This document shows, in pieces, positions 1-64,000 of a stretch of 64,000 nucleotides of DNA. Below the pieces are notes generated by a model that worked only from the letters and a program-made list of their open reading frames with translations, did no database searches and was not told where the DNA came from. This DNA comes from Oscillospiraceae bacterium (lineage in GTDB: Bacteria; Bacillota; Clostridia; Oscillospirales; Oscillospiraceae). The stretch is from positions 1 through 64,000 of the forward strand of contig JAJQBY010000040.1 of assembly GCA_021203045.1 (NCBI GenBank). Reading direction: 5' to 3'. The position numbers were made by a program, and so were the translations under genes. The number at the start of each line of letters is the position of its first letter. The stretch's first letter is position 1.

Positions 1-2
1 TG

Positions 3-31
3 ATTATATAATACACATAACTTGTGAACAA
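3..31 (-). promoter_or_regulatory. Leftward promoter at window edge
   Basis: Read on the minus strand there is TTGTTC, a 17-base spacer and TATAAT. It would drive a gene lying left of the window. The -10 is perfect and the -35 is weak. It is the only good leftward promoter near the CIRCE-like operator at 64-90. Confidence 0.4.
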
Positions 32-63
32 ATTTATGTGTATGTATGAACAAATTATGAATT

Positions 64-90
64 TTAGCGCTCGATGACTTTGAGTGCTAA
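64..90. promoter_or_regulatory. CIRCE-type operator (HrcA site)
   Basis: TTAGCGCTC, nine bases, then GAGTGCTAA. This matches the CIRCE consensus TTAGCACTC-N9-GAGTGCTAA with one changed base and the exact nine-base spacer. CIRCE is the binding site of the heat-shock repressor HrcA and normally precedes groESL, dnaK or other chaperone genes. No chaperone lies to the right, so the controlled gene is probably leftward, outside the window. Confidence 0.75.
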
Positions 91-154
91 AATTCCCGCT
101 CATTTTCCCTATGTACTATGCCCTTTTTTACTCGGATTCTTTCAACTCCGCACA

Positions 155-183
155 TTGTAAAATCCAGCCGGCCATGTTATACT
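155..183 (+). promoter_or_regulatory. metY promoter
   Basis: TTGTAA, a 17-base spacer and TATACT lie about 100 bases before the metY start, giving an untranslated leader of roughly 90 bases. Both hexamers are near consensus. Confidence 0.5.
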
Positions 184-218
184 GAAAGTCAATACCTTAA
201 TTTATATGAAGTGAAATA

Positions 219-263
219 ACAAAACAGTGCTCTCCATACGCCCCTCGGTCAGGGCTGTTTTGT
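219..263 (+). promoter_or_regulatory. Hairpin in the metY leader
   Basis: ACAAAACAG (219-227) pairs perfectly with CTGTTTTGT (255-263), and the right arm ends shortly before the AAAGGAG ribosome site. It does not show the conserved core of the SAM-I riboswitch. It may be a leader terminator or a translation-control hairpin; the function is inferred only from position. Confidence 0.4.
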
Positions 264-282
264 ATTTGAAAGGAGTTTTCCC

Positions 283-1566
283 ATGAGCGACTATCGACCC
301 GATACCATTTGCGTCCAGGGCGGCTATACCCCCGGAAACGGGGAGCCCCGGCAAATCCCCATCATCCAATCCACCACCTTCAAATATGCCACCTCTGAGG
401 ACATGGGAAAGCTGTTCGACCTGGAGGCCAGCGGTTATTTCTATACCCGTCTCCAGAACCCCACCAACGACTATGTGGCCGCGAAGATCGCCGCCCTGGA
501 GGGCGGCACAGCCGGTATGCTGACCTCCTCCGGCCAGGCGGCCAACTTCTTCGCCATGTTCAATATCGCAGGCTGCGGGGACCATATCGTGTCCTCCTCC
601 AGCATATACGGCGGCACCTTTAACCTGATGGCCGTCACCATGGCAAAAATGGGCATCGAGACCACCTTTGTGGCTCCGGACTGCACAGAGGAGGAGCTGA
701 ACGCCGCATTTCGGCCCAACACCAAGTGCGTATTCGGCGAGACCATCGCAAACCCCGCCCTGACCGTGCTGGACATTGAACGCTTCGCCAAGGCCGCTCA
801 CGAGCATGGCGTTCCCCTGATTGTAGACAACACCTTCCCCACCCCCGTAAACTGCCGTCCTATCCAGTGGGGCGCGGATATCGTGACGCATTCCACCACC
901 AAGTACATGGACGGCCACGGGGTGGCGGTGGGCGGAGCCATCGTGGATTCCGGCAATTTTGACTGGATGGCTCATGCGGAAAAATTCCCCGGCCTGTGCA
1001 CCCCGGATGACAGCTATCACGGCATCACCTATGCGGAGAAATTCGGCCAGGGCGGCGCCTTCATCACCAAATGCACCGCTCAGCTCATGCGGGACTTCGG
1101 CGCTATCCAGTCTCCGCAGAACGCCTTTTATCTGAATATGGGACTGGAAAGCCTTCATGTCCGCATGGCCCGTCATTGCGAAAACGGCCAGGCCGTAGCG
1201 GAATATCTGGCCGCCCATCCCAAGGTAGAGCGGGTGATATACTGCGGTCTGCCCGGCGACCCCTATTATCCCCTGGCTCAGAAATATCTGCCCAACGGCT
1301 CCTGCGGCGTTGTGTCCTTCGAGCTGAAGGGCGGCCGGGATGCCGCCAGCGCCTTTATGCGTTCTCTGCGTCTGGCCGCCATCGAGACCCATGTGGCCGA
1401 TGCCCGCACCTGCTGCCTGAATCCTGCCAGCTCCACCCATCGCCAGATGACGGACGAGCAGCTCCGGGCCGCCGGTATCCCCGCAGGGCTGGTGCGTCTG
1501 TCCTGTGGACTGGAGGACAAGCAGGACCTGATCGACGATATATCCAATGCTCTGGAGGCCGTGTAA
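283..1566 (+). CDS. metY: O-acetylhomoserine sulfhydrylase (MetY)
   Basis: Makes homocysteine from O-acetylhomoserine and sulfide with PLP in the cytoplasm. The 427-residue protein is full length for the Cys/Met metabolism PLP family. Visible are the substrate-loop YTRLQNPT near residue 54, the SSGQAA turn near 82, and the PLP-binding lysine in [12 protein letters not shown] (about residue 207). The start follows AAAGGAG at a normal distance. Two bases separate its stop from metA, so the two are one transcript. The pairing with an acetyl-type MetA (Glu111) supports the O-acetyl rather than O-succinyl substrate. Likely controlled through the leader upstream. Confidence 0.93.
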
Positions 1567-1568
1567 AA

Positions 1569-2510
1569 ATGCCCATCAAAATACCAAACCGCCTCCCTGC
1601 CACCAATGTCCTGACCCAGGAAAACATCTTCGTCATGACAGAGACCAGGGCTGTCAGCCAGCAGATCCGCCCCCTGCAGATTCTGCTGCTAAACCTGATG
1701 CCGGACAAGGCGACCACAGAGACACAGCTTGCCCGCGTATTGGGAAATACCCCCTTGCAGATAGAGATGGAGCTTCTGGCGCCATCAGGCCATGTCTCCA
1801 AAAACACGCCGGAGGAGCACATTCTCGCCTTTTATAAGACCTTTGACCAGGTCTCCGACCGCTATTTCGACGGGCTCGTCATCACCGGCGCTCCGGTGGA
1901 GCTGATGCCCTTTGAGGAGGTGGACTACTGGCCGGAGCTGTGCCAGATCATGGAGTGGTCAAAGACCCACGTCCACTCCACCCTGCATATCTGCTGGGGC
2001 GCGCAGGCGGCCCTGTATTACCATTACGGCATCCCCAAGCGCACCCTGGATAAAAAGCTTTTCGGCGTATTCCAGCATACCGTGGAGGAGCCGAATTACA
2101 TCCTGTTCCGGGGTTTTGACGATAAGTTTTTCGTCCCCCACTCCCGGAACACCACTACAGACCGGGCGGACATTGAGGCCGTTCCGGCGCTGAAGATCCT
2201 GGCGGCCTCCCAAGAGGCCGGCGTATACGCCGTCAAGACGGACCGCTGCCGCCAGGTATTCCTCATGGGCCATGCGGAATACGACCGGGACACCCTGAAG
2301 CGGGAGTATCTGCGAGATGTGGCCGCCGGAAAGGACATCGACCTGCCCAAGAATTATTTTCCCAACGACGATATCACACAGGACCCGGTGGTTAACTGGC
2401 GCTCCTGCGCCCATCTGCTGTATGGGAACTGGCTGAACTACTGCGTCTATCAGACGGTCCCCTATGATATCCAGGATATCCAGCGGGGCGTCCGCACCGA
2501 GGATATGTAA
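1569..2510 (+). CDS. metA: Homoserine O-acetyltransferase (MetA)
   Basis: Acylates homoserine, the first committed step of methionine synthesis. The start chosen is the ATG two bases after metY, giving [10 protein letters not shown] and 313 residues, the normal MetA length; the longer track ORF only extends back through metY in another frame. Catalytic Cys142 (HICWGAQ) and the His235/Glu237 pair (GHAEYD) fall at the family numbering. Residue 111 is Glu (GAPVE), the residue known to favour acetyl-CoA over succinyl-CoA, so this is an acetyltransferase despite the succinyltransferase family name. It lies between metY and a nucleotidyltransferase in one operon. Confidence 0.95.
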
Positions 2511-3422
2511 ATGGAACCGATACTTGTTATCATGGCCGCCGGTATGGGCAGCCGTTTCGGCGGGCTGAAGCAGATGACCCCGGTAGATCAGGCGGGCCAG
2601 GTTATCCTGGATTATTCCGTCTATGACGGGATACAGGCCGGATTTCAAAAGGTTGTATGTGTTATAAAGAAGGAGCTGGAAGCGGATTTCCGCGCACAGA
2701 TCGGAAACCGCATTGCCGCCCGCTGCGACCTGCACTATGCCTTCCAAGCGCTGGACGATCTGCCGGAGGGCTTCGCGGTCCCACCGGAGCGGAAAAAGCC
2801 CTGGGGCACCGCCCATGCGGTATGGGCTGCGCGGCAGGAGATCGACGGCCCCTTCGCCGTCATCAACGCGGACGATTTCTACGGCCGCGGGGCCTTTACC
2901 GCCCTGTATGATTTCCTCTCTCTGCCGGGAGACGAGCATACCCACGGCCTGGCGGCCTACCGGCTGAAAAACACCCTGACGGAAAATGGCACTGTGGCCC
3001 GGGGGGTATGCACAACAGATAAAACCGGCCGCCTCCTCACCGTGACGGAGCTGACCGCCATCCGAGGCCCGGCGGACAGCCCTGCTTATACCGCCGACGA
3101 GGGCAAGACCTGGAACGCTCTGGACCCGGAGGCCCCTGTCAGCCTGAACACCTGGGCCTTCCGCAAGAGCTTCATAGACGCCATCGGGCTCCACCTGAGT
3201 GAATTTCTGGAAAGGGATATGCCCGCAAACCCGGAAAAGGCGGAGTTTTTCCTCCCCGGCGTGGTGAATGCCCGTCTCGCCGCCGGAACCGATCAGGTAA
3301 TGATCCTCCCCACCTATGAGGTCTGGCACGGCGTTACCTACCGTGCCGATCTTCCCGCCCTTCAGGCCGCCCTCTGCGAAATGCAGCAACGCGGGGTCTA
3401 CCCGGAACAGCTATGGAAATGA
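2511..3422 (+). CDS. Sugar-nucleotidyltransferase-like protein
   Basis: Starts on the base after the metA stop, so it is translationally linked to the methionine operon. Residues 3-25 (ILVIMAAGMGSRFGGLKQM) are the nucleotide-binding signature of NTP-transferase (GlmU/RfbA-like) enzymes. Near residue 118 INADDF supplies the acidic metal-binding residues. The 303-residue protein has only the Rossmann-like catalytic domain and no left-handed helix domain. The sugar phosphate used cannot be told from sequence, and no sugar pathway is next door. Its conserved-looking coupling to metA is unexplained. A terminator follows directly. Confidence 0.75.
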   Translation: MEPILVIMAAGMGSRFGGLKQMTPVDQAGQVILDYSVYDGIQAGFQKVVCVIKKELEADFRAQIGNRIAARCDLHYAFQALDDLPEGFAVPPERKKPWGTAHAVWAARQEIDGPFAVINADDFYGRGAFTALYDFLSLPGDEHTHGLAAYRLKNTLTENGTVARGVCTTDKTGRLLTVTELTAIRGPADSPAYTADEGKTWNALDPEAPVSLNTWAFRKSFIDAIGLHLSEFLERDMPANPEKAEFFLPGVVNARLAAGTDQVMILPTYEVWHGVTYRADLPALQAALCEMQQRGVYPEQLWK

Positions 3423-3425
3423 ATG

Positions 3426-3456
3426 GAGCGCCGCAGCCTTTTGTGCTGCGGCGCTC
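3426..3456. terminator. Terminator after the met operon
   Basis: GAGCGCCGCAGC and GCTGCGGCGCTC form a perfect 12-base stem with a 7-base loop. It sits between convergent genes and may serve both; the T-tract is weak. Confidence 0.7.
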
Positions 3457-3490
3457 TTACTGATATCGAATTGAATGCTGCCCGGTCGTT

Positions 3491-3982
3491 TTACGATATC
3501 ACGGACGCGGTCGTATTCAGGGTGACTGCACCGGCGCTGTAGTAGGTCTCCGGCTCATAGGCCATGATCTTCATTTTGATAGCCGCGCCGTCCTCCGGCA
3601 CGGTGTCGAAGGTGATGGATTGCACATACTCCCCCGGTCTGAGAAGCCCTGTCTCTCCCAGGATATTCCCGTCACTGTCCATAATACGCAGCTTCATCCA
3701 TACCTCGTTACCCTCGTCGTTGGTGAAATATATATCCGCGCTGCTGCCGGAGATCACCACCCGGCCACAGACGTGAGCGGAAAAGCTCATTCCCTCCTGA
3801 TAGATCAGGCTCCAGCTCTCATCCGCCGGTTCCGGCGTGCCGGATACCGCCGCCGCATCGAATGCCGGCGGCACAAAGGCCGCTGTCTCCTGTTCCCCGC
3901 CAGTGGCTGTCAGAGCCGCCGCCATAACCGCCAGCGACAGAAGACAGACCACTGCGGCGATACATACGCTTTTATTCTTCAT
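3491..3982 (-). CDS. Secreted or anchored protein of unknown function
   Basis: 163 residues. An N-terminal hydrophobic segment after MKNKS (residues 6-26) is a signal peptide or membrane anchor. The rest reads as a single beta-rich domain (VVISGSSADIYF, EVWMKLRIMDSDGNILGE, YVQSITFD). Its start overlaps the stop of the upstream GLUG-repeat gene by four bases (ATGA), so the two are translationally coupled and probably act together outside the membrane. I do not recognise a catalytic motif. A structural or surface-display partner is possible but unproven. Confidence 0.7.
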   Translation of the reverse strand: MKNKSVCIAAVVCLLSLAVMAAALTATGGEQETAAFVPPAFDAAAVSGTPEPADESWSLIYQEGMSFSAHVCGRVVISGSSADIYFTNDEGNEVWMKLRIMDSDGNILGETGLLRPGEYVQSITFDTVPEDGAAIKMKIMAYEPETYYSAGAVTLNTTASVIS

Positions 3983-6336
3983 TTCCTTCGCTCATTCCCC
4001 GTGATGGTCACGGTCACCCTGCCGACTACCGCCGAGGTCAGCGCTTCCAGACTCGTCTCGTCCGGCGCTCCCTCTAAGGCCAGCGCAAAGCTCTCCGAGT
4101 CTCCCACCGCCAGCGTAGAGGAAGCTTTGTCGAAGCTTCCTGTGATGCCGCTATAGCCATCCTCCGGCGTATAGCTCAACGCAATGTCCACAGCCGTTTC
4201 CGAGTTGTTTGTCACGGTGATCTTATCTGCGTCCTCCCCACAGTTCCAGCCGCCCGCCGTCTCATTATATGTATGAGTCTCAGGGTCCCAGACCTCCAAA
4301 GCAGCCTGATAGGTGAACGACAGCCCGCCCCACTCGATCTCCACAGAATACACAGTGGAAGACGGCTCGGAGTCCTCGTTATAGTATCCCCTGCTCTCCT
4401 CGTAATACACTGTCTTCCCGGAAAAAACAGGGAATTCGTCCGTACCCAGTGTCTGATACCATACCTGCGTCCCATCCGTGACGCCACTGTTCAGCAGCCA
4501 TGTCACCTCGCCGGAGGAAAATTCCGCTACGGTTTTGGAGGCAAACTCGACGGATGGCGAGCCACTAATTCCTCCCACGCCATCGGCTGCCGCTGTGTCC
4601 AGAAAATAGGAATTGGTAATGGTTCCGTTGCTTTTCACATATCCTGCCACTCCACCGGGAGTATATCCGCTGACAGAGCCAATGCTGTAGCAGTTACATA
4701 CGGTTCCTATTTCTAGATGCCCGACAACACCACCCATATATCCATATGCATTGCTTGAATCGTTGCCATAAACACTCCCACTATTGAAACAATTCGTAAT
4801 AGAACCAGAGCTGCTATACATGTACCCCACCACGCCCCCTACACCATTACTACCGCTAATATTCCCACTGTTGCAACAGACAGCGACACTGCCACTTGCT
4901 AGGCCGCCTATCACGCCACCTACATTCATGCTTGTGCTGTCGACACTTCCACTGTTAGAGCAACCAGATATATTGCCAATTGATGCAGAACCTATCACAC
5001 CACCAACATAATAATAAGTACCGCTGACACTTCCGCTATTTGAACAGTTTTCAACACTATTTGCATTGCTCCGCGCATTACCGACTATGCCGCCTACGCG
5101 CGAATAGCCGCTGACTGTACCAGTATTGTGACAGTTACTGATGATACCGTTCACACTTGTCAAGTCTCCGGCTATACCTCCTACATACATGCCTGCACTT
5201 ACAACGGAACCACCATGTATGCAGTCGGTAACAACGCAGTTAGCTACATGGCCTACTATACCTCCTACACACATCTCTCCTTTTGTCTCCAACACACATT
5301 CTATATATCCATAATAGGCGCATCCGCTGATGAGGCCGGTCTCGGTGCCAGTAAGGGCCACCATGTACCCCACAATACCGCCAATCATCTTCCCTCCCAT
5401 AATGCTGCTGTTAGAAACAACGACATTACTCACCGTTCCGCTGCTTACATATCCGAAGAACCCCTGATAACTCGAAGATTGGTTTATATAAAGCCCAAAG
5501 ATCATATGCCCATCCCCATCAAAGACACCGCAATATTTCTGAGAGGAGCTTCCGATCGCCGTCCATTCCCGGGGCGTTTCGCCGCCGGTATACGTCCCGT
5601 CCTCGGCGCTAAACGTATACCCCGGATTCAGATCGATGTCCGCCGTAAGCACGGCGTTGATGGACGTATCACCGTTGTTCACCTGCTCTGTGAACCAGAA
5701 CAGCTGACCCGCATTGCCGATCTCATAATACCCGTCGCTGTTTTGTTCGGCGGACTGATACCCGCCGCAGCCCGGGCAAATACCGTTATCATAATCATAT
5801 TCTCCACATGTCTCACAAACTTCTTCCGCCTCGTCCGTCAGCACTGTGATACCGCCGCTGAACCAGTCCAGAAGCTCGAACAGCTTCTCACTGTTGGAGA
5901 CCAAGGCCTGCTCCTCCCCGGTCAGCGTATAGTACTCATCACATACCGCCGAGGCTTGGGCATACGCCTGCTCCTGCTCTGCGGCGTCCATGGCCGCCGT
6001 CTCCTCCGCAGAGGGAAGGGCCGCTATCTGCGCCTCTACAGCACAGATGAAACACGCATCAGCGGCATTGCCATGCTCACAAAGCCCCGCCTCACTGTCC
6101 CCGGCTATATTTTCTGCCTCCAGCTCCTCCGTATCATCTGCGGACTCTGCTGCATCCGTCATCTCTTCGGTTTCCATAACTTCCGATTCATCCAAAACCG
6201 CCGCGCTGTCTACAGTCACCGTCGACTCGGCCTCTTCCGGGACATTCTCCGCCTCATCTGCCTGCGCAAAGACAGGAAGGCAGGTCAATATCAAAGCTAT
6301 CGTCAGGAGCATGGATATCGCTTTCTGTCTCTTCAT
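3979..6336 (-). CDS. Large secreted GLUG-repeat protein
   Basis: 785 residues with a signal peptide (residues 1-26, KKxx-type charged start, LLTIALILTCLPVFAQA). A long acidic linker follows, then two short Cys-pair segments (CEHGNAADACFIC and CETCGEYDYDNGICPGCGG, the latter zinc-ribbon-like). From about residue 290 to 590 there are at least nine GLUG repeats with the core VGGIVGYM / VGGVIGSA. GLUG repeats are known from secreted, often IgA-peptidase- or adhesin-like proteins. The C-terminal 150 residues look like an Ig-like beta domain. No protease domain is visible. The gene is coupled to the 163-residue protein downstream. Confidence 0.8.
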   Translation of the reverse strand: MKRQKAISMLLTIALILTCLPVFAQADEAENVPEEAESTVTVDSAAVLDESEVMETEEMTDAAESADDTEELEAENIAGDSEAGLCEHGNAADACFICAVEAQIAALPSAEETAAMDAAEQEQAYAQASAVCDEYYTLTGEEQALVSNSEKLFELLDWFSGGITVLTDEAEEVCETCGEYDYDNGICPGCGGYQSAEQNSDGYYEIGNAGQLFWFTEQVNNGDTSINAVLTADIDLNPGYTFSAEDGTYTGGETPREWTAIGSSSQKYCGVFDGDGHMIFGLYINQSSSYQGFFGYVSSGTVSNVVVSNSSIMGGKMIGGIVGYMVALTGTETGLISGCAYYGYIECVLETKGEMCVGGIVGHVANCVVTDCIHGGSVVSAGMYVGGIAGDLTSVNGIISNCHNTGTVSGYSRVGGIVGNARSNANSVENCSNSGSVSGTYYYVGGVIGSASIGNISGCSNSGSVDSTSMNVGGVIGGLASGSVAVCCNSGNISGSNGVGGVVGYMYSSSGSITNCFNSGSVYGNDSSNAYGYMGGVVGHLEIGTVCNCYSIGSVSGYTPGGVAGYVKSNGTITNSYFLDTAAADGVGGISGSPSVEFASKTVAEFSSGEVTWLLNSGVTDGTQVWYQTLGTDEFPVFSGKTVYYEESRGYYNEDSEPSSTVYSVEIEWGGLSFTYQAALEVWDPETHTYNETAGGWNCGEDADKITVTNNSETAVDIALSYTPEDGYSGITGSFDKASSTLAVGDSESFALALEGAPDETSLEALTSAVVGRVTVTITGNERRK

Positions 6337-6609
6337 CGTCTCGTTCCTCTTTTGCAGATGTTTGTTTACATAATTATTTTTATTCGGAGCCCCGATTTTC
6401 TGCTACACAGATCGGGCCGCTTCATCTGTTATTTCTTAGATTATATAACACCCTTTCTCATTTTGCAAGACAACGGATGGAATCGTAATCTTTTGTAATA
6501 TTGTTTTTCAACGACCGTGGCTGTCTCTGCATCAGGGGGCACATAAATTTTCGGCGCGGGCGCTCCCATCGAAGGCGCCCGCGCCGATACCGGTCTATAA
6601 AGCCTGTTT
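6337..6609. other. Intergenic region with strong hairpin
   Basis: 273 bases between two leftward genes. The left half is AT-rich and should hold the promoter of the GLUG gene, but no clear pair of hexamers was found. GGCGCGGGCGC (6553-6563) and GCGCCCGCGCC (6575-6585) form a perfect 11-base stem that would end the DUF1538-PII transcript. Confidence 0.6.
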
Positions 6610-7296
6610 TCACCCGAAGCGGATTACATTGTCCAGCGGCACGGACATGATGACCGCCCCCGCGGGGGTCTTCAGGCCGTGCTTTACATTAATCATCTCC
6701 ATAATCGTATTCCGTGTCTGGCCGGAAGCGGCGATAAGGATGATCTCCTTCTCCCCCTGGACGGTGATGCCGTAAAAGCGGGCCACGTCCTCCTCTCCGG
6801 CGTAGCGGGAACGGATGATGGTACCGCCTCTGGCCCCGGCGGCCCGGGCCGTGTTCATTACATCGTCCGTGTGGCCGTTGTTGACGATCACGAAAATCAG
6901 GCTGTTTTCTCCCGCTGTATCCATAGCTGTGCCGTTCTCTCCTGTCTCAGCCGCAGACTGTCCCTGGCGCGCCAGGGCCGCGGCTACAATATTGTTGAGC
7001 CCTGACAGCGCGGCCATCATGGCAATGCCCTTGGCCTCCACCTCCAGGTAGTTTTCATCCAGATATTTCATGAGCCTGTCCCCGCAGCCTGCGGAGCCGA
7101 GACTGAACAAAATGTCTCTCTCCGTACCGCCCAGGCCCAACACGTCCAGCAGCTCCGACGGAGCGGTCCCCCGACCAATGCTGTGATAGTGCCACGGCAC
7201 CTGATGGGCCGTATACAGCGCCGCCACATCCCGGCCCTGGCCCCGCTCCACAACGGTGATGATGAGTTTGACGCCCTCCGGCCTGTCGTTCGCCAT
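6610..7296 (-). CDS. Double PII-like regulatory protein
   Basis: 228 residues, twice the length of a PII protein. The second half (about 128-228) is clearly PII-like: LIFVIVNNGHTDDVMNTARAAGARGGTII and the EKEIILI strand. The first half (about 8-105) has the same layout in a diverged form (VKLIITVVERGQ, GCGDRLMKYLD). PII proteins sense ATP/ADP and metabolites and dock on enzymes or transporters. The gene starts three bases after the DUF1538 stop, so it is the likely regulator of that membrane protein, as GlnK is of AmtB. The tyrosine of the T-loop uridylylation site is not evident. The ligand is unknown. Confidence 0.75.
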   Translation of the reverse strand: MANDRPEGVKLIITVVERGQGRDVAALYTAHQVPWHYHSIGRGTAPSELLDVLGLGGTERDILFSLGSAGCGDRLMKYLDENYLEVEAKGIAMMAALSGLNNIVAAALARQGQSAAETGENGTAMDTAGENSLIFVIVNNGHTDDVMNTARAAGARGGTIIRSRYAGEEDVARFYGITVQGEKEIILIAASGQTRNTIMEMINVKHGLKTPAGAVIMSVPLDNVIRFG

Positions 7297-7299
7297 AGC

Positions 7300-8823
7300 T
7301 CACGCCTCCCCAAAGAAGATGATGGTATCCTCCACCTCGCCGGCAGGAATCTGCTGTCTGAGGGCTTTGCGGGCCCGCAGCTTATCCACCAGCCCCAGCA
7401 CCTGGATGGTGACCAGCGGCATCATAGCCACCAGGGCCACGATGCCAAAGGCATCTGTCATGACGTTGCCTCCCACCGCCTGGCAGGCCCCGATAGCCAG
7501 AGGCAGCAGGAAGGTCGTTGTCATAGGCCCGCTGGCTACGCCGCCGGAGTCGAAGGCGATGCCGGTAAATATCTGGGGCACGAAAAAGGTCAGGGCCACG
7601 CTGATGATATATCCGGGAATCAGAAACCACAAAATAGATATCCCCGTCAGGATGCGCACCATGGAAAGGCCCACAGCGCAGGCGATACCGATGGACAGAC
7701 TGGTCTGGATGGAGCGGCGGGTGACGGAGCCGTTGGTGATCTCCTCCACCTGACGGGTCAGAACGCCCACGGCAGGCTCCGCCTTGACGATAAAATAGCC
7801 GATCAGCATACCAATGGGCACCAAAAGCCACCGGCTGTCGCTGGCCCCCAGATTCTCTCCCAAAAGCTGGCCCACAGGCATGAAGCCCACGTTCACGCCG
7901 GTGAGGAACAGCACCAGCCCCACATAGGTGTACACAAAGCCTGCAGCCACGCGGATGAGCTGCCGCCGGTGAAAACGGCGGAAAATCAGCTGGAACAGCA
8001 AAAATACCGCCAATATCGGCAGCAGGGCCACCGCCACCTCCCGGCCATATTCCGGCAGGGCCTGGAAAAAGGCTCCGGCCGCCTGCCTGGTGGTGGTGAC
8101 CTCCGCGATAGAGGCGGAGGTATAGCTCACGCTGTCCGGCTGATAGAATATCCCCAGCACCAGCACAGACAGGATCGGCCCCACGCTGCACATAGCCACC
8201 AGACCGAAGCTGTCGGTGGTAGAGTTCTTATCGCTTCGTAGAGAGGCAAGGCCCACGCCCATGGCCATGATGAACGGCACTGTGATGGGCCCGGTAGTGA
8301 CGCCTCCCGCATCGAAGGCGGCAGGGATAAAGGTGTCCGGCGCGAAATAGGCCAGGATGAATACCAAAAGATAGAATATGGACAGGCAGGCGGACAGGGG
8401 TATTTTCAGCAGCATACGCAGCTCCGCGAACGCCAGAAAAAGCCCCACGCCCACAGCCACGGTGATGGTCAGCACCCGATCCGGCACGGCGGGCATCTGA
8501 TTTGCCAGGACAGTCAGGTCCGGCTCCGCCAGGGTTATCAGGACCCCCAGCACCAGGCATACCAGCAGCGGCACCACAATCCTCTTGGAATGACTCATCT
8601 GAACGCCAATACCCTCTCCCATAGGGGTCATGGCCATATCCGCCCCCATGGTGAACAGCCCCATACCAAAGACCACCAGCACCGCCCCAAACAAAAACAG
8701 CACCAGCGTTCCCGCATTCAGCGGCGCGATGGTGATGCTGATAACCAGAACGATGGCGGTGATGGGCAGGACCGATGCCACAGACTCCAACACCTTTTCT
8801 CTCAATAACTGGCCGCGCCCCAC
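7300..8823 (-). CDS. DUF1538 family membrane protein
   Basis: Multi-spanning membrane protein of about 507 residues. I chose the GTG at 8823 because AAGGAGG lies seven bases upstream; the ATG at 8874 has no ribosome site. The protein is an internal duplication: AFDAGGVTTGPITVPF in the first half recurs as AFDSGGVASGPMTTTF in the second, each followed by a hydrophobic helix. Such inverted or tandem repeats with Gly-Pro-rich re-entrant motifs are typical of secondary transporters. The family is uncharacterised. Coupling to a PII-like protein suggests a nitrogen- or energy-regulated transporter, which is inference. Confidence 0.8.
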   Translation of the reverse strand: MGRGQLLREKVLESVASVLPITAIVLVISITIAPLNAGTLVLFLFGAVLVVFGMGLFTMGADMAMTPMGEGIGVQMSHSKRIVVPLLVCLVLGVLITLAEPDLTVLANQMPAVPDRVLTITVAVGVGLFLAFAELRMLLKIPLSACLSIFYLLVFILAYFAPDTFIPAAFDAGGVTTGPITVPFIMAMGVGLASLRSDKNSTTDSFGLVAMCSVGPILSVLVLGIFYQPDSVSYTSASIAEVTTTRQAAGAFFQALPEYGREVAVALLPILAVFLLFQLIFRRFHRRQLIRVAAGFVYTYVGLVLFLTGVNVGFMPVGQLLGENLGASDSRWLLVPIGMLIGYFIVKAEPAVGVLTRQVEEITNGSVTRRSIQTSLSIGIACAVGLSMVRILTGISILWFLIPGYIISVALTFFVPQIFTGIAFDSGGVASGPMTTTFLLPLAIGACQAVGGNVMTDAFGIVALVAMMPLVTIQVLGLVDKLRARKALRQQIPAGEVEDTIIFFGEA

Positions 8824-8912
8824 GATGACCTCCTTCCTTATGCCGCGCCCCACCCTCGGAACGCCCTTGAACATAATTTTTTCTATTGACGTTCAGTTTA
8901 TCATATTAGAAA

Positions 8913-8952
8913 AAATTTGGCAACCGGATTTCCCTCCCCGGCTGCCAAATTT
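8913..8952 (-). terminator. Hairpin after the PAP2 gene region
   Basis: AAATTTGGCA and TGCCAAATTT pair perfectly and extend through a CCGG/CCGG inner stem with a one-base bulge on each side. It lies just past the PAP2 stop and upstream of the DUF1538 gene, so it would end the PAP2 transcript. Confidence 0.6.
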
Positions 8953-8961
8953 CAAGTTTAT

Positions 8962-9810
8962 TCATATTTCCGTGGCACGCGCCCCGGCCGTTCTCTCCGT
9001 TATAGCAAAGGTAACCGTCATGGCAAAAGCTGTTAGTGCCGCCCCTGTGATCACATCCGTAGCGTAGTGCATTCCCAAAACCATTCTGGAGAGCATAACA
9101 CACAGGGTAAACCCGATCGAGGCGCACATAGCGATCAAATAGAACCTTCTTGTGTTGTATTTTTCTGCGAACAAGGGAATCAGTAGCACCGCCATACTGG
9201 TGGCTGCCTGGGCGGCATGACCGGAGGGAAAGCTGGAATTTACAGAAAGCGCTGTGTGCGGCTGCCGGGCGAACCAATAGGTAAACTCCGTGACAGGATC
9301 GTCCAGCATGTTAAATCTGGGCCGGGACATAAATTCCTTCAGAAGCATCGGTCCAAATACCGCCGTGCCGCATCCGGCCACGCCGATCACTGCGGCCCGC
9401 CGGAGGCCTGCCCTTTTTCCTGATTTTATCAGTCTTACGGACAGGATCACGGAAGCCGGGAGCCACAGTAGCATGACGATCAGCATGGAAATCCTTCCCT
9501 CCGGCAGTGCGTTTGCAAAGCTCCGATACGCATAGAAGATAAAATAGGCCAGAAACAGTACCCCGAACACCCAGTTCAGCGCCGTTCCCACCTTTCTCCG
9601 CCTGTCACAGGTCAGGAGCCACGCCACGCAGGAAAATATCCCCACAACCGGCATGGGCAACGTGCCGATGATTTCAAAAAATCTGCCAAACGCGCTGTCA
9701 GCATTGTATATCCACAGCGCGATGGGCAAATCCACGAACATAAACCCAAGCATAAGCACACAACAGGCAATAACCATTCCCAGCAGCAGCATAATTCGTT
9801 TTCTATACAC
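8962..9810 (-). CDS. PAP2 family membrane phosphatase
   Basis: 282 residues with about six membrane helices. It carries the three-part PAP2 active site: KEFMSRPRF (motif 1), FPSGHAAQ (motif 2) and SRMVLGMHYATDV (motif 3), in order over residues 175-262. Such enzymes dephosphorylate lipid phosphates such as undecaprenyl pyrophosphate or phosphatidylglycerol phosphate at the outer face of the membrane. The annotated start is a GTG with a poor ribosome site; the next Met is six residues in and has none either, so the start is uncertain. It has its own terminator and is probably monocistronic. Confidence 0.85.
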   Translation of the reverse strand: MYRKRIMLLLGMVIACCVLMLGFMFVDLPIALWIYNADSAFGRFFEIIGTLPMPVVGIFSCVAWLLTCDRRRKVGTALNWVFGVLFLAYFIFYAYRSFANALPEGRISMLIVMLLWLPASVILSVRLIKSGKRAGLRRAAVIGVAGCGTAVFGPMLLKEFMSRPRFNMLDDPVTEFTYWFARQPHTALSVNSSFPSGHAAQAATSMAVLLIPLFAEKYNTRRFYLIAMCASIGFTLCVMLSRMVLGMHYATDVITGAALTAFAMTVTFAITERTAGARATEI

Positions 9811-9960
9811 AGCGCACCAGCCCTTCTCTGAATACCTTGAAAAAGCTTATCATGCGCCCTGTAAAGCCCGCTATCAGTTTCCGGTAAAAGGTTTATAAAC
9901 CGGCGGGCAGCGCTCTGCCATCCGCGTCCGGACGACTGACCTCGTCCCCCAAAAAATAAG

Positions 9961-9987
9961 CAGGCGCAGCCGTGGAAGCTGCGCCTG
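9961..9987 (-). terminator. Terminator of the TRAP permease gene
   Basis: CAGGCGCAGC and GCTGCGCCTG form a perfect 10-base stem. On the minus strand it is followed by a T-rich run, the usual intrinsic terminator layout. Confidence 0.85.
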
Positions 9988-10004
9988 TGTGAGATCATTT
10001 TATA

Positions 10005-12026
10005 TTACGCCGCGGCGGGAGTCTCCTGCTTTTTGTTGCGCAGGAACTGGAACACGAAGATGGCCACAATGACCACCAGGCCCACCACATCGCTGAGCGT
10101 GCCGGGGTAGATCAGGAACAATCCGCCAGCGGCGGCGACGATGCGCAACGGCCAGGGAACAGAACCCTTCAGGTATCCCTCCAGCGCCACGCCCAGGGAT
10201 ACCATGCCCACGATGGAGGTGATAATCAGCTGGATGACCTCCAAAGCATTCGTATCGATCAGGAGCATGGCCGGGTTAAAGGCGAAGATATATGGCACCA
10301 CAAAGGCCGCAATAGCAAGCTTTGTGGCGTTCACCGCCGTCCTCATTGGCTTCGACCCCGCAATGGCCGAGCCTGCATAGGCCGCCAGAGCCACCGGCGG
10401 CGTGATATCCGCCACGATGCCGAAGTAGAACACGAAGAAATGAGCCGCCAGGGTGGGAACACCCATCTGAATCAGGATAGGTGCGCAGGTGGAGGCCATA
10501 ATGCAGTAGTTGGCAGTGGTGGGAACGCCCATGCCAAGGATGATGCAGCAGATCATGGTCAGCAACAGGGCAACGATCAGATGGCCGTTGGCGATAGTGA
10601 TAACGGCGGTGATGATCTGAGAGGCAAGACCGGTCATGGTGATGCAGCCGGCAATCACACCGGCAATGGCGCAGGCCGCCGCCACTGAGATGCATGACTG
10701 GCCGCCCTTTGCCAGAGCATCGAATAGCACGGCAGGAGTCATGCGGGCATCCTTGTTGAACAGGCTGACCACGATGCAGGCCATAATAGATATGGTAGCG
10801 GCATAGGCCATGGTACGGTTGCCGCTGCATACAAGATAAATCAGTATGACCAGGGGCAGCAGGAGATACAGCTTTTTTGCAAGCATGCGGAACTTCGGCA
10901 GCTGCTCTCTGGGAATGCCCTTCAGTCCCAGGCGCTTTGCCTCCAGATGGACGCAGATGAAGATGCCCAGGAAGTACAGCACCGCCGGCAGGATAGCCCG
11001 GACAATGATGCTGGAATAGGACACGCCCACATACTCTGCCATCAGGAAGGCCGCAGCGCCCATAATGGGAGGCATAATCTGTCCGCCGGTAGAGGCCGCC
11101 GCCTCCACCGCCCCGGCAAACTCCGGCTTATAGCCGGTCTTTTTCATCATGGGGATGGTGACGGAGCCGGTGGTGACGGTGTTGCCCACAGAGGAGCCGG
11201 ACACCATGCCGCACAGGGCGGAGGAGATAACCGCCACCTTGGCGGGACCGCCGCTGGAGGAACCGGCAAGACAGTTAGCAAGACTGATGAAGAAATCAGA
11301 AATGCCCGTGCGCTCCAAAAACGCACCAAATATAAGAAACACCACAATAAACTTGGCGCAAACCTGAATAGGCGTGGTCATAACGCCGGTGGTGGTATAG
11401 GTCAGACGATAGGTGAGCTGGCTGACGGCGTTTCCGAAGCTCAGGCCCTTGCCAATCCAGAAATAATAGATGGCGTAGAGGATAAAGCACCCGGCCACGA
11501 CCATGATGGGAATACCCACACTGCGGCGGCACAGCTCGAACAGGGCCAGGATAGCGATGATGCCCAAGGCGATCTCATACCAATAGAGGTATTTATAGCC
11601 CACAGCCCGGACAGTCAGATCCTTGGCGTTCACCACGATGTACAGGAACGCGCAGGTCCCCAGAATCATAATGATCCAGTCGAACCAGGGAATGTGGTTG
11701 ACCTTCTGCACGCCCTTCTTGGCCGGGAAGTTCAGATAGCCAATGAGCATGATACAGGCCACAAAGGAGGGGTACCGCACCAGATCCAGCCAGGTGGCAA
11801 ACAGCGTCACATAGATGGAAAACAGGGAGAACGCGGCCATCAAGCCGTATACGACCCATTTCTGCCAGCCCTCCCAAATACGGGTGTTGGACTCACGGTC
11901 AAATTTTTTCATGACCGCGTCCACGGCGTCAGCATCGAAGACCGGCTCCTCCGCTGTCGCTGCGGCGGTAGCCTCCGCCGCGGGGGCCGCAGGCTCCTCC
12001 GGCCCTTTCTTTTTGAACAGCGCCAT
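10005..12026 (-). CDS. Fused TRAP transporter permease (4TM/12TM)
   Basis: Sodium- or proton-driven uptake permease in which the small and large TRAP membrane subunits are one chain. I use the ATG at 12026 (MALFKKKGPEE), which has AGGAGG seven bases upstream, giving 673 residues. A charged cytoplasmic N-terminus of about 60 residues precedes the small-subunit helices. The DctM-like part carries GMVSGSSVGNTVTTGSVTIPMMKKTGY and the long Gly-rich TAASTGGQIMPP stretch typical of the family. The TAXI-type binding protein gene is directly upstream. Substrate unknown; characterised TAXI systems take dicarboxylates or amino acids. Confidence 0.92.
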   Translation of the reverse strand: MALFKKKGPEEPAAPAAEATAAATAEEPVFDADAVDAVMKKFDRESNTRIWEGWQKWVVYGLMAAFSLFSIYVTLFATWLDLVRYPSFVACIMLIGYLNFPAKKGVQKVNHIPWFDWIIMILGTCAFLYIVVNAKDLTVRAVGYKYLYWYEIALGIIAILALFELCRRSVGIPIMVVAGCFILYAIYYFWIGKGLSFGNAVSQLTYRLTYTTTGVMTTPIQVCAKFIVVFLIFGAFLERTGISDFFISLANCLAGSSSGGPAKVAVISSALCGMVSGSSVGNTVTTGSVTIPMMKKTGYKPEFAGAVEAAASTGGQIMPPIMGAAAFLMAEYVGVSYSSIIVRAILPAVLYFLGIFICVHLEAKRLGLKGIPREQLPKFRMLAKKLYLLLPLVILIYLVCSGNRTMAYAATISIMACIVVSLFNKDARMTPAVLFDALAKGGQSCISVAAACAIAGVIAGCITMTGLASQIITAVITIANGHLIVALLLTMICCIILGMGVPTTANYCIMASTCAPILIQMGVPTLAAHFFVFYFGIVADITPPVALAAYAGSAIAGSKPMRTAVNATKLAIAAFVVPYIFAFNPAMLLIDTNALEVIQLIITSIVGMVSLGVALEGYLKGSVPWPLRIVAAAGGLFLIYPGTLSDVVGLVVIVAIFVFQFLRNKKQETPAAA

Positions 12027-12182
12027 ACAGCACCTCCTGATAACAGAATATTGCAAAATCTCCTGCTTTGGAGAAAAATTCTTATATAAGGGCAATTCCT
12101 GTCACAGAAGGAAAACTCTTATATAAATGGGGGATGGAGCGCTGCTGCGCAGCGCCCCGTCCCGAATTGTCATGCGAAATAA

Positions 12183-13292
12183 TTACTCAACGGTCTCCAC
12201 TTCAATGCCGTGCTCCGCGAAGTACTTGGCAGCGCCGCTGGCGAAGGGCACCGCGATGCCTTCGGTAGCGAAGGTCAGGTCGAGCTCAGCGCCCTTGGCG
12301 TGCAGCTCGGTGATGGCCTCGGCATTGTCGAAGATAGTAGCAACGATGGCGTAAGCCGTATCCTCATCCAGATCAGCGCGGCAGACCAGGGTGGCCTTCA
12401 CGGTGATGGTGACGCAGTCCTCGTCAAATCCGGCATAGGTGCCGGCGGGGATGGTCAGAGAGGCATAGTAGGGGCAGCTCTCCAGCAGAGTCTCCATGTG
12501 CTCGTCGTCGATGGAGACGAGATACACAGTCTGGCTGGTAGCCAGGTCGGTGACGGCGGTGGTGGGAGCGCCGGCGCAGATGAAGGCGGCGTCGATCTTG
12601 CCGTCCTTCAGGCTCTCGGTGGAATCACCGAAGGACTGATAGATGGGGGTGATGTCGTCCAGGGTCATGCCATAGGCAGCCAGGATATCAACGGTGTTAT
12701 AATAGGTGCCGGAGCCCACGTCGCCAACGCAGACGCTCTTGCCGGCCAGGTCGGCCACGGAGGTGATCTCCGGGTCAAGGGTCACAATCTGCACGGTCTC
12801 GGCATACAGGGCGCCCAGAACCAGGAAATCGGTGTTGGCCCCGGTCTCCTCGAAGGAGTTGGTACCCTCATAAGCATAGGTCATAACGTCGGACTGAACC
12901 AGCGCCAGGTCATACAGGAACTCGCTGATGCCCTCGATGTTGGCGGTGGTGCCGCCGGTGGACACGGTGTTGATGCTCAGGCCGGTGTTCTGGCCAATGT
13001 AGTTGGACAGCACGCCGCCGAAGGCGTAATAGGTGCCAGACTCGCCGCCGGTGCCCATGGTTAGGCTGCCGGTGATAGCAGAGAAGTCATTAGTAGATGC
13101 ATCCTCCTCAGCCTCAGCCTCCTCGGTTTCCTCGACCTCCTCGGCGGTCTCCTCAGTGGTCTCCTCGACCTCCTCAGTCTCGGTCTCCTCGGTGGTGTCG
13201 GCATCGCTGGAGCTGGAGCAGCCGGCGAACATACCGAGCATCATGACCAGGGCCAGCATAAGCGCAAGCGTCTTCCACAGGGTCTTTTTCAT
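12183..13292 (-). CDS. TAXI-family TRAP solute-binding lipoprotein
   Basis: Extracellular receptor for the fused TRAP permease downstream. The start at 13292 (MKKTLWKTLALML) has GGGAGGA upstream and gives 369 residues. The signal peptide ends in a lipobox (MFAGCS), so the protein is tethered to the membrane as expected in a Gram-positive. A run of about 35 residues, mostly Glu/Thr, forms an acidic spacer. The folded domain opens with LTMGTGGESGTYYAFGGVL, the TAXI signature, and has STGGTTANIEGI. The 156 bases before the permease hold only a short hairpin (12137-12153) that may lower permease expression. Confidence 0.92.
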   Translation of the reverse strand: MKKTLWKTLALMLALVMMLGMFAGCSSSSDADTTEETETEEVEETTEETAEEVEETEEAEAEEDASTNDFSAITGSLTMGTGGESGTYYAFGGVLSNYIGQNTGLSINTVSTGGTTANIEGISEFLYDLALVQSDVMTYAYEGTNSFEETGANTDFLVLGALYAETVQIVTLDPEITSVADLAGKSVCVGDVGSGTYYNTVDILAAYGMTLDDITPIYQSFGDSTESLKDGKIDAAFICAGAPTTAVTDLATSQTVYLVSIDDEHMETLLESCPYYASLTIPAGTYAGFDEDCVTITVKATLVCRADLDEDTAYAIVATIFDNAEAITELHAKGAELDLTFATEGIAVPFASGAAKYFAEHGIEVETVE

Positions 13293-13356
13293 TGGATTTG
13301 TCCTCCCAAAAACGATTTCTTGCATTTTCTCAACGGGAATAATTCAAGATGGATTC

Positions 13357-13385
13357 ATTATACTCGCATCTTTTTGAATTGGCAA
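13357..13385 (-). promoter_or_regulatory. Promoter of the TAXI-TRAP operon
   Basis: On the minus strand: TTGCCA, a 17-base spacer, TATAAT. It is placed about 65 bases before the TAXI gene start. Confidence 0.65.
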
Positions 13386-13486
13386 GGAAAAAATGAAATT
13401 TATTTTGTTCAAACTTTCAAAATTATAACTTCTTCCCATGTATTCCCCTGATAGACACCTGTTTTTGTGATTTTTTTACAAACAAA

Positions 13487-13507
13487 GTACCTGCATCGTA
13501 CCTGCAT
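13487..13507. repeat. Two tandem GTACCTGCAT words
   Basis: GTACCTGCAT occurs at 13487 and again at 13498, an 11-base spacing that places both on one DNA face. They lie upstream of the -35 of the sugar ABC operon and may be an activator site. No regulator gene is adjacent. Confidence 0.45.
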
Positions 13508-13547
13508 TTTACCATTAAACTTTTTTAACATTTTATCTTCGTTTCCC

Positions 13548-13576
13548 TTGACATTTCCCAGCAAGATTATTATAAT
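13548..13576 (+). promoter_or_regulatory. Consensus promoter of the sugar ABC operon
   Basis: TTGACA, exactly 17 bases, TATAAT: a full match to the housekeeping sigma consensus, about 50 bases before the binding-protein gene. Strong expression is expected. Confidence 0.85.
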
Positions 13577-13626
13577 TATTACAAGCCTAGCTTGATTCTA
13601 ATAGGTTTAGAAAGGAAAATTGGATA

Positions 13627-14916
13627 ATGAAAAAGATCATCGCAATTGTTCTGGCTGCTGTCATGTGCCTGTCTCTGGCAGCGTGCAGCAGCACCGACTA
13701 CACCAGCCAGCTGGAAGACATCCAGGCCTCTCTGGACGGCATCCAGGACCTGCTGGATTCCCTGACCGCCGATGAGACTGAGGCTGAGGAAGCCGAGGTC
13801 GAGGAGGCTGAGACTGAGACCGAGGAGGTCACTGAGGAGACCTCTGACAAGATCACCGTCGATTTCGAGTGGAACGGCCAGATGGAGGTTTGGTCCATCC
13901 TGCCCACCACCGGCGCTGAAGGCCTGGTTCTCATCAACGACGCCATGGGCGCTATGATGGAGGCCGAGGGCTTTACCTATGTGAAGAAGGACGCCCAGGG
14001 CGATCCCTCCGCACAGGTGCAGTTCGTTGAGGACGCTATCAATGCCGGCAACGTGGGCTGCCTGATGATTGCCGCCATGAGCGTGGATATGCTTCAGGAC
14101 GTAGTGCTTGACGCCCTTGAGGCTGGTATCGCTGTAGCCATGCTGGGCGCTGAGCCCACCGAATACGGCATCTCCGGCTGCGTGTACACCGCTTATGAGA
14201 TCACCGGTATGTACGCTGTGCAGGCCGCTGAGGACTGGGTCACCAACCGCGTGGCTGAGGGCGGCAACATCCCCACCAATGCCGACGGTCTCTATGAGGT
14301 CGCCTGCGACGTTTACACTGACATCCAGGACGGCGTTTATCGTTCCAATGCTATGACCGCCACTGTGGACAACTCTGACATTCTTGTCCGCGTGTCCACC
14401 ACCTCCTCCTATGGCGATTCCGCTTACTCCGATGCATATAACAATGCGCAGGACGCACTTGGCGCCCATCCCGACTGCCACATCTTCATCGCTTACGAGC
14501 CGGAAGAGGCCATGGGCGCTGCTGACGCCATCGCCGACTACTGCGGCCAGAACGGACTTGACCTGGCCGACTACTGCGTCATCCCCTGCTACGGCGAGGA
14601 CTCCACCTTCCTGGAGCTGTATGCCGAGGCACTGGATGATCCCTCCTCCACCGCCATCAAGGGCTATTCCACCTACGGCGATCCTGCCGAGACCGACGCT
14701 GACGGCAATGTGACCAAGGACTCCGCCACCCTGACCGGCGAGCACCTGGGCGACATCCTTCTGTCCGCCTGCGGCTTTGATGGTTACGACTTCGAGTATG
14801 GCGCAACCTATTACGACACCATCACCGTGAGCAACATCTACGGCTACTCCGACACCTGGGTCAACGGCAACGACAACCCCGCTATCGAGTACAAGATCAC
14901 CGAGTATATCGGCTAA
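13627..14916 (+). CDS. Sugar-type ABC transporter binding lipoprotein
   Basis: 429 residues. The signal peptide ends in the lipobox SLAACS, so Cys21 would be lipidated. A short predicted coiled stretch (QLEDIQASLDGIQDLLDSL) and an acidic linker precede a periplasmic-binding fold of the RbsB class. VWSILPTTGAEGLVLINDAMGAMMEAEG is the usual first strand and helix, and AQVQFVEDAINAGNVGCLMI follows. It is the extracellular receptor of the ATPase and permease downstream. The terminator-like hairpin after this gene suggests that more receptor than transporter is made. The sugar or nucleoside bound cannot be told. Confidence 0.9.
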   Translation: MKKIIAIVLAAVMCLSLAACSSTDYTSQLEDIQASLDGIQDLLDSLTADETEAEEAEVEEAETETEEVTEETSDKITVDFEWNGQMEVWSILPTTGAEGLVLINDAMGAMMEAEGFTYVKKDAQGDPSAQVQFVEDAINAGNVGCLMIAAMSVDMLQDVVLDALEAGIAVAMLGAEPTEYGISGCVYTAYEITGMYAVQAAEDWVTNRVAEGGNIPTNADGLYEVACDVYTDIQDGVYRSNAMTATVDNSDILVRVSTTSSYGDSAYSDAYNNAQDALGAHPDCHIFIAYEPEEAMGAADAIADYCGQNGLDLADYCVIPCYGEDSTFLELYAEALDDPSSTAIKGYSTYGDPAETDADGNVTKDSATLTGEHLGDILLSACGFDGYDFEYGATYYDTITVSNIYGYSDTWVNGNDNPAIEYKITEYIG

Positions 14917-14956
14917 TTTAAAAGCCAACACGTATACCCTTAAATCCTAGGCTTTC

Positions 14957-14986
14957 GAGGCGGTGCGACGAGCTTCGCACCGCCTC
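14957..14986 (+). terminator. Intra-operon hairpin after the binding protein
   Basis: GAGGCGGTGCG and CGCACCGCCTC pair perfectly around an 8-base loop, followed by only TTTC. A leaky terminator here fits the common excess of binding protein over permease. Confidence 0.7.
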
Positions 14987-15035
14987 TTTCAAAAAAATCT
15001 CACTTTTATCCAATATAAAAGGCAGGTGCGTTCCT

Positions 15036-16544
15036 TTGACCGAAAAAGAGCCTGTTCTCTCTTTAAAAAACATCATTAAGGTCTTCCCCGGCGTGGTGGC
15101 TCTGAATCATGTCTCCATGGATTTCTATCCCGGAGAGATACACGCCATTGTGGGAGAAAACGGGGCGGGCAAGTCCACCCTGATAAAGACCATCACCGGC
15201 GCTCACGCCCCGGACGGGGGCACCATCACCCTGGATGGGGAGACTTACAGCGCCATGACCCCGGCCCTGGCCCGGCAGCACGGCGTGGAGTGCATCTATC
15301 AGGAATTCAACCTGATCGACGTGCTTTCCACAGCGGAAAATATCTGCTACGGAGAAAATATGGGCCGCCTGGTGAACCAGAAGGCCATGAACGAAAAGGC
15401 CCAGAAGCTGTTCGACGACTTCGGCGTGGACATTAACCCTTCCACCCTGGTGCGGGATCTGACCCCCGGCCATATGCAAATTGTGGAGATTGCCAAGGCC
15501 GTCTCCAAAAACGCCCGCATCCTTATTCTGGATGAACCGACCGCGCCTCTGTCCCTGGCTGAGGTGGATATCCTTATGTCCATCGTGCGCAAGCTGAAGG
15601 CGGACGGCGTGGCGATCATATACATCTCACACCGTCTGGACGAGATATTCACCCTGTCCGACAAGGTCTCCGTCCTGCGGGACGGGGAATACATCGTCAC
15701 CCTGGAAACTGACCAGACCACCCGCCCGGAGCTTATCAAATACATGGTGGGCCGGGAAATGACCCAGACCTTCCCCCAGCGGAATGTGGAGATCGGAGAC
15801 GTGGCCCTGGAGGTCAGGAACCTGACAGGCAACGGCGTAAAGAATATATCCTTCCAGGCCCACAAGGGCGAGATTTTGGGCATATCCGGCCTGGTAGGCG
15901 CAGGCCGCACGGAGATCATGAAGGTCATCTTCGGCGCAGAGAAAAAGCAGTGGGGCGAGATATACGTAAACGGCGAACCCGCCAACATCAGATCCCCGCG
16001 GGACGCCATGCACAAATACGGCATCGGTATGTGCCCGGAGGACAGAAAGCGGGAGGGTTGCTTCCTGGGTGAGACCATCTCCTGGAACCTGGTCTATAAC
16101 GTGCTGGGCAATATCTCCAACCGCATCGGCGTCATCAACCGCAAAAAGGAAAAGGAAATCGCGGACTACTACGGCAAGTCCATGCGCATCAAGGCGCCCG
16201 ATCTGGACAAGACCAAGGTGCTCACCCTCTCCGGCGGCAACCAGCAGAAGGTAGTGGTGGGCAAGGCCCTGGCCGCCAATGCGGAGATCATCATCTTCGA
16301 CGAGCCCACCCGAGGCATCGATGTGGGCGCGAAATATGAGATATACGAGCTGATGAACGGCCTGGTAGAGCAGGGCAAGACCATCATCATGGTCACCTCC
16401 GATATGGAGGAGCTTTTGGGTATGTCCGACCGCATCGTGGTCTTTGGAGAGCGGTGCCTGGCAGGAACGCTGGAAAAGGTGGAATTTTCCCAGGGGCGTA
16501 TCCTTGATATGGCATCCACCAGCGTCCGCGACGACGAGATTTAA
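15036..16544 (+). CDS. Sugar ABC transporter ATPase (RbsA/MglA type)
   Basis: 502 residues with two fused ABC domains. The first has Walker A GENGAGKST, the signature region LTPGHMQIVEIAKA and Walker B ILILDEPTA. The second has a degenerate Walker A (GLVGAGRTE), LSGGNQQKVVVGKAL and IIFDEPTRGIDVG. This arrangement is the norm for ribose/galactose-class importers, where only one site is fully active. The start is a TTG with a modest upstream AGGTG. It lies between binding protein and permease in one operon. Confidence 0.93.
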   Translation: MTEKEPVLSLKNIIKVFPGVVALNHVSMDFYPGEIHAIVGENGAGKSTLIKTITGAHAPDGGTITLDGETYSAMTPALARQHGVECIYQEFNLIDVLSTAENICYGENMGRLVNQKAMNEKAQKLFDDFGVDINPSTLVRDLTPGHMQIVEIAKAVSKNARILILDEPTAPLSLAEVDILMSIVRKLKADGVAIIYISHRLDEIFTLSDKVSVLRDGEYIVTLETDQTTRPELIKYMVGREMTQTFPQRNVEIGDVALEVRNLTGNGVKNISFQAHKGEILGISGLVGAGRTEIMKVIFGAEKKQWGEIYVNGEPANIRSPRDAMHKYGIGMCPEDRKREGCFLGETISWNLVYNVLGNISNRIGVINRKKEKEIADYYGKSMRIKAPDLDKTKVLTLSGGNQQKVVVGKALAANAEIIIFDEPTRGIDVGAKYEIYELMNGLVEQGKTIIMVTSDMEELLGMSDRIVVFGERCLAGTLEKVEFSQGRILDMASTSVRDDEI

Positions 16545-16565
16545 ATTTGTGGGGGCAATAACAAC

Positions 16566-17618
16566 ATGGAGAAAGTAAAAAACAAGCTGAAGGATATGAC
16601 CATGGTCTTCGTCCTGATCGGGCTGCTGATCATCTTCTTTGTCCTGTGCCAGATCATCACAGGGCGCAACTTCCTGAGTCTGGCAAATCTTCTAAGCATT
16701 CTGGGCCAGAACGCCCATCTTGTCATCATCGGCGTGGGCATCACCTTCATCATGCTGGGCGGCGGCATGGACCTGAGTACCGGCTACCTGGTTTCCACCG
16801 TGGGCATTTCCATGGCGCTGATTAACCTGGGCCTGATGAACAGCGGCATGGCCAGCTTCCCCGCCTTCCTGATCGCGGCCGTAGCGGGTGTGGCTCTGGC
16901 CACCGGGCTTTCCGCCATCAACGGCGTGGTCTATGCCTGGTTGAAGGTGTTCCCCTTCATCATCACCCTGGCTATGCAGTACATACTCAACGGCGCAACC
17001 TATCTGCTGTCCGGCGGTATGACCCAGACCTACCGCAACCTGTCCAACGGCTTCAAGATTCTGGGCGGCTACAACATCAAAATCTTCTCCGGCAACCTGA
17101 AAACCGGCGTGCTGGTGATGGTTCTCATGGTGCTGATCGGCTCCTTTATTCTGAATAAGACCCGCTTTGGCCGGAACGTCTATGCCCTCGGCTCCAACCC
17201 GGAGGCCGTGGCCCTGTCCGGTGTTTCCGTGGCAAAAATGCGCATCGCGGTGTTCGCCCTGGCCGGCGTGTTCTTCGGCATCGCCCAGATCGTGAACATC
17301 GGCCGTATCGGCTCGGTGAACAACTCCATGGGCGTTGGCACAGAATTTACTGTCATGGCCGGCGCCATGCTGGGCGGCGTCAAGATGGGCGGCGGCGGCG
17401 GTAAAATGTCCAACATGGTCGTGGGCGTTCTTATCATCGGCGTGCTGAACTCCGGCATGAACTTCCTGAACCTGAGCCAGTATTGGCAGTATGTGGCCCT
17501 GGGCATCGTCCTTCTGGCCGCTATCATCCTGGATACCCTCCAGACCGAGAACGTCCAGAAACGGGCCAAGCTGGTCACCGGCCAGGACCCCGCCCTTCTG
17601 CAAAAGACCGAGGAATAA
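16566..17618 (+). CDS. Sugar ABC transporter permease (RbsC type)
   Basis: 350 residues, about eight to ten hydrophobic helices. It belongs to the BPD_transp_2 family: GGGMDLSTGYLVSTVGIS near residue 65 and the cytoplasmic ATPase-docking loop RFGRNVYALGSNPEAVALSGV near 200 are clear. It would work as a dimer with the two-domain ATPase encoded 21 bases upstream. The operon ends in a strong terminator. One permease gene only is present, so it must be a homodimer. Confidence 0.92.
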   Translation: MEKVKNKLKDMTMVFVLIGLLIIFFVLCQIITGRNFLSLANLLSILGQNAHLVIIGVGITFIMLGGGMDLSTGYLVSTVGISMALINLGLMNSGMASFPAFLIAAVAGVALATGLSAINGVVYAWLKVFPFIITLAMQYILNGATYLLSGGMTQTYRNLSNGFKILGGYNIKIFSGNLKTGVLVMVLMVLIGSFILNKTRFGRNVYALGSNPEAVALSGVSVAKMRIAVFALAGVFFGIAQIVNIGRIGSVNNSMGVGTEFTVMAGAMLGGVKMGGGGGKMSNMVVGVLIIGVLNSGMNFLNLSQYWQYVALGIVLLAAIILDTLQTENVQKRAKLVTGQDPALLQKTEE

Positions 17619-17634
17619 TCTAAACTATCTCTCT

Positions 17635-17660
17635 CCCCCGCTCCGGCGGGGGATTTTTTT
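17635..17660 (+). terminator. Terminator of the sugar ABC operon
   Basis: CCCCCGC and GCGGGGG form a 7-base GC stem directly followed by seven T residues. Confidence 0.92.
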
Positions 17661-17661
17661 A

Positions 17662-17690
17662 TTGACTTGCTTCTCAGGGTCTAGTAAAAT
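17662..17690 (+). promoter_or_regulatory. Promoter of the MFS/FAD-oxidoreductase pair
   Basis: TTGACT, 17 bases, TAAAAT, immediately after the preceding terminator and about 38 bases before the MFS start. Confidence 0.7.
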
Positions 17691-17727
17691 ATCGAATCGG
17701 AAACTGATTTCATTACGGAGGCAAAAA

Positions 17728-18948
17728 ATGTCTGGGAAGAAATCGCTTCAGGGCAGGAAAGCCCGCAGCGCGGCCTACGGAGCGCTGAACGGAGCGTATT
17801 GGATGCTGTACTGCGTGGCAGTCAGCTATGCAGGAGTGTATTTGCTGGATCGGGACTATTCCAGCAGCCAGATCGGGGCCATCATCGCGGCGGGCTATGT
17901 GCTGGGCCTGCTGCTCCAATCGGCCGCTGCACCGCTGGCTGACCGGGCAGGCCGGGCGCCGGTGGCAGTCATGTCGGTGGAGGCCGCCGGGATAGCGCTG
18001 ACCCTGCTGGCCCTGATGTCTTCGCCGGAGAAGGGCTTTTTCCTGACCGCGATATTCACCTTACTGATAGCACTGGTGGTCTCCATTCAACCGCTGGTGA
18101 ATGCCTTCACCTTTTATCTGGAGCGATTTGGAACGGAAATCCCCTTCGGCCTGTGCCGTGGCGTCGGCTCCGCCTCCTATGCGGCGTTGTCCGCCGTCAT
18201 GGGCCTGCTGACCGTCCGGGTCGGCATCCTGACCATCCCGGCGGCAGGGCTTATGGTGGCGGTGTTGTTCCTGTTTTTAATGATTCTGTTCTGCCGAGCC
18301 GGAATCCCCCCTGCGCCCCCTCAGAAGCCAAAGTGGACGGAGGACGACGGGGAAAAGCGGGGCCTTGCCGCCTATGCCAGGCGGTACCGCAGCTTTTTGT
18401 TTTTGCTGGGCGGTATGGCCCTGATATTTTTCGGCCACTCCTTCTTTTTGAATTTCACCATCCAGATCGTGAACGGCGTAGGCGGGGACAGCGGAGACAT
18501 GGGTATCCTGAACGCCTATATCGCCATTCTGGAACTGCCGGGCATGTGGATGTTCGACCGGCTGCACCGGAAATATTCCTGCACCGGAATGCTGAAATTT
18601 GCCGGTATCTTTTTTGCCCTGAAAAATACACTGATATTCACTGCCGGCTCCATGCTGGGGCTGTACGGAGCTACCTTCTTCCAGGCTCTGTCCTATCCCC
18701 TGTTCATCCCCGCCTCGGTGCGCTATGTGGGAGAGCATATGGATCTGAAGGACATGAATAAATCCCAGTCCCTTTTGACCGCCATGATAACCATAGGCAA
18801 CATCTGCGTCTCCGCCGTAGGCGGTTTCCTGATCGACGGTGCCGGTCTGAAGATCGCCCTGGCCGTGGCGGCGGCCTGCACTATCGCAGGCGCGGCAGTG
18901 CTTCTGCTTGGCATGAAAAAAGACAGGGCTGACACGATTTCTAATTAG
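17728..18948 (+). CDS. MFS transporter
   Basis: The start is the ATG after ACGGAGGC, giving 406 residues; the longer track ORF runs back through the previous gene. About 12 helices. The loop between helices 2 and 3 reads LADRAGRAPVAVMSVE, the MFS motif A position, and the N-terminus resembles the LacY-like MFS_1_like group (AAYGALNGAYWMLYCVAVSYAGVYL). It is 19 bases before a FAD-dependent oxidoreductase in the same transcript, so it probably imports or exports the substrate of that enzyme. Substrate unknown. Confidence 0.85.
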   Translation: MSGKKSLQGRKARSAAYGALNGAYWMLYCVAVSYAGVYLLDRDYSSSQIGAIIAAGYVLGLLLQSAAAPLADRAGRAPVAVMSVEAAGIALTLLALMSSPEKGFFLTAIFTLLIALVVSIQPLVNAFTFYLERFGTEIPFGLCRGVGSASYAALSAVMGLLTVRVGILTIPAAGLMVAVLFLFLMILFCRAGIPPAPPQKPKWTEDDGEKRGLAAYARRYRSFLFLLGGMALIFFGHSFFLNFTIQIVNGVGGDSGDMGILNAYIAILELPGMWMFDRLHRKYSCTGMLKFAGIFFALKNTLIFTAGSMLGLYGATFFQALSYPLFIPASVRYVGEHMDLKDMNKSQSLLTAMITIGNICVSAVGGFLIDGAGLKIALAVAAACTIAGAAVLLLGMKKDRADTISN

Positions 18949-18967
18949 ACGACGGGAGGTCATTTAC

Positions 18968-20380
18968 ATGAAGCATATCCTTATTATCGGCGGCGGCGCG
19001 GCGGGCCTCGCCTGCGCCGTGGCAGCAGCCCAGGCGGGAACCAAGGTAACGGTTCTGGAAAAGCGCAGCTCCGCCGGCGGCAATGGCCGCTATGCCGAGG
19101 GCGTGTTCGGCGCCGGCAGCCGTCTGCAAAAGCGGAACAACATCGACGCGGACCCGGACGTGCTGTTCCGGGAGGCTATGGAGTTTTCCCACTGGAAGGC
19201 GGACGGGCGGCTGACAAGGGCGCTGATAGACGCCTCCGGTCCCACTGTGGACTGGCTGGCGGATATGGGGGTCCCCTTCACACGAGTGCTGCACCATATG
19301 CCGAACCAGTCGCCGGAGGTATTCCACATGGCCTATCCCGCCCCCACCGGGGCGCGGGTCATGGATGTACTGAAAGCACAGTGCGCCGCTCTGGGCGTGG
19401 AAATACACCTGAACGTCCGGTGTCTTTCCCTTACCATGCAAAACGGCGCCGTCACCGGCGCGTCGGCTGAGATAGACGGCAGGTCCTTGGCATTCCAGGC
19501 GGACAGCGTTCTCATCGCCACCGGAGGCTTTGCCGGAGACCCGGACAAAATGCGGGCCATGATACCCGGCAGCGTGCCGGAGGCCTATATGCATCTGAAG
19601 GGCATCCCTATGGCAGGAGACGGACTGACCCTGGCGGAAGGAGCCGGAGCCTCCATCGTGAAGGACATCGCCATCGAGGGCTGCGGCCCGGTATTCAAGG
19701 GCCACAGTGAGATCACCGGCCTGATACGCCGGGAGGACTGCCTGTGGGTCAACGCTTTGGGCCGCCGCTTCTGCGATGAGAGCATTTGCCAGAACTTCAT
19801 CTTCGGCCAGAACGCCGTGGCCCGCCAGCCGGGAAAAATGTGCTGGGCCATCCTGGACAGCGAATCCCTTCGCCGGGCCTATGAGGGCCTCCCCCCCCCC
19901 ATGATGGCCGACCCGGCTATCATGGAAAACGGCATGACAGAGCTGTATACGGCCATGGAAAAGGAGGTAGCCACCGGGAGTGTTTTCCGGGCGGACACCC
20001 TGGAGGCGCTGGCCCAGGCCGCCGGGATAGATCCGGAAGCGCTAACCCGGGAGGTCGGAGACTATAACGCCGCCTGCGCCTGTGGCCATGACGGACTTTT
20101 TGCCAAGGACCGACGGTATTTGAATCCCATCGAAGCGGCTCCCTATTACGCCGTCCGGGCCGGCATGGATATGATCACCACCCACGGAGGCATTGCTGTG
20201 AACGACCATATGCAGGTCATCCAGCCGAATGGACAGCCTATTCCCGGCCTTTACGCCGCGGGGATAGATATTTCCGGCGTGGATTCCGGGGATTACAGCG
20301 GCACCCTGTCCGGCCATGCCTTTGGCTTCTCCCTGGCCGGAGGCCGTCTGGCGGCAGCGGAAATGATGTTAAATAAATAA
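18968..20380 (+). CDS. FAD-dependent oxidoreductase (fumarate reductase-like)
   Basis: 470 residues in the FAD_binding_2 / fumarate reductase flavoprotein fold. The N-terminal dinucleotide motif is IIGGGAAGLACAVAAAQAGTKVTVLEK and the C-terminal FAD contact is IPGLYAAGIDISG. No signal peptide, no FMN-attachment domain and no heme motifs are present, so it is a soluble one-domain cytoplasmic enzyme. The usual GG...GGNS end of fumarate reductases is replaced by DSGDYSGTLSGHAFG. Together with the upstream MFS gene it suggests uptake and reduction (or dehydrogenation) of a small unsaturated or steroid-like molecule. That is inference. Confidence 0.85.
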   Translation: MKHILIIGGGAAGLACAVAAAQAGTKVTVLEKRSSAGGNGRYAEGVFGAGSRLQKRNNIDADPDVLFREAMEFSHWKADGRLTRALIDASGPTVDWLADMGVPFTRVLHHMPNQSPEVFHMAYPAPTGARVMDVLKAQCAALGVEIHLNVRCLSLTMQNGAVTGASAEIDGRSLAFQADSVLIATGGFAGDPDKMRAMIPGSVPEAYMHLKGIPMAGDGLTLAEGAGASIVKDIAIEGCGPVFKGHSEITGLIRREDCLWVNALGRRFCDESICQNFIFGQNAVARQPGKMCWAILDSESLRRAYEGLPPPMMADPAIMENGMTELYTAMEKEVATGSVFRADTLEALAQAAGIDPEALTREVGDYNAACACGHDGLFAKDRRYLNPIEAAPYYAVRAGMDMITTHGGIAVNDHMQVIQPNGQPIPGLYAAGIDISGVDSGDYSGTLSGHAFGFSLAGGRLAAAEMMLNK

Positions 20381-20383
20381 TTT

Positions 20384-20466
20384 TGAAAATATTCATCATT
20401 TCCATGAATAAAACTATTGATATTCATCGCCTTTAGGCGTACCATACGTTCGTTGATGAAAATATT
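20384..20466. promoter_or_regulatory. argG upstream region with repeated ATTCAT motifs
   Basis: AATATTCATCAT (20388), CATGAATAAAA (20403), GATATTCATCG (20420) and an inverted TTGATGAAAATATT (20453) crowd the region before argG. CATGAATAAAA is the left half of the Bacillus arginine-regulator (AhrC/ArgR) box. The right halves are imperfect. The sites flank the promoter, as an ArgR-type repressor would need. Confidence 0.5.
20417..20445 (+). promoter_or_regulatory. Candidate argG promoter
   Basis: TTGATA, 17 bases, TACCAT. The -35 lies inside the cluster of ATTCAT motifs, so repressor and polymerase would compete. Confidence 0.45.
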
Positions 20467-20502
20467 CTATTGAATTTTATTGAATACGGAGGAAACAAAT
20501 CA

Positions 20503-21720
20503 ATGTCTGACATCAAAAAAGTAGTTCTTGCCTATTCCGGCGGCCTGGATACATCCATCATTATCCCCTGGCTGAAGGAGCATTATAATAACTGCGAGGT
20601 CATCGCCGTGGCCGCAAACGTGGGTCAGGGCGATGAACTGGAGGGCCTGGAGGAAAAGGCCATCAAGACCGGCGCATCCAAGCTGTATGTGCTGGACCTG
20701 ACGGACGACTATGTAGACAACTACATCATCCCCACCATGAAGGCCGGAGCAATTTATGAGGAATACCTCCTCGGCACCAGCCACGCCCGGCCCTGCATCG
20801 GCAAGGCCCTGGTAGAGGTAGCCCTCAAGGAGGGCGCGGACGCCATCGCCCACGGCTGCACCGGCAAGGGCAACGACCAGGTCCGGTTCGAGCTGGCCAT
20901 CAAGCATTTCGCCCCCAACATGAAGATCATCGCCCCCTGGCGGGAGTGGGACATCAAGAGCCGTGATGAGGAGATCGATTATGCCGAGACCCATCACATC
21001 CCCCTGCGCATCAACCGGGAGACCAACTACTCCAAGGATAAAAACCTCTGGCACCTGTCCCATGAGGGTCTTGACCTGGAGGACCCCGCCAACGAGCCCC
21101 AGTACGAGAAGGAGGGCTTTTTGGAAATGGGCGTCTCCCCCATCCAGGCTCCGGACAAGCCCACCTATGTGACCATTGACTTCGACAAGGGCGTTCCCGT
21201 TGCCCTGGACGGCGTAAAGATGAGCGCCAAGAACATCATCTATCAGCTGAACGCCATCGGCGGCGCCAACGGCATCGGCCTGCTGGATATCGTGGAGAAC
21301 CGGCTGGTCGGCATGAAATGCCGGGGCGTTTACGAGACCCCGGGCGGCGCAATTCTGTATAAGGCCCACAGTGTTCTGGAGAGCATCTGCCTGGACAAGA
21401 TGACCGCCCATGAGAAGCAGAAGCTGTCCATCACCTTCGCGGAGCTGGTGTATAACGGCCAGTGGTTCACCCCCCTGCGGGAGGCCCTCTCTGCTTTTGT
21501 GGATAAGACCCAGGAGAAGGTCACCGGCACCGTGCGGCTGAAGCTGTATAAGGGCAACATGATAAACGCCGGCGTCACCAGCCCCTACAGCCTGTATTCT
21601 GAGGAGATCGCCACCTTCGGCGAGTCCGATTACAATCAGGCCGACGCCCAGGGCTTCATAAACCTCTATGGTCTTCCCATTAAGGTGCAGGCCATGGTGG
21701 ACGCTCAGAACCATGAATAA
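20503..21720 (+). CDS. argG: Argininosuccinate synthase
   Basis: Joins citrulline and aspartate with ATP, the penultimate arginine step. The start is the ATG at 20503 after CGGAGGAAAC, giving 405 residues, normal for ArgG. The N-terminal PP-loop is [11 protein letters not shown], followed by the citrulline/aspartate-binding [13 protein letters not shown] and [13 protein letters not shown]. The gene overlaps argH by eight bases, so the two are co-translated. Upstream ATTCAT motifs suggest arginine control. Confidence 0.97.
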
Positions 21721-23047
21721 TCTCTGGGGCGGCGCGGTAGCCGAGACAGCCAAGGCCCTGAATTCCTCCATCGCCGTGGACAGCCGCATGTGGCGGGAGG
21801 ATATTCAGGGCTCCCTGGCCCACAGCGCCATGCTGACGGCCCAGGGCATCCTCTCTCCGGAGGACGGTCAGGCCATCCAGGAGGGGCTTACCGGCATACT
21901 GAATGATATAGAGAGCGGCGCGCTCCAGATCGACATGGGCGCAGAGGATATCCACACCTTTGTGGAAATGGAGCTGACCGCCCGCATCGGCGACGCAGGC
22001 AAGCGCCTGCACACCGCCCGAAGCCGGAATGACCAGGTAGCCACAGATCTGCGCCTCTATCTCCGGAATCAGGAGGACGAGCTTCTCTCTCTTATCCATG
22101 ATGTGATAAAGGCCCTGCGGGATAAGGCGGCAGAATATGCGGACGCTGTAATGCCGGGTTATACCCATCTTCAGCGGGCCCAGCCCGTCACTCTGGGTCA
22201 TTATCTGTGCGCCTATGCCATGATGCTGACCCGGGACGCGGGGCGGATAAAGGACGCAAGAACGCGCCTGAATCAGTGTCCCTTGGGCGCATGCGCTCTT
22301 GCAGGCACCACCTTCCCCACGGACCGCTCCATGACCGCCGCCGCGCTGGGCTTCGACGGCCCGTGTCTCAACAGCATGGACGCAGTTTCCGACCGGGACT
22401 TCTGCGTGGAGCTGATGAGCGCCTGCAGCCTGATCATGACTCACCTGAGCCGGCTCTCTGAGGAGCTTGTGCTGTGGTCCAGTCTGGAATTCGGCTTTGT
22501 CACCCTGCCGGAGGGCTTTGTCACCGGCTCCTCTATTATGCCGCAGAAGAAAAACCCGGATATGGCGGAGCTAATCCGCGGCAAGACCGGCCGGGTGTAT
22601 GGCGATCTGACCGCCCTGCTGACTGTTTTGAAGGGCCTTCCTCTTGCCTATAACAAGGATATGCAGGAGGACAAGCAGGCCGTCTTTGACGCAGTAGATA
22701 CGGCAAAGCTGTGCCTGTCCGTCATGGCCCCCATGGTGGCCGGCATGACCCCCCATCCGGAAGCCATGCGCAAAGCCGCCGGCACCGGCTTCATAAACGC
22801 CACAGACTGCGCCGACTGGCTGGTGGCTCACGGTGTTCCCTTCCGGGAGGCCTATGGCATTGCTGCCGGTCTTGTCCACGCGGGGACGCCTCTGGAGGAG
22901 GTCTCTATCCAGACCTATCAGGCCGCCTGTCCCGTCTTCGATGAGAGCATTTATGACGCCGTAGACCTGGACAACTGTGTCCGCCGCCGGAACCTCCCCG
23001 TAGCAGATGAGATCGCGTTTTTGGATGAGTTTCTGGCTAAAAATTAA
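21713..23047 (+). CDS. argH: Argininosuccinate lyase
   Basis: Splits argininosuccinate to arginine and fumarate. I use the ATG at 21713 ([11 protein letters not shown]), inside the end of argG, giving 444 residues, the expected size. The signature loop with the catalytic serine is [29 protein letters not shown] is the substrate loop, and [12 protein letters not shown] holds the catalytic histidine. It is the last gene before a terminator. Confidence 0.97.
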
Positions 23048-23064
23048 TTGACCTATACCAACAA

Positions 23065-23094
23065 GAGCCGCTCGATACTTCGGGCGGCTCTTTA
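23065..23094 (+). terminator. Terminator of argGH
   Basis: GAGCCGCTCG and CGGGCGGCTC pair over ten bases with one G-U pair, followed by TTTATCT. Confidence 0.75.
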
Positions 23095-23215
23095 TCTATA
23101 TCTACCACACCAACCGTATGTATCTTCCCGTCCGGTTAGCAGTAAGGAACCATAATCCAATTTTGGCATGATTTTGACTGCTGCATGAACTATTTCACAA
23201 ACCAGCAATATCGCT

Positions 23216-23298
23216 AATATTCATCATAAATTTTTGTTTACTATTTTCCGTGATTATAATAACTTTTGTTGCTCTTTTGAGGCCGTCAGTAGTACAAT
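23216..23298 (+). promoter_or_regulatory. Upstream region of the hydrogenase operon
   Basis: The 350-base gap after argH holds AATATTCATCAT at 23216-23227, the same 12-base word as upstream of argG. It also holds TTGCTC-N18-TACAAT (23269-23298) and a second possible -10, TATAAT, near 23255. The hydC start is about 100 bases further, after AAAGGAGGTC. No match to a Rex box was found by eye. Confidence 0.4.
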
Positions 23299-23397
23299 AT
23301 AGACAAATGTCAGTGTCTCATGTCGTTCATTCATCGATGTTCGACAACCTACGGAAAATTCTATTAATGAATCGTTCCGAATAAAAGGAGGTCAAAA

Positions 23398-23922
23398 ATG
23401 AGCAACGAAACCAACTGTGCCATCGGATGCGCCGAATCGGAGCAGGCACTGCTTGACCGTGTGCGTCAGCTTTTGTCGAGCTATAAGGGCCAGCAGGGCT
23501 CTCTTATCCAGGCTCTTCATACTGTGCAGGGCGTATACGGCTATCTCCCCCTGGAGGTGCAGCGCATCGTCGCCGAGGAACTGGATATCCCCATTGCAGA
23601 GGTATCCGGTGTGACGACGTTCTATTCCTTCTTCTCCGACCAGCCGAGAGGCAAGCACACCATCCGCATCTGCCTGGGGACGGCGTGCTATGTGCGCGGC
23701 GGCGTATCCATCATGGACGCCCTGCAAAAGCAGCTTGGCATCACCGTAGGAAACACCACCAAGGACGGTATGTTCACCTTCGAGGTGGCAAGGTGTATTG
23801 GTGCCTGCGGCCTGGCCCCGGCTATGGTCATCGACACCACCATCTATCCCCAGGTGAAGCCTGACGATCTGGCCGGCATCATCGACAGCTGGTACAAAAA
23901 GGATGAGGAGGAGGGCGTCTGA
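23398..23922 (+). CDS. hydC: Hydrogenase NuoE-like [2Fe-2S] subunit (HydC)
   Basis: 174 residues, the thioredoxin-like ferredoxin subunit of complex I and of trimeric hydrogenases. An N-terminal helical part (LIQALHTVQGVYGYLPLEVQRIVAEEL) precedes the cluster site, whose four cysteines are CLGTAC and CIGAC. It passes electrons between NADH, via the NuoF-like subunit, and the hydrogenase. Its stop codon overlaps the next start by one base (TGATG), so translation is coupled. First gene of hydCBA. Confidence 0.93.
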   Translation: MSNETNCAIGCAESEQALLDRVRQLLSSYKGQQGSLIQALHTVQGVYGYLPLEVQRIVAEELDIPIAEVSGVTTFYSFFSDQPRGKHTIRICLGTACYVRGGVSIMDALQKQLGITVGNTTKDGMFTFEVARCIGACGLAPAMVIDTTIYPQVKPDDLAGIIDSWYKKDEEEGV

Positions 23923-25787
23923 TGTCTATATACACTCTCAAGCTCAACACCGTTAAGGATCTGGAGGAGCTGCGCCAGTCCTTCCAGGAAAGCACCACCG
24001 GCTACCGCCACACGATATATGTCTGCGGCGGCGCAGGGTGCAATTCCTCCAACAGCGACGCCATCGTGCAGGCACTGAAAAAGGCCATCACACTCCGGGG
24101 CCTGTCCCAGGAGGTGCGGCTGGTCGTCACCGGCTGCGTGGGCCTGTGCGCCCAGGGTCCCTGCATGATCGTCGACCCGGAAGGGGTGTTCTATGGCAAC
24201 CTGACCCCGGAAAAGATCAAGATGATCGTGGATAAGCACCTGATCGGCGGCAACGTCATCCGGGAATACTGCTATCAGGACACGGTCACCGGGGAGTATA
24301 TCCCTTACACCAAGGATCTGCCCTTCTTCTCCTCCCAGGTGAAGATCGCACTGCGGAACGTAGGCCGGATCGACTATTCCTCAATCGAGGACTACATAGG
24401 TCACGATGGATATTTTGCTCTGGCAAAGGTCCTGAACGAATACGGCCGTGAGCGCACCATTCAGGAGATCACCGACTCCGGCCTGCGGGGCCGCGGCGGC
24501 GCAGGCTTCCCCACCGGCACAAAATGGAAATCCGGCTTTGATCAGCCGGAGGGCCAGAAATATATCATCTGCAATGCGGACGAGGGCGACCCCGGCGCAT
24601 TCATGGACCGGAGCATTTTGGAGGGCGACCCCCACAGCATTGTGGAGGCCCTGCTCATCGGCGGTTACTGCATCGGCGCCAACAAGGGCTATGTTTACGT
24701 CCGCGCGGAATACCCCCTGGCAGTGGAGCGTCTGACCGAGGCCATTCAGCAGGCCCGGGATACCGGACTGCTGGGCGAGCACATCCTGGGCAGCGACTTC
24801 AACTTTGACATCGAAATACGCATCGGCGCCGGCGCCTTCGTCTGCGGCGAGGAGACGGCCCTGATAAACTCCATCGAGGGCCACCGCGGCGAGCCCCGGC
24901 AGAAGCCTCCCTTCCCCTTCCAGAGCGGTCTTTGGGGCTGCCCAACCACCATCAACAATGTGGAGACCCTGGCGAACGTCCCCGCCATCATCAACATGGG
25001 CGCGGAGAAATACGCCTCCTACGGCGTGGGCCGCTCCAAGGGTACCAAGGTCTTTGCTCTGGCCGGCGACCTGGTCAATTCCGGCATCATTGAGATCCCC
25101 ATGGGCATTCCCCTGCGGGACATCATCTTTAAGATCGGCGGCGGCATGAAGGACGGCAAGGCCTTTAAGGCTGTGCAGACCGGCGGTCCCTCCGGCGGCT
25201 GCCTGACCCAGGAGCATCTGGACGTATCTGTGGATTATGAATCCCTGACCCAGGCCGGCGCCATTATGGGCTCCGGCGGCCTGATCGCCATGGATGAGAA
25301 CACCTGCCTCGTGGATACCGCCCGCTATTTCGTGGACTTCGTGAAGGACGAAAGCTGCGGCCACTGCGTCCCCTGCCGGGATGGCACCACCCGTATGCTG
25401 GAGCTGCTGGAAAAGATCACCGGCGGCCAGGGCGAGATGGAGGATCTGGACAACCTGGAAATCCTGGCCCGCACCATCAGCCAGACTGCCATGTGCGCCC
25501 TGGGCCAGACCTCCCCGAACCCGGTCCTGACCACGCTGAAATATTTCAGAGACGAATATGTAGCCCACGTGCGGGACAAGAAATGCCCGGCCCATGTGTG
25601 CACGGCCCTGTTTACCTATACCATCGACAGCGACAAGTGCCGCGGCTGCACGCTCTGCGCCCGGAACTGCCCTGTAGACGCCATCTCCGGCGAAAAGGGC
25701 CAGCCCCACATCATTGATGCATCTGCCTGCATCAAGTGCGGCACCTGCAAGCAGAACTGCCGCTTCGACGCCATCGTGCTAAACTGA
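23922..25787 (+). CDS. hydB: Hydrogenase NuoF-like flavoprotein subunit (HydB)
   Basis: 621 residues, the FMN- and NAD(H)-binding subunit. Domains in order: an N-terminal thioredoxin-like [2Fe-2S] domain (CGGAGC and CVGLC, residues 25-95); the FMN/NADH domain with GRGGAGFPTGTKW near 190; the SLBB region; a [4Fe-4S] site (SCGHCVPCRDG); and a C-terminal pair of ferredoxin motifs (CRGCTLCARNCP and CIKCGTCKQNC). This layout matches HydB/HndC of electron-bifurcating hydrogenases, which couple ferredoxin and NADH to hydrogen. Confidence 0.94.
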   Translation: MSIYTLKLNTVKDLEELRQSFQESTTGYRHTIYVCGGAGCNSSNSDAIVQALKKAITLRGLSQEVRLVVTGCVGLCAQGPCMIVDPEGVFYGNLTPEKIKMIVDKHLIGGNVIREYCYQDTVTGEYIPYTKDLPFFSSQVKIALRNVGRIDYSSIEDYIGHDGYFALAKVLNEYGRERTIQEITDSGLRGRGGAGFPTGTKWKSGFDQPEGQKYIICNADEGDPGAFMDRSILEGDPHSIVEALLIGGYCIGANKGYVYVRAEYPLAVERLTEAIQQARDTGLLGEHILGSDFNFDIEIRIGAGAFVCGEETALINSIEGHRGEPRQKPPFPFQSGLWGCPTTINNVETLANVPAIINMGAEKYASYGVGRSKGTKVFALAGDLVNSGIIEIPMGIPLRDIIFKIGGGMKDGKAFKAVQTGGPSGGCLTQEHLDVSVDYESLTQAGAIMGSGGLIAMDENTCLVDTARYFVDFVKDESCGHCVPCRDGTTRMLELLEKITGGQGEMEDLDNLEILARTISQTAMCALGQTSPNPVLTTLKYFRDEYVAHVRDKKCPAHVCTALFTYTIDSDKCRGCTLCARNCPVDAISGEKGQPHIIDASACIKCGTCKQNCRFDAIVLN

Positions 25788-25800
25788 GGGAGGTAGTAAA

Positions 25801-27579
25801 ATGGTTGAACTGACAATTAACGGCAAGCACGTTTCCGCTCCCGACGGCTCTACGGTCATGGAGGCCGCGAAGCTGGCCGGTATAGACATCCCCCACCTGT
25901 GCCATCTCCCCGGCATCCATACCAACGGCTCCTGCCGTATCTGCGTGGTGGAGATCGAGGGCATGAAGAACCTGATGGCCTCCTGCATCGTAAAAGCCAC
26001 AGACGGCATGGTGGTGCATACCAGCACCGAGCGCGTCCGTTTGGCCCGGAAGATCATCTATGACCTGCTGATCTCCAACCATCCCCAGGACTGCACCTTC
26101 TGCTCCCGGAACCAGAACTGTGAGCTGCAGATTCTCGGCAGCACGCTGGGTATCCAGGAAACCCATATTCATGGTAAGAAAAGTCCTGCCCGTGTGGACA
26201 TCTCCCCGGCCATCGCCCGCAATTCCGCCAAGTGCATCCTGTGCCGCCGGTGCGTCACCGTGTGCCATGATGTGCAGGGCGTAGGCGTTATCTACGCCCA
26301 GAACCGGGGCTTCAACACGGTTATCGCTCCCGCCACATGCGCCCCGCTGGAGAGCACAGACTGCGCCATGTGCGGCCAATGCACACTGGTCTGCCCCACT
26401 GCCGCGCTGACAGAAACAGACAGCACAGAAAAGGTCTGGAACGCCCTGACGAACCCGGAGAAGCGGGTCATCGTCCAGGTGGCTCCCGCTGTCCGCGCCG
26501 CCCTAGGCGAAGACTTCCATATGCCTGTTGGTCAGCCTGTCACCGGAAAGCTGGCTACCGCTCTGCACGATCTGGGCTTTGACGATGTCTTCGACACCAA
26601 CTTTGCCGCCGACCTAACCATCATGGAGGAGGGCACGGAGCTGCTCCAGCGGCTGAAGGCCGCGTTGACCGGCGAAGGCGCCGTTCTTCCCATGATTACC
26701 TCCTGCTCCCCCGGCTGGATCAAGCACTGCGAGCACGCCTTCCCCAGCGAGCTTGACCATCTTTCCACCTGCAAGAGCCCTCACACCATGATGGGCGCGG
26801 TCATCAAGAGCTATTATGCAGAAAAGCTGGGCGTTGAACCCAAGGATATCTATGTAGTCTCCGTCATGCCCTGCACCGCAAAGAAATATGAGATTCAGCG
26901 GCCTGAGATGCAAAACGGCGGCTACCCCAACGTGGACGCCGTGATCACCACCCGGGAGCTGACCCGCATGATCCGCACCATGGGCATCGACTTCCCCAAC
27001 CTGCCGGACGGCAAATTCGATGCGCCTCTGGGCTTCTCCTCCGGCGCGGCGGATATCTTCGGCGTCACCGGCGGTGTGATGGAAGCCGCCCTGCGCACGG
27101 TGTATGAGCTGGTCACAGGCCGGGAGATGCCCGGCGAGAACCTGCATCTCAAGCCCATCATGGGTCTGGAAAAGATCAAGGAGGCCTCTCTCACCTTTGA
27201 GAATGTCAAGCCGGAGTACTCCTTCCTGGAGGGCGTCACCGCCCGCATCGCCGTCACCAGCGGCCTGAAAAACGCCGATGTGCTGATGGAGCAGGTCAAA
27301 AACGGCGAGAGCCCCTACCACTTCATCGAAGTCATGGGCTGCCCCGGCGGCTGCATCAACGGCGGCGGCCAGCCCCGTACCCTCGGTCATGTGGCCGATT
27401 ATCGGGAGCGCCGCATGCAGGCTCTTTACATCGAGGATGAGGGCAAGCAGGTCAGAAAGTCCCACGAGAACCCGGACATCATCGCCCTGTATGAAAACTA
27501 CCTGGGCGAGCCCTGCGGCCACAAATCCCACGAGCTGCTGCATACGACCTACACCCCTCGCGGGAAATTCGATCAATAA
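25801..27579 (+). CDS. hydA: [FeFe]-hydrogenase catalytic subunit (HydA)
   Basis: 592 residues. Domains in order: N-terminal [2Fe-2S] ferredoxin (Cys34, 45, 48, 62); a His-ligated [4Fe-4S] site (His94, Cys98, 101, 107); two [4Fe-4S] motifs (CILCRRCVTVC at 145 and CAMCGQCTLVC at 188); then the H-cluster domain and small-subunit-like tail. H-cluster motifs are TSCSPGW (residues 300-306), MPCTAKKYE and EVMGCPGGCINGGGQP. The first is TSCCPGW in textbook enzymes; here the second cysteine is serine (residue 303). With HydB and HydC it forms the trimeric NADH/ferredoxin-linked type that disposes of fermentation electrons as hydrogen. Confidence 0.95.
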   Translation: MVELTINGKHVSAPDGSTVMEAAKLAGIDIPHLCHLPGIHTNGSCRICVVEIEGMKNLMASCIVKATDGMVVHTSTERVRLARKIIYDLLISNHPQDCTFCSRNQNCELQILGSTLGIQETHIHGKKSPARVDISPAIARNSAKCILCRRCVTVCHDVQGVGVIYAQNRGFNTVIAPATCAPLESTDCAMCGQCTLVCPTAALTETDSTEKVWNALTNPEKRVIVQVAPAVRAALGEDFHMPVGQPVTGKLATALHDLGFDDVFDTNFAADLTIMEEGTELLQRLKAALTGEGAVLPMITSCSPGWIKHCEHAFPSELDHLSTCKSPHTMMGAVIKSYYAEKLGVEPKDIYVVSVMPCTAKKYEIQRPEMQNGGYPNVDAVITTRELTRMIRTMGIDFPNLPDGKFDAPLGFSSGAADIFGVTGGVMEAALRTVYELVTGREMPGENLHLKPIMGLEKIKEASLTFENVKPEYSFLEGVTARIAVTSGLKNADVLMEQVKNGESPYHFIEVMGCPGGCINGGGQPRTLGHVADYRERRMQALYIEDEGKQVRKSHENPDIIALYENYLGEPCGHKSHELLHTTYTPRGKFDQ

Positions 27580-27612
27580 GCGTCATTCTTCAAGCGTCAC
27601 AACACAAAACAG

Positions 27613-27640
27613 CCCCGGCGGGAATGTCCCGCCGGGGTTT
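27613..27640 (+). terminator. Terminator of hydCBA
   Basis: CCCCGGCGGGA and TCCCGCCGGGG form a perfect 11-base stem with a 3-base loop, then TTT. It can also serve the convergent gene. Confidence 0.85.
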
Positions 27641-27658
27641 GCTTTATGTTATGATGTT

Positions 27659-29743
27659 TTATGCGGCCGGGGTCACGCGACCGGCGGGAGCTACCTCATC
27701 GGGATAGATGGTGTAATCTCCGTTTTCCAGGAACTCACACCAGAGCTGAGCCATTTCGGAATTGGAGGCCACGATCTCCGTGCCGTCCGGCACGGTCATA
27801 TCGCCGCCGCCGACCTCCGCGGCGCAGCCAACCGTCCAATCATCATCCACCAGGTACTCCCCGTGGTCATAGATCAGCTCGTCCCCTACGGTCAGGGTCG
27901 TGACCTCGAAGGTATCCGGATCATAGGTGCAGGTCAGGCCCGCCACCTGATACATGTTATTGTTCTCCTCCCCGATCTTGGAGCAGGAGGTATTCATCAG
28001 ACTGACAAGCTCCTCTGCCGTGTACTCGGCATAGTAGATCTTCAAGGGGTTTGCAAAGACGGACAGCGCGTCCACCAGGGTGATGTCCCCCGCCTCGATG
28101 GAGGCGCGCACCCAGAAGCCGGGATACAGGGCGATGGATATCTCGTCCCCATCCCAAAGCTGCTGAGCAGTATAGAGGATGCCGTCGGCTACCAGGTCGC
28201 CCAGGTTCGTCTCATTGGCGCGGACCCCGCCGCCCACGTCGCCGGAGCTGATACGCTCACCGTTCAGGAAATACTCCGTGGTGGCATATACCTTTGTGTA
28301 GCCGTCCGCCTCCAGGCGGCCATAGCAGCGATCGACCGCAGCCTGGACCTCCTCGTCCGGCTGGATGCCTTCCCACTCGCCCTCGTCGTTGGTGGTAAGA
28401 TTCTCGCTGTCCTTGGCCACTACCTGGCCGTCCTTCAGATACAGATACAGCACGCCGATGGCCTCGCCCTTGCAGTTGGCCTGGTTCACAATGGTGTCGG
28501 ATTCAGATTCGTCAAACAGCCAGCCCTCGCCGTCATTGATGACGGAATGGGTGTGGGCGTCGATGATGGCGTCGATACCGGTGGTCTTCAGCGCCACCTG
28601 CGCAGAGTTGGTATCATTGGAGCTGGCCTCCGTGGAATCGGCTCCCATCCAGCCGGTGTGGCAGACCATAACCACCGCGCTGGCTCCGTCCGCGATCAGG
28701 GCGTCCGTCGCGTTCTGGGCCACGGTGATGGTGGACTGGCCGCCAGCAAAGTAGGCATCTGTGATGGAGCCGCCCTGGGTGGACTCTCCGAACAGCCCGA
28801 TCAGGGTGCCGTTCGCGGTCTCCACGATCACGCCGTCATCCAATACATTGTCTCCGGCGGTAAGGTTATAGCTCTCCAGATCGATGGCGCTGTAGTCGAT
28901 GGTGCCGTCCTCGTTCAGGGACAGGATATCGGAATAGAGATCTACAAATTCCTCTACTCCCACAGCGGGCTCATAGCTCTCCGCATAGGCCACCATGTCG
29001 ATGTCCTCAGATGCGTTCTGGTTCGCCAGCAGAGGGGTCAAGCCGCTCTCCTGGCTCAGGATGGACAGGAAGTATGTACCCAGGCCCTGATCGGTGATGC
29101 CGCCGTCGTTATTGCCCCAGGTGTAATAATCATAGATCATCGCCATGATATAGGGGATGTACTCGCCCTCGTACACATGGGCCGCAGCATAGCCGCCGGC
29201 ATACAGGTCGCCGCCGCTGACAGCCAGGACCAGGCTGTAGTTACCAGACTGCTCCAGCTGCGTCTTCAGGCCCTTCACATAGGGCTCAGTAGTCAAAAAG
29301 CCATGAGTGTCATTCGTGTGGACGATGGCCACCACCTCATCGTAATCACTGACGAACTGGACATTTCCGATAACCTGGCCATTTTCCACCGTATCGCTCT
29401 CAGAAAAGAACACGATCACAGGAAAATCTGCCTCCACCGTGGCCCCGTCCTCGATCTCCAGGCGGTCCACCACGCAGCTGTCCTCTACTGTCCAGGTCTC
29501 TCCGGCAGCTACGGTCACATCACCCAGGCTCTCGCCGTAGTCCTCGCCGGTATAGAGGTCCTCCAGGTCGAGGTCCAGATCCTCTGTCTCCTCATAGGCC
29601 CGATAGCCTATAACATTGTGTTCGCTTTATACCTCTTGGGTGGGGCCCCCGGCGGGTGCCGCCTCCTCTGTGGTGGGGTCTGCCGGCGCTGCCAGGCAGA
29701 AGGCCAGGCAAAGCACCAACAGCAGGCTTACAAATCGTTTCAT
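27659..29743 (-). pseudogene. Secreted 5'-nucleotidase interrupted by an in-frame stop
   Basis: Starting at the ATG at 29743 (after GGAGATCG) the frame reads a signal peptide, MKRFVSLLLVLCLAFCLAAPA, then PTQEV and a TAA at codon 39 (29627-29629). The same frame then stays open to 27659. The body holds the metallophosphatase motifs HTNDTHG, SGGD, WGNNDGG (usually GNHE) and DAHTHS, followed by a 5'-nucleotidase C-terminal domain (LGDLVADGILYTAQ). It would be a wall- or membrane-associated UDP-sugar hydrolase/nucleotidase. As read, the signal peptide is severed from the enzyme, so it is a recent pseudogene, a recoded gene, or a sequence error. The track begins at an internal GTG (29518). Confidence 0.8.
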
Positions 29744-29754
29744 TCGATCTCCTT

Positions 29755-30426
29755 TCAAGATGGTTTTTCCTCTTTTTCTCTCCCAAGGGCAGCCAGCAGC
29801 GCCTCAGGCTCAACCTGTGTCAGGGCGGCGGGAAGCGCCTCCCCCCGGCTGCATACAGCTGCCAGGTACTGACTTGACACATTCTTTACAATTACATTAT
29901 AATCCATAAATCCCCATTCTGGCAAGGGGTGTATTACATTTGTTTGAGAAAGAGTGAGAAATTCCTCATTACTGACCGCCTTGACCCACGCCTCCTTCCG
30001 GGTCCATATACGAAAAAAGGCCAGCTCCCGCTCCTCCTCCGGCTGGGCAGCAAGCCATTCCCGCTCTCCCCGATGAAAGCGTCTGGCGATGGAGAGCTTC
30101 ACCGGCCGCACCTGCTGCACGTCCGCCCCCACAGGCCCGTCCCCTATGGCACACAGCGCCAGGGGACCGGAATTCGAGAGACTGAAAAACACCGTCCCGT
30201 CCGCCGCCACAGGCTTTCCCGCTGGCAGACAAGATACCTGCATAGCAGGGTCAAAACCGTTTTCCTCCATGACCCAGCGCCACAGCAGACCCGTCCATAT
30301 ACTCTCCTCCCTGGCAGCCTGGCGGCGAAGCGCCGCCGCCCGTTCCTGCCGCCAGGCAGGCAGCAGCTCCATAGCGTCTTCCGGCAGGAAAGCGCCGCTC
30401 CAATCTGAAATATAAGCCTTTACCAT
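29755..30426 (-). CDS. Sfp-type 4'-phosphopantetheinyl transferase
   Basis: 223 residues. Moves phosphopantetheine from CoA to a serine of a carrier protein. Visible motifs in order: GKPVAADGTVFFSLSNSG (family P1/P2, normally FNLSHSG), GADVQQV (Mg-binding, normally GIDIE) and FFRIWTRKEAWVKA (the WxxKEA motif, with the acidic and lysine residues kept). The Asp-then-Gln in GADVQ loses the second acidic metal ligand, so metal binding may differ. No carrier-protein or synthase gene is nearby. The nucleotidase start is 12 bases downstream, so the two are probably co-transcribed. Confidence 0.85.
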   Translation of the reverse strand: MVKAYISDWSGAFLPEDAMELLPAWRQERAAALRRQAAREESIWTGLLWRWVMEENGFDPAMQVSCLPAGKPVAADGTVFFSLSNSGPLALCAIGDGPVGADVQQVRPVKLSIARRFHRGEREWLAAQPEEERELAFFRIWTRKEAWVKAVSNEEFLTLSQTNVIHPLPEWGFMDYNVIVKNVSSQYLAAVCSRGEALPAALTQVEPEALLAALGREKEEKPS

Positions 30427-30436
30427 ATATCAAGTC

Positions 30437-32002
30437 TCACCAATCCGGTTCGTACCAATAATTATATATCGTATAATTCTGAATATGGAACAGTGCCAGG
30501 TCCCCATGCCGCTCAGGGCGCGTATCCTCCAGCTCCACGTCATATATCCAGTCTATTCCATCCTCGGGGATAATCACCCAGCTATGGGCGCCATAAAATT
30601 GATTGACCTGACCGGCCACGATATAGGCCGTCTCTCCCAGAAGGCGGGCCAGAATACCGAAGGTCGCCGAATACCCATAGCAGGTCCCACCGCCGTTCTG
30701 GAAAAATCGCAGCGCTCTGGCGTATTCCCAGCCGGTGGTCCCCACATCCTCCGATGTCATATCCTCCGCCGTGACCAGATATTCAAAATTATCCCTGACA
30801 TACCGGTAGACCGCCGCCAGGGCCTCCTCCTGCTCCGGCAGGTCATTCGCGCCGCTCTCCTCCAGGGCCTGAGCCAGATAATCGTCCAGCTCCTCGCTGC
30901 CGGTGGTGTACCGTCCGTCAAGGCCAAAGGTCCAGACGCCGTAATCCATATCGCACATGATAGAGCCATCATCCCAGGCTGCATATAGCCAGCCATACAG
31001 CCGGTGGACGCCCGGCTCCGCCGTCTCCACGGTCCCCTCCGTCAGGGCGTCTGTGACATAGGTCCAGGCCCAGCTGTCCATGCTCATATCCTCCGGGATA
31101 TTTCCGGTGAAGAATAAAGCATCCTCATCAAGGGCCTCGGCCCGGCCGGCCAGCTGCACAAGAATGACGGCGATCTCCCCCCGGCGGAGCAGCTCGTTCT
31201 CCCCCCTGACCTCACCGCTCTCGCTGGTGACGCCGGCAGCCACATCCTCCGCCAGTGCCAATACGCGGGTCCGCTCTGTTCCCGAAAGACGGGAAGCCAG
31301 CCGTGCAAGGGTACCGGCAGTCCAATCCCTTGCGGCATACTGCCCGGGCATGAATTTCCCTCCTGCCACCTCCTCCAACAGCCCTGCCAGATACAGACCT
31401 GTGATGGCGTCATATGCCTCGCTCTCCCGGGTCACATCCGAATAAGGACAGTCCGCCCCCTCCGGCAGGCCGTCCAGCAAAGCCGCCAGCAGCAGACAGA
31501 ACTGGCCTCTGGTCATGCAGTCGTCCTCATGGAACAGTCCGTCTGCCGCCAGACTCATCAGGGCAGGATGATCTGTCTGATCTGCTACGGACAGTCTTAC
31601 ATCAGAGACCGGCGTTGTAACCACCACGGCTGTAGGCTCTGCCGTGGCCGCGGGCTCCGCCGTGGCTGTGGGTTCTGCCGTGGCTGTCGGTTCCGCTGTG
31701 GCTGTGGGTTCCGCCATAGCTGTGGGTTCCGCCATAGCTGTGGGTTCCGCCGTAGCCGTTGGCTCCGCTGTGGCTGTGGGTTCCGCCGTGGCTGTGGGCT
31801 CTGCCGTGGCTATGGGCTCCGCCGTGGCCGCAGACACGACGACAGCGGAGGACGCCGCAGCTTCCTCCGCTTCTCTGGCCGTTTCTTCTGTCCGGCTCAT
31901 AACAGCGTCCTCCTCCCTCACGGAAAGAGAGGAGCGCATTCCGGACAGCATGACAGCCAGCACTATCAGCACAAATCCAATATGTAAAAATCTATATCTC
32001 AT
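30437..32002 (-). CDS. Secreted SLH/transglutaminase-like protein
   Basis: 521 residues. An N-terminal membrane segment (FLHIGFVLIVLAVMLSGM) is followed by an Ala/Glu linker and eleven copies of the hexapeptide ATAEPT (residues 59-124). Next come SLH-like segments (about 135-300, MTRGQFCLLLAALLDG and RGEIAVILVQLAG) and a transglutaminase-like domain near the C-terminus. The catalytic triad is GGGTCYGYSATFG (Cys), GAHSWV (His) and YDVELED (Asp). Such proteins are surface-bound cysteine peptidases or crosslinkers. SLH parts suggest attachment to secondary wall polymers. The gene ends ten bases before the Sfp-type gene, so they may share a transcript. The ribosome site (GTAGGG) is weak. Confidence 0.82.
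   Translation of the reverse strand: MRYRFLHIGFVLIVLAVMLSGMRSSLSVREEDAVMSRTEETAREAEEAAASSAVVVSAATAEPIATAEPTATAEPTATAEPTATAEPTAMAEPTAMAEPTATAEPTATAEPTATAEPAATAEPTAVVVTTPVSDVRLSVADQTDHPALMSLAADGLFHEDDCMTRGQFCLLLAALLDGLPEGADCPYSDVTRESEAYDAITGLYLAGLLEEVAGGKFMPGQYAARDWTAGTLARLASRLSGTERTRVLALAEDVAAGVTSESGEVRGENELLRRGEIAVILVQLAGRAEALDEDALFFTGNIPEDMSMDSWAWTYVTDALTEGTVETAEPGVHRLYGWLYAAWDDGSIMCDMDYGVWTFGLDGRYTTGSEELDDYLAQALEESGANDLPEQEEALAAVYRYVRDNFEYLVTAEDMTSEDVGTTGWEYARALRFFQNGGGTCYGYSATFGILARLLGETAYIVAGQVNQFYGAHSWVIIPEDGIDWIYDVELEDTRPERHGDLALFHIQNYTIYNYWYEPDW
31631..31828. repeat. 18-bp tandem repeat, 11 coding copies
   Basis: Eleven units of 18 bases encode ATAEPT with small changes (ATAEPI, AMAEPT, ATAEPA). 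The AMAEPT pair marks a recent internal duplication. The unit keeps frame, so copy-number change alters only linker length. Opposite-strand ORFs here are artefacts of the repeat. Confidence 0.92.
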
Positions 32003-32020
32003 GCCCTACAACACGCCGCA

Positions 32021-32059
32021 GCAGCGCCCCGTTCCCATGGTTGGGAAGCGGGACGCTGC
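32021..32059. terminator. Imperfect hairpin between two secreted-protein genes
   Basis: GCAGCG...TTCCCA pairs with TGGGAA...CGCTGC over about 16 bases with one mismatch and one bulge. It lies between the 32097-34142 gene and the next leftward gene; no T-run follows on that strand, so it may only attenuate. Confidence 0.5.
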
Positions 32060-32096
32060 CCGTCAGGTTTGTTACTTCTTTTTCTCTGTCAGGAAA

Positions 32097-34142
32097 TTAC
32101 TGGATAGCGTCCCCAAGCAGAGCGGCCAGCAGGCCGGTGCTGTCCGTAATGGTCAGGATGCCGGCCTCCTCGTCATAGGAGACCTCTGCGCCAATGGCAT
32201 CCAGCAGGTCATTGACGGAAACAGTCAACGCGCCCTCGCTGGAATCGGCAGCCTCATCAGCGCCGTCCTCCACCAGAATCACAACGCCGGTGTACTCCAC
32301 ACCGGGCTCAAAGGACTCGATCTGGGTACCGGTGCTGATATCATAGGTCAGCTCGTCGTTGCTCATGCCGCAGTCCACATAGATGGCAAGGCTCTTGCCC
32401 TCGGGGGCCTGCACCACAGCGCCCTCCTCCAGGGTGAAGCTGTAGAGGTTGGAATCGCCGGTCACGGTCCAGACAGAATCGGCGTCCATGCTCATGCGCA
32501 CGCCCCAGACGGTCTCATAGGTATCGTTATAGATAACGTTCTTCAGAGTGGCCTCCATGGCGGTCAGCTCATCGGTGGCCTCCTCCAGCTCGTCCTCAGG
32601 CAGAGCCTCTACGGCCTCTGTCCAATAGGTATTCCAGGCAGCCAGGGTGGTGCCCACCACAGCGCCGGTCAGGTCGGCGTTCTCCAGGGACAGAATCATC
32701 TTGCGCATATAGTCCTCATGGAGGATATCGCCCTCGGCGGTCAGGTTCGCCAAAACCACCTCGTCGCCCACATACTCGGTGCCGTCCACGGGATAGATGC
32801 CGGAGGCCATGGAATCATAGGTGAACATGGAGTGGACAAGGATGCCGGTCCGGCTGGCAAGCTCGCAGTTGTCGATGACCACCTTGCCGTTGTGGCTGGC
32901 AATGAATACCAGCGCGCCGCTCTGATACTCGCTGATCAGACCGTCCACACCGGTGCTTTCGCTGTCGTCCCAATCCGCATAGGTAGTGCCGTCTGCAAAC
33001 TGAAGGTCTTCGTCCAGGGTAGAGATGTATGCGTTATACAGATAAGCCTCGGCCACGGAATCCGCGCCGGCCATATCCGCATGGATCTTAATTGGGTAAT
33101 CATGGGCGATCAGCTCAGTAGTACCGTCCTCGGTAGCAGATGCGGTCAGCAAGTCAGCCTCGCCGTCATAGGGATCGGTGGCGGTCTCATCCGCATTCTC
33201 CAGGGAATCCACAGTAAGGACAGCGGTCCGGCAAACAGTGATGGCAGTGTTACCGGCCAAGACACGGCTGCCATACACAAAAGCGGTGCAGCCCGCAGCG
33301 TCATAGATAGCGTAGCCGCCGGTGCCGATGTTCTCCACATCAGAGTTGACCACATACATGGTGGTAGAGGTATTATCGTAGCTCAGGCCGCCCCAGGAGT
33401 TCGTCAGGACGGTGGAGTTGAGGAACCACACATCGCCGCCCATCAGGAGAAGGGCACGGGTGGAGTGGTTCACAAACATGCTGTCCACGCAGATCAGGTC
33501 GGGCAGCTGGGTGGCGTTGGAGTCACGGGTGGTAGAGGGAATGTGAACGGTGGGACGCCCGGTGCCGTTGGATTCTACATAGACGTTCTTCAGCTCGATA
33601 GCAGAGCCGTTGAAGGCCAGAGCCACGCCGGGGGCAGTCTCTGTAGCGTCGCTGGCAAGAGTCTCCTCCTCATCGGTCTCCATCACGATGACGGAGTTAT
33701 AGGTCTCCCCATCGGGAGCCTCATAGTAGTCCTCCTCACCACCGAGAACGACCGGGGTGGTCTCATCGGTCAGCTGATTGATGACAAGGCCGCTGTTGCC
33801 CACGGCCTCCTCATCATCCCAATCCTCTGCGCCGCAGTAGATGTAGATACCGCTCAGGGTGTAGGTCTCGCCTTCCTCGGGAGTGGCGACATCCTCCTGA
33901 TACTCTACCTCATAGGCGTCGGTGACGTTCTGACTGACGGTATAGCCGTCCTCCCCGTATTCGATATACAGGGCGGCGCGGGTACCCAGGATATCCACCG
34001 CCTTGGTGGAGTTATCCGGCGGGGAGCTGGTTGCGCTTCCTCCCATGGATGTGTCCGGCATGTCGCTGGATGCGAACGCACCTACGCTCAGCACCATACA
34101 CAGGGCCAGGATCAGCGCAAGGATCTTGCAGCTCTTTTTCAT
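32097..34142 (-). CDS. Secreted beta-helix-like protein
   Basis: 681 residues with a signal peptide (MKKSCKILALILALCMVLSVGAFA). Residues 150-420 read as short repeating strands with Asn/Ser/Gly turns (NGSAIELKNVYVESNG, DLICVDSMFVNHSTRALLLMGGDVWFLNS, TMYVVNSDVENIG), as in right-handed parallel beta-helices. The last 50 residues (LTVSVNDLLDAIGAEVSYDEEAGILTITDS) resemble the copper-amine-oxidase-N-like repeat common on clostridial surface proteins. The protein is strongly acidic. No catalytic residues are evident; a surface carbohydrate-binding role is a guess. It is divergent from another beta-helix-type lipoprotein. Confidence 0.75.
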   Translation of the reverse strand: MKKSCKILALILALCMVLSVGAFASSDMPDTSMGGSATSSPPDNSTKAVDILGTRAALYIEYGEDGYTVSQNVTDAYEVEYQEDVATPEEGETYTLSGIYIYCGAEDWDDEEAVGNSGLVINQLTDETTPVVLGGEEDYYEAPDGETYNSVIVMETDEEETLASDATETAPGVALAFNGSAIELKNVYVESNGTGRPTVHIPSTTRDSNATQLPDLICVDSMFVNHSTRALLLMGGDVWFLNSTVLTNSWGGLSYDNTSTTMYVVNSDVENIGTGGYAIYDAAGCTAFVYGSRVLAGNTAITVCRTAVLTVDSLENADETATDPYDGEADLLTASATEDGTTELIAHDYPIKIHADMAGADSVAEAYLYNAYISTLDEDLQFADGTTYADWDDSESTGVDGLISEYQSGALVFIASHNGKVVIDNCELASRTGILVHSMFTYDSMASGIYPVDGTEYVGDEVVLANLTAEGDILHEDYMRKMILSLENADLTGAVVGTTLAAWNTYWTEAVEALPEDELEEATDELTAMEATLKNVIYNDTYETVWGVRMSMDADSVWTVTGDSNLYSFTLEEGAVVQAPEGKSLAIYVDCGMSNDELTYDISTGTQIESFEPGVEYTGVVILVEDGADEAADSSEGALTVSVNDLLDAIGAEVSYDEEAGILTITDSTGLLAALLGDAIQ

Positions 34143-34169
34143 AATTTAATTTCTCCTTTCAAACTTTCG

Positions 34170-34185
34170 CGTCATATTTATGACG
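34170..34185. promoter_or_regulatory. Palindromic operator candidate
   Basis: CGTCATA-TT-TATGACG, with perfect 7-base arms. It lies just downstream of the -10 of the leftward gene (about +15 to +30), where a bound repressor would block transcription. A further TGACG half-site lies near 34194. Confidence 0.55.
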
Positions 34186-34206
34186 ACAAAAAAATGACGT
34201 ATGTTC

Positions 34207-34234
34207 ATTATAACAGACTCCCTGAAAAAAACAA
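34207..34234 (-). promoter_or_regulatory. Promoter of the beta-helix protein gene
   Basis: Minus strand TTGTTT, 16 bases, TATAAT. Confidence 0.65.
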
Positions 34235-34256
34235 TACCCAATTTTCCGCAAATTCA

Positions 34257-34285
34257 TTGACAGGTCAAAATTGAGGCATTATATT
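34257..34285 (+). promoter_or_regulatory. Promoter of the carbohydrate-binding lipoprotein gene
   Basis: TTGACA, 17 bases, TATATT, about 33 bases before the start at 34318. It is back to back with the leftward promoter 23 bases away. Confidence 0.75.
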
Positions 34286-34317
34286 ATTAGTTATACAAGG
34301 AATCGAGGACAAACCTT

Positions 34318-36279
34318 ATGAAAAGACATTATCTTCTCCCCCTTCTCCTGGTTCTCGCACTGGCCCTGCTATGCGGCTGTACCCAGAACGACACCGGGAC
34401 AGCGGAGGCCGCCGTCACCGAGGCCCCAGCAGTACAGGACACTGCCGAGGCCGCCGTTCTGACAGCCCAAAGCCTGGCCGTTTCAGAGGACGACATCGTG
34501 CTGAACGGGACCACAGCCATTGTGCCGGAGGGCGTCTCCTGTGCAAACGGGGTCATTACCATCGAAGGCGCCGGGACCTACCGGATCGCCGGCTCCCTAA
34601 CCGGGCAGGTGATCGTGGACGCAGACGGCCCGGTGGAGCTGGTCCTGGCCGGCGCCGCCATCACTGCCGCCCAGGCGGGAGAATGCGCCATAGAGATCCG
34701 CTCCGACGAGGATGTGCTTCTGACCCTGGAGACGGGAACAGAAAACACCCTCTCCGACGGCGCAGCTGCCGCCGATAGCTCCGCCTCCGCCACCCTGTAT
34801 TCCAAGGGCAGCCTGACCATTACAGGAAACGGCAGTCTTACCGTCACCGCCGGGGCCAACAACGGCATCCAGTGCAAGGCGGCCCTCACCGTCTCCGGCG
34901 GCCAGCTTACCGTCACGGCGGCCAATCATGGACTGAAATCCGCAGGTCTGCTGACCATTTCCGGCGGAGAGGTGACTGTGCAGTGCGGCGGAGACGGCCT
35001 GTGCGCCCAGGCCGGACGGCTGGTAGCGGGAGATATCCTTCTGTCCGGCGGCAGCCTCTCCGTCAGCGCCGGAGAGCACGGCATGGACAGCGAGGGGGAT
35101 ATATCTATTACCGGCGCTGCAATCGCCATTACCTCCACTGACGACGGTATCCGGGCTGTTAACGTATCTATCACCTCAGGGGATATCATGATAGACGCCG
35201 GTTGCGACGGCATCCAGGCGGAATCCCTTCTTGCTATCGCCGGGGGCGATCTCCGGATCACTGCCGGGGGCGGCGGCGGGGACGCCAGCAGCCACGCCGG
35301 GGAAAGCTTTGGCCCGGGCGGCGCCTCCGGTGAGGCGGAAACCGCCTCAGATATCAGTGCTAAGGGTCTCAAAAGCGACGGAGATATCACCATTTCCGGG
35401 GGCGTTTTTGATTTGAACACCTCCGACGACAGCATCCACTGCGCCGGTCTCTGCACCATAGACGGCGGAACCATGACCATATGCTCCAGCGATGACGCCA
35501 TTCATGCGGACGATATGCTGGTGATAAACGACGGTATTATCACCGTCACCGACTGCTTTGAGGGACTGGAGGCCTTTGCCATCGAAATCCATGGCGGCGA
35601 GATAGACCTCCGTTCCGTCAATGACGGTATTAACGCCAACGGTCCGGAAAACATGGGGATGGGCGGCTTCGGCGGCGCATCCGGCGAAGCAAGCGGCGAA
35701 ACGGAGGAGGACAGCTCATCAGATTCCGTCAGCGGCTCCAGCATCACCTATTACCGGCAGACAGGCGGCAGCGTGAACCTTGTGGTCACCGGCAGCATGA
35801 GCAACGTGGGCGATGGCCTGGATTCCAACGGAAGCGTATATATCGACGGCGGAACGCTCATCATCTCCACCGATGGCAGCACCCAGGAGGGCGCTATCGA
35901 CTACGGCGGCGGAGAATTCGTCATCACCGGAGGCATCGTTATCGCCGGGGGCTCCTCCATGATGCAAGAGAGCCTTTCCTCCAGCTCTACCCAGTGCTGC
36001 GCCATTCTGTCCACCAACACTCAGGCCGCGGGAACGGAAGTGACCATTCTGGACGAGGACGGCAGCGTCATCGCCTCCGCCGTCATGGAGGACACCTTCT
36101 CCTGCCTGATTCTCTCCCACCCGGATATGACCGTGGGCAGCACCTATACCGTGACCTACGGCACTGAATCCACCACCCTGGACTTCACCGGCACCACCGT
36201 GATCAATTTCTCCGGCGGCTTCGGCATGGGCGGTTTCGGCGGCGGCATGCCCGGCGGCATGGGCGGCCCCGGTTTTTAG
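34318..36279 (+). CDS. Carbohydrate-binding beta-helix lipoprotein (Cthe_2159-like)
   Basis: 653 residues. The signal peptide ends in lipobox LLCGC. From about residue 60 to 560 the chain repeats turns such as ANNGIQCK, STDDGIRA, GCDGIQAE, TSDDSIHC and SSDDAIHADD. This Asx-Gly-Ile ladder is typical of the Cthe_2159 family (carbohydrate-binding domain, PF14262), known to bind cellulose or pectin-like acidic glycans and calcium. Two Gly/Ser-rich insertions (near 320 and 455) and a Gly-Phe-Met tail (GFGMGGFGGGMPGGMGGPGF) are low-complexity. It is probably a surface glycan-binding protein. Divergent from a second beta-helix-like secreted protein. Confidence 0.82.
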   Translation: MKRHYLLPLLLVLALALLCGCTQNDTGTAEAAVTEAPAVQDTAEAAVLTAQSLAVSEDDIVLNGTTAIVPEGVSCANGVITIEGAGTYRIAGSLTGQVIVDADGPVELVLAGAAITAAQAGECAIEIRSDEDVLLTLETGTENTLSDGAAAADSSASATLYSKGSLTITGNGSLTVTAGANNGIQCKAALTVSGGQLTVTAANHGLKSAGLLTISGGEVTVQCGGDGLCAQAGRLVAGDILLSGGSLSVSAGEHGMDSEGDISITGAAIAITSTDDGIRAVNVSITSGDIMIDAGCDGIQAESLLAIAGGDLRITAGGGGGDASSHAGESFGPGGASGEAETASDISAKGLKSDGDITISGGVFDLNTSDDSIHCAGLCTIDGGTMTICSSDDAIHADDMLVINDGIITVTDCFEGLEAFAIEIHGGEIDLRSVNDGINANGPENMGMGGFGGASGEASGETEEDSSSDSVSGSSITYYRQTGGSVNLVVTGSMSNVGDGLDSNGSVYIDGGTLIISTDGSTQEGAIDYGGGEFVITGGIVIAGGSSMMQESLSSSSTQCCAILSTNTQAAGTEVTILDEDGSVIASAVMEDTFSCLILSHPDMTVGSTYTVTYGTESTTLDFTGTTVINFSGGFGMGGFGGGMPGGMGGPGF

Positions 36280-36291
36280 TCGATATGACAT

Positions 36292-36334
36292 ATGCGCCGC
36301 ACCAGGCATCACACCTGGCGCGGCGCATTTTTTC
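36292..36334. terminator. Terminator after the carbohydrate-binding gene
   Basis: ATGCGCCGCACCAGG pairs with CCTGGCGCGGCGCAT (15 bases, one G-U), followed by TTTTTT. It also faces the convergent HD gene. Confidence 0.9.
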
Positions 36335-36343
36335 GGTACGAGG

Positions 36344-36937
36344 TCAGGGCTTAATATTCCCCTTTTGAATGTTCTCCTGCAAAATTTGACAGGTCACATC
36401 GTAAAGCCTTTCAGAACCGGCTTTTGTTCTATCCTGGCGGCCAAAGACCTGGGAGGCCGTAACACCATGGGCACGCCAATCACCGCCGTTATTGCTGTGA
36501 TTCAGCAGCAGAGGCTGGAAATTGTCCATAGCGTGGGCAAAATGGGCTTCCGGGGTCTCGTCCGCCTCAAATTCGTCGAATACCGCCGCCAGCTCCGCCC
36601 CCATATCCTCCGGCAGCAGACCGTATATACGCTCCTTCGCCGCCGCCTCCCGCGCCTGCTGGGTGGCAAGACCTGCCGCGTCATAGGCATAGGTATCCCC
36701 CGCGTCGATCTCCACCACGTCATGGATGAGGCACATGAGCATGACCCGGCCAATATCCACCGGCTCGTTTGCGTACTCCCGCAGCACATAAGCCATCACA
36801 GCCATATGCCAGGCATGCTCCGCATCATTTTCGTTCCGGCCCTGGCCGGTCAGATGGGTCTGGCGGAAAATATTTTTCTCCTTGTCCAGCTCCAGAATAA
36901 AATCTATCTGCCTTGACAGGCGTTCATCTGTTGTCAT
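36344..36937 (-). CDS. HD-domain hydrolase (YfbR-like)
   Basis: 197 residues of the HD_3 family, which includes 5'-deoxynucleotidases. Metal-binding residues are visible as NDAEHAWHMA (His-x3-His helix), LIHDVVEIDAGD (the HD pair) and a later Asp in HAMDNFQPLLLN. It probably dephosphorylates a small nucleotide in the cytoplasm. It stands alone between two rightward genes on the opposite strand. Confidence 0.82.
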   Translation of the reverse strand: MTTDERLSRQIDFILELDKEKNIFRQTHLTGQGRNENDAEHAWHMAVMAYVLREYANEPVDIGRVMLMCLIHDVVEIDAGDTYAYDAAGLATQQAREAAAKERIYGLLPEDMGAELAAVFDEFEADETPEAHFAHAMDNFQPLLLNHSNNGGDWRAHGVTASQVFGRQDRTKAGSERLYDVTCQILQENIQKGNIKP

Positions 36938-37048
36938 AGCACCCTTCGCCGTTTCCCGTGTTCTCCGGCCGCCGAGCCGGGCCCGCTCATTATAGCACGT
37001 CAGCCCCCGTTACGCCATAGCGTTGACTGCCGCTTTTATGCCCAAGAC

Positions 37049-37077
37049 TTGACGAATCCGCCCGAAAAATGTATGAT
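37049..37077 (+). promoter_or_regulatory. Promoter of the DUF3048 lipoprotein gene
   Basis: TTGACG, 17 bases, TATGAT, about 60 bases before the start. Confidence 0.7.
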
Positions 37078-37138
37078 AAGGGAACAACAGAGGAGACAAG
37101 CCCCTATCCATTCAACTGAACAAGGAGGTTCAAACGCT

Positions 37139-38257
37139 ATGAAAAAATGGATCGCACTGCTGCTGGCTGTGGCCATGCTGCTGGCTATGACCGCCTGCGG
37201 GAGCAGCAGCGAGGAGGAAGAAGCTGCGCAAACGCAGATATCGGAGACCGTGGAGGAAACACCAGATCCTGAGGCAGAGACGGAAGCTGAGACCGAAACA
37301 GAAACCGAGGCCGAAGTCTCGCCCGCCGCGGAGGAGACGCAGGTATACACCAACCCCCTGACCGGCGAGATCACGGAAACAGATATCTCCACCAACCGTC
37401 CTATTGCCGTTATGCTGAATCTGCTGAAAATATCCCTGCCTCAAAGCGGCAACGGCAGCGCAGATATGTATATCGAGGCCACGGAGGAGGGCGGCATCAC
37501 CCGCATCATGGCCCTTTATCAGGATATCTCCGGTGCGGGCACCCTTGGGACCATCCGCTCCACCCGGGAATATTTCACCCTACTGGCCATGGGCTTTGAC
37601 GCGCTGATGGTACACGCAGGCGGCAGCAGCTATGCTCTGAATCTGCTCAGCGACACAGGCTATGAATCCATCAACTTCCTGACCATCGGCGACAGCCTCT
37701 ATTGGCGGGACAGCTACCGGCTGAACAACGTTGGCACCGAGCACAGCATGTATACCTCCAGCGACCTGCTCGAGGGGTATCTGGAGACCACCACCAAGCG
37801 CACCACTCATGAGGATAGTTTCGTCTCCCCCTATACCTTCACGGAGGACGGGACACCGGAGGACGGCGCCAGCGCTACGGATGTGACCGTTTCCTTCTCC
37901 AGCTATAAGGATACGGAGTTTGTCTATGACGAGGAGACCGGCGCCTATGCTGTCTATTTCTTCGGCGGCGACCCCTATATAGACGAAAACACCGGCGAGC
38001 AGGTGACTGTGACAAATATCGTCATCGTCTCCACCCTTCAGTACACCAGAGATGACGACGGCCGCCAGGCCTATGATCTGACCAGCGGCACCGGCTATTA
38101 TATTTGCGGCGGCAAGTACATTGAGATCAACTGGGAAAAGGGCGATATGTACGACGCCCTGGTATTCACCAACACGGACGGCTCTCAGCTCGATCTGGGC
38201 GTAGGCAAAACCTATATCTGCCTGCTGGGCGACACCAGGCCGGTCACCTTCGAGTAA
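37139..38257 (+). CDS. DUF3048 lipoprotein (YerB family)
   Basis: 372 residues from the ATG at 37139, which follows AAGGAGGTTC. The signal peptide ends in lipobox AMTACG. An acidic Glu/Thr linker (residues 25-65) leads to the DUF3048 region: NRPIAVMLNLL, then DMYIEATEEGGITRIMALYQD and GTIRSTREYFTLLAMGFDALMVHAGGS. The C-terminal half (from about 215) is the second beta domain of the family (YYICGGKYIEINWEKGD). DUF3048 proteins are widespread Firmicutes surface lipoproteins of unknown role. Not in an operon. Confidence 0.88.
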   Translation: MKKWIALLLAVAMLLAMTACGSSSEEEEAAQTQISETVEETPDPEAETEAETETETEAEVSPAAEETQVYTNPLTGEITETDISTNRPIAVMLNLLKISLPQSGNGSADMYIEATEEGGITRIMALYQDISGAGTLGTIRSTREYFTLLAMGFDALMVHAGGSSYALNLLSDTGYESINFLTIGDSLYWRDSYRLNNVGTEHSMYTSSDLLEGYLETTTKRTTHEDSFVSPYTFTEDGTPEDGASATDVTVSFSSYKDTEFVYDEETGAYAVYFFGGDPYIDENTGEQVTVTNIVIVSTLQYTRDDDGRQAYDLTSGTGYYICGGKYIEINWEKGDMYDALVFTNTDGSQLDLGVGKTYICLLGDTRPVTFE

Positions 38258-38308
38258 AAATCACGCTCGCGCAGCCATTCTTCGGCTGCCGGATATGAAA
38301 CAGAAAAA

Positions 38309-38343
38309 AGGGAGAGACTTCGTAAGGAAGTCCTCTCCCTTTT
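38309..38343 (+). terminator. Terminator of the DUF3048 gene
   Basis: AGGGAGAGACTTC pairs with GAAGTCCTCTCCCT with one bulge, followed by TTT. Confidence 0.85.
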
Positions 38344-38429
38344 CCCATATGCGCCACGGCTTACGATCCTCATAAGCCCGCCTCACCGCACACCTCCACC
38401 CCTTTGGCATATACTGAAGCAGAACAAAG

Positions 38430-38461
38430 GGCCCGCGCCCGGAACGGGCGGGGGCCTTTTT
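38430..38461 (+). terminator. Terminator hairpin in the asnB leader
   Basis: GGCCCGCGCCCG pairs with CGGGCGGGGGCC (one mismatch, 3-base loop) and is followed by TTTTT. It ends about 23 bases before the asnB start, too close for a promoter in between, so asnB transcripts must read through it. This is the layout of an attenuator. No T-box AGGGTGG element was seen upstream. Confidence 0.75.
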
Positions 38462-38483
38462 ATCCTATTGTGAGGTGACAGAT

Positions 38484-40316
38484 ATGTGTTCCATTGCGGG
38501 AGTGATCGACTTTGCCCATGATATGCGCGAGGAGGGGGCGGTGCTGGACGCCATGCATAAAAGCATGACGCATCGGGGGCCGGACCAAAGCGGTACTTAT
38601 TTCTCTCCAAGCGCCGCGCTGCTGCATAACAGGCTTTGCGTCATCGACATCGAAAACGGCCGTCAGCCCATGACCGCCCGCCAGGACGGCAACACCTATA
38701 CACTGGTCTATAACGGGGAATTATACAATACCGACGAGCTGCGCACTCAGCTTATGGCCGCCGGCCACCGCTTCACCGGTCACTCGGACACGGAGGTGCT
38801 CCTGAGAGCCTATATCCAGTGGGGCGGAGCCTGTGTGGAAAAGCTCAACGGCATATTCGCCTTCGCTATATATGAGGAGCCGGCTCAGCGGCTTTTTATC
38901 GCCCGGGACAGGATGGGCGTCAAGCCCTTCTTCTATGCCCTGCGGGGCGGAGCCTTTCTCTTTGCCTCAGAGCTGAAGGGCCTGCTGGCCCACCCCTTGG
39001 TGAAGCCCCAGGCGGACAGGGACTCCGTTCTGGAGCTGCTCCTGATCGGTCCGGGACGGACGCCGGGATGCGGGGTGTTCAGGGACATAGCGGAGCTGCC
39101 CCCCGGCTGCCGGGGCTGGTTCGACCGGAACGGCCTGAAAACGGAAAAATACTGGTCTCTCCAGGCCCATACACATCATGACAGTCTGGACACCACCATC
39201 GACACGGTCCGCTATCTGGTAACGGACGCCATCCAGCGCCAGCTCGTCTCCGACGTGCCTGTGGGCACATTTCTCTCCGGCGGTCTGGACTCCGGCATTA
39301 TCTGCTCCATCGCCAACCGGTATATGGCCGATCGGGGCCGGCGGCTGACCGCCTTCTCCGTGGATTACAGAGACAGCAAAAAATACTTCCACAGCGGCAA
39401 ATTCCAGCCCAACAGCGATACGGACTATATCCCCCTGCTCCGGGACTGGCTGGGCTGCGAGCACCACCTGGTCATTCTGGATACGGATGAGCTGGTGGAG
39501 GGGCTTTTCGAGGCAGTGGACGCCCGCGACCTGCCCGGTATGGCGGATGTAGATTCCTCCCTGCTCCAATTCTGCAAGCGCATCAAGGAGCATGTGACCG
39601 TGACCCCGTCCGGAGAGTGCGCGGATGAGATATTCGGCGGCTATCCCTGGTACCGGGATGAGCAGATACGCATGGCGGAGGGCTTTCCCTGGGCGCAGTC
39701 CACCCAGTACCGGGCCGGCTTCCTGCGGGAGGAGTATCTCCGGGGCGTCGACCCCCGCGAATATGTCATGGCCCGCTACCGGGCCACTGTGGCAGATGCC
39801 TCCACGCTCCCCGGCGATGACCTGACCGACCGGCGGATGCGGGAAATGATGCGGCTGAATACGGACTGGTTCATGCAGACCCTTCTGGACCGGAAGGACA
39901 GGATGTCCATGTACAGCGCCCTGGAGGTCCGGGTTCCCTTCTGCGATCACCGCATTGCGGAATATCTCTATTCCATCCCCTGGGAATGGAAGAATTACAG
40001 GCACTATGAAAAGGGCCTTCTCCGGGCCGCCATGAAGGATATCCCGCCGGAGGAGATCCTCTGGCGCAAGAAAAGCCCCTACCCAAAGACGCACAATCCC
40101 GCCTATATGTCCGCTGTATCCGCCCGCCTGCGGGCCGTTATGGAAAACAGCGCCTCTCCCCTGCTGCGCATCGTGAAAAAGGAGGCGCTGGAAGCGCTCC
40201 TGAACGACGACAAGGCCCAGCCCTGGTATGGGCAGCTCATGACTACGCCTCAGACCGTAGCCTATATGCTGCAAATAAACTACTGGCTGGAAAAATACAA
40301 GGTGGAGCTGGTGTGA
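38484..40316 (+). CDS. asnB: Asparagine synthase, glutamine-hydrolysing
   Basis: Makes asparagine from aspartate, glutamine and ATP. I use the ATG at 38484 rather than the GTG nine bases earlier because the enzyme needs Met-Cys at its N-terminus (MCSIAGVIDF), where Cys2 is the glutaminase nucleophile after Met removal; GAGGTG serves as ribosome site. 610 residues. The class II amidotransferase domain spans about 1-200 (RGPDQSG, YNGELYN, SDTEVLL). The synthetase PP-loop is FLSGGLDSG near 265 and SGECADEIFGGYPWY is near 375. Monocistronic, with an attenuator-like hairpin just upstream. Confidence 0.95.
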   Translation: MCSIAGVIDFAHDMREEGAVLDAMHKSMTHRGPDQSGTYFSPSAALLHNRLCVIDIENGRQPMTARQDGNTYTLVYNGELYNTDELRTQLMAAGHRFTGHSDTEVLLRAYIQWGGACVEKLNGIFAFAIYEEPAQRLFIARDRMGVKPFFYALRGGAFLFASELKGLLAHPLVKPQADRDSVLELLLIGPGRTPGCGVFRDIAELPPGCRGWFDRNGLKTEKYWSLQAHTHHDSLDTTIDTVRYLVTDAIQRQLVSDVPVGTFLSGGLDSGIICSIANRYMADRGRRLTAFSVDYRDSKKYFHSGKFQPNSDTDYIPLLRDWLGCEHHLVILDTDELVEGLFEAVDARDLPGMADVDSSLLQFCKRIKEHVTVTPSGECADEIFGGYPWYRDEQIRMAEGFPWAQSTQYRAGFLREEYLRGVDPREYVMARYRATVADASTLPGDDLTDRRMREMMRLNTDWFMQTLLDRKDRMSMYSALEVRVPFCDHRIAEYLYSIPWEWKNYRHYEKGLLRAAMKDIPPEEILWRKKSPYPKTHNPAYMSAVSARLRAVMENSASPLLRIVKKEALEALLNDDKAQPWYGQLMTTPQTVAYMLQINYWLEKYKVELV

Positions 40317-40321
40317 AAGCG

Positions 40322-40356
40322 CCGCCCCGTCCCGCGAGGATCGCAGGGCGGGGCGG
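40322..40356. terminator. Shared terminator between asnB and a convergent gene
   Basis: CCGCCCCGTCC pairs with GGGCGGGGCGG over 11 bases with one G-U pair. No T-run on either side, but it fills the 46-base gap. Confidence 0.65.
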
Positions 40357-40362
40357 AACGAT

Positions 40363-41478
40363 TCAGCGGCTGGAGAGAAGCCCGATGGCGTTTGCCAGCA
40401 ACTCCGCGGCGCCGGCGCGGGTCAGGACCTGGTCGATATCGTCCCAATCGGAGAGCATGACGCTGCAAGCCGTCAGGTTCGCGACAGCCTGCGCCCAGGT
40501 GGTATGGGCGTTATCCTCCCCCACATAGGCCGCCGCGCTGACCACGTCCGTCACCCCAAGGACGCTGTTCAGCATCAGGCAGGCGTCCCGGAGGGTGATG
40601 TCCTCATCGGGATAGAAATTGGCCCCGGTGGAGGTCTCCACGCCCTCCACATACCCCTTCAGCAGCGCCGTCGCCACATAGGGCTTGAGCCAGGCATCGA
40701 TGTCCGCATCGTCTCCAAAGCCGGTGGAGCTGACGCCCCGGAGCAGATCGCAGCCCGCCGCCGTCATGCACATGGTCAGAAACTCGCCCCGTGTCACTGC
40801 GGCGTCCGGGTTAAATACATAGTCCTCCCCCACATATTCCCCGGTGAACACCCCCGCCTCCGTCAGCACGACGGCTGCATATTCCAGGGCACTTCCGGAC
40901 ATATCGGAATAGGTGACCTTGGACTTCTGCCGGAGGAGCCGGATAATGACCGTCCCCTCCTGGGAGACATTCCCGGCGCTGTCCGTGACACGGAAGCCGA
41001 AGTAGTCCTTGCCCCGCTTGCCCTCCTTGGGCGTATAGACAAAATAGCCGTCCGCCGTCAGCTCCACCGACCCCTTGATGGGTTGGGTAGTGATCTCAAA
41101 GGTCAGGCTGTCCCCCTCCGCGTCATAGGCAGTGAGCTGTCCCCCCACGGAGACCCCCCGATAGGTCTCAAGCTCCAGATTCTCCGCTACAGGGGAGGTA
41201 TTCTCCCCTGTGTCCTCCTCACCGGCATCCTCCGATGTGCCGGTAAGGGCCTCCGCCGCCAGGCCCGCCTCATAGTCCGATAACGTTTCCGCGCCGGCGG
41301 ACGTGTCCTCCATAACCGCATTCTCCACGTTTTCCATGGTTTCCGTAGTCTCCGCCGCCTCCTCCGCAAGAGCCGCCTCCAGGGCGGCAGACTCGATGAC
41401 GGAGATATCCGCCAGAGCCGGTGTGGAACCAAGAATAAAAAGCGATAGCAGCATCCATGCTGTTGCAGCTCGTTTCAT
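40363..41478 (-). CDS. Secreted Ig-like/SLH-domain protein
   Basis: 371 residues with a signal peptide (MKRAATAWMLLSLFILGSTPALA). A Glu/Ala/Thr-rich linker (30-95) leads to a cadherin/Ig-like domain (about 95-185: PVAENLELETYRGVSVGGQLTAYDAEGDSLTF and YFGFRVTDSAGNVSQEGTV). Three SLH-type segments follow (VTRGEFLTMCMTAAG, TLRDACLMLNSVLG, LTRAGAAELLANAIG). SLH domains bind secondary cell-wall polymers, so this is a wall-attached surface protein. It resembles the 30437-32002 protein in its SLH part but lacks the transglutaminase domain. Confidence 0.85.
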   Translation of the reverse strand: MKRAATAWMLLSLFILGSTPALADISVIESAALEAALAEEAAETTETMENVENAVMEDTSAGAETLSDYEAGLAAEALTGTSEDAGEEDTGENTSPVAENLELETYRGVSVGGQLTAYDAEGDSLTFEITTQPIKGSVELTADGYFVYTPKEGKRGKDYFGFRVTDSAGNVSQEGTVIIRLLRQKSKVTYSDMSGSALEYAAVVLTEAGVFTGEYVGEDYVFNPDAAVTRGEFLTMCMTAAGCDLLRGVSSTGFGDDADIDAWLKPYVATALLKGYVEGVETSTGANFYPDEDITLRDACLMLNSVLGVTDVVSAAAYVGEDNAHTTWAQAVANLTACSVMLSDWDDIDQVLTRAGAAELLANAIGLLSSR

Positions 41479-41555
41479 GTAAACGACCTCCTGTAGTTTG
41501 TATGCTTATTCTTACCCCCACAGGGCGAAATATTCCCTTCCATAGAAAAATATGG

Positions 41556-41583
41556 TTGACTTCCCGAATATGCGTGTTATAAT
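41556..41583 (+). promoter_or_regulatory. moeA promoter
   Basis: TTGACT, 16 bases, TATAAT. It predicts a leader of about 125 bases before moeA. Confidence 0.75.
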
Positions 41584-41600
41584 ATTCTCATACAGATCGT

Positions 41601-41649
41601 GCGGCAGAAGTGTGTAAGTCCAGATGGGACGGGCTCTGCTGTCGTTTTT
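41601..41649 (+). promoter_or_regulatory. Structured moeA leader with T-run
   Basis: GCGGCAGA (41601-41608) pairs with TCTGCTGT (41635-41642) using G-U pairs. It encloses an inner GTCC/GGAC hairpin and is followed by TTTTT at 41645-41649. This could be a leader terminator or a small riboswitch. It does not show the known molybdenum-cofactor riboswitch core. Role inferred only from position. Confidence 0.45.
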
Positions 41650-41716
41650 GTTTGCTTGACCTATAGTTTTCCTGAATATCATAATAGCCTATTACAAGGG
41701 AAGGAGCGCGGCATAT

Positions 41717-42916
41717 ATGAAACCAATGAAGCTGACGCCAAAGACGGAGGCCCAGGCCCTCCTGCTGGACGCCTGGACCCTGACGGCGGAGGAGGAGACT
41801 ATCCCCCTGACCGCCTGCCGGGGCCGCGTCCTGGCAAGGAACATATTCGCCCAATATAACATTCCTGTGGTGCGGGCCTCCGCCATGGACGGCGTGGCCG
41901 TGAACGCAGCGGACTTCGCCGATGGCAAAAAGCCGGACTGCACGGGCTGGCGGCCCGGCCGGGAGTATTCCCGGGCCGATACCGGCGATGATTTTGACGA
42001 TCGCTATGACACGGTCATCCCCATCGAGCAGGTGGAGGTCCTGCCGGAGGGCGGTCTGATATTCGCCCCGGACACGGACATCCGCCCCGGCATGAACGTC
42101 AGGCCCTCCGGGTCCCAGGTAGAGAAGGCTTCCCTTCTCTGCAAAAAGGGCGTCCGCCTGACGGCACTGGATATCGCCGCCATCGGCATGGGGGGCTATG
42201 GAGCAGCCCCAGTCCTCCGCCGGCCGAGGGTAGCCTTTGTTCCCACGGGCAGCGAGCTGGTCCCCATAGGAGCGCCTCTCGCCCGGGGCCAGAATTTTGA
42301 CACCAACAGCCTGATGGCCGCCCTCCTGCTGGAGGAGATGGGCGCGAAGCCCATCCTCCGCCCCATCCACCGGGACGACCCGCAGGCCATCGAGCAGACG
42401 CTGAACGAGCTTCTGCCCCAGGCGGATATCATCATCCTGAACGCCGGCACGTCCAAGGGCCAGGAGGATTACTGCGGCCGCCTGTTGTGGGAACGGGGCA
42501 GGCTGCTGTTCAGCGGCGTGGCCGCCGTCCCGGGACGGCCCATGTCCGCCGCGGTCATTGATGAAAAAATGGTTCTGAACATCTCCGGCCCCGCCCTGGC
42601 CGCCTTTTACGCCCTGGACTGGGCCGTGAAGCCCCTGATATGCAAGCATCTGGGCATCCCCGTGCCGAAGCGCCGGACGGCGGAGGCGGAGCTGACCGCC
42701 CCCATGGGCGCGCCGCCCCTATCCATGTGCTGCATGCTCCGGCTCCAGCGCCAGGGGGACAGGCTTCTGGCCACGCCGCTTACCATGCGGGGCCCCGGCA
42801 GTGTGGGTTCCGGCGTCCTCCTGACCGCCGACGCCATGTACGCCACCATCCCCGGCCAGGAGCCGAAGGGCCCCGGCGATACCATCACCGTGGAGCTGCT
42901 GCGGGATATCCCCTGA
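41717..42916 (+). CDS. moeA: Molybdopterin molybdotransferase (MoeA)
   Basis: 399 residues. Inserts molybdate into adenylylated molybdopterin. The N-terminal signature is VVRASAMDGVAVNAADF (residues about 51-67). The MPT-binding domain has FVPTGSELVPIG and NAGTSKGQEDY. The usual LPGNPV loop reads ISGPALAAF here, a variant. The C-terminal beta domain is present. It would mature the molybdenum enzymes encoded nearby (xanthine dehydrogenase, transhydroxylase-like). No other cofactor gene is next to it. AAGGGAAGGAG is the ribosome site. Confidence 0.92.
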   Translation: MKPMKLTPKTEAQALLLDAWTLTAEEETIPLTACRGRVLARNIFAQYNIPVVRASAMDGVAVNAADFADGKKPDCTGWRPGREYSRADTGDDFDDRYDTVIPIEQVEVLPEGGLIFAPDTDIRPGMNVRPSGSQVEKASLLCKKGVRLTALDIAAIGMGGYGAAPVLRRPRVAFVPTGSELVPIGAPLARGQNFDTNSLMAALLLEEMGAKPILRPIHRDDPQAIEQTLNELLPQADIIILNAGTSKGQEDYCGRLLWERGRLLFSGVAAVPGRPMSAAVIDEKMVLNISGPALAAFYALDWAVKPLICKHLGIPVPKRRTAEAELTAPMGAPPLSMCCMLRLQRQGDRLLATPLTMRGPGSVGSGVLLTADAMYATIPGQEPKGPGDTITVELLRDIP

Positions 42917-42981
42917 CCGGGGGCTTGAAAAATTGCCTCACCCCGAATAGCCAAATAATATCGACATCGACACGGCAAAGC

Positions 42982-43011
42982 GCCCAATGTGGCCGAAAAA
43001 TCACATTGGGC
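42982..43011. terminator. Hairpin downstream of moeA
   Basis: GCCCAATGTG and CACATTGGGC form a perfect 10-base stem with a 10-base loop, followed by ACTTGTTTC. Probably ends moeA. Confidence 0.65.
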
Positions 43012-43074
43012 ACTTGTTTCTGCGCTGTGTGTTCACGCTTTGTTAAGCATACAGAAATTTTACCGTTTGCTCGC

Positions 43075-43685
43075 CTAAATGGCAATCACAATAACAGCAA
43101 TTACAGCCCCACAGTTTTCCATCACGGGCTGCACCAGCATAAAGGCATGGGTCAGATGCAATTCGCCAGCATCATGAGAGGCAAATCCAAAATACCTTAG
43201 CAAAGCAGGGATAGGGCGAATGCCTGTTTTGCGCCGCCAAAGCCCTGAAACACTGCAATCAATCATGATCCAAGAAGACGCGGCCACAGAAACACGGAGT
43301 CGTATGCAGTGGTATCTGTATGCGGCCCAAAGAAACGGACGACTGGTTCTACAAACAATTCAAACATGACAAGGTACGTTACAGCAATCACTATCTGAGC
43401 CGAGATGGTGAAGCGAACGGCATCCTGCATTCGTTTATGTTTTTTACCAATATAATTATAGGCAATCAGAGGAAGAACACCAGATGAAATCCCTTGAGCG
43501 ATCCGAACGGAATGGTTTCCACCTTTTAAATCACGCCTACATCGAAAATTACAACTGCCGAGTATTCCGACATCAGGTTCAGATGAACGCTGATCGACAG
43601 TACGGCCAGTAGAATTTAAAGAATAGCCGATGTGCCGACGGAGAGCAATTCCAGAAAGTTCTGGCTGCCAATCGCTTTTAGAAAG
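43075..43685 (-). pseudogene. Decayed MATE-family efflux pump
   Basis: Not in the ORF track because the frame is broken several times. On the minus strand about 43345-43520 reads VRIAQGISSGVLPLIAYNYI then GKKHKRMQDAVRFT, a classic MATE stretch. Further on come VFQGFGGAKQAFALSLL (43220-43290) and, after another shift, FMLVQPVMENCGAVIAVIVIA (43080-43145). Upstream FLELLSVGTSAIL is recognisable near 43620-43660. At least four stops or shifts separate these pieces. It is the C-terminal two thirds of a multidrug/sodium antiporter in advanced decay; the N-terminal part is not visible. Confidence 0.8.
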
Positions 43686-43826
43686 AAGTTTGTCTTGAGC
43701 TAACTATTTTTCCTGCTGTGAACGTAGTATGCAAGCGAATAGGTGGAGCTTATGAGAAAAGTCTGTGAAAGTTTGAAAAATTAATCTTCTATAATAAAAT
43801 CTAAATATCACGAGGGACTTAAAAAT

Positions 43827-44132
43827 ATGGCAAGACGAGAAAAACATTACGTCGCGTCCGGATGACCAAAGGCAAAAGAGCGATTATCTAGCAGCTGCTT
43901 CAGGAGTACAATATCCAATCAGCTGAAGACATACAGGATGCCCTGAAAGATCTCCCGGGCAGCATCATCCACAAGATGATGGAAGCTGAGTTGACGTTCT
44001 TCTTTGGTATGAAAAAAACGAGTGGATAGACCGTTCTGAGTGTCTGGATTATCGTAATAGACCAAAACGCAAACAGGTCAGACTCCGTGACCATTAATGT
44101 CCCATAGAAACGCCAGTCCGTATCAAAACTGC
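43827..44132 (+). pseudogene. IS256-family transposase remnant
   Basis: Opens with MARREK and, one frame over, MTKGKRAII, a TAG, QLLQEYNIQSAEDIQDALKD then LPGSIIHKMMEAEL, the standard N-terminus of IS256-family transposases (usually KDLLGGTIKEMMEAEMDEHLGYEK). It then degenerates through stops (IDQNANRSDS, INVP). Only about the first quarter of a transposase remains; the DDE core and both ends are gone. It sits between the MATE remnant and the xanthine dehydrogenase operon. Confidence 0.85.
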
Positions 44133-44232
44133 AAAGTTAACGTTTTTCCATCACGTTGGCCTACAAAAAATCTATTCACACATACATCACAGTTTTCCGA
44201 TTGTCAATACCTTGTTATACCTCGTTGGGTAT
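44133..44232. other. Short non-coding tail next to the IS remnant
   Basis: No gene seen. A few residues resembling further IS256 sequence may continue here, and no terminator hairpin for the xdh operon was identified by eye. Confidence 0.4.
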
Positions 44233-44709
44233 TTATCGTCTCTCCCCCACGAGCTTTTCAAGGGCGTTCAGGATGTTTTCATATCCTGTGCAGCGGCAGA
44301 GGTGGCCGGAGATGGCACGGCGCAGCTCCTCGCGAGTATAGGTCCTGCCGGTTCCTATCAGTTCTACGGCGGTCATAATCAGACCCGGGGTGCAGAAGCC
44401 GCACTGCACGGCGGCCTCGTCCACAAATGCCTGCTGGACAGGATGCAGCTGTCCTGTAGCGGGGCCCCGCAGGCCCTCCACGGTCAGGATGCTCTTTCCA
44501 TCGGCCCAGACCGCCAGATAAATGCAGCTGTTATAGGCCCGCCCATCCACCAGCACACAGCAGGCGCCGCACTCCCCCACCTCGCAGCCGGTCTTGACGC
44601 TTGTAAGTCCAAACTCCTCCCGGAGAAGCTCCGTCAGACTCATGCGCACATCAACGCTGCATGTCCGTTCCCGGCCATTGAGGGTGAACGTGATCGTCTT
44701 AAACTCCAT
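44233..44709 (-). CDS. xdhC: Xanthine dehydrogenase iron-sulfur subunit
   Basis: 158 residues with two [2Fe-2S] clusters. The plant-type site is CEVGECGACCVLVDGRAYNSC and the helical-bundle site is QCGFCTPG with HLCRCTGY. The start at 44709 (MEFKTITFTLNG) has GGAGGTG seven bases upstream and overlaps the end of the FAD subunit gene by 11 bases. It relays electrons from the molybdenum centre to FAD. It is the third subunit of the guaD-xdh operon and the last gene before decayed DNA. Confidence 0.93.
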   Translation of the reverse strand: MEFKTITFTLNGRERTCSVDVRMSLTELLREEFGLTSVKTGCEVGECGACCVLVDGRAYNSCIYLAVWADGKSILTVEGLRGPATGQLHPVQQAFVDEAAVQCGFCTPGLIMTAVELIGTGRTYTREELRRAISGHLCRCTGYENILNALEKLVGERR

Positions 44710-45589
44710 GGATAACACCTCCCGCCCGCTCTACGCTTTTGAACAGGCAGCGCCGCAGCAGTTCCTGAGCCAGATAGCTCCTAAACTCCGCCTTGGCCCG
44801 CCAGCTCGTCCGGGGATGAACGTCCTCCCCGACCGCCCGGGCCATTTGCTCTATCGTCTCCGGGCAGACGGGCTGTCCCCGCCCCGCCGCCTCCGCCGCC
44901 GGGGCCCGCATCGGCACCGGCCCGGCCACGCCATAGGCGATGCGCACATCCTGAAGCACCTGCTTGTCGGCTGTCAGGCAGACGTTCACGCTGCATCCCA
45001 GGGTGGCGATGTCCATGGCGTTCCGCATGGCATATTTGATATACCAGCCGGCATAGCCCTCATAGGCCGCTTGCGGTATGGTCACGGCGGTCAATATCTC
45101 CCCCGGGCGGATATCCACCTGCCCGGCCCGGATATACCACCGGGCGGCGGGGACGTGCCGCACGCCCTCCGGCCCGGTCAGCTCCATTACACCGTCCCAG
45201 GCCAGCAGGGTGGCCCCTGTATCGGCGGAGGTAACGCCGTTGCAGACATTGCCCCCGATGGTACCGATATTCCGCACCTGAGGGCCACCCACCTGCCCCG
45301 CCGCATAGCCCAGAACAGGGACATGCCGCTTAATCAGCTCATTTTCCGATACATCTGTGAAGCTGGTCAGCGCTCCGATGCGGAGGGTGCCGTCCTCCGC
45401 CATGGAAACGCCCCGCAGCTCGTCTACGGTGTAAATACTTATCAGCTCGCACCCGGCCAGCTTTCCATCCCGCAGCTTGACAAGCTGATCGGAACCGCCG
45501 GCTATGATCTTTGCCTTCGGATGTGCCTGACGGAGCTTCACAGCCTCCGCAACTGAATACGCCTCATACAAGGCCGAAAAGTCAAACAT
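44699..45589 (-). CDS. xdhB: Xanthine dehydrogenase FAD subunit
   Basis: 296 residues from the ATG at 45589 (MFDFSALYEAY), which has GGAGGAGGGG upstream. FAD-binding motifs: AKIIAGGSDQLVKLRDGKL near residue 30 and GTIGGNVCNGVTSADT near 105. Overlaps the xdhA end by eight bases. It is the oxidant-side subunit, passing electrons to NAD or another acceptor. Member of the CoxM/XdhB family. Confidence 0.92.
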   Translation of the reverse strand: MFDFSALYEAYSVAEAVKLRQAHPKAKIIAGGSDQLVKLRDGKLAGCELISIYTVDELRGVSMAEDGTLRIGALTSFTDVSENELIKRHVPVLGYAAGQVGGPQVRNIGTIGGNVCNGVTSADTGATLLAWDGVMELTGPEGVRHVPAARWYIRAGQVDIRPGEILTAVTIPQAAYEGYAGWYIKYAMRNAMDIATLGCSVNVCLTADKQVLQDVRIAYGVAGPVPMRAPAAEAAGRGQPVCPETIEQMARAVGEDVHPRTSWRAKAEFRSYLAQELLRRCLFKSVERAGGVIHGV

Positions 45590-47867
45590 GGATAAGCCCC
45601 TCCTCCTGAAGTCGCTCAAAGAGCACATGAGGCGTCATAGGCAGATGGTCTATCTCCACTCCGGTGGCCTGCAATATTGCATTGCGGATGGCCGGCGCAG
45701 GAGATACGGCGGGAGGCTCTCCCAGGGCCTTGGTACCAAAGGGGCTGGTAGGCTCCGGATTTTCCACGAACAGCGCCCCCAGGTCGGGATGATCCATGGC
45801 AGTAGAGATCTTGTAGTCCAAAAGATTATTGTTCAGAGGGCGGCCGGTCTTTTCATCGAATTTCAGCTCCTCTCCCATGGCGTAACCGATGGACATGCTC
45901 ATGCCCCCGTGCACCTGGGCCTGGGCAAGCTGTGGATTGATGAGCGTGCCGCAGTCGTGGACATTCACGATATTCAAAACCCTCACCTTACAAAGGGGAA
46001 TATCCACCTCCACCTCCGCAAAGGAGCAACCGAAGGAATAGGCGTTGGACTTGACCTGGGTGGTATCCTCCGCCGTAATATAAGCGGCCCGTTCCATGCT
46101 GTAGGTGGCCTCCGTCGCCAGAGCCTCCAGGGTCATGATCGTCTCCCCATGGGAGACGATATTGCCGTCTCGCAAATCCAGCTCCTCCGCCGGAAGCTTT
46201 GTGAGCCAGGAGGCATAGGCCAGTATCTTTTCCCGGAACTGACGGCCCACGTTCGTAATGGCAAAGCCCTCCACATAGGTCTGGCGGGAGGCATAGGCCC
46301 CGGTGCCGTAGCCAGTCACATCCGTATCCTGGCAGGTGACAACGTGTACCTTTTCCACTGGCACGCCCACCACCTGGGCTACCATCTGGGTATAAGCGGT
46401 ATCCGCGCCCTGGCCGATCTCCGTCTCGGCGCACATATACTGCACCGAGCCGTCCTGATTGAGCATCATCCGGCTGGTGGTAGCCTCCAGGGATATGGGC
46501 CAGACGGCGGTGTTATACCAGAATATAGCCATCCCAACCCCCCGGCGCACCGGGCCGGACTGATTCTGGTAGGCCTTGTATTTCTCCTGCCAGCCGATAT
46601 ATTCCATACCCTTTTCCATGCACTGACCGTGGCTGTCCTGCCAGTTCACATTGCCGGTAAAAGCGTCCCGATATCCCACAGGCATCCGGTTTTTATTCCG
46701 CAGCTCAATGGGACTCATGCCGAGCATCTTCGCTATATCGTCCACATGGCTCTCCATGGCGAAGGAGACCTGGGGCATTCCATAGGCTCGCATGGCCCCG
46801 GCGGTGGGGGTATTGGTATAGACAGAATAGGCATCAAAATGATAGGCCTCGCAGGGATACATCTGCACAAAGCCATTGGTGGCCTTGGCCGCCGTGGAAT
46901 GACCGTGAGACGTATAGGCCCCCTGCTGGGAGTATTCCTCCATCCGGCGGGCCACAAAGGTCCCATCCCGGCGGAAGTATGTAACAAGATGGAATTTCCC
47001 TCCGTGACGCACCCGGTTATTCACAAAGGTCTCCTCCCGGGATACATCCAGCTTGACCGGACGGCCGTCGGTCAGCGTGGCAAGGTAGGCACACAGCGGC
47101 TCATACAGAGCGTCCTGCTTGTTGCCGAAGCCTCCGCCGATATAGGGCTTTATGACCCGTATCTCTCCCCAGGGGCGTCCCAGGGCCTGGCCCACGCAGC
47201 GGCGGACGATATGGGGGATCTGCGTGGAGGACAATATGGCTATCTTCCGTCCCTCTGTCCAGGCGCAGCAGATATGATTTTCTATGTGACAGTGCTGAAC
47301 GATGGGGGTCTCATACCATTTATCCACACACAACAGCCCCGGCTCGGCTATGGCCTTGTCCCAATCCCCGGCGCTGCCGGAGGTATGCTTCAGGATGTTG
47401 TTGGGATACTCCGGATGGAGCAGGGGCGCCCCCTCCTTGACGGCCTCCAGGGGATCGAGAACGAAAGGATAGGTCTCATACTCCGCCTTTATCAGCCGCA
47501 GGGCCCGCTTTGCGGCGATCTCATCCTCCGCAATGACGGCGGCCACGTCATCCCCGTAATACAGGGGCCGGTCTGTCAGCAGCAGCCGGTCGGCCACGTC
47601 CTGATGAGCCGGGTCAGTGCTCCAGGGGTGACCTGCGGTGGGAAAATAATACTTGGGCACGTCAAAGCATGTGACGATACGCACCACGCCGGGGACCTTC
47701 AGTGCCTCGCTGATGTCCAGTGAAAGTACTCTGCCGTTGGCCACAGTGGAGCGGAACACCTTTGCCACCAGGGCATCCCGGCTTATCAGATCTGCCGTAT
47801 ACTTGGCCCGGCCCATGGCCTTGTCCGGGCCGTCCACACGCTTCATGCTGACGCCTACTGCCTCCAT
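45582..47867 (-). CDS. xdhA: Xanthine dehydrogenase molybdenum subunit
   Basis: 761 residues from the ATG at 47867 (MEAVGVSMKRVDG) after GCGGGGGAT. Family motifs: the first half-domain GRAKYTAD; the pterin-binding IGGGFGNKQDA near 270; AMRAYGMPQ; and the catalytic-glutamate region GTKALGEPPAVSPAPAIRNAI near 720. Hydroxylates xanthine/hypoxanthine-type purines at a molybdenum-oxo-sulfido centre. The operon also holds guanine deaminase, which makes xanthine, so purine use is the likely role. Related hydroxylases act on nicotinate or other N-heterocycles and cannot be excluded. No maturation factor gene is in the operon. Confidence 0.92.
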   Translation of the reverse strand: MEAVGVSMKRVDGPDKAMGRAKYTADLISRDALVAKVFRSTVANGRVLSLDISEALKVPGVVRIVTCFDVPKYYFPTAGHPWSTDPAHQDVADRLLLTDRPLYYGDDVAAVIAEDEIAAKRALRLIKAEYETYPFVLDPLEAVKEGAPLLHPEYPNNILKHTSGSAGDWDKAIAEPGLLCVDKWYETPIVQHCHIENHICCAWTEGRKIAILSSTQIPHIVRRCVGQALGRPWGEIRVIKPYIGGGFGNKQDALYEPLCAYLATLTDGRPVKLDVSREETFVNNRVRHGGKFHLVTYFRRDGTFVARRMEEYSQQGAYTSHGHSTAAKATNGFVQMYPCEAYHFDAYSVYTNTPTAGAMRAYGMPQVSFAMESHVDDIAKMLGMSPIELRNKNRMPVGYRDAFTGNVNWQDSHGQCMEKGMEYIGWQEKYKAYQNQSGPVRRGVGMAIFWYNTAVWPISLEATTSRMMLNQDGSVQYMCAETEIGQGADTAYTQMVAQVVGVPVEKVHVVTCQDTDVTGYGTGAYASRQTYVEGFAITNVGRQFREKILAYASWLTKLPAEELDLRDGNIVSHGETIMTLEALATEATYSMERAAYITAEDTTQVKSNAYSFGCSFAEVEVDIPLCKVRVLNIVNVHDCGTLINPQLAQAQVHGGMSMSIGYAMGEELKFDEKTGRPLNNNLLDYKISTAMDHPDLGALFVENPEPTSPFGTKALGEPPAVSPAPAIRNAILQATGVEIDHLPMTPHVLFERLQEEGLIHV

Positions 47868-47926
47868 TCTATCCCCCGCCTTTCCTGAATATATTCTCTG
47901 CAGCCCGGTTTCACCGGGCATTCTGC

Positions 47927-49186
47927 CTATTCGCCTGCTACGTATTTTTCCTTGACCATGCAGCTATCACCCAAATAGATGAGCTTTTCAAACCGGGCCT
48001 CCATAGGCTCTCCCCCTTGGCAACTGACAGAATCATCCACCACCACCGCGTCGAACTCGTATCCAGGCTGGAAGGAGCCTACCTTTCCGAAGAAGGAACC
48101 GCCGCCCTCTGTAGCCATATAAAACGCCTCCTGGGCCGTGAGATAGGCCGGGTGGCTCTCGTCCAGCTGCCACAGAGCGCGGGAAACGCCGATGGTCTGA
48201 CGTATAACCTCCGCCATATCCAGGGTATGACCGCCGGATATATCGGAACCAAGGCAGGTATGCAGGCCCATATCCAAATATTTTCGCATGGGGGCTATGC
48301 CGCTGCGGACATTGGTGTTCGAGGTGGGACAGTGAACGACATACGCCCCCCGCTCCCGCATCAGTGCACATTCCTCATCGGTCATATAAATGCAGTGGGC
48401 CATCAGGGTGTTCGGGCCGAGAAGTCCGTTTTCATCGTATACCGCGGCATAGCTGGGACTATCCGGATGGAGCTGATGCACCCATTCGATCTCGTCCCGG
48501 TTCTCGTCCAAATGGCTCTGCAACGGCAGGCCAGTCTCTCCGGCCAGCTCTCCCAGCCCCTGCAAAAGCGCCGGAGAGCAGCTGGGAACAAACCGAGGCG
48601 TCAGGATAGGCTGAGTGCGCCGGAAGTGCTTTTCCTTTACCTGGGCCAGCCAGTCCCTGGTCTCCGCCAAGGAATAATCTGCGTCCCGCTCCCGGATGGA
48701 GTCGGGGGCATTGCTGTCCATATTCACCCGGCCCACAAAGGTTTTCAGGCCGGAGCGCTCCAGCTCCTCCATAAGCAGCACGGTGGCTTCTGTATGGGCA
48801 GTGGAAAATATGGCGGCGCGGGTGGTGAAGCTGCCGGCCAGCTCTGCCACCAATGCACCGTACACCTTTTTCGCAAAATCCAGATCCCGGAACATGGACT
48901 CCTCCGGATAGGTCAGCTCCTCCAGCCACTGAATGAGCTGCATATCCATTCCCCGGCCAAGATTCCTGTACTGTCCTGCATGGAGGTGCATATCACAGTA
49001 TCCGGGTATGGTGATAAAATCCCGGCAGTCGTTCAGCCTTATGCCGTTGAATTTGTCCGGCAGCCGTTCAAATATGCCTTCGCACAGGCCGTTTTCGTTG
49101 CAGACAGCAAAGCTGTTGGGCCGCAGGCACAGCCTTTCCGGCCCCTCCGTATATATAAAATTGCCCCATATGGCAAATGGTTCCAT
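47927..49186 (-). CDS. guaD: Guanine deaminase-like amidohydrolase
   Basis: 419 residues from the ATG at 49186 after GAAGGAGC. Metal-dependent amidohydrolase: HLHAGQ (first two His), QSHLDEN (third His), AHCIYM (fourth His) and GSDISGG (catalytic Asp) appear in order. The AGQYRNLGRGMDMQLIQWLEELTYPEE stretch matches guanine deaminases. It would convert guanine to xanthine, the substrate of the xdh enzyme encoded 59 bases downstream. SsnA-type aminohydrolases are related alternatives. Confidence 0.88.
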   Translation of the reverse strand: MEPFAIWGNFIYTEGPERLCLRPNSFAVCNENGLCEGIFERLPDKFNGIRLNDCRDFITIPGYCDMHLHAGQYRNLGRGMDMQLIQWLEELTYPEESMFRDLDFAKKVYGALVAELAGSFTTRAAIFSTAHTEATVLLMEELERSGLKTFVGRVNMDSNAPDSIRERDADYSLAETRDWLAQVKEKHFRRTQPILTPRFVPSCSPALLQGLGELAGETGLPLQSHLDENRDEIEWVHQLHPDSPSYAAVYDENGLLGPNTLMAHCIYMTDEECALMRERGAYVVHCPTSNTNVRSGIAPMRKYLDMGLHTCLGSDISGGHTLDMAEVIRQTIGVSRALWQLDESHPAYLTAQEAFYMATEGGGSFFGKVGSFQPGYEFDAVVVDDSVSCQGGEPMEARFEKLIYLGDSCMVKEKYVAGE

Positions 49187-49300
49187 AGTCTTGCTCCTTC
49201 TTATATGCTGCGATTGAATAACAAGCTCTCCTATATCGTCATTATAACACATTCCGTCTCCCAGGGACAGAGTATTTGGCTAATTTTTTGGCAGGGAGGG

Positions 49301-49329
49301 TTGTTTTCCTCCGCCGGTTTTATTATAAT
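49301..49329 (+). promoter_or_regulatory. Promoter of the PLP-enzyme gene
   Basis: TTGTTT, 17 bases, TATAAT, about 41 bases before the start. On the other strand a lone TATAAT near 49242-49247 may belong to guaD. Confidence 0.65.
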
Positions 49330-49370
49330 AGAGAAAAATGCCAACACTATTTTAACGAGGAGTACATCCT

Positions 49371-50828
49371 ATGATCGACCTGACGATTCATTCCGACGGC
49401 CTTGCCCATAACATAGCGAGAGCCAGGGCAAACGGCATCGTCATCCCCACCTTCGCGCAAATGAAGGACCCCAGCCTGATACCGCAGGATATTCTGGATA
49501 GACTGTTCCATACCGGGCTGTGGGACGTCGACCCGGTGAACCTGTTTCGCGTCAACTGGCACAATGAGCCAAAGCAGTCCGGCGGACTTTTCGGGACACC
49601 GAATTACATTGAATTCCCCCCCGCTCTGACCGGCGTCCCCTGCCGCATCGTGGCCCTTGTAGGCAAGTGGTTCCCCACCGGCTGCCATAAGGTAGGAGCC
49701 TCCTTCGGCTGCCTGGTGCCCCGACTGGTCACAGGCCAGTTCGATGCAGACAGGCACAAGGCCGTCTGGCCCTCCACCGGCAACTATTGCCGGGGCGGCG
49801 CTTTCAACTCCAAACTCCTGGGCGTCCACGCCATCGGCATCCTGCCGGAGGAAATGAGCCGGGAGCGGTTCGACTGGCTGCGCTCCATAGGGGCGGAGAT
49901 CATCGCCACGCCGGGCTGCGAGTCCAACGTCAAAGAAATATTCGATAAGACCCACGAGCTGGCAGAGGACCCCTCCAATATGATCTTTAACCAGTTCGAA
50001 CAAATGGGCAATCATCTCTGGCATTATGAGGTCACCGGCAACGCCATCGCGGAGGTGTTCGAGCATATCCGCCGTCCCGGCGACCGCATGGCCGGAGCAT
50101 GCTTCACCACCGGCTCCGCCGGGGCTATCGGCTCCGGGGACAGGCTGAAGGAGCTGTATCCCACCATGAAGCTGGCCGCAGGCGAAGCCCTTCAGTGCCC
50201 CACCCTGCTGGATAACGGCTTCGGCGGCCACCGCATCGAGGGCATCGGAGATAAGCACGTTCCCTGGATACATAACGTCCGCAACACCGATATGGTCATC
50301 GATATCGACGACAACGACAGCCAGGAGCTGCTCCGCCTGTTCAATGAGCCGGAAGGTGCAGACCTTCTTATCCACGACCTTGGCCTTGACCCGGAGCTCG
50401 TCCAGCGGCTCTCATGGCTCGGTATCTCCGGCATCGCAAACCTTTTGTGCTGCATCAAAATGGCCAAATACTATGAATTTACCGGCCAGGATGTGGTCTT
50501 TACCCTGTTGACAGACTCGGCGGAAATGTACGGCAGCCGCCTGGAGGAGCTGCAGGAACAGGATGGCCCCTATACCCACGAGAAGGCCGCCGTGGACTGC
50601 GCCCTGCATCTGCAGGGCCAGAAAACAGACAACCTTCTGGAGCTGACCTATACCCAGCGCAAGCGGGTGCATAACCTGAAATACTACACCTGGGTAGAAC
50701 AGCAGGGCAAGACTGCCCAGGAGCTGAACGACCTGTGGTACGGCACAGAATTTTCCGATGTTCACACCCAGGCCGCCGCCATCGACGAGCTGATAGAGCA
50801 GTTCAACCGGGCAGTGAAAAAGGGCTGA
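49371..50828 (+). CDS. PLP-dependent fold-II enzyme, TrpB/cysteine-synthase-like
   Basis: 485 residues. The PLP lysine is in GCHKVGASFG (about residue 107) and the phosphate-binding loop is STGNYCRGGAF near 139. These are the marks of fold-type II enzymes (tryptophan synthase beta, threonine synthase, diaminopropionate lyase). The His-Lys pair is closest to TrpB-like members. I cannot assign a substrate. It is divergent from guaD-xdh with its own promoter. Since anaerobic purine/urate pathways known from gut bacteria include a fold-II PLP lyase acting on diaminopropionate (YgeX), a link to purine breakdown is possible but is inference. Confidence 0.8.
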   Translation: MIDLTIHSDGLAHNIARARANGIVIPTFAQMKDPSLIPQDILDRLFHTGLWDVDPVNLFRVNWHNEPKQSGGLFGTPNYIEFPPALTGVPCRIVALVGKWFPTGCHKVGASFGCLVPRLVTGQFDADRHKAVWPSTGNYCRGGAFNSKLLGVHAIGILPEEMSRERFDWLRSIGAEIIATPGCESNVKEIFDKTHELAEDPSNMIFNQFEQMGNHLWHYEVTGNAIAEVFEHIRRPGDRMAGACFTTGSAGAIGSGDRLKELYPTMKLAAGEALQCPTLLDNGFGGHRIEGIGDKHVPWIHNVRNTDMVIDIDDNDSQELLRLFNEPEGADLLIHDLGLDPELVQRLSWLGISGIANLLCCIKMAKYYEFTGQDVVFTLLTDSAEMYGSRLEELQEQDGPYTHEKAAVDCALHLQGQKTDNLLELTYTQRKRVHNLKYYTWVEQQGKTAQELNDLWYGTEFSDVHTQAAAIDELIEQFNRAVKKG

Positions 50829-50857
50829 GACACCTGACTGATTTCCCCAATAGTATA

Positions 50858-50894
50858 AAAACCGCAGCGGCTGTAAACCAGTCGCTGCGGTTTT
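50858..50894. terminator. Bidirectional terminator
   Basis: AAAACCGCAGCG and CGCTGCGGTTTT form a perfect 12-base stem with A- and T-runs on its two flanks, serving both convergent genes. Confidence 0.9.
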
Positions 50895-50910
50895 CCTTTA
50901 TCGCACCTTT

Positions 50911-51510
50911 CTAATGAGAATCAGTCTGGCACAGCTCTATAAACAGCTGCATGGGCTGGCTGATCCATTTGTTTTTATGGTTCGCGCACACGGCGGATAT
51001 CTCCTTATGCTCATTTGCTGTCGGTATCTCTGCCAACTCCCCCCTGTCCAGTTCTTCTTCGGCAGCGAATACCGGGAGAAAGGTAATTCCAACATTACTT
51101 TTCACAAGGTTCTTTATCGTCGGGATGCTCCACAGCTCGATGGTGTGGTCGGGCGAAATGGCTTTGCTCCGTAGATACTGCTCAAAGATCTGCCGGAAAA
51201 CACAATTTTTCTCATTGATAATAAATGGAACGGGGAACGTTCTATCCGGCGTTATAAAATCCGGAAACTGGCGACTGACCTCCGGCGAGGCCAGCAGGGC
51301 TACAGGATAGGTCCCGACCGGATATGTAACAAGACTTGAGCCAAGCCCCTCCACATCGCTGTAAAACACCCCCAGATCCAGCGAACCATCCAGCAGGCCG
51401 TCGCGTATCTCATAACAGTTCATAGAGCGCAACAGTAGCCGTACATTAGGCGCCTGCCGGTGGAACTCCTTCAACACACCCGGCAGTCTGTAGCACAATC
51501 GGGAACCATC
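50911..51510 (-). pseudogene. LysR regulator lacking its DNA-binding domain
   Basis: What remains is a LysR effector-binding domain: LCYRLPGVLKEFHRQAPNVRL, DGLLDGSLDLGVFYSD and VKSNVGITFLPVFAAE, through a normal C-terminus. In intact LysR proteins about 90 residues with the winged HTH precede this point. Here the sequence runs straight into the start of the MFS gene on the other strand. The ATG used by the track (51591) lies inside that MFS gene and is probably not real. A deletion or rearrangement at about 51,505-51,510 removed the N-terminus. Confidence 0.82.
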
Positions 51511-51532
51511 AAATAAGCAAGGGGAATTTAAA

Positions 51533-52759
51533 ATGGAGCATTTACACGGCCCCGATAAGGTCAAAGACAAAAGCAGCCTGTTCAAATGCATTGTGATCGT
51601 GGCGGCCGCCTGTCTCGTTCACGGTGTTATGCAGGGCGTACATAACAACTACGGGATTATGCTGAACGGCCTGCTGGAGTCCACCGGAATCGACTACGCA
51701 TCCATCAGCTTCTGTATAGGCGTGGGCGCCCTGGTCTATGGCTTTGCACAGCCATTTCTCGGTATGCTAGCATTGAAAAGATCAAACGTATTCGTTATCC
51801 TGTTAGGTATCCTTTTTATGGTAATTGGCCTTATCGCGACACCTTTATGCAGAAATTTTTTCAGTCTTCTTTTGTTTTTCGGCCTTATCTTGCCATTCGG
51901 AACCACAGGCTTGTGTTTCGGGATCGTTATGGGCGCGATCACCCCTGTAATTGGAGAAAAAAGAGCTGCCGCCGTTTCCGGCATCATCCAGGCAAGCGCC
52001 GGCGTCGGCGACGCCCTGATGTCTCCCGGACTGCAAACACTTATCGCAGAGCTCGGCATTCAATCAGCCATGTGGCTGCTCGTGATTCCCTTTCTTCTCA
52101 TGATCCCCATAATCCTGTGGCTCGGCAGGACCAATAAAAGGACCGCCGTTACAAAGGAAAAAACAGAGCCGCAGGTATCTTTGATCGCTATACTTCGAAG
52201 CGCCCTGGGGGTCAAAGACTACCGGCTGCTTGTCATAAGCTTTGCCACCTGCGGGTTTAATATGTCTATTATAGAAAACCATCTTTTCTCTCAGTTTCTC
52301 GCCTATGGGATATCCGGCAGCGCCGCCTCGCTGGCGCTGACTGTATATGGGATCGCAACCATGATCGGCGCCGCCGGGGCAGGCTTTCTCGGTGTAAAAT
52401 TTCCCATGAAAAATGTTCTCGGAAGTGTCTATGCAGTCCGTGTTCTGATCTCCCTGGGGTTTATTTTCCTCCCGAAATCAGCGGCATTTGCATTCATCGC
52501 GACAGCGCTTCTGGGATTAAGCGGAGATTCAACCGTCCCACCTACGTCCGGTATCATCAGCAAAAAATTCGGAGCGAAAAAAATGGCCGTCTTATATGGG
52601 TTTACACTAATCGGACACCAAATCGGGGCCTTTACAAGCTCCTACCTCGGCGGTGTATTCGTGGAACACGGTCTTGGATACACGCCGCTGTGGATCATTA
52701 ATATGTGCCTAGCCGCTATCGCAGCTGCGGCAAGCTTTTCCATCCAGCAGGAGAAATAA
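51533..52759 (+). CDS. MFS transporter, OFA/monocarboxylate-like
   Basis: 408 residues, about 12 helices. Opening FKCIVIVAAACLVHGVMQGVHNNYGIMLNGLLE and the loop FAQPFLGMLALKRSNVFVILLG resemble oxalate/formate-antiporter and monocarboxylate-type MFS proteins. AAGGGG precedes the start. It lies against the broken LysR gene, which was probably once its divergent regulator. Base composition is lower in GC than that of the metabolic genes nearby, with codons such as ATA and TTA more frequent, consistent with acquisition. Substrate unknown, probably an organic acid or drug. Confidence 0.85.
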   Translation: MEHLHGPDKVKDKSSLFKCIVIVAAACLVHGVMQGVHNNYGIMLNGLLESTGIDYASISFCIGVGALVYGFAQPFLGMLALKRSNVFVILLGILFMVIGLIATPLCRNFFSLLLFFGLILPFGTTGLCFGIVMGAITPVIGEKRAAAVSGIIQASAGVGDALMSPGLQTLIAELGIQSAMWLLVIPFLLMIPIILWLGRTNKRTAVTKEKTEPQVSLIAILRSALGVKDYRLLVISFATCGFNMSIIENHLFSQFLAYGISGSAASLALTVYGIATMIGAAGAGFLGVKFPMKNVLGSVYAVRVLISLGFIFLPKSAAFAFIATALLGLSGDSTVPPTSGIISKKFGAKKMAVLYGFTLIGHQIGAFTSSYLGGVFVEHGLGYTPLWIINMCLAAIAAAASFSIQQEK

Positions 52760-52910
52760 GTGCTCTGCATCTACGCTATGTGCTAAAATTCTGTCCCCCC
52801 ATTTCGGTTTTCCCAACCATACGACAAAAAAATCCATAGCCACCGTAATGAAGCGGCAACCATGGAATAATATGCACTAAAGCCTCCCGCAAAGTGGGAG
52901 GCTTCAGTCG
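52760..52910. other. Gap before the IS derivative
   Basis: AT-rich, no gene seen. AGCCTCCCGC/TGGGAGGCT (about 52881-52904) is a hairpin that could end the MFS transcript and lies directly beside the left end of the deleted IS element. Confidence 0.45.
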
Positions 52911-53348
52911 GTCTGTCAAAAAAGCACCCCCTCTACCGCCAAGGAAGTGGTAAACTAGAAGGACAGGGGTGTAATACATGGAGGACAGGAAAAAGGATGC
53001 GCGGCGGGAAGTCGTGATGATAATACAGATACACTAGTACCTCAAGACCATCTGCTGCGAAAGGTGAAGAAGGTTATGGATTACGAATGGCTGGATGAAC
53101 AGCTGAAGCCATATTATAACCACGAGGTCGGCCGCCATGGAACAGACCCGGTCGTGCTCATCAAAATGGTACTAATCCAACACCTGTACGAAATACCCGC
53201 CCTTCGACAAATTTGCTTCCATGAACCTAAAAAAACTGGCAATCTGGAGCTGGAACCGCTCCTTTTTGCCTGTTTCTTACTGCTTTTTCTCTTTTTCACC
53301 CTCTTGCATCTGTTCTTGTCTTACTTAATAGCGCTTTCTTTGACAGAC
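52911..53348 (+). mobile_element. IS1182-type deletion derivative with terminal repeats
   Basis: Left end GTCTGTCAAAAAAGC (52911-52925) and right end, read in reverse complement, GTCTGTCAAAGAAAGC (53333-53348) are near-identical inverted repeats. Between them is a transposase cut down to its two ends. At about 440 bases it is MITE-sized and could in principle be moved by a full-length relative. Confidence 0.72.
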
Positions 53349-53351
53349 TGA
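52978..53351 (+). pseudogene. Internally deleted IS1182-family transposase
   Basis: Begins MEDRKKDARREVVMI, then after a one-base shift NTDTLVPQDHLLRKV, MDYEWLDEQLKPYYNHEVGR and HGTDPVVLIKMVLIQHLYEI, the N-terminal domain of IS1182/IS5-like transposases. Directly after PALRQ the sequence jumps, in another frame, to KFASMNLKKLAIWSWN, which is the far C-terminus of such proteins (KFASMNMKKLA...). About 350 residues including the DDE catalytic core are missing. The track ORF at 53064 covers only the fused piece. Confidence 0.82.
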
Positions 53352-53354
53352 GCC

Positions 53355-53390
53355 AGCATCGACGCTAAGCGTTGATGCTGCCTATTTTTT
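53355..53390 (+). terminator. Terminator right of the IS derivative
   Basis: AGCATCGACGC and GCGTTGATGCT form an 11-base stem (one G-U), followed by CCTATTTTTT. Confidence 0.8.
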
Positions 53391-53409
53391 CATAAAAGAC
53401 TTTTGAATA

Positions 53410-53712
53410 TTATAGTATACTCTGTATTTCCTTGATGGCTTTCATCACCTGCTGTTTGTAGATTATGCCCAATGCTCCCGTCAAATCCTGCTCGCTGCAA
53501 AAAACGTTTACCCATCCTGAAATCTGAACTGTGTTGTTTTCCGAGTATTCAATCTTTATGTATTTCAAAGCGGTCATAACTGATCCGTTTTTCCATACGT
53601 TTTCATTTTTCTCGGTAACGTTTTTATAGCCGTTCTTCTGGAGCAGCTTTGGAATACGGATTTGCAAATCATTAAAGTCTGTATACGATTGTTTAAGTGT
53701 TGTACGGACCAT
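53410..53712 (-). CDS. Small hypothetical protein
   Basis: About 100 residues from the ATG at 53712 (MVRTTLKQSYTDF), with AGGGAGGAAAT upstream. Predicted mixed alpha/beta; no signal peptide or known motif. Pattern: ALKYIKIEYSENNTVQISGWVNVF suggests two adjacent beta strands, and the C-terminus is a charged helix. Its start overlaps the end of the zinc-ribbon membrane protein gene by 20 bases, so the two are co-expressed. AT-rich like the rest of this patch. Function unknown. Confidence 0.6.
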   Translation of the reverse strand: MVRTTLKQSYTDFNDLQIRIPKLLQKNGYKNVTEKNENVWKNGSVMTALKYIKIEYSENNTVQISGWVNVFCSEQDLTGALGIIYKQQVMKAIKEIQSIL

Positions 53713-54067
53713 TCTGATTTCCTCCCTCGTTTTGTAATGGACGACCACAAACTGGACAGTGTGTACATTCCTCAGATACGTTTATTTTACAGGTGCTACA
53801 ATATTTTTGCTTAGTAGCATTGACAAGGGAATCAACTGAATCTTTATTTTTCTTTTGTGCCCAGCCAAAAAACATCATTACAATCCCTACACCCACTAAC
53901 ACAATAAGGATGATTGCGACGCCTACTACTGTATCCTCTGTCATTCCAAACGATCTAAGAGTTCTGGGTGAATTTGCCCATGTCGTCACTAACCATGCTG
54001 TTAAAAAAATGAAACCGCGCTCATTATTGAACCTATCGCATACATTTCTCTTTCCTTTCTTGTACAT
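53693..54067 (-). CDS. Small membrane protein with zinc ribbon
   Basis: About 124 residues from the ATG at 54067 (MYKKGKRNV), preceded by GGGGAAG. Two hydrophobic segments (GFIFLTAWLVTTWA and VVGVAIILIVLVGVGIVMMFFGWA) are followed by a charged stretch and a C-terminal zinc ribbon (YCSTCKIN and THCPVCGRP, two Cys pairs). An internal Met at 53944 would keep only the second helix and is an alternative start with a poorer ribosome site. Role unknown; coupled to the small protein downstream. Confidence 0.6.
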   Translation of the reverse strand: MYKKGKRNVCDRFNNERGFIFLTAWLVTTWANSPRTLRSFGMTEDTVVGVAIILIVLVGVGIVMMFFGWAQKKNKDSVDSLVNATKQKYCSTCKINVSEECTHCPVCGRPLQNEGGNQNGPYNT

Positions 54068-54162
54068 TCTTCCCCAATTATGGGTCGTATTAGTGTATAT
54101 ATGTTCAGTCAGAATTTTCCCAATTTGAAACAAGGCTTCCCCTTAAGCGTGCTATTGAATTG

Positions 54163-54508
54163 TTAATTCAAGTAGGAAAAATATTCCTGAGCAAGTACAT
54201 CCTTTTTTTCGCTTTGTGTCCAATTAATGCTATAATTTCCTGTCCAAAGGCCAAAAGCATCCATCCCTGTCGCTGCGAGAGGTAAAGCTGACATAAATGC
54301 AGGCATGGTCTGTCCCTCCATTTTTTATATACTTCCAATTACTCTCGTTACTATAAATGAAGTCCACAACGGCTTTCGCGTCACTGGATAGGTCATCATA
54401 GGCAACTTGCGTTTCTTCCTCGGCAACATTTTCATCATCGGAGGTGTTCCCATTGGCGCAGCCAGACAACGCTAACATGGAAAGGAGTATTGCCGTCAAA
54501 AACAGCAT
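54163..54508 (-). pseudogene. Small lipoprotein gene with a frameshift
   Basis: Starts with a lipoprotein signal peptide (LFLTAILLSMLALSGC) and an acidic linker, then VDFIYSNESNWKYIKNGG. After this the track frame gives an unconvincing tail. One frame over, the sequence continues MPAFMSALPLAATGMDAFGL and WTGNYSINWTQSEKKD to a stop at 54163, which is far more protein-like. A single-base change near 54315-54330 therefore breaks the gene, or separates it into two frames. Function unknown. Confidence 0.6.
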
Positions 54509-54646
54509 ACATCGTCTAAACCATGTTGAAACAAACCGTTCTTTCAGCGTTTAAATCCCCCCGTCTTCACAAAAAATCCAGTGAATTTCTCTTTTTTATT
54601 CTTAACATTTTCGTCCCAGCACTCCTTTCTTGACTTTCTCGAATAC

Positions 54647-54661
54647 ATCCCAAAATGGGAT
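54647..54661. promoter_or_regulatory. XRE operator 1
   Basis: ATCCCA-AAA-TGGGAT, a perfect 6-base palindrome. It shares the ATnCCA-N3-TGGnAT pattern with operator 2, centred 24 bases away. Confidence 0.7.
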
Positions 54662-54670
54662 ATATTGATT

Positions 54671-54685
54671 ATACCATCCTGGTAT
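54671..54685. promoter_or_regulatory. XRE operator 2 overlapping the -10
   Basis: ATACCA-TCC-TGGTAT. Its last bases are part of TATAAT (54683-54688), the -10 of the XRE gene, so binding would block its own transcription. Confidence 0.72.
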
Positions 54686-54705
54686 AATGCTGTTAAGGTG
54701 TTTTT

Positions 54706-54909
54706 ATGCGTTTGAAGGAATTACGGGAAAAGCTGGGAATCTCCCAATTAAAGCTGGCTATGGAGCTGGGACTGAACCAGAACAGTATTAGCCGATACGA
54801 AACCGGGGCGCGAGAGGCTGATTACAAGGCGCTGATCGCGCTGGCCGATTATTTTGACGTTTCTATTGACTACCTGCTCGGTCGTACCGATCGGCCGGAG
54901 CATTACTGA
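54706..54909 (+). CDS. Small XRE-family repressor
   Basis: 67 residues, one Cro/CI-type helix-turn-helix and nothing else: LREKLGISQLKLAMELGLNQNSISRYETGAREADYKALIALADYF, ending in the common DVSIDYLLGRTD. Two matching palindromes in its promoter region suggest autorepression. Divergent from the small lipoprotein gene, which could share control. Regulators of this size are common on mobile elements and in stand-alone stress circuits. Confidence 0.88.
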   Translation: MRLKELREKLGISQLKLAMELGLNQNSISRYETGAREADYKALIALADYFDVSIDYLLGRTDRPEHY

Positions 54910-54927
54910 TAATGTTTATAATATATA

Positions 54928-54963
54928 AAGAGGCTGTACCAACACACGTTGATACAGCCTCTT
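54928..54963. terminator. Terminator between XRE and the Mo-enzyme operon
   Basis: AAGAGGCTGTA and TACAGCCTCTT form a perfect 11-base stem; suitable for both converging transcripts. Confidence 0.88.
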
Positions 54964-54982
54964 TCGTCAGATGTTTTGCGGT

Positions 54983-55855
54983 TTATTCCGCCTTTTCCAG
55001 ATAGGTGATTCCTACATAGTGGTCATGGTCGGTGCGCTCGCCCTCGTAGCGAACGGGCTTGAATCCGGGGTAGGTGATCTCCACCGTCCAGGTCTTTTCC
55101 TTGGGGAGATCCTCAAACTCATAGTCACCGGCCCAGTTTGTCTCCATCTCGTGGCTCTCGCCGGTCTCGGTGCAGGTGATTTTTACCTTCGCGCTGATGC
55201 AGACCTCCTCCAGCTCCTTGGGATAGGCCACCGTACCGGCCAGGAAGGCGCTGGGGATGTTCAGATGCACCACACTGGAGCCCATATTGCCCAGCGCCTC
55301 AAGCTGCGTCACCTTGTTTGCAGCGATCAGCTTGGAAATTTCGCTGTCCGGGTCGGCCAGGTCGCCGAATACCAGGGCCTGATTGGGGCAGGCCTCCACG
55401 CAGCGGGGTTCAAAGCCGGGATAATCCGGGTCGTCCAGCAGCTCGGCGCACATGGTGCATTTCTGGGGCAGGTTCAGCTCCTCGTTCCAATACACCGCAT
55501 GGATGGGGCAGGCGTCCACGATCTGCTTCTGGCCCACGGCCTTCTCCGGGTCGATGATGACGATACCGTCTGGCCGCTTATATGCGGCTCCGTCCTTGGC
55601 TGCCGCCACGCAGGCGGGGTTATCGCAATGGGAACAGGGAGTTGGAACGGTGGCGGTCTTGACCCGGCGCGTGTTGTCGCCTCTCTCCCATTCCACAATG
55701 TTCATCCAATACTGGCCCAGCTCCGGCTGGGATTTCGTCAGGGCGCTGTCCCAGCCGCAATGCTCGTCCTTGCAGGCCATAAAGCAGGCGTAGCAGGCCA
55801 TGCAACGGGCAGAATTGATGGCTATGCCGGGCTTTTTCATCGGTTTCTTCAGCAT
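54983..55855 (-). CDS. Transhydroxylase-like iron-sulfur subunit
   Basis: 290 residues. Residues 1-190 are a DmsB/NrfC-type ferredoxin domain but with exactly twelve cluster cysteines (CMACYACFMAC, CSHCDNPAC, DACP, CTMC, CVEAC), enough for three [4Fe-4S] clusters rather than four; CVAAAKDGA lacks the cysteine found in DmsB. Three clusters plus a C-terminal beta domain (about 200-290, KVKITCTETGESHEMETNWAGDYEF) is the known build of the small subunit of Pelobacter pyrogallol-phloroglucinol transhydroxylase. It starts one base after the large-subunit stop, with AAGGAGG inside that gene. Cytoplasmic; last gene of the operon. Confidence 0.85.
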   Translation of the reverse strand: MLKKPMKKPGIAINSARCMACYACFMACKDEHCGWDSALTKSQPELGQYWMNIVEWERGDNTRRVKTATVPTPCSHCDNPACVAAAKDGAAYKRPDGIVIIDPEKAVGQKQIVDACPIHAVYWNEELNLPQKCTMCAELLDDPDYPGFEPRCVEACPNQALVFGDLADPDSEISKLIAANKVTQLEALGNMGSSVVHLNIPSAFLAGTVAYPKELEEVCISAKVKITCTETGESHEMETNWAGDYEFEDLPKEKTWTVEITYPGFKPVRYEGERTDHDHYVGITYLEKAE

Positions 55856-55856
55856 C

Positions 55857-58595
55857 TTACACAGCCTCCTTTTTCAATATCTGTTCTCTCTCGCCCCAGA
55901 GAAGATCCGCCTCGGCAGAGGTGCGGATGGGACGGGCGGTCTCCAACTGCTGCTTATCCACTGCGTCCAGGATATGCTCGAAGCCCTGGCCGTAGTTGGG
56001 ATCGGGATCGCATTTTTCAATGTCGATATTGCAGCTGTAAGGGGCCATGGCGGGCACATAGTCGCCGATAAGGCGACCAGGAGTCAGGACGTTTATGCTG
56101 CCGCCCTTATCCCAGCTCATGTATTCGCCATAATTGATGGGGTTATAGATGCCGGAGGAGGTATAGGCGTGGATGGTCTCCGGGTTGAGCCGATAGGTGA
56201 CGCGGGCTACGCAAAGCACGCTGCCACGGTCGTTGAACAGGCGCACCACGTCGCCGTCCTTGATGCCCTTCTGCTCCGCCACCTTGGGGTTGATATGGCA
56301 GACCAGGTAGGGGTTGCCGTTTATGATGACGCGGTTTTTAGGTATCTCCCACAGCCACTTGGCGTGCTGGTTATAGTGGGTGTGGTAGTCAAAGCGGGGA
56401 TGGGGGGAGATAAGGCCGCAGGGGAACTTATCCGCCGACAGGGACTTGTGGCCCTCCCAGGAGTCCTGGTACTGGGGGATGGGGCGGCGGGCCTCATCGT
56501 CGGGCGCCCAGTAGGTAAGGGACTCGGACACAAACTCGAATTTGCCGGAGAAGGTACCCAGCTTGCCCTCCTCCTGGAACACCTTGTGGTTCATGGTGTC
56601 GCAGGGACGGTTCTCCGCGAACCACTGGAAGCCGGGGTAACGATCCCAATTTTCGATCAGGCCGGTCTCCGGGTCCACATTCTCCTCCTTATAGGAGACG
56701 GGCGGGATATAGTAGCCCTTCTTTTTGAAGTCCTCCCAGGAGATGTGCTTGGGCAGGTCGGAGAACTGCCAGAAGCGCTTGGCCCATTCCTCCTCCGTCC
56801 GGCCCTCGGTGAAGCGCTCGCCCCAGCCGAGGCGGGCCGCCACCTGGGAGAATATCCAGAAGTCGGAGCGGGAATCCCACAGGGGTTCAATGGCCTTGTC
56901 CTGATAGACGATGACCTGCCAGGAGTTGCCGGTCTGGGAGTGGGAGCAGTAGCCGCCGTTACCGGAGTTGCCCACCTCGCCGATGTCTATCCGCTCCAGG
57001 TTGGAGCAGGCAGGCAGGATCACGTCCGCATGACGGGTTTCCGGGGTCATAAAGATGTCCTGGTTTATCACAAACTCCAGCTCCGGGCTTTTATACATCT
57101 TGGCCCATTTGTTGGTGTCCAGCATAGTACCGAAGAAGGAACCGCCGTAGCGCCAGAAGCAGTGAACCTTGTTATAGCCGGGGGCGGGGTATACATGGCG
57201 GGTAAATTCCTGATCCACGCCGCCGCCGCAGAAGCCCTCCCCGTACCACTCATAATGGCCGTCCAGAATGGCGTCCGGCAGATTGGGGCGGTACAGCACC
57301 TGCTCCACGGAGTTTACGGGCACGTCGTCGCAGATGGGCGCACCGGCGATGGAGGACAGGGGGTCGGAATAGCCGCCAAACCAGAAGTTATAGTTCATGG
57401 GGCCGCCGCAGGCGGGAGACCAGAAGGCGCGGCCCGGCTTGCCCATGCCCTGCATGGCGAACAGCAGGGTCATCAGACGGGCGTACTCCGTGCCGTTGGA
57501 GTGGCGGCACGCACCGCCGAATCCACCGCGCATACCCGAACCGCCGGTGGTGACGGTGCTGGCCCAGCGCCGGGCGATGGCCTTGATGTCCATGGCAGGA
57601 ACCAGGGACAGCTCCTCCGCCCAGCGGGGGGTCTTGGGGGTGCCGTCCGGGCCGAGGCCCAGGATATGATCCTCAAACTCCTTGAAGCGGTGGCCGTGCT
57701 GCTTTACGTATTCCTTATCGTATGTCCCCTCCGTAATCCACACGTAGGCAATGGCCTCCAGGATAGCGGAGTCCGTGCCCATGCGGGGGCCGATCCATTT
57801 GTCGGCGTGCTTGACGGAGGTATAGTTGTTGAAGGGGTCGATATAGATAAACTCGATACCCATCTCCTTCATCCACCAGCGCCACAGGGCGGATTCCTGG
57901 GCGGAATAGCCGCCGCGGCTGGTGTCCGGGTCAGTGGACCAGCAGATGATGGTCTCGGCGTTCTGCATGGCCATTTCCAGCATATCATAGGGTTCCGGGC
58001 CGCCCAAACGCCAGTAATAACCGTAGGAATGGGGCGTGCCCCAGTGGAAGCCCTCCCAGGAGTCCGGGTTATCCGCGATGCGGGTGTAGCCCATCATGGA
58101 GAAAAACCGCTTGAACAGGGAAATCTTATAGCCCACCAGACCCCAGCTATGGTGGGAGGAGGTGCAGGCGGTGATGGTCTCCTTGCCATAGGTCTTTTGC
58201 AGACGCTTGATTTCCCGGGTCACCAGGCTCAAAGCCTCATCCCAGGAGGCGCGGCGGTAGCCGGATTTGCCCCGGTTTTCCGTGTTGCGGTTCTTGCCGT
58301 CCGGGGTCTCCACAAAGTCCTCCCGGATCATGGGGTATTTCAGCCTGTCATAGGCGTAGGTCTTATCCCTCTCGCAATAGCCCAGCAGGGACATGGTAGT
58401 CTTGCGCTGGGGGGTATACTGCTTGCCGCGGGCCTTGATGACCCAGCCCGCGGGGTCGTCGTCCGTCAGGACGATGGGACGAACACGGCGGATAACGCCG
58501 TTATAGGTATGCAGGGTCATGGGGCCGCCCACGCATACGCTGTGGGTAATGCGCTCGTCCTTGCTGACGGAACGCATGGAAACTTTCTCAGCCAT
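55857..58595 (-). CDS. Transhydroxylase-like molybdopterin enzyme, large subunit
   Basis: 912 residues of the DMSO-reductase superfamily. There is no Tat signal and no N-terminal cysteine motif for an extra [4Fe-4S] cluster. Near residues 148-180 are HHSWGLVGY and NPDSW. With a constant offset of about four residues, His148, Tyr156, Asp178, Ser179 and Trp180 fall on the active-site residues I recall for Pelobacter transhydroxylase (His144, Tyr152, Asp174, Ser175 as Mo ligand, Trp176). A tyrosine (NYNFW, 402) lies near the expected Tyr404. That enzyme moves hydroxyl groups between polyphenols without net redox change. Relatives include acetylene hydratase and gut catechol dehydroxylases, so the true substrate here is open. 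AAGGAGG precedes the start. Confidence 0.85.
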   Translation of the reverse strand: MAEKVSMRSVSKDERITHSVCVGGPMTLHTYNGVIRRVRPIVLTDDDPAGWVIKARGKQYTPQRKTTMSLLGYCERDKTYAYDRLKYPMIREDFVETPDGKNRNTENRGKSGYRRASWDEALSLVTREIKRLQKTYGKETITACTSSHHSWGLVGYKISLFKRFFSMMGYTRIADNPDSWEGFHWGTPHSYGYYWRLGGPEPYDMLEMAMQNAETIICWSTDPDTSRGGYSAQESALWRWWMKEMGIEFIYIDPFNNYTSVKHADKWIGPRMGTDSAILEAIAYVWITEGTYDKEYVKQHGHRFKEFEDHILGLGPDGTPKTPRWAEELSLVPAMDIKAIARRWASTVTTGGSGMRGGFGGACRHSNGTEYARLMTLLFAMQGMGKPGRAFWSPACGGPMNYNFWFGGYSDPLSSIAGAPICDDVPVNSVEQVLYRPNLPDAILDGHYEWYGEGFCGGGVDQEFTRHVYPAPGYNKVHCFWRYGGSFFGTMLDTNKWAKMYKSPELEFVINQDIFMTPETRHADVILPACSNLERIDIGEVGNSGNGGYCSHSQTGNSWQVIVYQDKAIEPLWDSRSDFWIFSQVAARLGWGERFTEGRTEEEWAKRFWQFSDLPKHISWEDFKKKGYYIPPVSYKEENVDPETGLIENWDRYPGFQWFAENRPCDTMNHKVFQEEGKLGTFSGKFEFVSESLTYWAPDDEARRPIPQYQDSWEGHKSLSADKFPCGLISPHPRFDYHTHYNQHAKWLWEIPKNRVIINGNPYLVCHINPKVAEQKGIKDGDVVRLFNDRGSVLCVARVTYRLNPETIHAYTSSGIYNPINYGEYMSWDKGGSINVLTPGRLIGDYVPAMAPYSCNIDIEKCDPDPNYGQGFEHILDAVDKQQLETARPIRTSAEADLLWGEREQILKKEAV

Positions 58596-58610
58596 TCACA
58601 TCTATCCTCC

Positions 58611-59132
58611 TTACTTTACTTCTACCATCTGGCGGGCATACTCGGAGCGGGGGTCAATCTCCACCATCGTTCCGACATACTTGCCGTCCTTGCGCTCAAA
58701 GCAGCGCATATCAAAATCCTCAATAACGGGTATCCAGAAGACCCGTCCGTCCGGCCCCTGATAGTGCTTGCCCATATGGAATTGGTGCTGCAGCATTTCC
58801 ACCGCGCCGCCGGGAGCGTCTGCCCGCTTCTGGGCCTCGGCATAATGCAGGTTCAGGAAGCTGGGGTTCACCACGCCGTAGCGCTCCCAGCGCATAGGTC
58901 CGATGTCCTGCCAGTCCTCCGGCATGGAGCGGATGGCCTCGATGATGCACTCGTACACGTCCGTGGGGGGCATACCGCAGCCCTCAAAGTTTTCATACCA
59001 GACCCGGAAGGCGTTGATATGCTCGCTGGGATGGTCTTTGACTGCCTCCTTCACCTTGGCGAAAAGCTCCTCCTTCGTCATGGTGACAAGGCCCTCCGGC
59101 AGATGCAGAATATATTTTTTAGTAAGCTCCAT
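58611..59132 (-). CDS. Operon protein of unknown function, 173 residues
   Basis: Soluble, no signal peptide or membrane segment. Start supported by GGAGAGGGAGAT. N-terminal part is helical (MTKEELFAKVKEAVKDHPSEH); the middle is rich in aromatic and acidic residues (FRVWYENFEGCGMPPTDVYECIIEAI, PEDWQDIGPMRWERYGVVNP); the last third has HQFHMGKHYQGPDGRVFWIP. I do not recognise the family. It lies 15 bases upstream of the large subunit and 12 bases after the 105-residue ORF, so it is part of the enzyme operon and may be an extra subunit or assembly factor. Confidence 0.75.
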   Translation of the reverse strand: MELTKKYILHLPEGLVTMTKEELFAKVKEAVKDHPSEHINAFRVWYENFEGCGMPPTDVYECIIEAIRSMPEDWQDIGPMRWERYGVVNPSFLNLHYAEAQKRADAPGGAVEMLQHQFHMGKHYQGPDGRVFWIPVIEDFDMRCFERKDGKYVGTMVEIDPRSEYARQMVEVK

Positions 59133-59144
59133 ATCTCCCTCTCC

Positions 59145-59444
59145 TCATCGAATCACGTTGTTCCCGACCAGGTCGCCGATTTCGCCAGTCGGGCCGCTCT
59201 GGCGCTGGTCGTCATAGCCGTAGCTCCAGTCCACGGCCAGATCGTAGGACGTTACAAGCTTTGCCTCGCCAAGAAGCACCCCGGTGCCGTAAAACTCGTC
59301 CCGGAAATTCTTCTCCGCCAGGGCCTTTGCTTCCTCCTCGCTGGCCGCGATAACCGTGGTCTGGGCCGGAGGGCAGAACAGGTAGTCCGGCTCGGTGGGC
59401 TTTTCACGCTGGGTCTTCGCCGCCTCATAGATATATTTTTTCAT
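59145..59444 (-). CDS. Operon protein of unknown function, 99 residues
   Basis: I use the ATG at 59444 (MKKYIYEAAKTQ), which has GAGAGGGGCGAGG upstream; the track start six codons earlier would overlap the Nudix gene. Residues 28-50 (AQTTVIAASEEEAKALAEKNF) look like the small beta-alpha unit found in diverse phage/accessory proteins that handle residue-level sensing, but this is not a firm match. No catalytic motif. Between the Nudix gene and the 173-residue gene in a tight operon. Confidence 0.7.
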   Translation of the reverse strand: MKKYIYEAAKTQREKPTEPDYLFCPPAQTTVIAASEEEAKALAEKNFRDEFYGTGVLLGEAKLVTSYDLAVDWSYGYDDQRQSGPTGEIGDLVGNNVIR

Positions 59445-59458
59445 GTCCCTCGCCCCTC

Positions 59459-59923
59459 TCAATACATTCTCACGTCGGGGATGACGCGGCCGTTAATCCA
59501 TGGGTCGTACTTCGCCATGAAGTTCTTGTCGTCCCCGTCAAAATCGTACTTTCCAAGCTCCGAGGGATGCACCCAGCACATCTCGGTATAGATGTCGCTC
59601 TTCGGCTGGGTCTGCCAGGTGTTCACGGCCTCGTAATAGTTGTGGTAGTCGCATCTGGTGTTGGTGTTGTGGGTGATGTTGCCGTTGAGGATATGCTCGG
59701 AATAGCCGTCCTGGGGGCGCTTGTGGCCCACCATGGTGCATTTGCCCACGCTCACCTTGATACCCAGGGTCTCCCACGCAATGCGCTGGCAGGCCTCCTG
59801 CGCGGTCTCATTGGTGCGCTGGCGGCCTGTGGGGAACGTCCAGGTTCCCTCCGGGGTCTTCCCGATAAGCACCCGGCCCATAGGCCCAGCGATGTTTTGA
59901 ATCAGCACTGATATGTAATTCAT
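59459..59923 (-). CDS. Degenerate Nudix protein in the Mo-enzyme operon
   Basis: 154 residues with a Nudix-type layout: GRVLIGKTPEGTWTFPTGR then the Nudix box GRQRTNETAQEACQRIAWETLG. The canonical box is GX5EX7REUXEEXGU. Here the first Glu and the Arg are kept, but the REUXEE part reads RIAWET, losing two of the three metal-binding glutamates. Catalysis as a pyrophosphatase is therefore doubtful and a binding role is possible. A later aromatic/acidic region (DIYTEMCWVHPSELGKYDFDGDD) is extended. GGGGGAG precedes the start. Confidence 0.78.
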   Translation of the reverse strand: MNYISVLIQNIAGPMGRVLIGKTPEGTWTFPTGRQRTNETAQEACQRIAWETLGIKVSVGKCTMVGHKRPQDGYSEHILNGNITHNTNTRCDYHNYYEAVNTWQTQPKSDIYTEMCWVHPSELGKYDFDGDDKNFMAKYDPWINGRVIPDVRMY

Positions 59924-59936
59924 AAGCTCTCCCCCC

Positions 59937-60134
59937 TTACAGCGTGTACTGGCCGGGGGCCGGGGTATAGCCCTGGGTCTCCAGCTCCTGAGCGACCCTC
60001 TCCCGGAACTGGCGTACCGTCTCCATGTGGACGTCCCGGTCGATGCGACAGACCTCCTGACCGTCCTCCATGGCCACCGCCCACTCGGTAAAGCCCTGCC
60101 GGGTGCTCCGGCAGTAAAAGCGGTATGTTTTCAT
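59937..60134 (-). CDS. Operon protein of unknown function, 65 residues
   Basis: Small soluble protein, MKTYRFYCRSTRQGFTEWAVAMEDGQ...; a beta hairpin followed by a helix (METVRQFRERVAQELETQG) is likely. Its ATG overlaps the stop of the 142-residue gene by four bases (ATGA) and has AAGGAGGAAC upstream, so translation is coupled. Thirteen bases before the Nudix gene. Not recognised. Confidence 0.7.
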   Translation of the reverse strand: MKTYRFYCRSTRQGFTEWAVAMEDGQEVCRIDRDVHMETVRQFRERVAQELETQGYTPAPGQYTL

Positions 60135-60559
60135 TCGTGTTCCTCCTTGTCTTGCTCCTCATATGGGGCCATAAAATCCGTGTCCTCCGCCGGAAGCGTC
60201 CCCAGCATATCCATCAGGCGGATGATGCCGGTCTCCGCCGCCACCATGACACCCATCATGTCCATATGGGGTTTAAATTTTATCTCAAAAAGATAATCCG
60301 CCGCCGCCGGAAGATTTTTCAGCATGGCCGTGTTGCGCTCGTTTATCTCCCAGTCCTTATGTCGGCCCTCCTCCGCGTCCATCTTGTGAATGAAGCACTG
60401 ATACCGGCCTCCATAAAGAAAGGTATACATGATTTCCATGCCGGAAACGACGGCCACCATGTTTCCCGCCTGGATGGAGTTCATCAGCTTGTCCCCCTCC
60501 TTACCCAGGGGGCCGATCTCCACATCGTTGTCGTGTTCCCGTGCTCTTGTCTCTGCCAT
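60131..60559 (-). CDS. First gene of the Mo-enzyme operon, unknown function
   Basis: 142 residues. Start after TTGGAGGTGAG. Charged N-terminus, then LMNSIQAGNMVAVVSGMEIMYTFLYGGRYQCFIHKMD and a helix-rich, Met-rich second half (FKPHMDMMGVMVAAETGIIRLMDMLGTL), with an acidic tail. No membrane helix or known motif. It is the promoter-proximal gene, so it is made in good amounts; a sensor, chaperone or extra subunit are all possible. Not recognised. Confidence 0.7.
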   Translation of the reverse strand: MAETRAREHDNDVEIGPLGKEGDKLMNSIQAGNMVAVVSGMEIMYTFLYGGRYQCFIHKMDAEEGRHKDWEINERNTAMLKNLPAAADYLFEIKFKPHMDMMGVMVAAETGIIRLMDMLGTLPAEDTDFMAPYEEQDKEEHE

Positions 60560-60617
60560 GACTCACCTCCAAGCCGGTAGTATGATAAGCTTTACACATT
60601 TTTATCAAGTCAATCTT

Positions 60618-60646
60618 AATATACACTTTACAAATTCCGCTGTCAA
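60618..60646 (-). promoter_or_regulatory. Promoter of the transhydroxylase-like operon
   Basis: Minus strand TTGACA, exactly 17 bases, TATATT. The leader before the first gene is about 50 bases. Confidence 0.8.
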
Positions 60647-60674
60647 TGGTAATATAGAAAATATTTTTTCCATT

Positions 60675-60689
60675 ATAAACATCTTTTAT
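60675..60689. promoter_or_regulatory. LysR box (T-N11-A)
   Basis: ATAAA-CATCT-TTTAT, a perfect inverted repeat containing T-N11-A, the LysR consensus. It lies 30 bases upstream of the -35 of the leftward operon, the usual recognition-site position, and within the lysR leader, so it could activate the operon and repress the regulator. Confidence 0.65.
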
Positions 60690-60715
60690 CATTGTTCAAC
60701 CCGGAGGGTATCTTC

Positions 60716-61600
60716 ATGGACATCACACAGCTTCGTTACTTCATTTCCGTGGCCCAAACCCTGAATTTCACAGAGGCCGCCCGGCGTTCCGGGGTGACAC
60801 AGCCGCTGATAAGCCACCACATCGTCGAGCTGGAAAAACAGCTGGGAGGCAAGCTGTTTCTGCGTAGCCGCCACCAGGTCACGCTGACCGACGCGGGACG
60901 GCGGTTTCTCCCGGCGGCGATGGAGATCGTGGAGCTGGCGGATAAAGCCGTCTTTCAGCTTCATCAGGACCAGCAGGGCAAATCCGGCCACTTGGCCATC
61001 ACCAGCCTGACCACCTCCAGCGCGGTGCTGGCAGAGGCGCTGGCCGCCTTCGCCGCAAAGTATCCCGATATCACCGTGGATATCGACGTGACCCCCGGCC
61101 CAAAGCAGAGTCTTGCCATGAACGACAATAAATACGACTTCCATTTTGCAGCCCTGGAAATGGTCCCCGTGGGCGAGACCTATGATTATGTGGTCACACA
61201 CAGCGACAGCCTGTGCGTGGTGTTTCCCACAAACCATCCTCTGGCAAGCCAGCCCCTGGACTTTGCGGCGCTGAAGGACGAGCGGTTCATCTCCACCGCC
61301 CCATCCGACAGCCCCGCCATGTATGACCGGGTGCGAGAGGTCTGCCAGGCCAGAGGGTATATTCCCAATGTGGTCTATCAGTATGACCGGGTGGAGGCGG
61401 TAGTCCTATCTGTGGGCGCAGGGCTTGGCATCTCCATCCTGCCGGAGGCCCTCAGCCGGGTATTCTATGCCGAAAACGTCACCTTCAAGCGCATCCCCGG
61501 CGAGGACAGCGTCCGCCCCTATGTGGTCGCCTGGCAGAAAAACCTGACGAACCCCGCCGCCGCTCTGTTCGTAGAGACCGTGCGGGAGCTGTTCGGGTAA
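60716..61600 (+). CDS. LysR-type regulator of the transhydroxylase-like operon
   Basis: 294 residues from the ATG at 60716 (MDITQLRYFISVAQ), which has CGGAGGGT upstream. N-terminal winged HTH: LNFTEAARRSGVTQPLISHHIVELEKQLGGKLFLR. The effector-binding domain (about 90-290) is complete, with GAGLGISILPEAL. It is divergent from the operon with 156 bases between them, the classic arrangement for a regulator that senses the operon substrate (here presumably an aromatic or polyphenol). Monocistronic. Confidence 0.9.
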   Translation: MDITQLRYFISVAQTLNFTEAARRSGVTQPLISHHIVELEKQLGGKLFLRSRHQVTLTDAGRRFLPAAMEIVELADKAVFQLHQDQQGKSGHLAITSLTTSSAVLAEALAAFAAKYPDITVDIDVTPGPKQSLAMNDNKYDFHFAALEMVPVGETYDYVVTHSDSLCVVFPTNHPLASQPLDFAALKDERFISTAPSDSPAMYDRVREVCQARGYIPNVVYQYDRVEAVVLSVGAGLGISILPEALSRVFYAENVTFKRIPGEDSVRPYVVAWQKNLTNPAAALFVETVRELFG

Positions 61601-61612
61601 TCATCCCCCGCT

Positions 61613-62197
61613 TCAAATGAAGGTGTCTCCGCAAGCGTTTTTATCTGTGGAAGTCAGCAGCCTGTACATCCATTCCGTGCAATAAGAGGCTAACGCCTTC
61701 GGTTCCTCTGTCATGCCATCCTTCAGCCAGCACCCGATCACGCCACGCATACCATATACGACAAAATAACAGTTCCATCTGCGGCGTGAATCTGTTTCAT
61801 ATCCATCAAAAAGCTTTGTATCAGCATCCGCTTTTTCCAGGCACATGGACAGGCACATATCCATCACATTGCTTTCAAAGTTAGGAGAAGAAATCAGTTC
61901 ATAAAGCCGGGCATTGTCCCTCATATCCTGGAGCTGCCTGGTCAGGATATCGCTGACGCTTGTTGGCGCGTCAGCCTTCAGCACAATATCGGAAGTACGC
62001 GTCAGACATTCCTTCTCCAGCTGCTCCTTCCAGTCGTAAATATCCCTATAGTATTTATAGAAGGTCGTCCGGTTTATCTCCGCCAAGCGACAAACCTCAG
62101 TCAGTGTGATTCTATGGAACGGCTTCTCCCGGACAAGCGCTATCACGCTGTCCTGAATGACTTTTTTGGTATATCTTACTCTTGCGTCCGTGCCCAT
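61613..62197 (-). CDS. TetR-family regulator
   Basis: 194 residues. N-terminal HTH: FHRITLTEVCRLAEINRTTFYKYYRDIYDWKEQL, the standard TetR recognition region. The C-terminal part is helical, with three Cys in MDMCLSMCLEKAD and a Trp-rich segment (RRRWNCYFVVYGMRGVIGCWLKDGM) typical of the TetR_C group found in Clostridia. CGGAGGAATT precedes the start. It is divergent from the DUF4097-like gene; two palindromes in the gap are likely operators. Confidence 0.9.
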   Translation of the reverse strand: MGTDARVRYTKKVIQDSVIALVREKPFHRITLTEVCRLAEINRTTFYKYYRDIYDWKEQLEKECLTRTSDIVLKADAPTSVSDILTRQLQDMRDNARLYELISSPNFESNVMDMCLSMCLEKADADTKLFDGYETDSRRRWNCYFVVYGMRGVIGCWLKDGMTEEPKALASYCTEWMYRLLTSTDKNACGDTFI

Positions 62198-62236
62198 ATC
62201 AATTCCTCCGACAATTATTTCAAAGCAGAAAGTTCA

Positions 62237-62261
62237 TCAACAAAACCCCAAAATCTGTTGA
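62237..62261. promoter_or_regulatory. TetR operator candidate 1
   Basis: TCAACA (62237-62242) and TGTTGA (62256-62261) are inverted around 13 bases. The half-site TCAAC matches that of candidate 2. Confidence 0.5.
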
Positions 62262-62297
62262 CTATCCTACCGATGCGGCGAAGTCTGCTGATTGCTT

Positions 62298-62326
62298 TCG
62301 ACTTGGTTCTTGGATAAGATTATAAT
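62298..62326 (+). promoter_or_regulatory. Promoter of the DUF4097-like gene
   Basis: TCGACT, 17 bases, TATAAT, placing the start of transcription just before operator candidate 2. Confidence 0.5.
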
Positions 62327-62342
62327 TACAACGCGGAAGAAA

Positions 62343-62359
62343 ATCAACACGTTGTTGAT
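62343..62359. promoter_or_regulatory. TetR operator candidate 2
   Basis: ATCAAC-ACGTT-GTTGAT, perfect 6-base arms, directly downstream of the -10, where a repressor would block transcription. Confidence 0.65.
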
Positions 62360-62395
62360 GGATGGCCCGTAAATCTTTTGGAGGAAAACGAACCA

Positions 62396-62995
62396 ATGAA
62401 CGAGTATATAGAAGAAAGCAGAAAGCTGCGCTTCCCAACGTCCGGCATACAGAGCATCCATATTTCCTGCAAAAACTACAGGGTGCATTTCGTACCGGGA
62501 AGCAATGAGGAAATTACAGTAAGGTTCCACAACAATCGCTTTCGCCAGATACAGGCCTCCCGGAATGGAACAACATTATACCTTGAGGAGAAAATGGCAG
62601 TTACATTCTATGGACTTTTCCGTCTCATGGAGCTGATGAAGGATAACGTACTTGAGATAGAAATTCCCGCAGATCATACCGGTATCACGCTAAATGTTGA
62701 GACAGATGTGACAGAAATCGTGGTCGATGGGATTCATGCCGATCAAATCTATTTGAAATCCAGCAGCGGCCAGATCAGCATCCGACATGCTTATGTTGAT
62801 AAAATTCTTTCCGCCCACAGTGCTGCCGGCATGGTAACCTGCTGCCTACCCGGCACACAGGGAGACTATGATATAGACTGCCGTGCAGAGAGAAAGGATG
62901 TCTGCCAGCCATACTATGCGCCGAACCCGGATGCAGGAAAGAAAATCATACTGCGTTCCAATATGTATGTGCCGGAGCTTACCTTCTTAAGATAG
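62396..62995 (+). CDS. DUF4097-like beta-repeat protein
   Basis: 199 residues from the ATG at 62396, which follows TTTTGGAGGA; the track begins at a TTG inside that ribosome site. The chain is a series of short strands typical of the DUF4097 / putative-adhesin beta-solenoid: SIHISCKNYRVHFVPGSNEEITV, VLEIEIPADHTGITLNVET, VVDGIHADQIYLKSSSGQISI. No signal peptide or anchor is seen, which is unusual since many DUF4097 proteins are membrane-linked. It is probably the target of the divergent TetR regulator. Function unknown. Confidence 0.72.
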   Translation: MNEYIEESRKLRFPTSGIQSIHISCKNYRVHFVPGSNEEITVRFHNNRFRQIQASRNGTTLYLEEKMAVTFYGLFRLMELMKDNVLEIEIPADHTGITLNVETDVTEIVVDGIHADQIYLKSSSGQISIRHAYVDKILSAHSAAGMVTCCLPGTQGDYDIDCRAERKDVCQPYYAPNPDAGKKIILRSNMYVPELTFLR

Positions 62996-63018
62996 GGGAC
63001 TGTCTAAAACAATCATTT

Positions 63019-63055
63019 GGGGATGTATCAAAGGCTGTGATACGTCCCCATTTTT
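63019..63055 (+). terminator. Terminator of the DUF4097-like gene
   Basis: GGGGATGTATCA pairs with TGATACGTCCCC (one G-U), then ATTTTT. Confidence 0.88.
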
Positions 63056-63617
63056 ATGCCGCTAAAAAATTGATGATACCTAAACAGTTCAGCACCAGCT
63101 TAATCCCCAGCAAACACAGCACCATTCCCCCTCCCAGTCGGGCCGCACGGCGACAGGTCGCGCCGAAATGACTGCCGAAGGCGGCTCCTGTCAGGGACAG
63201 GGAGCCCATAACCACAGCCACCAGCGCCCCCGCCTGCCACGCAGGCACCTCCAGAAAGGCAAAGGCCACCCCCACAGTCAAGGCGTCCACGCTGGTGGCC
63301 AAAGCCAGAGCCGCCGTGGAGAGGACAGCCCCTGAGCTGCACTGCGGGTCCGCCTTCCCTGCCTGGCGCATCATATTCAGCCCCATGCCCGCCAGCAGCA
63401 CAGACGCTGTCCATGGGTATATATGGGCTATGCTCTCCGGACGCCCCGCCCCCAGAGCATAGCCTACCAGCAGCATCAAAACATGAAAGCCGCTGATAAG
63501 TCCCGCTACCGGCCCGATTTTCCGCCTGGCGGCCACGCCCATACACACCGAGGCCGCAAATCCATCCATGGACAGTCCCAGCACCAACAATAGCTGCTCC
63601 AAAAAATGCAAACGCAT
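63054..63617 (-). CDS. mntP: MntP-type manganese efflux pump
   Basis: 187 residues from the ATG at 63617 (MRLHFLEQLLLVLG); GGGAGG is close upstream. Six hydrophobic helices and the MntP family marks: LGLSMDGFAASVCMG near residue 12 and the repeat LALATSVDALTVGVAFAFL near 100, each with the conserved Asp in a helix. Exports manganese from the cytoplasm. No yybP-ykoY riboswitch was recognised in the short upstream gap. Other members of the superfamily move other divalent ions. Confidence 0.85.
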   Translation of the reverse strand: MRLHFLEQLLLVLGLSMDGFAASVCMGVAARRKIGPVAGLISGFHVLMLLVGYALGAGRPESIAHIYPWTASVLLAGMGLNMMRQAGKADPQCSSGAVLSTAALALATSVDALTVGVAFAFLEVPAWQAGALVAVVMGSLSLTGAAFGSHFGATCRRAARLGGGMVLCLLGIKLVLNCLGIINFLAA

Positions 63618-63729
63618 ACCCTCCCAACAGACGCAATGCGCGTCTATTGCAGGATATGCCATGAGCGGAAAATGGGTGCGGTATAAGCGCCTCACAGCCT
63701 GGGCAAAATACAGTCAGAGGTGATATGCA

Positions 63730-63930
63730 GTGGCAAAAAAGAAGCATAAGAAAGCCAAAAAGGACGAACCCAGGCCGCCCCTGCCCATAGACGACAATCT
63801 GCGCCTTGACCCGGAACAGCGCCTATGCGCCAAATTCGACAGCGAGAGCATCGCAAAATTTCCGGTGGCCAGCCGGGAGAATATGGGCTTTCGGGTGCTG
63901 GACAACTGCGCAGAGGAAAATATGAAATAA
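63730..63930 (+). CDS. Small basic hypothetical protein
   Basis: 66 residues starting from a GTG after AGAGGTG. The first dozen residues are almost all Lys/His (AKKKHKKAKKDE), followed by Pro-rich and then ordinary soluble sequence (LDPEQRLCAKFDSESIAKFPVASRENMGF). The basic tail could bind nucleic acid or be a disordered tag. No known domain. A terminator hairpin lies at the window end. Confidence 0.6.
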   Translation: MAKKKHKKAKKDEPRPPLPIDDNLRLDPEQRLCAKFDSESIAKFPVASRENMGFRVLDNCAEENMK

Positions 63931-63970
63931 TGCCGACTGCCGATATCAAAGGCTGGTATAAAACTGAAAA

Positions 63971-63997
63971 CGCGGAGCTGCTCATCACAGCTCCGCG
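63971..63997. terminator. Hairpin at the window end
   Basis: CGCGGAGCTG and CAGCTCCGCG form a perfect 10-base stem; the trailing sequence is cut by the window edge. Confidence 0.7.
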
Positions 63998-64000
63998 CCT

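Follow-up and report, generated by a model that had tools for sequence, protein, structure and literature searches.

The window, a stretch of 64,000 nucleotides from a gut or rumen Oscillospiraceae bacterium, encodes a two-subunit molybdenum enzyme of the RhL/PgtL (resorcinol hydroxylase/pyrogallol transhydroxylase) family within the DMSO reductase superfamily. It is probably a cytoplasmic, serine-ligated bis-MGD enzyme of the non-redox transhydroxylase type, which would convert pyrogallol to phloroglucinol and thereby feed the PGR-DPGC-TfD-TAL pathway. Transhydroxylation is a rare molybdenum chemistry, and to our knowledge only one transhydroxylase (TH) is well characterised. The branch described here is separate, is widespread in gut and rumen Oscillospiraceae, and occurs in genomes that also encode every step from phloroglucinol to short-chain acids. 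Tannin and gallate breakdown in Oscillospiraceae thus becomes testable gene by gene, five unstudied proteins are named as candidates for functional study, and a linked paralogue, whose active site is mutated, could bear on the first formation of the tetrahydroxybenzene co-substrate.

Large Subunit and Active Site

The region from 57900 to 58595 (minus strand), on which an earlier note had commented, encodes residues 1-232 of a 912-residue open reading frame (58595..55857, minus strand). This is the large, molybdenum-bearing subunit, with Pfam domains PF21423, PF00384, and PF01568, of which the N-terminal AhtL-like PF21423 scored above its cut-off. In a search against all solved structures, the best match was the pyrogallol hydroxytransferase of Pelobacter acidigallici (4v4c_A), aligned over residues 15-865 with 694 bits and an E value of 2.7e-207, far beyond chance. 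DMSO reductase came next with 215 bits, and acetylene hydratase reached 38.9 bits. Identity to 4v4c_A in the renumbered alignment was 44.8% (371/828).

The earlier note had stated that a serine in the N-terminal part, together with its neighbors and a nearby histidine and tyrosine, keeps a fixed offset of four residues from the Pelobacter active site. The offset proved exact, with H144, Y152, D174, S175, and W176 of 4v4c_A paired with H148, Y156, D178, S179, and W180, respectively. Further pairs were retained at Y404 (Y409), F468 (F455), and Y560 (Y549), and three were altered, namely R153 to K157, W354 to F359, and C557 to S544. We take H144, D174, S175, and Y404 to be the catalytic residues of the Pelobacter enzyme, and R153, W354, and C557 presumably belong to its substrate pocket. 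S179 also aligned with the serine in the GDY-S stretch of DMSO reductase (1dms), which we take to be the molybdenum ligand of that enzyme. S179 is accordingly the predicted ligand here, as the note had proposed, and the alignment pointed to no cysteine or selenocysteine ligand. Grouping with polysulfide or arsenate reductases was likewise not seen, the protein scoring with transhydroxylase.

Inspection of the N-terminal sequence of the large subunit revealed no CxxCxxxC motif, the sole cysteine before residue 74 being C21, which agrees with the proposed loss of the N-terminal iron-sulfur cluster; no twin-arginine or Sec signal was found there either.

Small Subunit

The adjoining gene (55855..54983, minus strand) encodes a ferredoxin-type protein of 290 residues with a C-terminal carboxypeptidase-regulatory-like domain, as in the TH small subunit (4v4c_B), which was its best match among solved structures. 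Twelve cluster cysteines had been counted earlier, and all 12 (residues 18, 21, 24, 28, 74, 77, 82, 116, 133, 136, 152, and 156) paired with cysteines of 4v4c_B. The other three cysteines lie outside the motifs and the fourth-cluster motif is absent, so that the subunit is predicted to hold three 4Fe-4S clusters.

Position in the RhL/PgtL Family

The serine-ligated, cytoplasmic RhL/PgtL family of molybdenum enzymes has already been defined (PMC10100899). A tree of 50 sequences, rooted on TorA and built from family members in the window's own genome, in 148 relatives, and on plasmids and contigs of public genomes, resolved into three branches, with TorA as a distant outgroup. The PgtL branch contains the Pelobacter TH and an orthologue 77% identical to it, encoded in a related gut genome (G090, L080:5632-10782) directly downstream of a UbiD decarboxylase. 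A gallate decarboxylase would be the expected partner, and the two genes are likely a gallate-to-phloroglucinol pair. The A clade comprises the window enzyme and others from gut and rumen Oscillospiraceae and from sediment and soil bacteria, and in its broad sense includes a Dehalococcoidia protein (L125). The B clade includes a paralogue from the window's own genome. Orthology of the window enzyme to PgtL was rejected: the tree placed it in the sister clade, and an AU test rejected a group confined to its subclade, the Pelobacter TH, and the G090 orthologue (p = 0.0004). The enzyme is therefore a member of the RhL/PgtL family without being a PgtL orthologue.

Comparison of residues across the family showed that H144, D174, S175, and W176 (TH numbering) are kept in nearly all members, those of the B clade included, and that Y152, Y404, and Y560 are kept in the A and PgtL branches and absent in B. 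The residues equivalent to TH 153, 354, and 557 differ from subclade to subclade, and we consequently regard the catalytic core as constant and take the specificity shell to vary. Like TH, the A-clade small subunits have no fourth-cluster motif; the loss also occurs in some B members, so that cluster number separates A from B imperfectly. More than one family gene can be present in a genome. Two further PgtL-branch enzymes, 50-51% identical to TH, are encoded on Burkholderia and Salipiger plasmids (L147 and L148) in proteobacterial clusters with FAH-family and VOC proteins, and the second carries isoleucine in place of D174.

The paralogue of the window's own genome, termed paralogue B, lies on a different contig (L007:7565-11084, contig C104) and consists of a large subunit of 909 and a small subunit of 255 residues. 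It keeps the equivalents of H144, D174, S175, and W176, has lost those of Y152, Y404, and Y560, and its small subunit has the cysteines for four clusters, which makes it a better candidate for redox chemistry than the window enzyme. In many relatives, about 5 kb or less separates a B gene from that of the window-type enzyme.

Operon Organization and Accessory Proteins

The window operon runs, on the minus strand, in the order orf142 (60559..60131), orf65 (60134..59937), a Nudix-fold protein of 154 residues (59923..59459), orf105 (59462..59145, with ATG at 59444 a likelier start than TTG at 59462), orf173 (59132..58611), large subunit, and small subunit, with a Shine-Dalgarno-like sequence at nearly every gene. 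At its head stands a divergent gene for a LysR-type protein (60692..61600, plus strand, likely start ATG 60716), which is probably the regulator of the operon, and orthologues of which adjoin the operon in several relatives. The AT-rich intergenic region between them (60560..60715) presumably serves as promoter and operator. A mechanical open reading frame of 1263 residues antisense to the operon (55800-59591, plus strand) is almost certainly not a gene. Elsewhere in the window lies a purine/molybdenum group with a MoeA-like gene (41717-42916, plus strand), the xanthine dehydrogenase gene xdhA (45582-47921, minus strand), whose product scored above its NCBIfam cut-off, and a guanine-deaminase-like gene (47927-49252, minus strand).

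The five small genes, among which orf142 and orf173 encode accessory proteins and orf65 and orf105 small conserved ones, are conserved at the protein level and follow one A subclade, being present in the sets searched only beside its enzyme. For instance, 14 of 149 relatives have orf173, invariably with the large subunit gene immediately after it, and a class-level sample of 391 genomes yielded no further carrier. The Nudix box is degenerate: it reads R-[IVAL]-A-W-E-[QT] in 25 of 25 orthologues, with a single metal-binding glutamate left of the three in REUxEE, and the protein is thus probably not an ordinary pyrophosphatase. AlphaFold models of orf142 (pLDDT 81) and orf173 (pLDDT 91) matched no PDB fold at E ≤ 0.001. 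Their matches to sliding clamps (E about 0.008, TM about 0.2) were discounted, and Pfam matches to members of either family stayed at chance level.

The C-terminal tail of the large subunit, 'PNYGQGFEHILDAVDKQQLETARPIRTSAEADLLWGE' (residues ~866-912), is an extension of about 40 residues relative to the Pelobacter TH. Such tails are longer where the accessory genes are co-encoded than where these are absent, a pattern that would fit physical docking of the accessory proteins. These proteins may be additional subunits, may act as docking partners, or may assist in assembly.

Linkage to the Phloroglucinol Pathway

Phloroglucinol degradation in Clostridium scatologenes involves the gene set PGR, DPGC, TfD, and TAL (PMC10470551). 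In four loci of the window's A subclade (L041, L042, L111, and L112) and in one of another A subclade (L055), the large and small subunit genes adjoin a thiolase-PGR-DPGC-TfD-TAL set, the proteins being by type a thiolase, an SDR, a cyclase-family protein, a 3-hydroxyacyl-CoA-dehydrogenase-like protein, and a keto-acid cleavage enzyme. The identity of the SDR as PGR and of the cyclase as DPGC follows from the gene set and its synteny with that of PMC10470551; a PDB search with these two proteins named neither PGR nor DPGC among the matches. The TAL of these clusters, read against the same paper, has glycine in place of the diagnostic Trp16 of the C. scatologenes enzyme. A soil Bacillota member (L124) carries a DPGC homologue and a thiolase beside the enzyme. 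Other relatives show the order B large and small subunits, five small genes, A large and small subunits, thiolase, TAL, moeA, and moaA, with mobA or a molybdate-transport-like ATPase nearby, and the clusters of several relatives also carry mobA, moeA, moaA, and a molybdate-transport-like ABC ATPase.

The association extends to gene content. DPGC was present in 20 of 149 relatives, and a TH-family gene accompanied it in all 20, compared with 8 of the 129 others (Fisher p about 1e-18, uncorrected for shared ancestry). The window genome, too, carries DPGC alongside the window enzyme, with its pathway genes on contigs other than the window's. Its DPGC (80% identical to that of L042) lies with TfD (71%) and a CoA-transferase (L071), its TAL (81%) with a thiolase (L072), and a UbiD/UbiX pair of hydroxyarylic-acid decarboxylase type on a further locus (L149), the UbiD sharing 62% identity with that beside the PgtL orthologue in G090. 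The PGR candidate is weaker, at 45% identity to the cluster SDR. It belongs to a trio of SDR, 3-HAD-like, and keto-acid cleavage proteins (L073:6883-9855, contig C133) that share 33-45% identity with those of the phloroglucinol pathway and could be the source of PGR or else serve a parallel route of ring degradation. A gallate-decarboxylase-like UbiD was found in just 9 of the 28 TH-positive relatives, so the supply of pyrogallol is not assured.

Proposed Function and Alternatives

By analogy with TH, the substrate phenol would be joined to a hydroxylated co-substrate at a Mo-Ser179 center with H148, D178, and Y409, and a single hydroxyl would pass from one polyhydroxybenzene to another without net redox change, while the three clusters of the small subunit might hold or shuttle electrons inside the enzyme. 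Pyrogallol derived from gallate or tannins would thus yield phloroglucinol, which would then be reduced and ring-opened via PGR, DPGC, TfD, and TAL to acetyl-CoA products. The pathway context points to phloroglucinol as the likely product and to pyrogallol as the likely substrate. Computation establishes the family and clade, the active-site match, the three-cluster small subunit, the operon structure, and the linkage to and co-occurrence with the pathway, whereas the exact substrate, the direction of the reaction, a requirement for tetrahydroxybenzene as co-substrate, and the roles of the accessory proteins are inferred. The earlier expectation of phenol chemistry in the cytoplasm gains support from the missing signal peptide, the molybdenum cofactor genes in the same clusters, and the pathway linkage. 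Of the three reactions it had offered, hydroxyl transfer toward phloroglucinol is favored, with hydration and catechol dehydroxylation less supported, given the low acetylene hydratase score and the grouping reported in PMC7028382.

Because the enzyme belongs to a sister clade and three pocket positions have changed, its substrate may differ from that of PgtL. The most credible of the alternatives, though unlikely overall, is a TH-family enzyme that acts on a different polyphenol or with different regiochemistry (hydroxyhydroquinone or tetrahydroxybenzene isomers) and carries out a single step in a series of transhydroxylations leading to phloroglucinol, perhaps jointly with paralogue B. It would account for the separation from PgtL, for the subclade-variable changes at TH 153, 354, and 557 around a fixed core, and for the presence of several family genes in one genome with paralogue B often as neighbor. 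Against it, the catalytic core and the three-cluster small subunit are the same as in TH, and genomes with an A-clade enzyme and DPGC mostly have no PgtL-clade gene, so that another phloroglucinol-forming enzyme would be required if pyrogallol is used. An extended version can be entertained tentatively, with slightly less credence: a new hydroxyl-transfer branch forming a larger complex, in which up to five undescribed proteins would dock via the clade-specific tail, the substrate would be a polyphenol other than pyrogallol, and paralogue B would perhaps supply a tetrahydroxybenzene primer.

The remaining alternatives depart from transhydroxylation altogether. A redox hydroxylase or dehydroxylase of the resorcinol hydroxylase type, adding or removing an aromatic hydroxyl with water and an external electron carrier, would be in keeping with the placement of RhL, by family description, in the same serine-ligated cytoplasmic family (PMC10100899), but is improbable, as the fourth small-subunit cluster is lost as in TH and kept in the genome's own paralogue B, and the operon has no redox partner gene. 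Gut bacteria reductively dehydroxylate catechols (PMC7028382), and habitat and superfamily would suit a catechol dehydroxylase or an acetylene-hydratase-type enzyme; the chance of this is very slight, considering the acetylene hydratase score of 39 bits against 694 for TH, the grouping of catechol dehydroxylases with acetylene hydratase and apart from Pht (PMC7028382), and the lack of a Sec/TAT signal and of a membrane partner. Least probable of all is an S- or N-oxide reductase resembling DMSO, TMAO, or biotin sulfoxide reductases. Such relatives are serine-ligated and the NCBIfam models bisC and dmsA do match, but at scores far under their cut-offs (287.6 vs 1017.55 and 266.7 vs 777.7), and the TH-specific His, Asp, and Tyr residues and three-cluster small subunit are present, with TorA a distant outgroup. 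These last two identities were rejected on the structure-search scores and PMC7028382.

Comparison with Known Systems

The transhydroxylase-type window enzyme most closely resembles AthLS/PgtLS of P. acidigallici (4v4c), with which it shares full-length homology of both subunits, the His/Asp/Ser/Trp/Tyr active-site set, a cytoplasmic location, the lack of an N-terminal cluster, and a 12-cysteine small subunit with a C-terminal beta domain. It differs in its sister-clade position at 44.8% identity, in R153K, W354F, and C557S, and in the C-terminal extension and five extra operon genes. RhLS of Azoarcus anaerobius, compared by description, belongs to the same serine-ligated, cytoplasmic, phenol-acting family (PMC10100899), but, unlike a TH-type enzyme, RhL needs an electron acceptor. 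The gene set of the C. scatologenes phloroglucinol pathway has homologues that lie next to the enzyme in relatives and that the window's own genome also contains, with differences in the TAL residue and in PGR identity; the steps after phloroglucinol were characterised there and the transhydroxylase step was not (PMC10470551).

TH-like genes have been predicted in anaerobes before. In sediment Chloroflexi, putative pyrogallol hydroxytransferases with multiple TH-like complexes per genome were reported as predictions only (PMC3971608, PMC4959651), and the Dehalococcoidia protein L125 falls into the same broad A clade as the window enzyme, on a contig without the accessory genes. In polyphenol-treated rumen microbiomes, the pyrogallol transhydroxylase genes pgthAB were expressed together with PGR genes (PMC12203004), and the parts of that study available to us describe neither clade resolution nor accessory genes. 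New here, relative to these systems, are a separate A clade tied to a phloroglucinol operon, its dedicated accessory genes, and a linked B paralogue with an altered active site.
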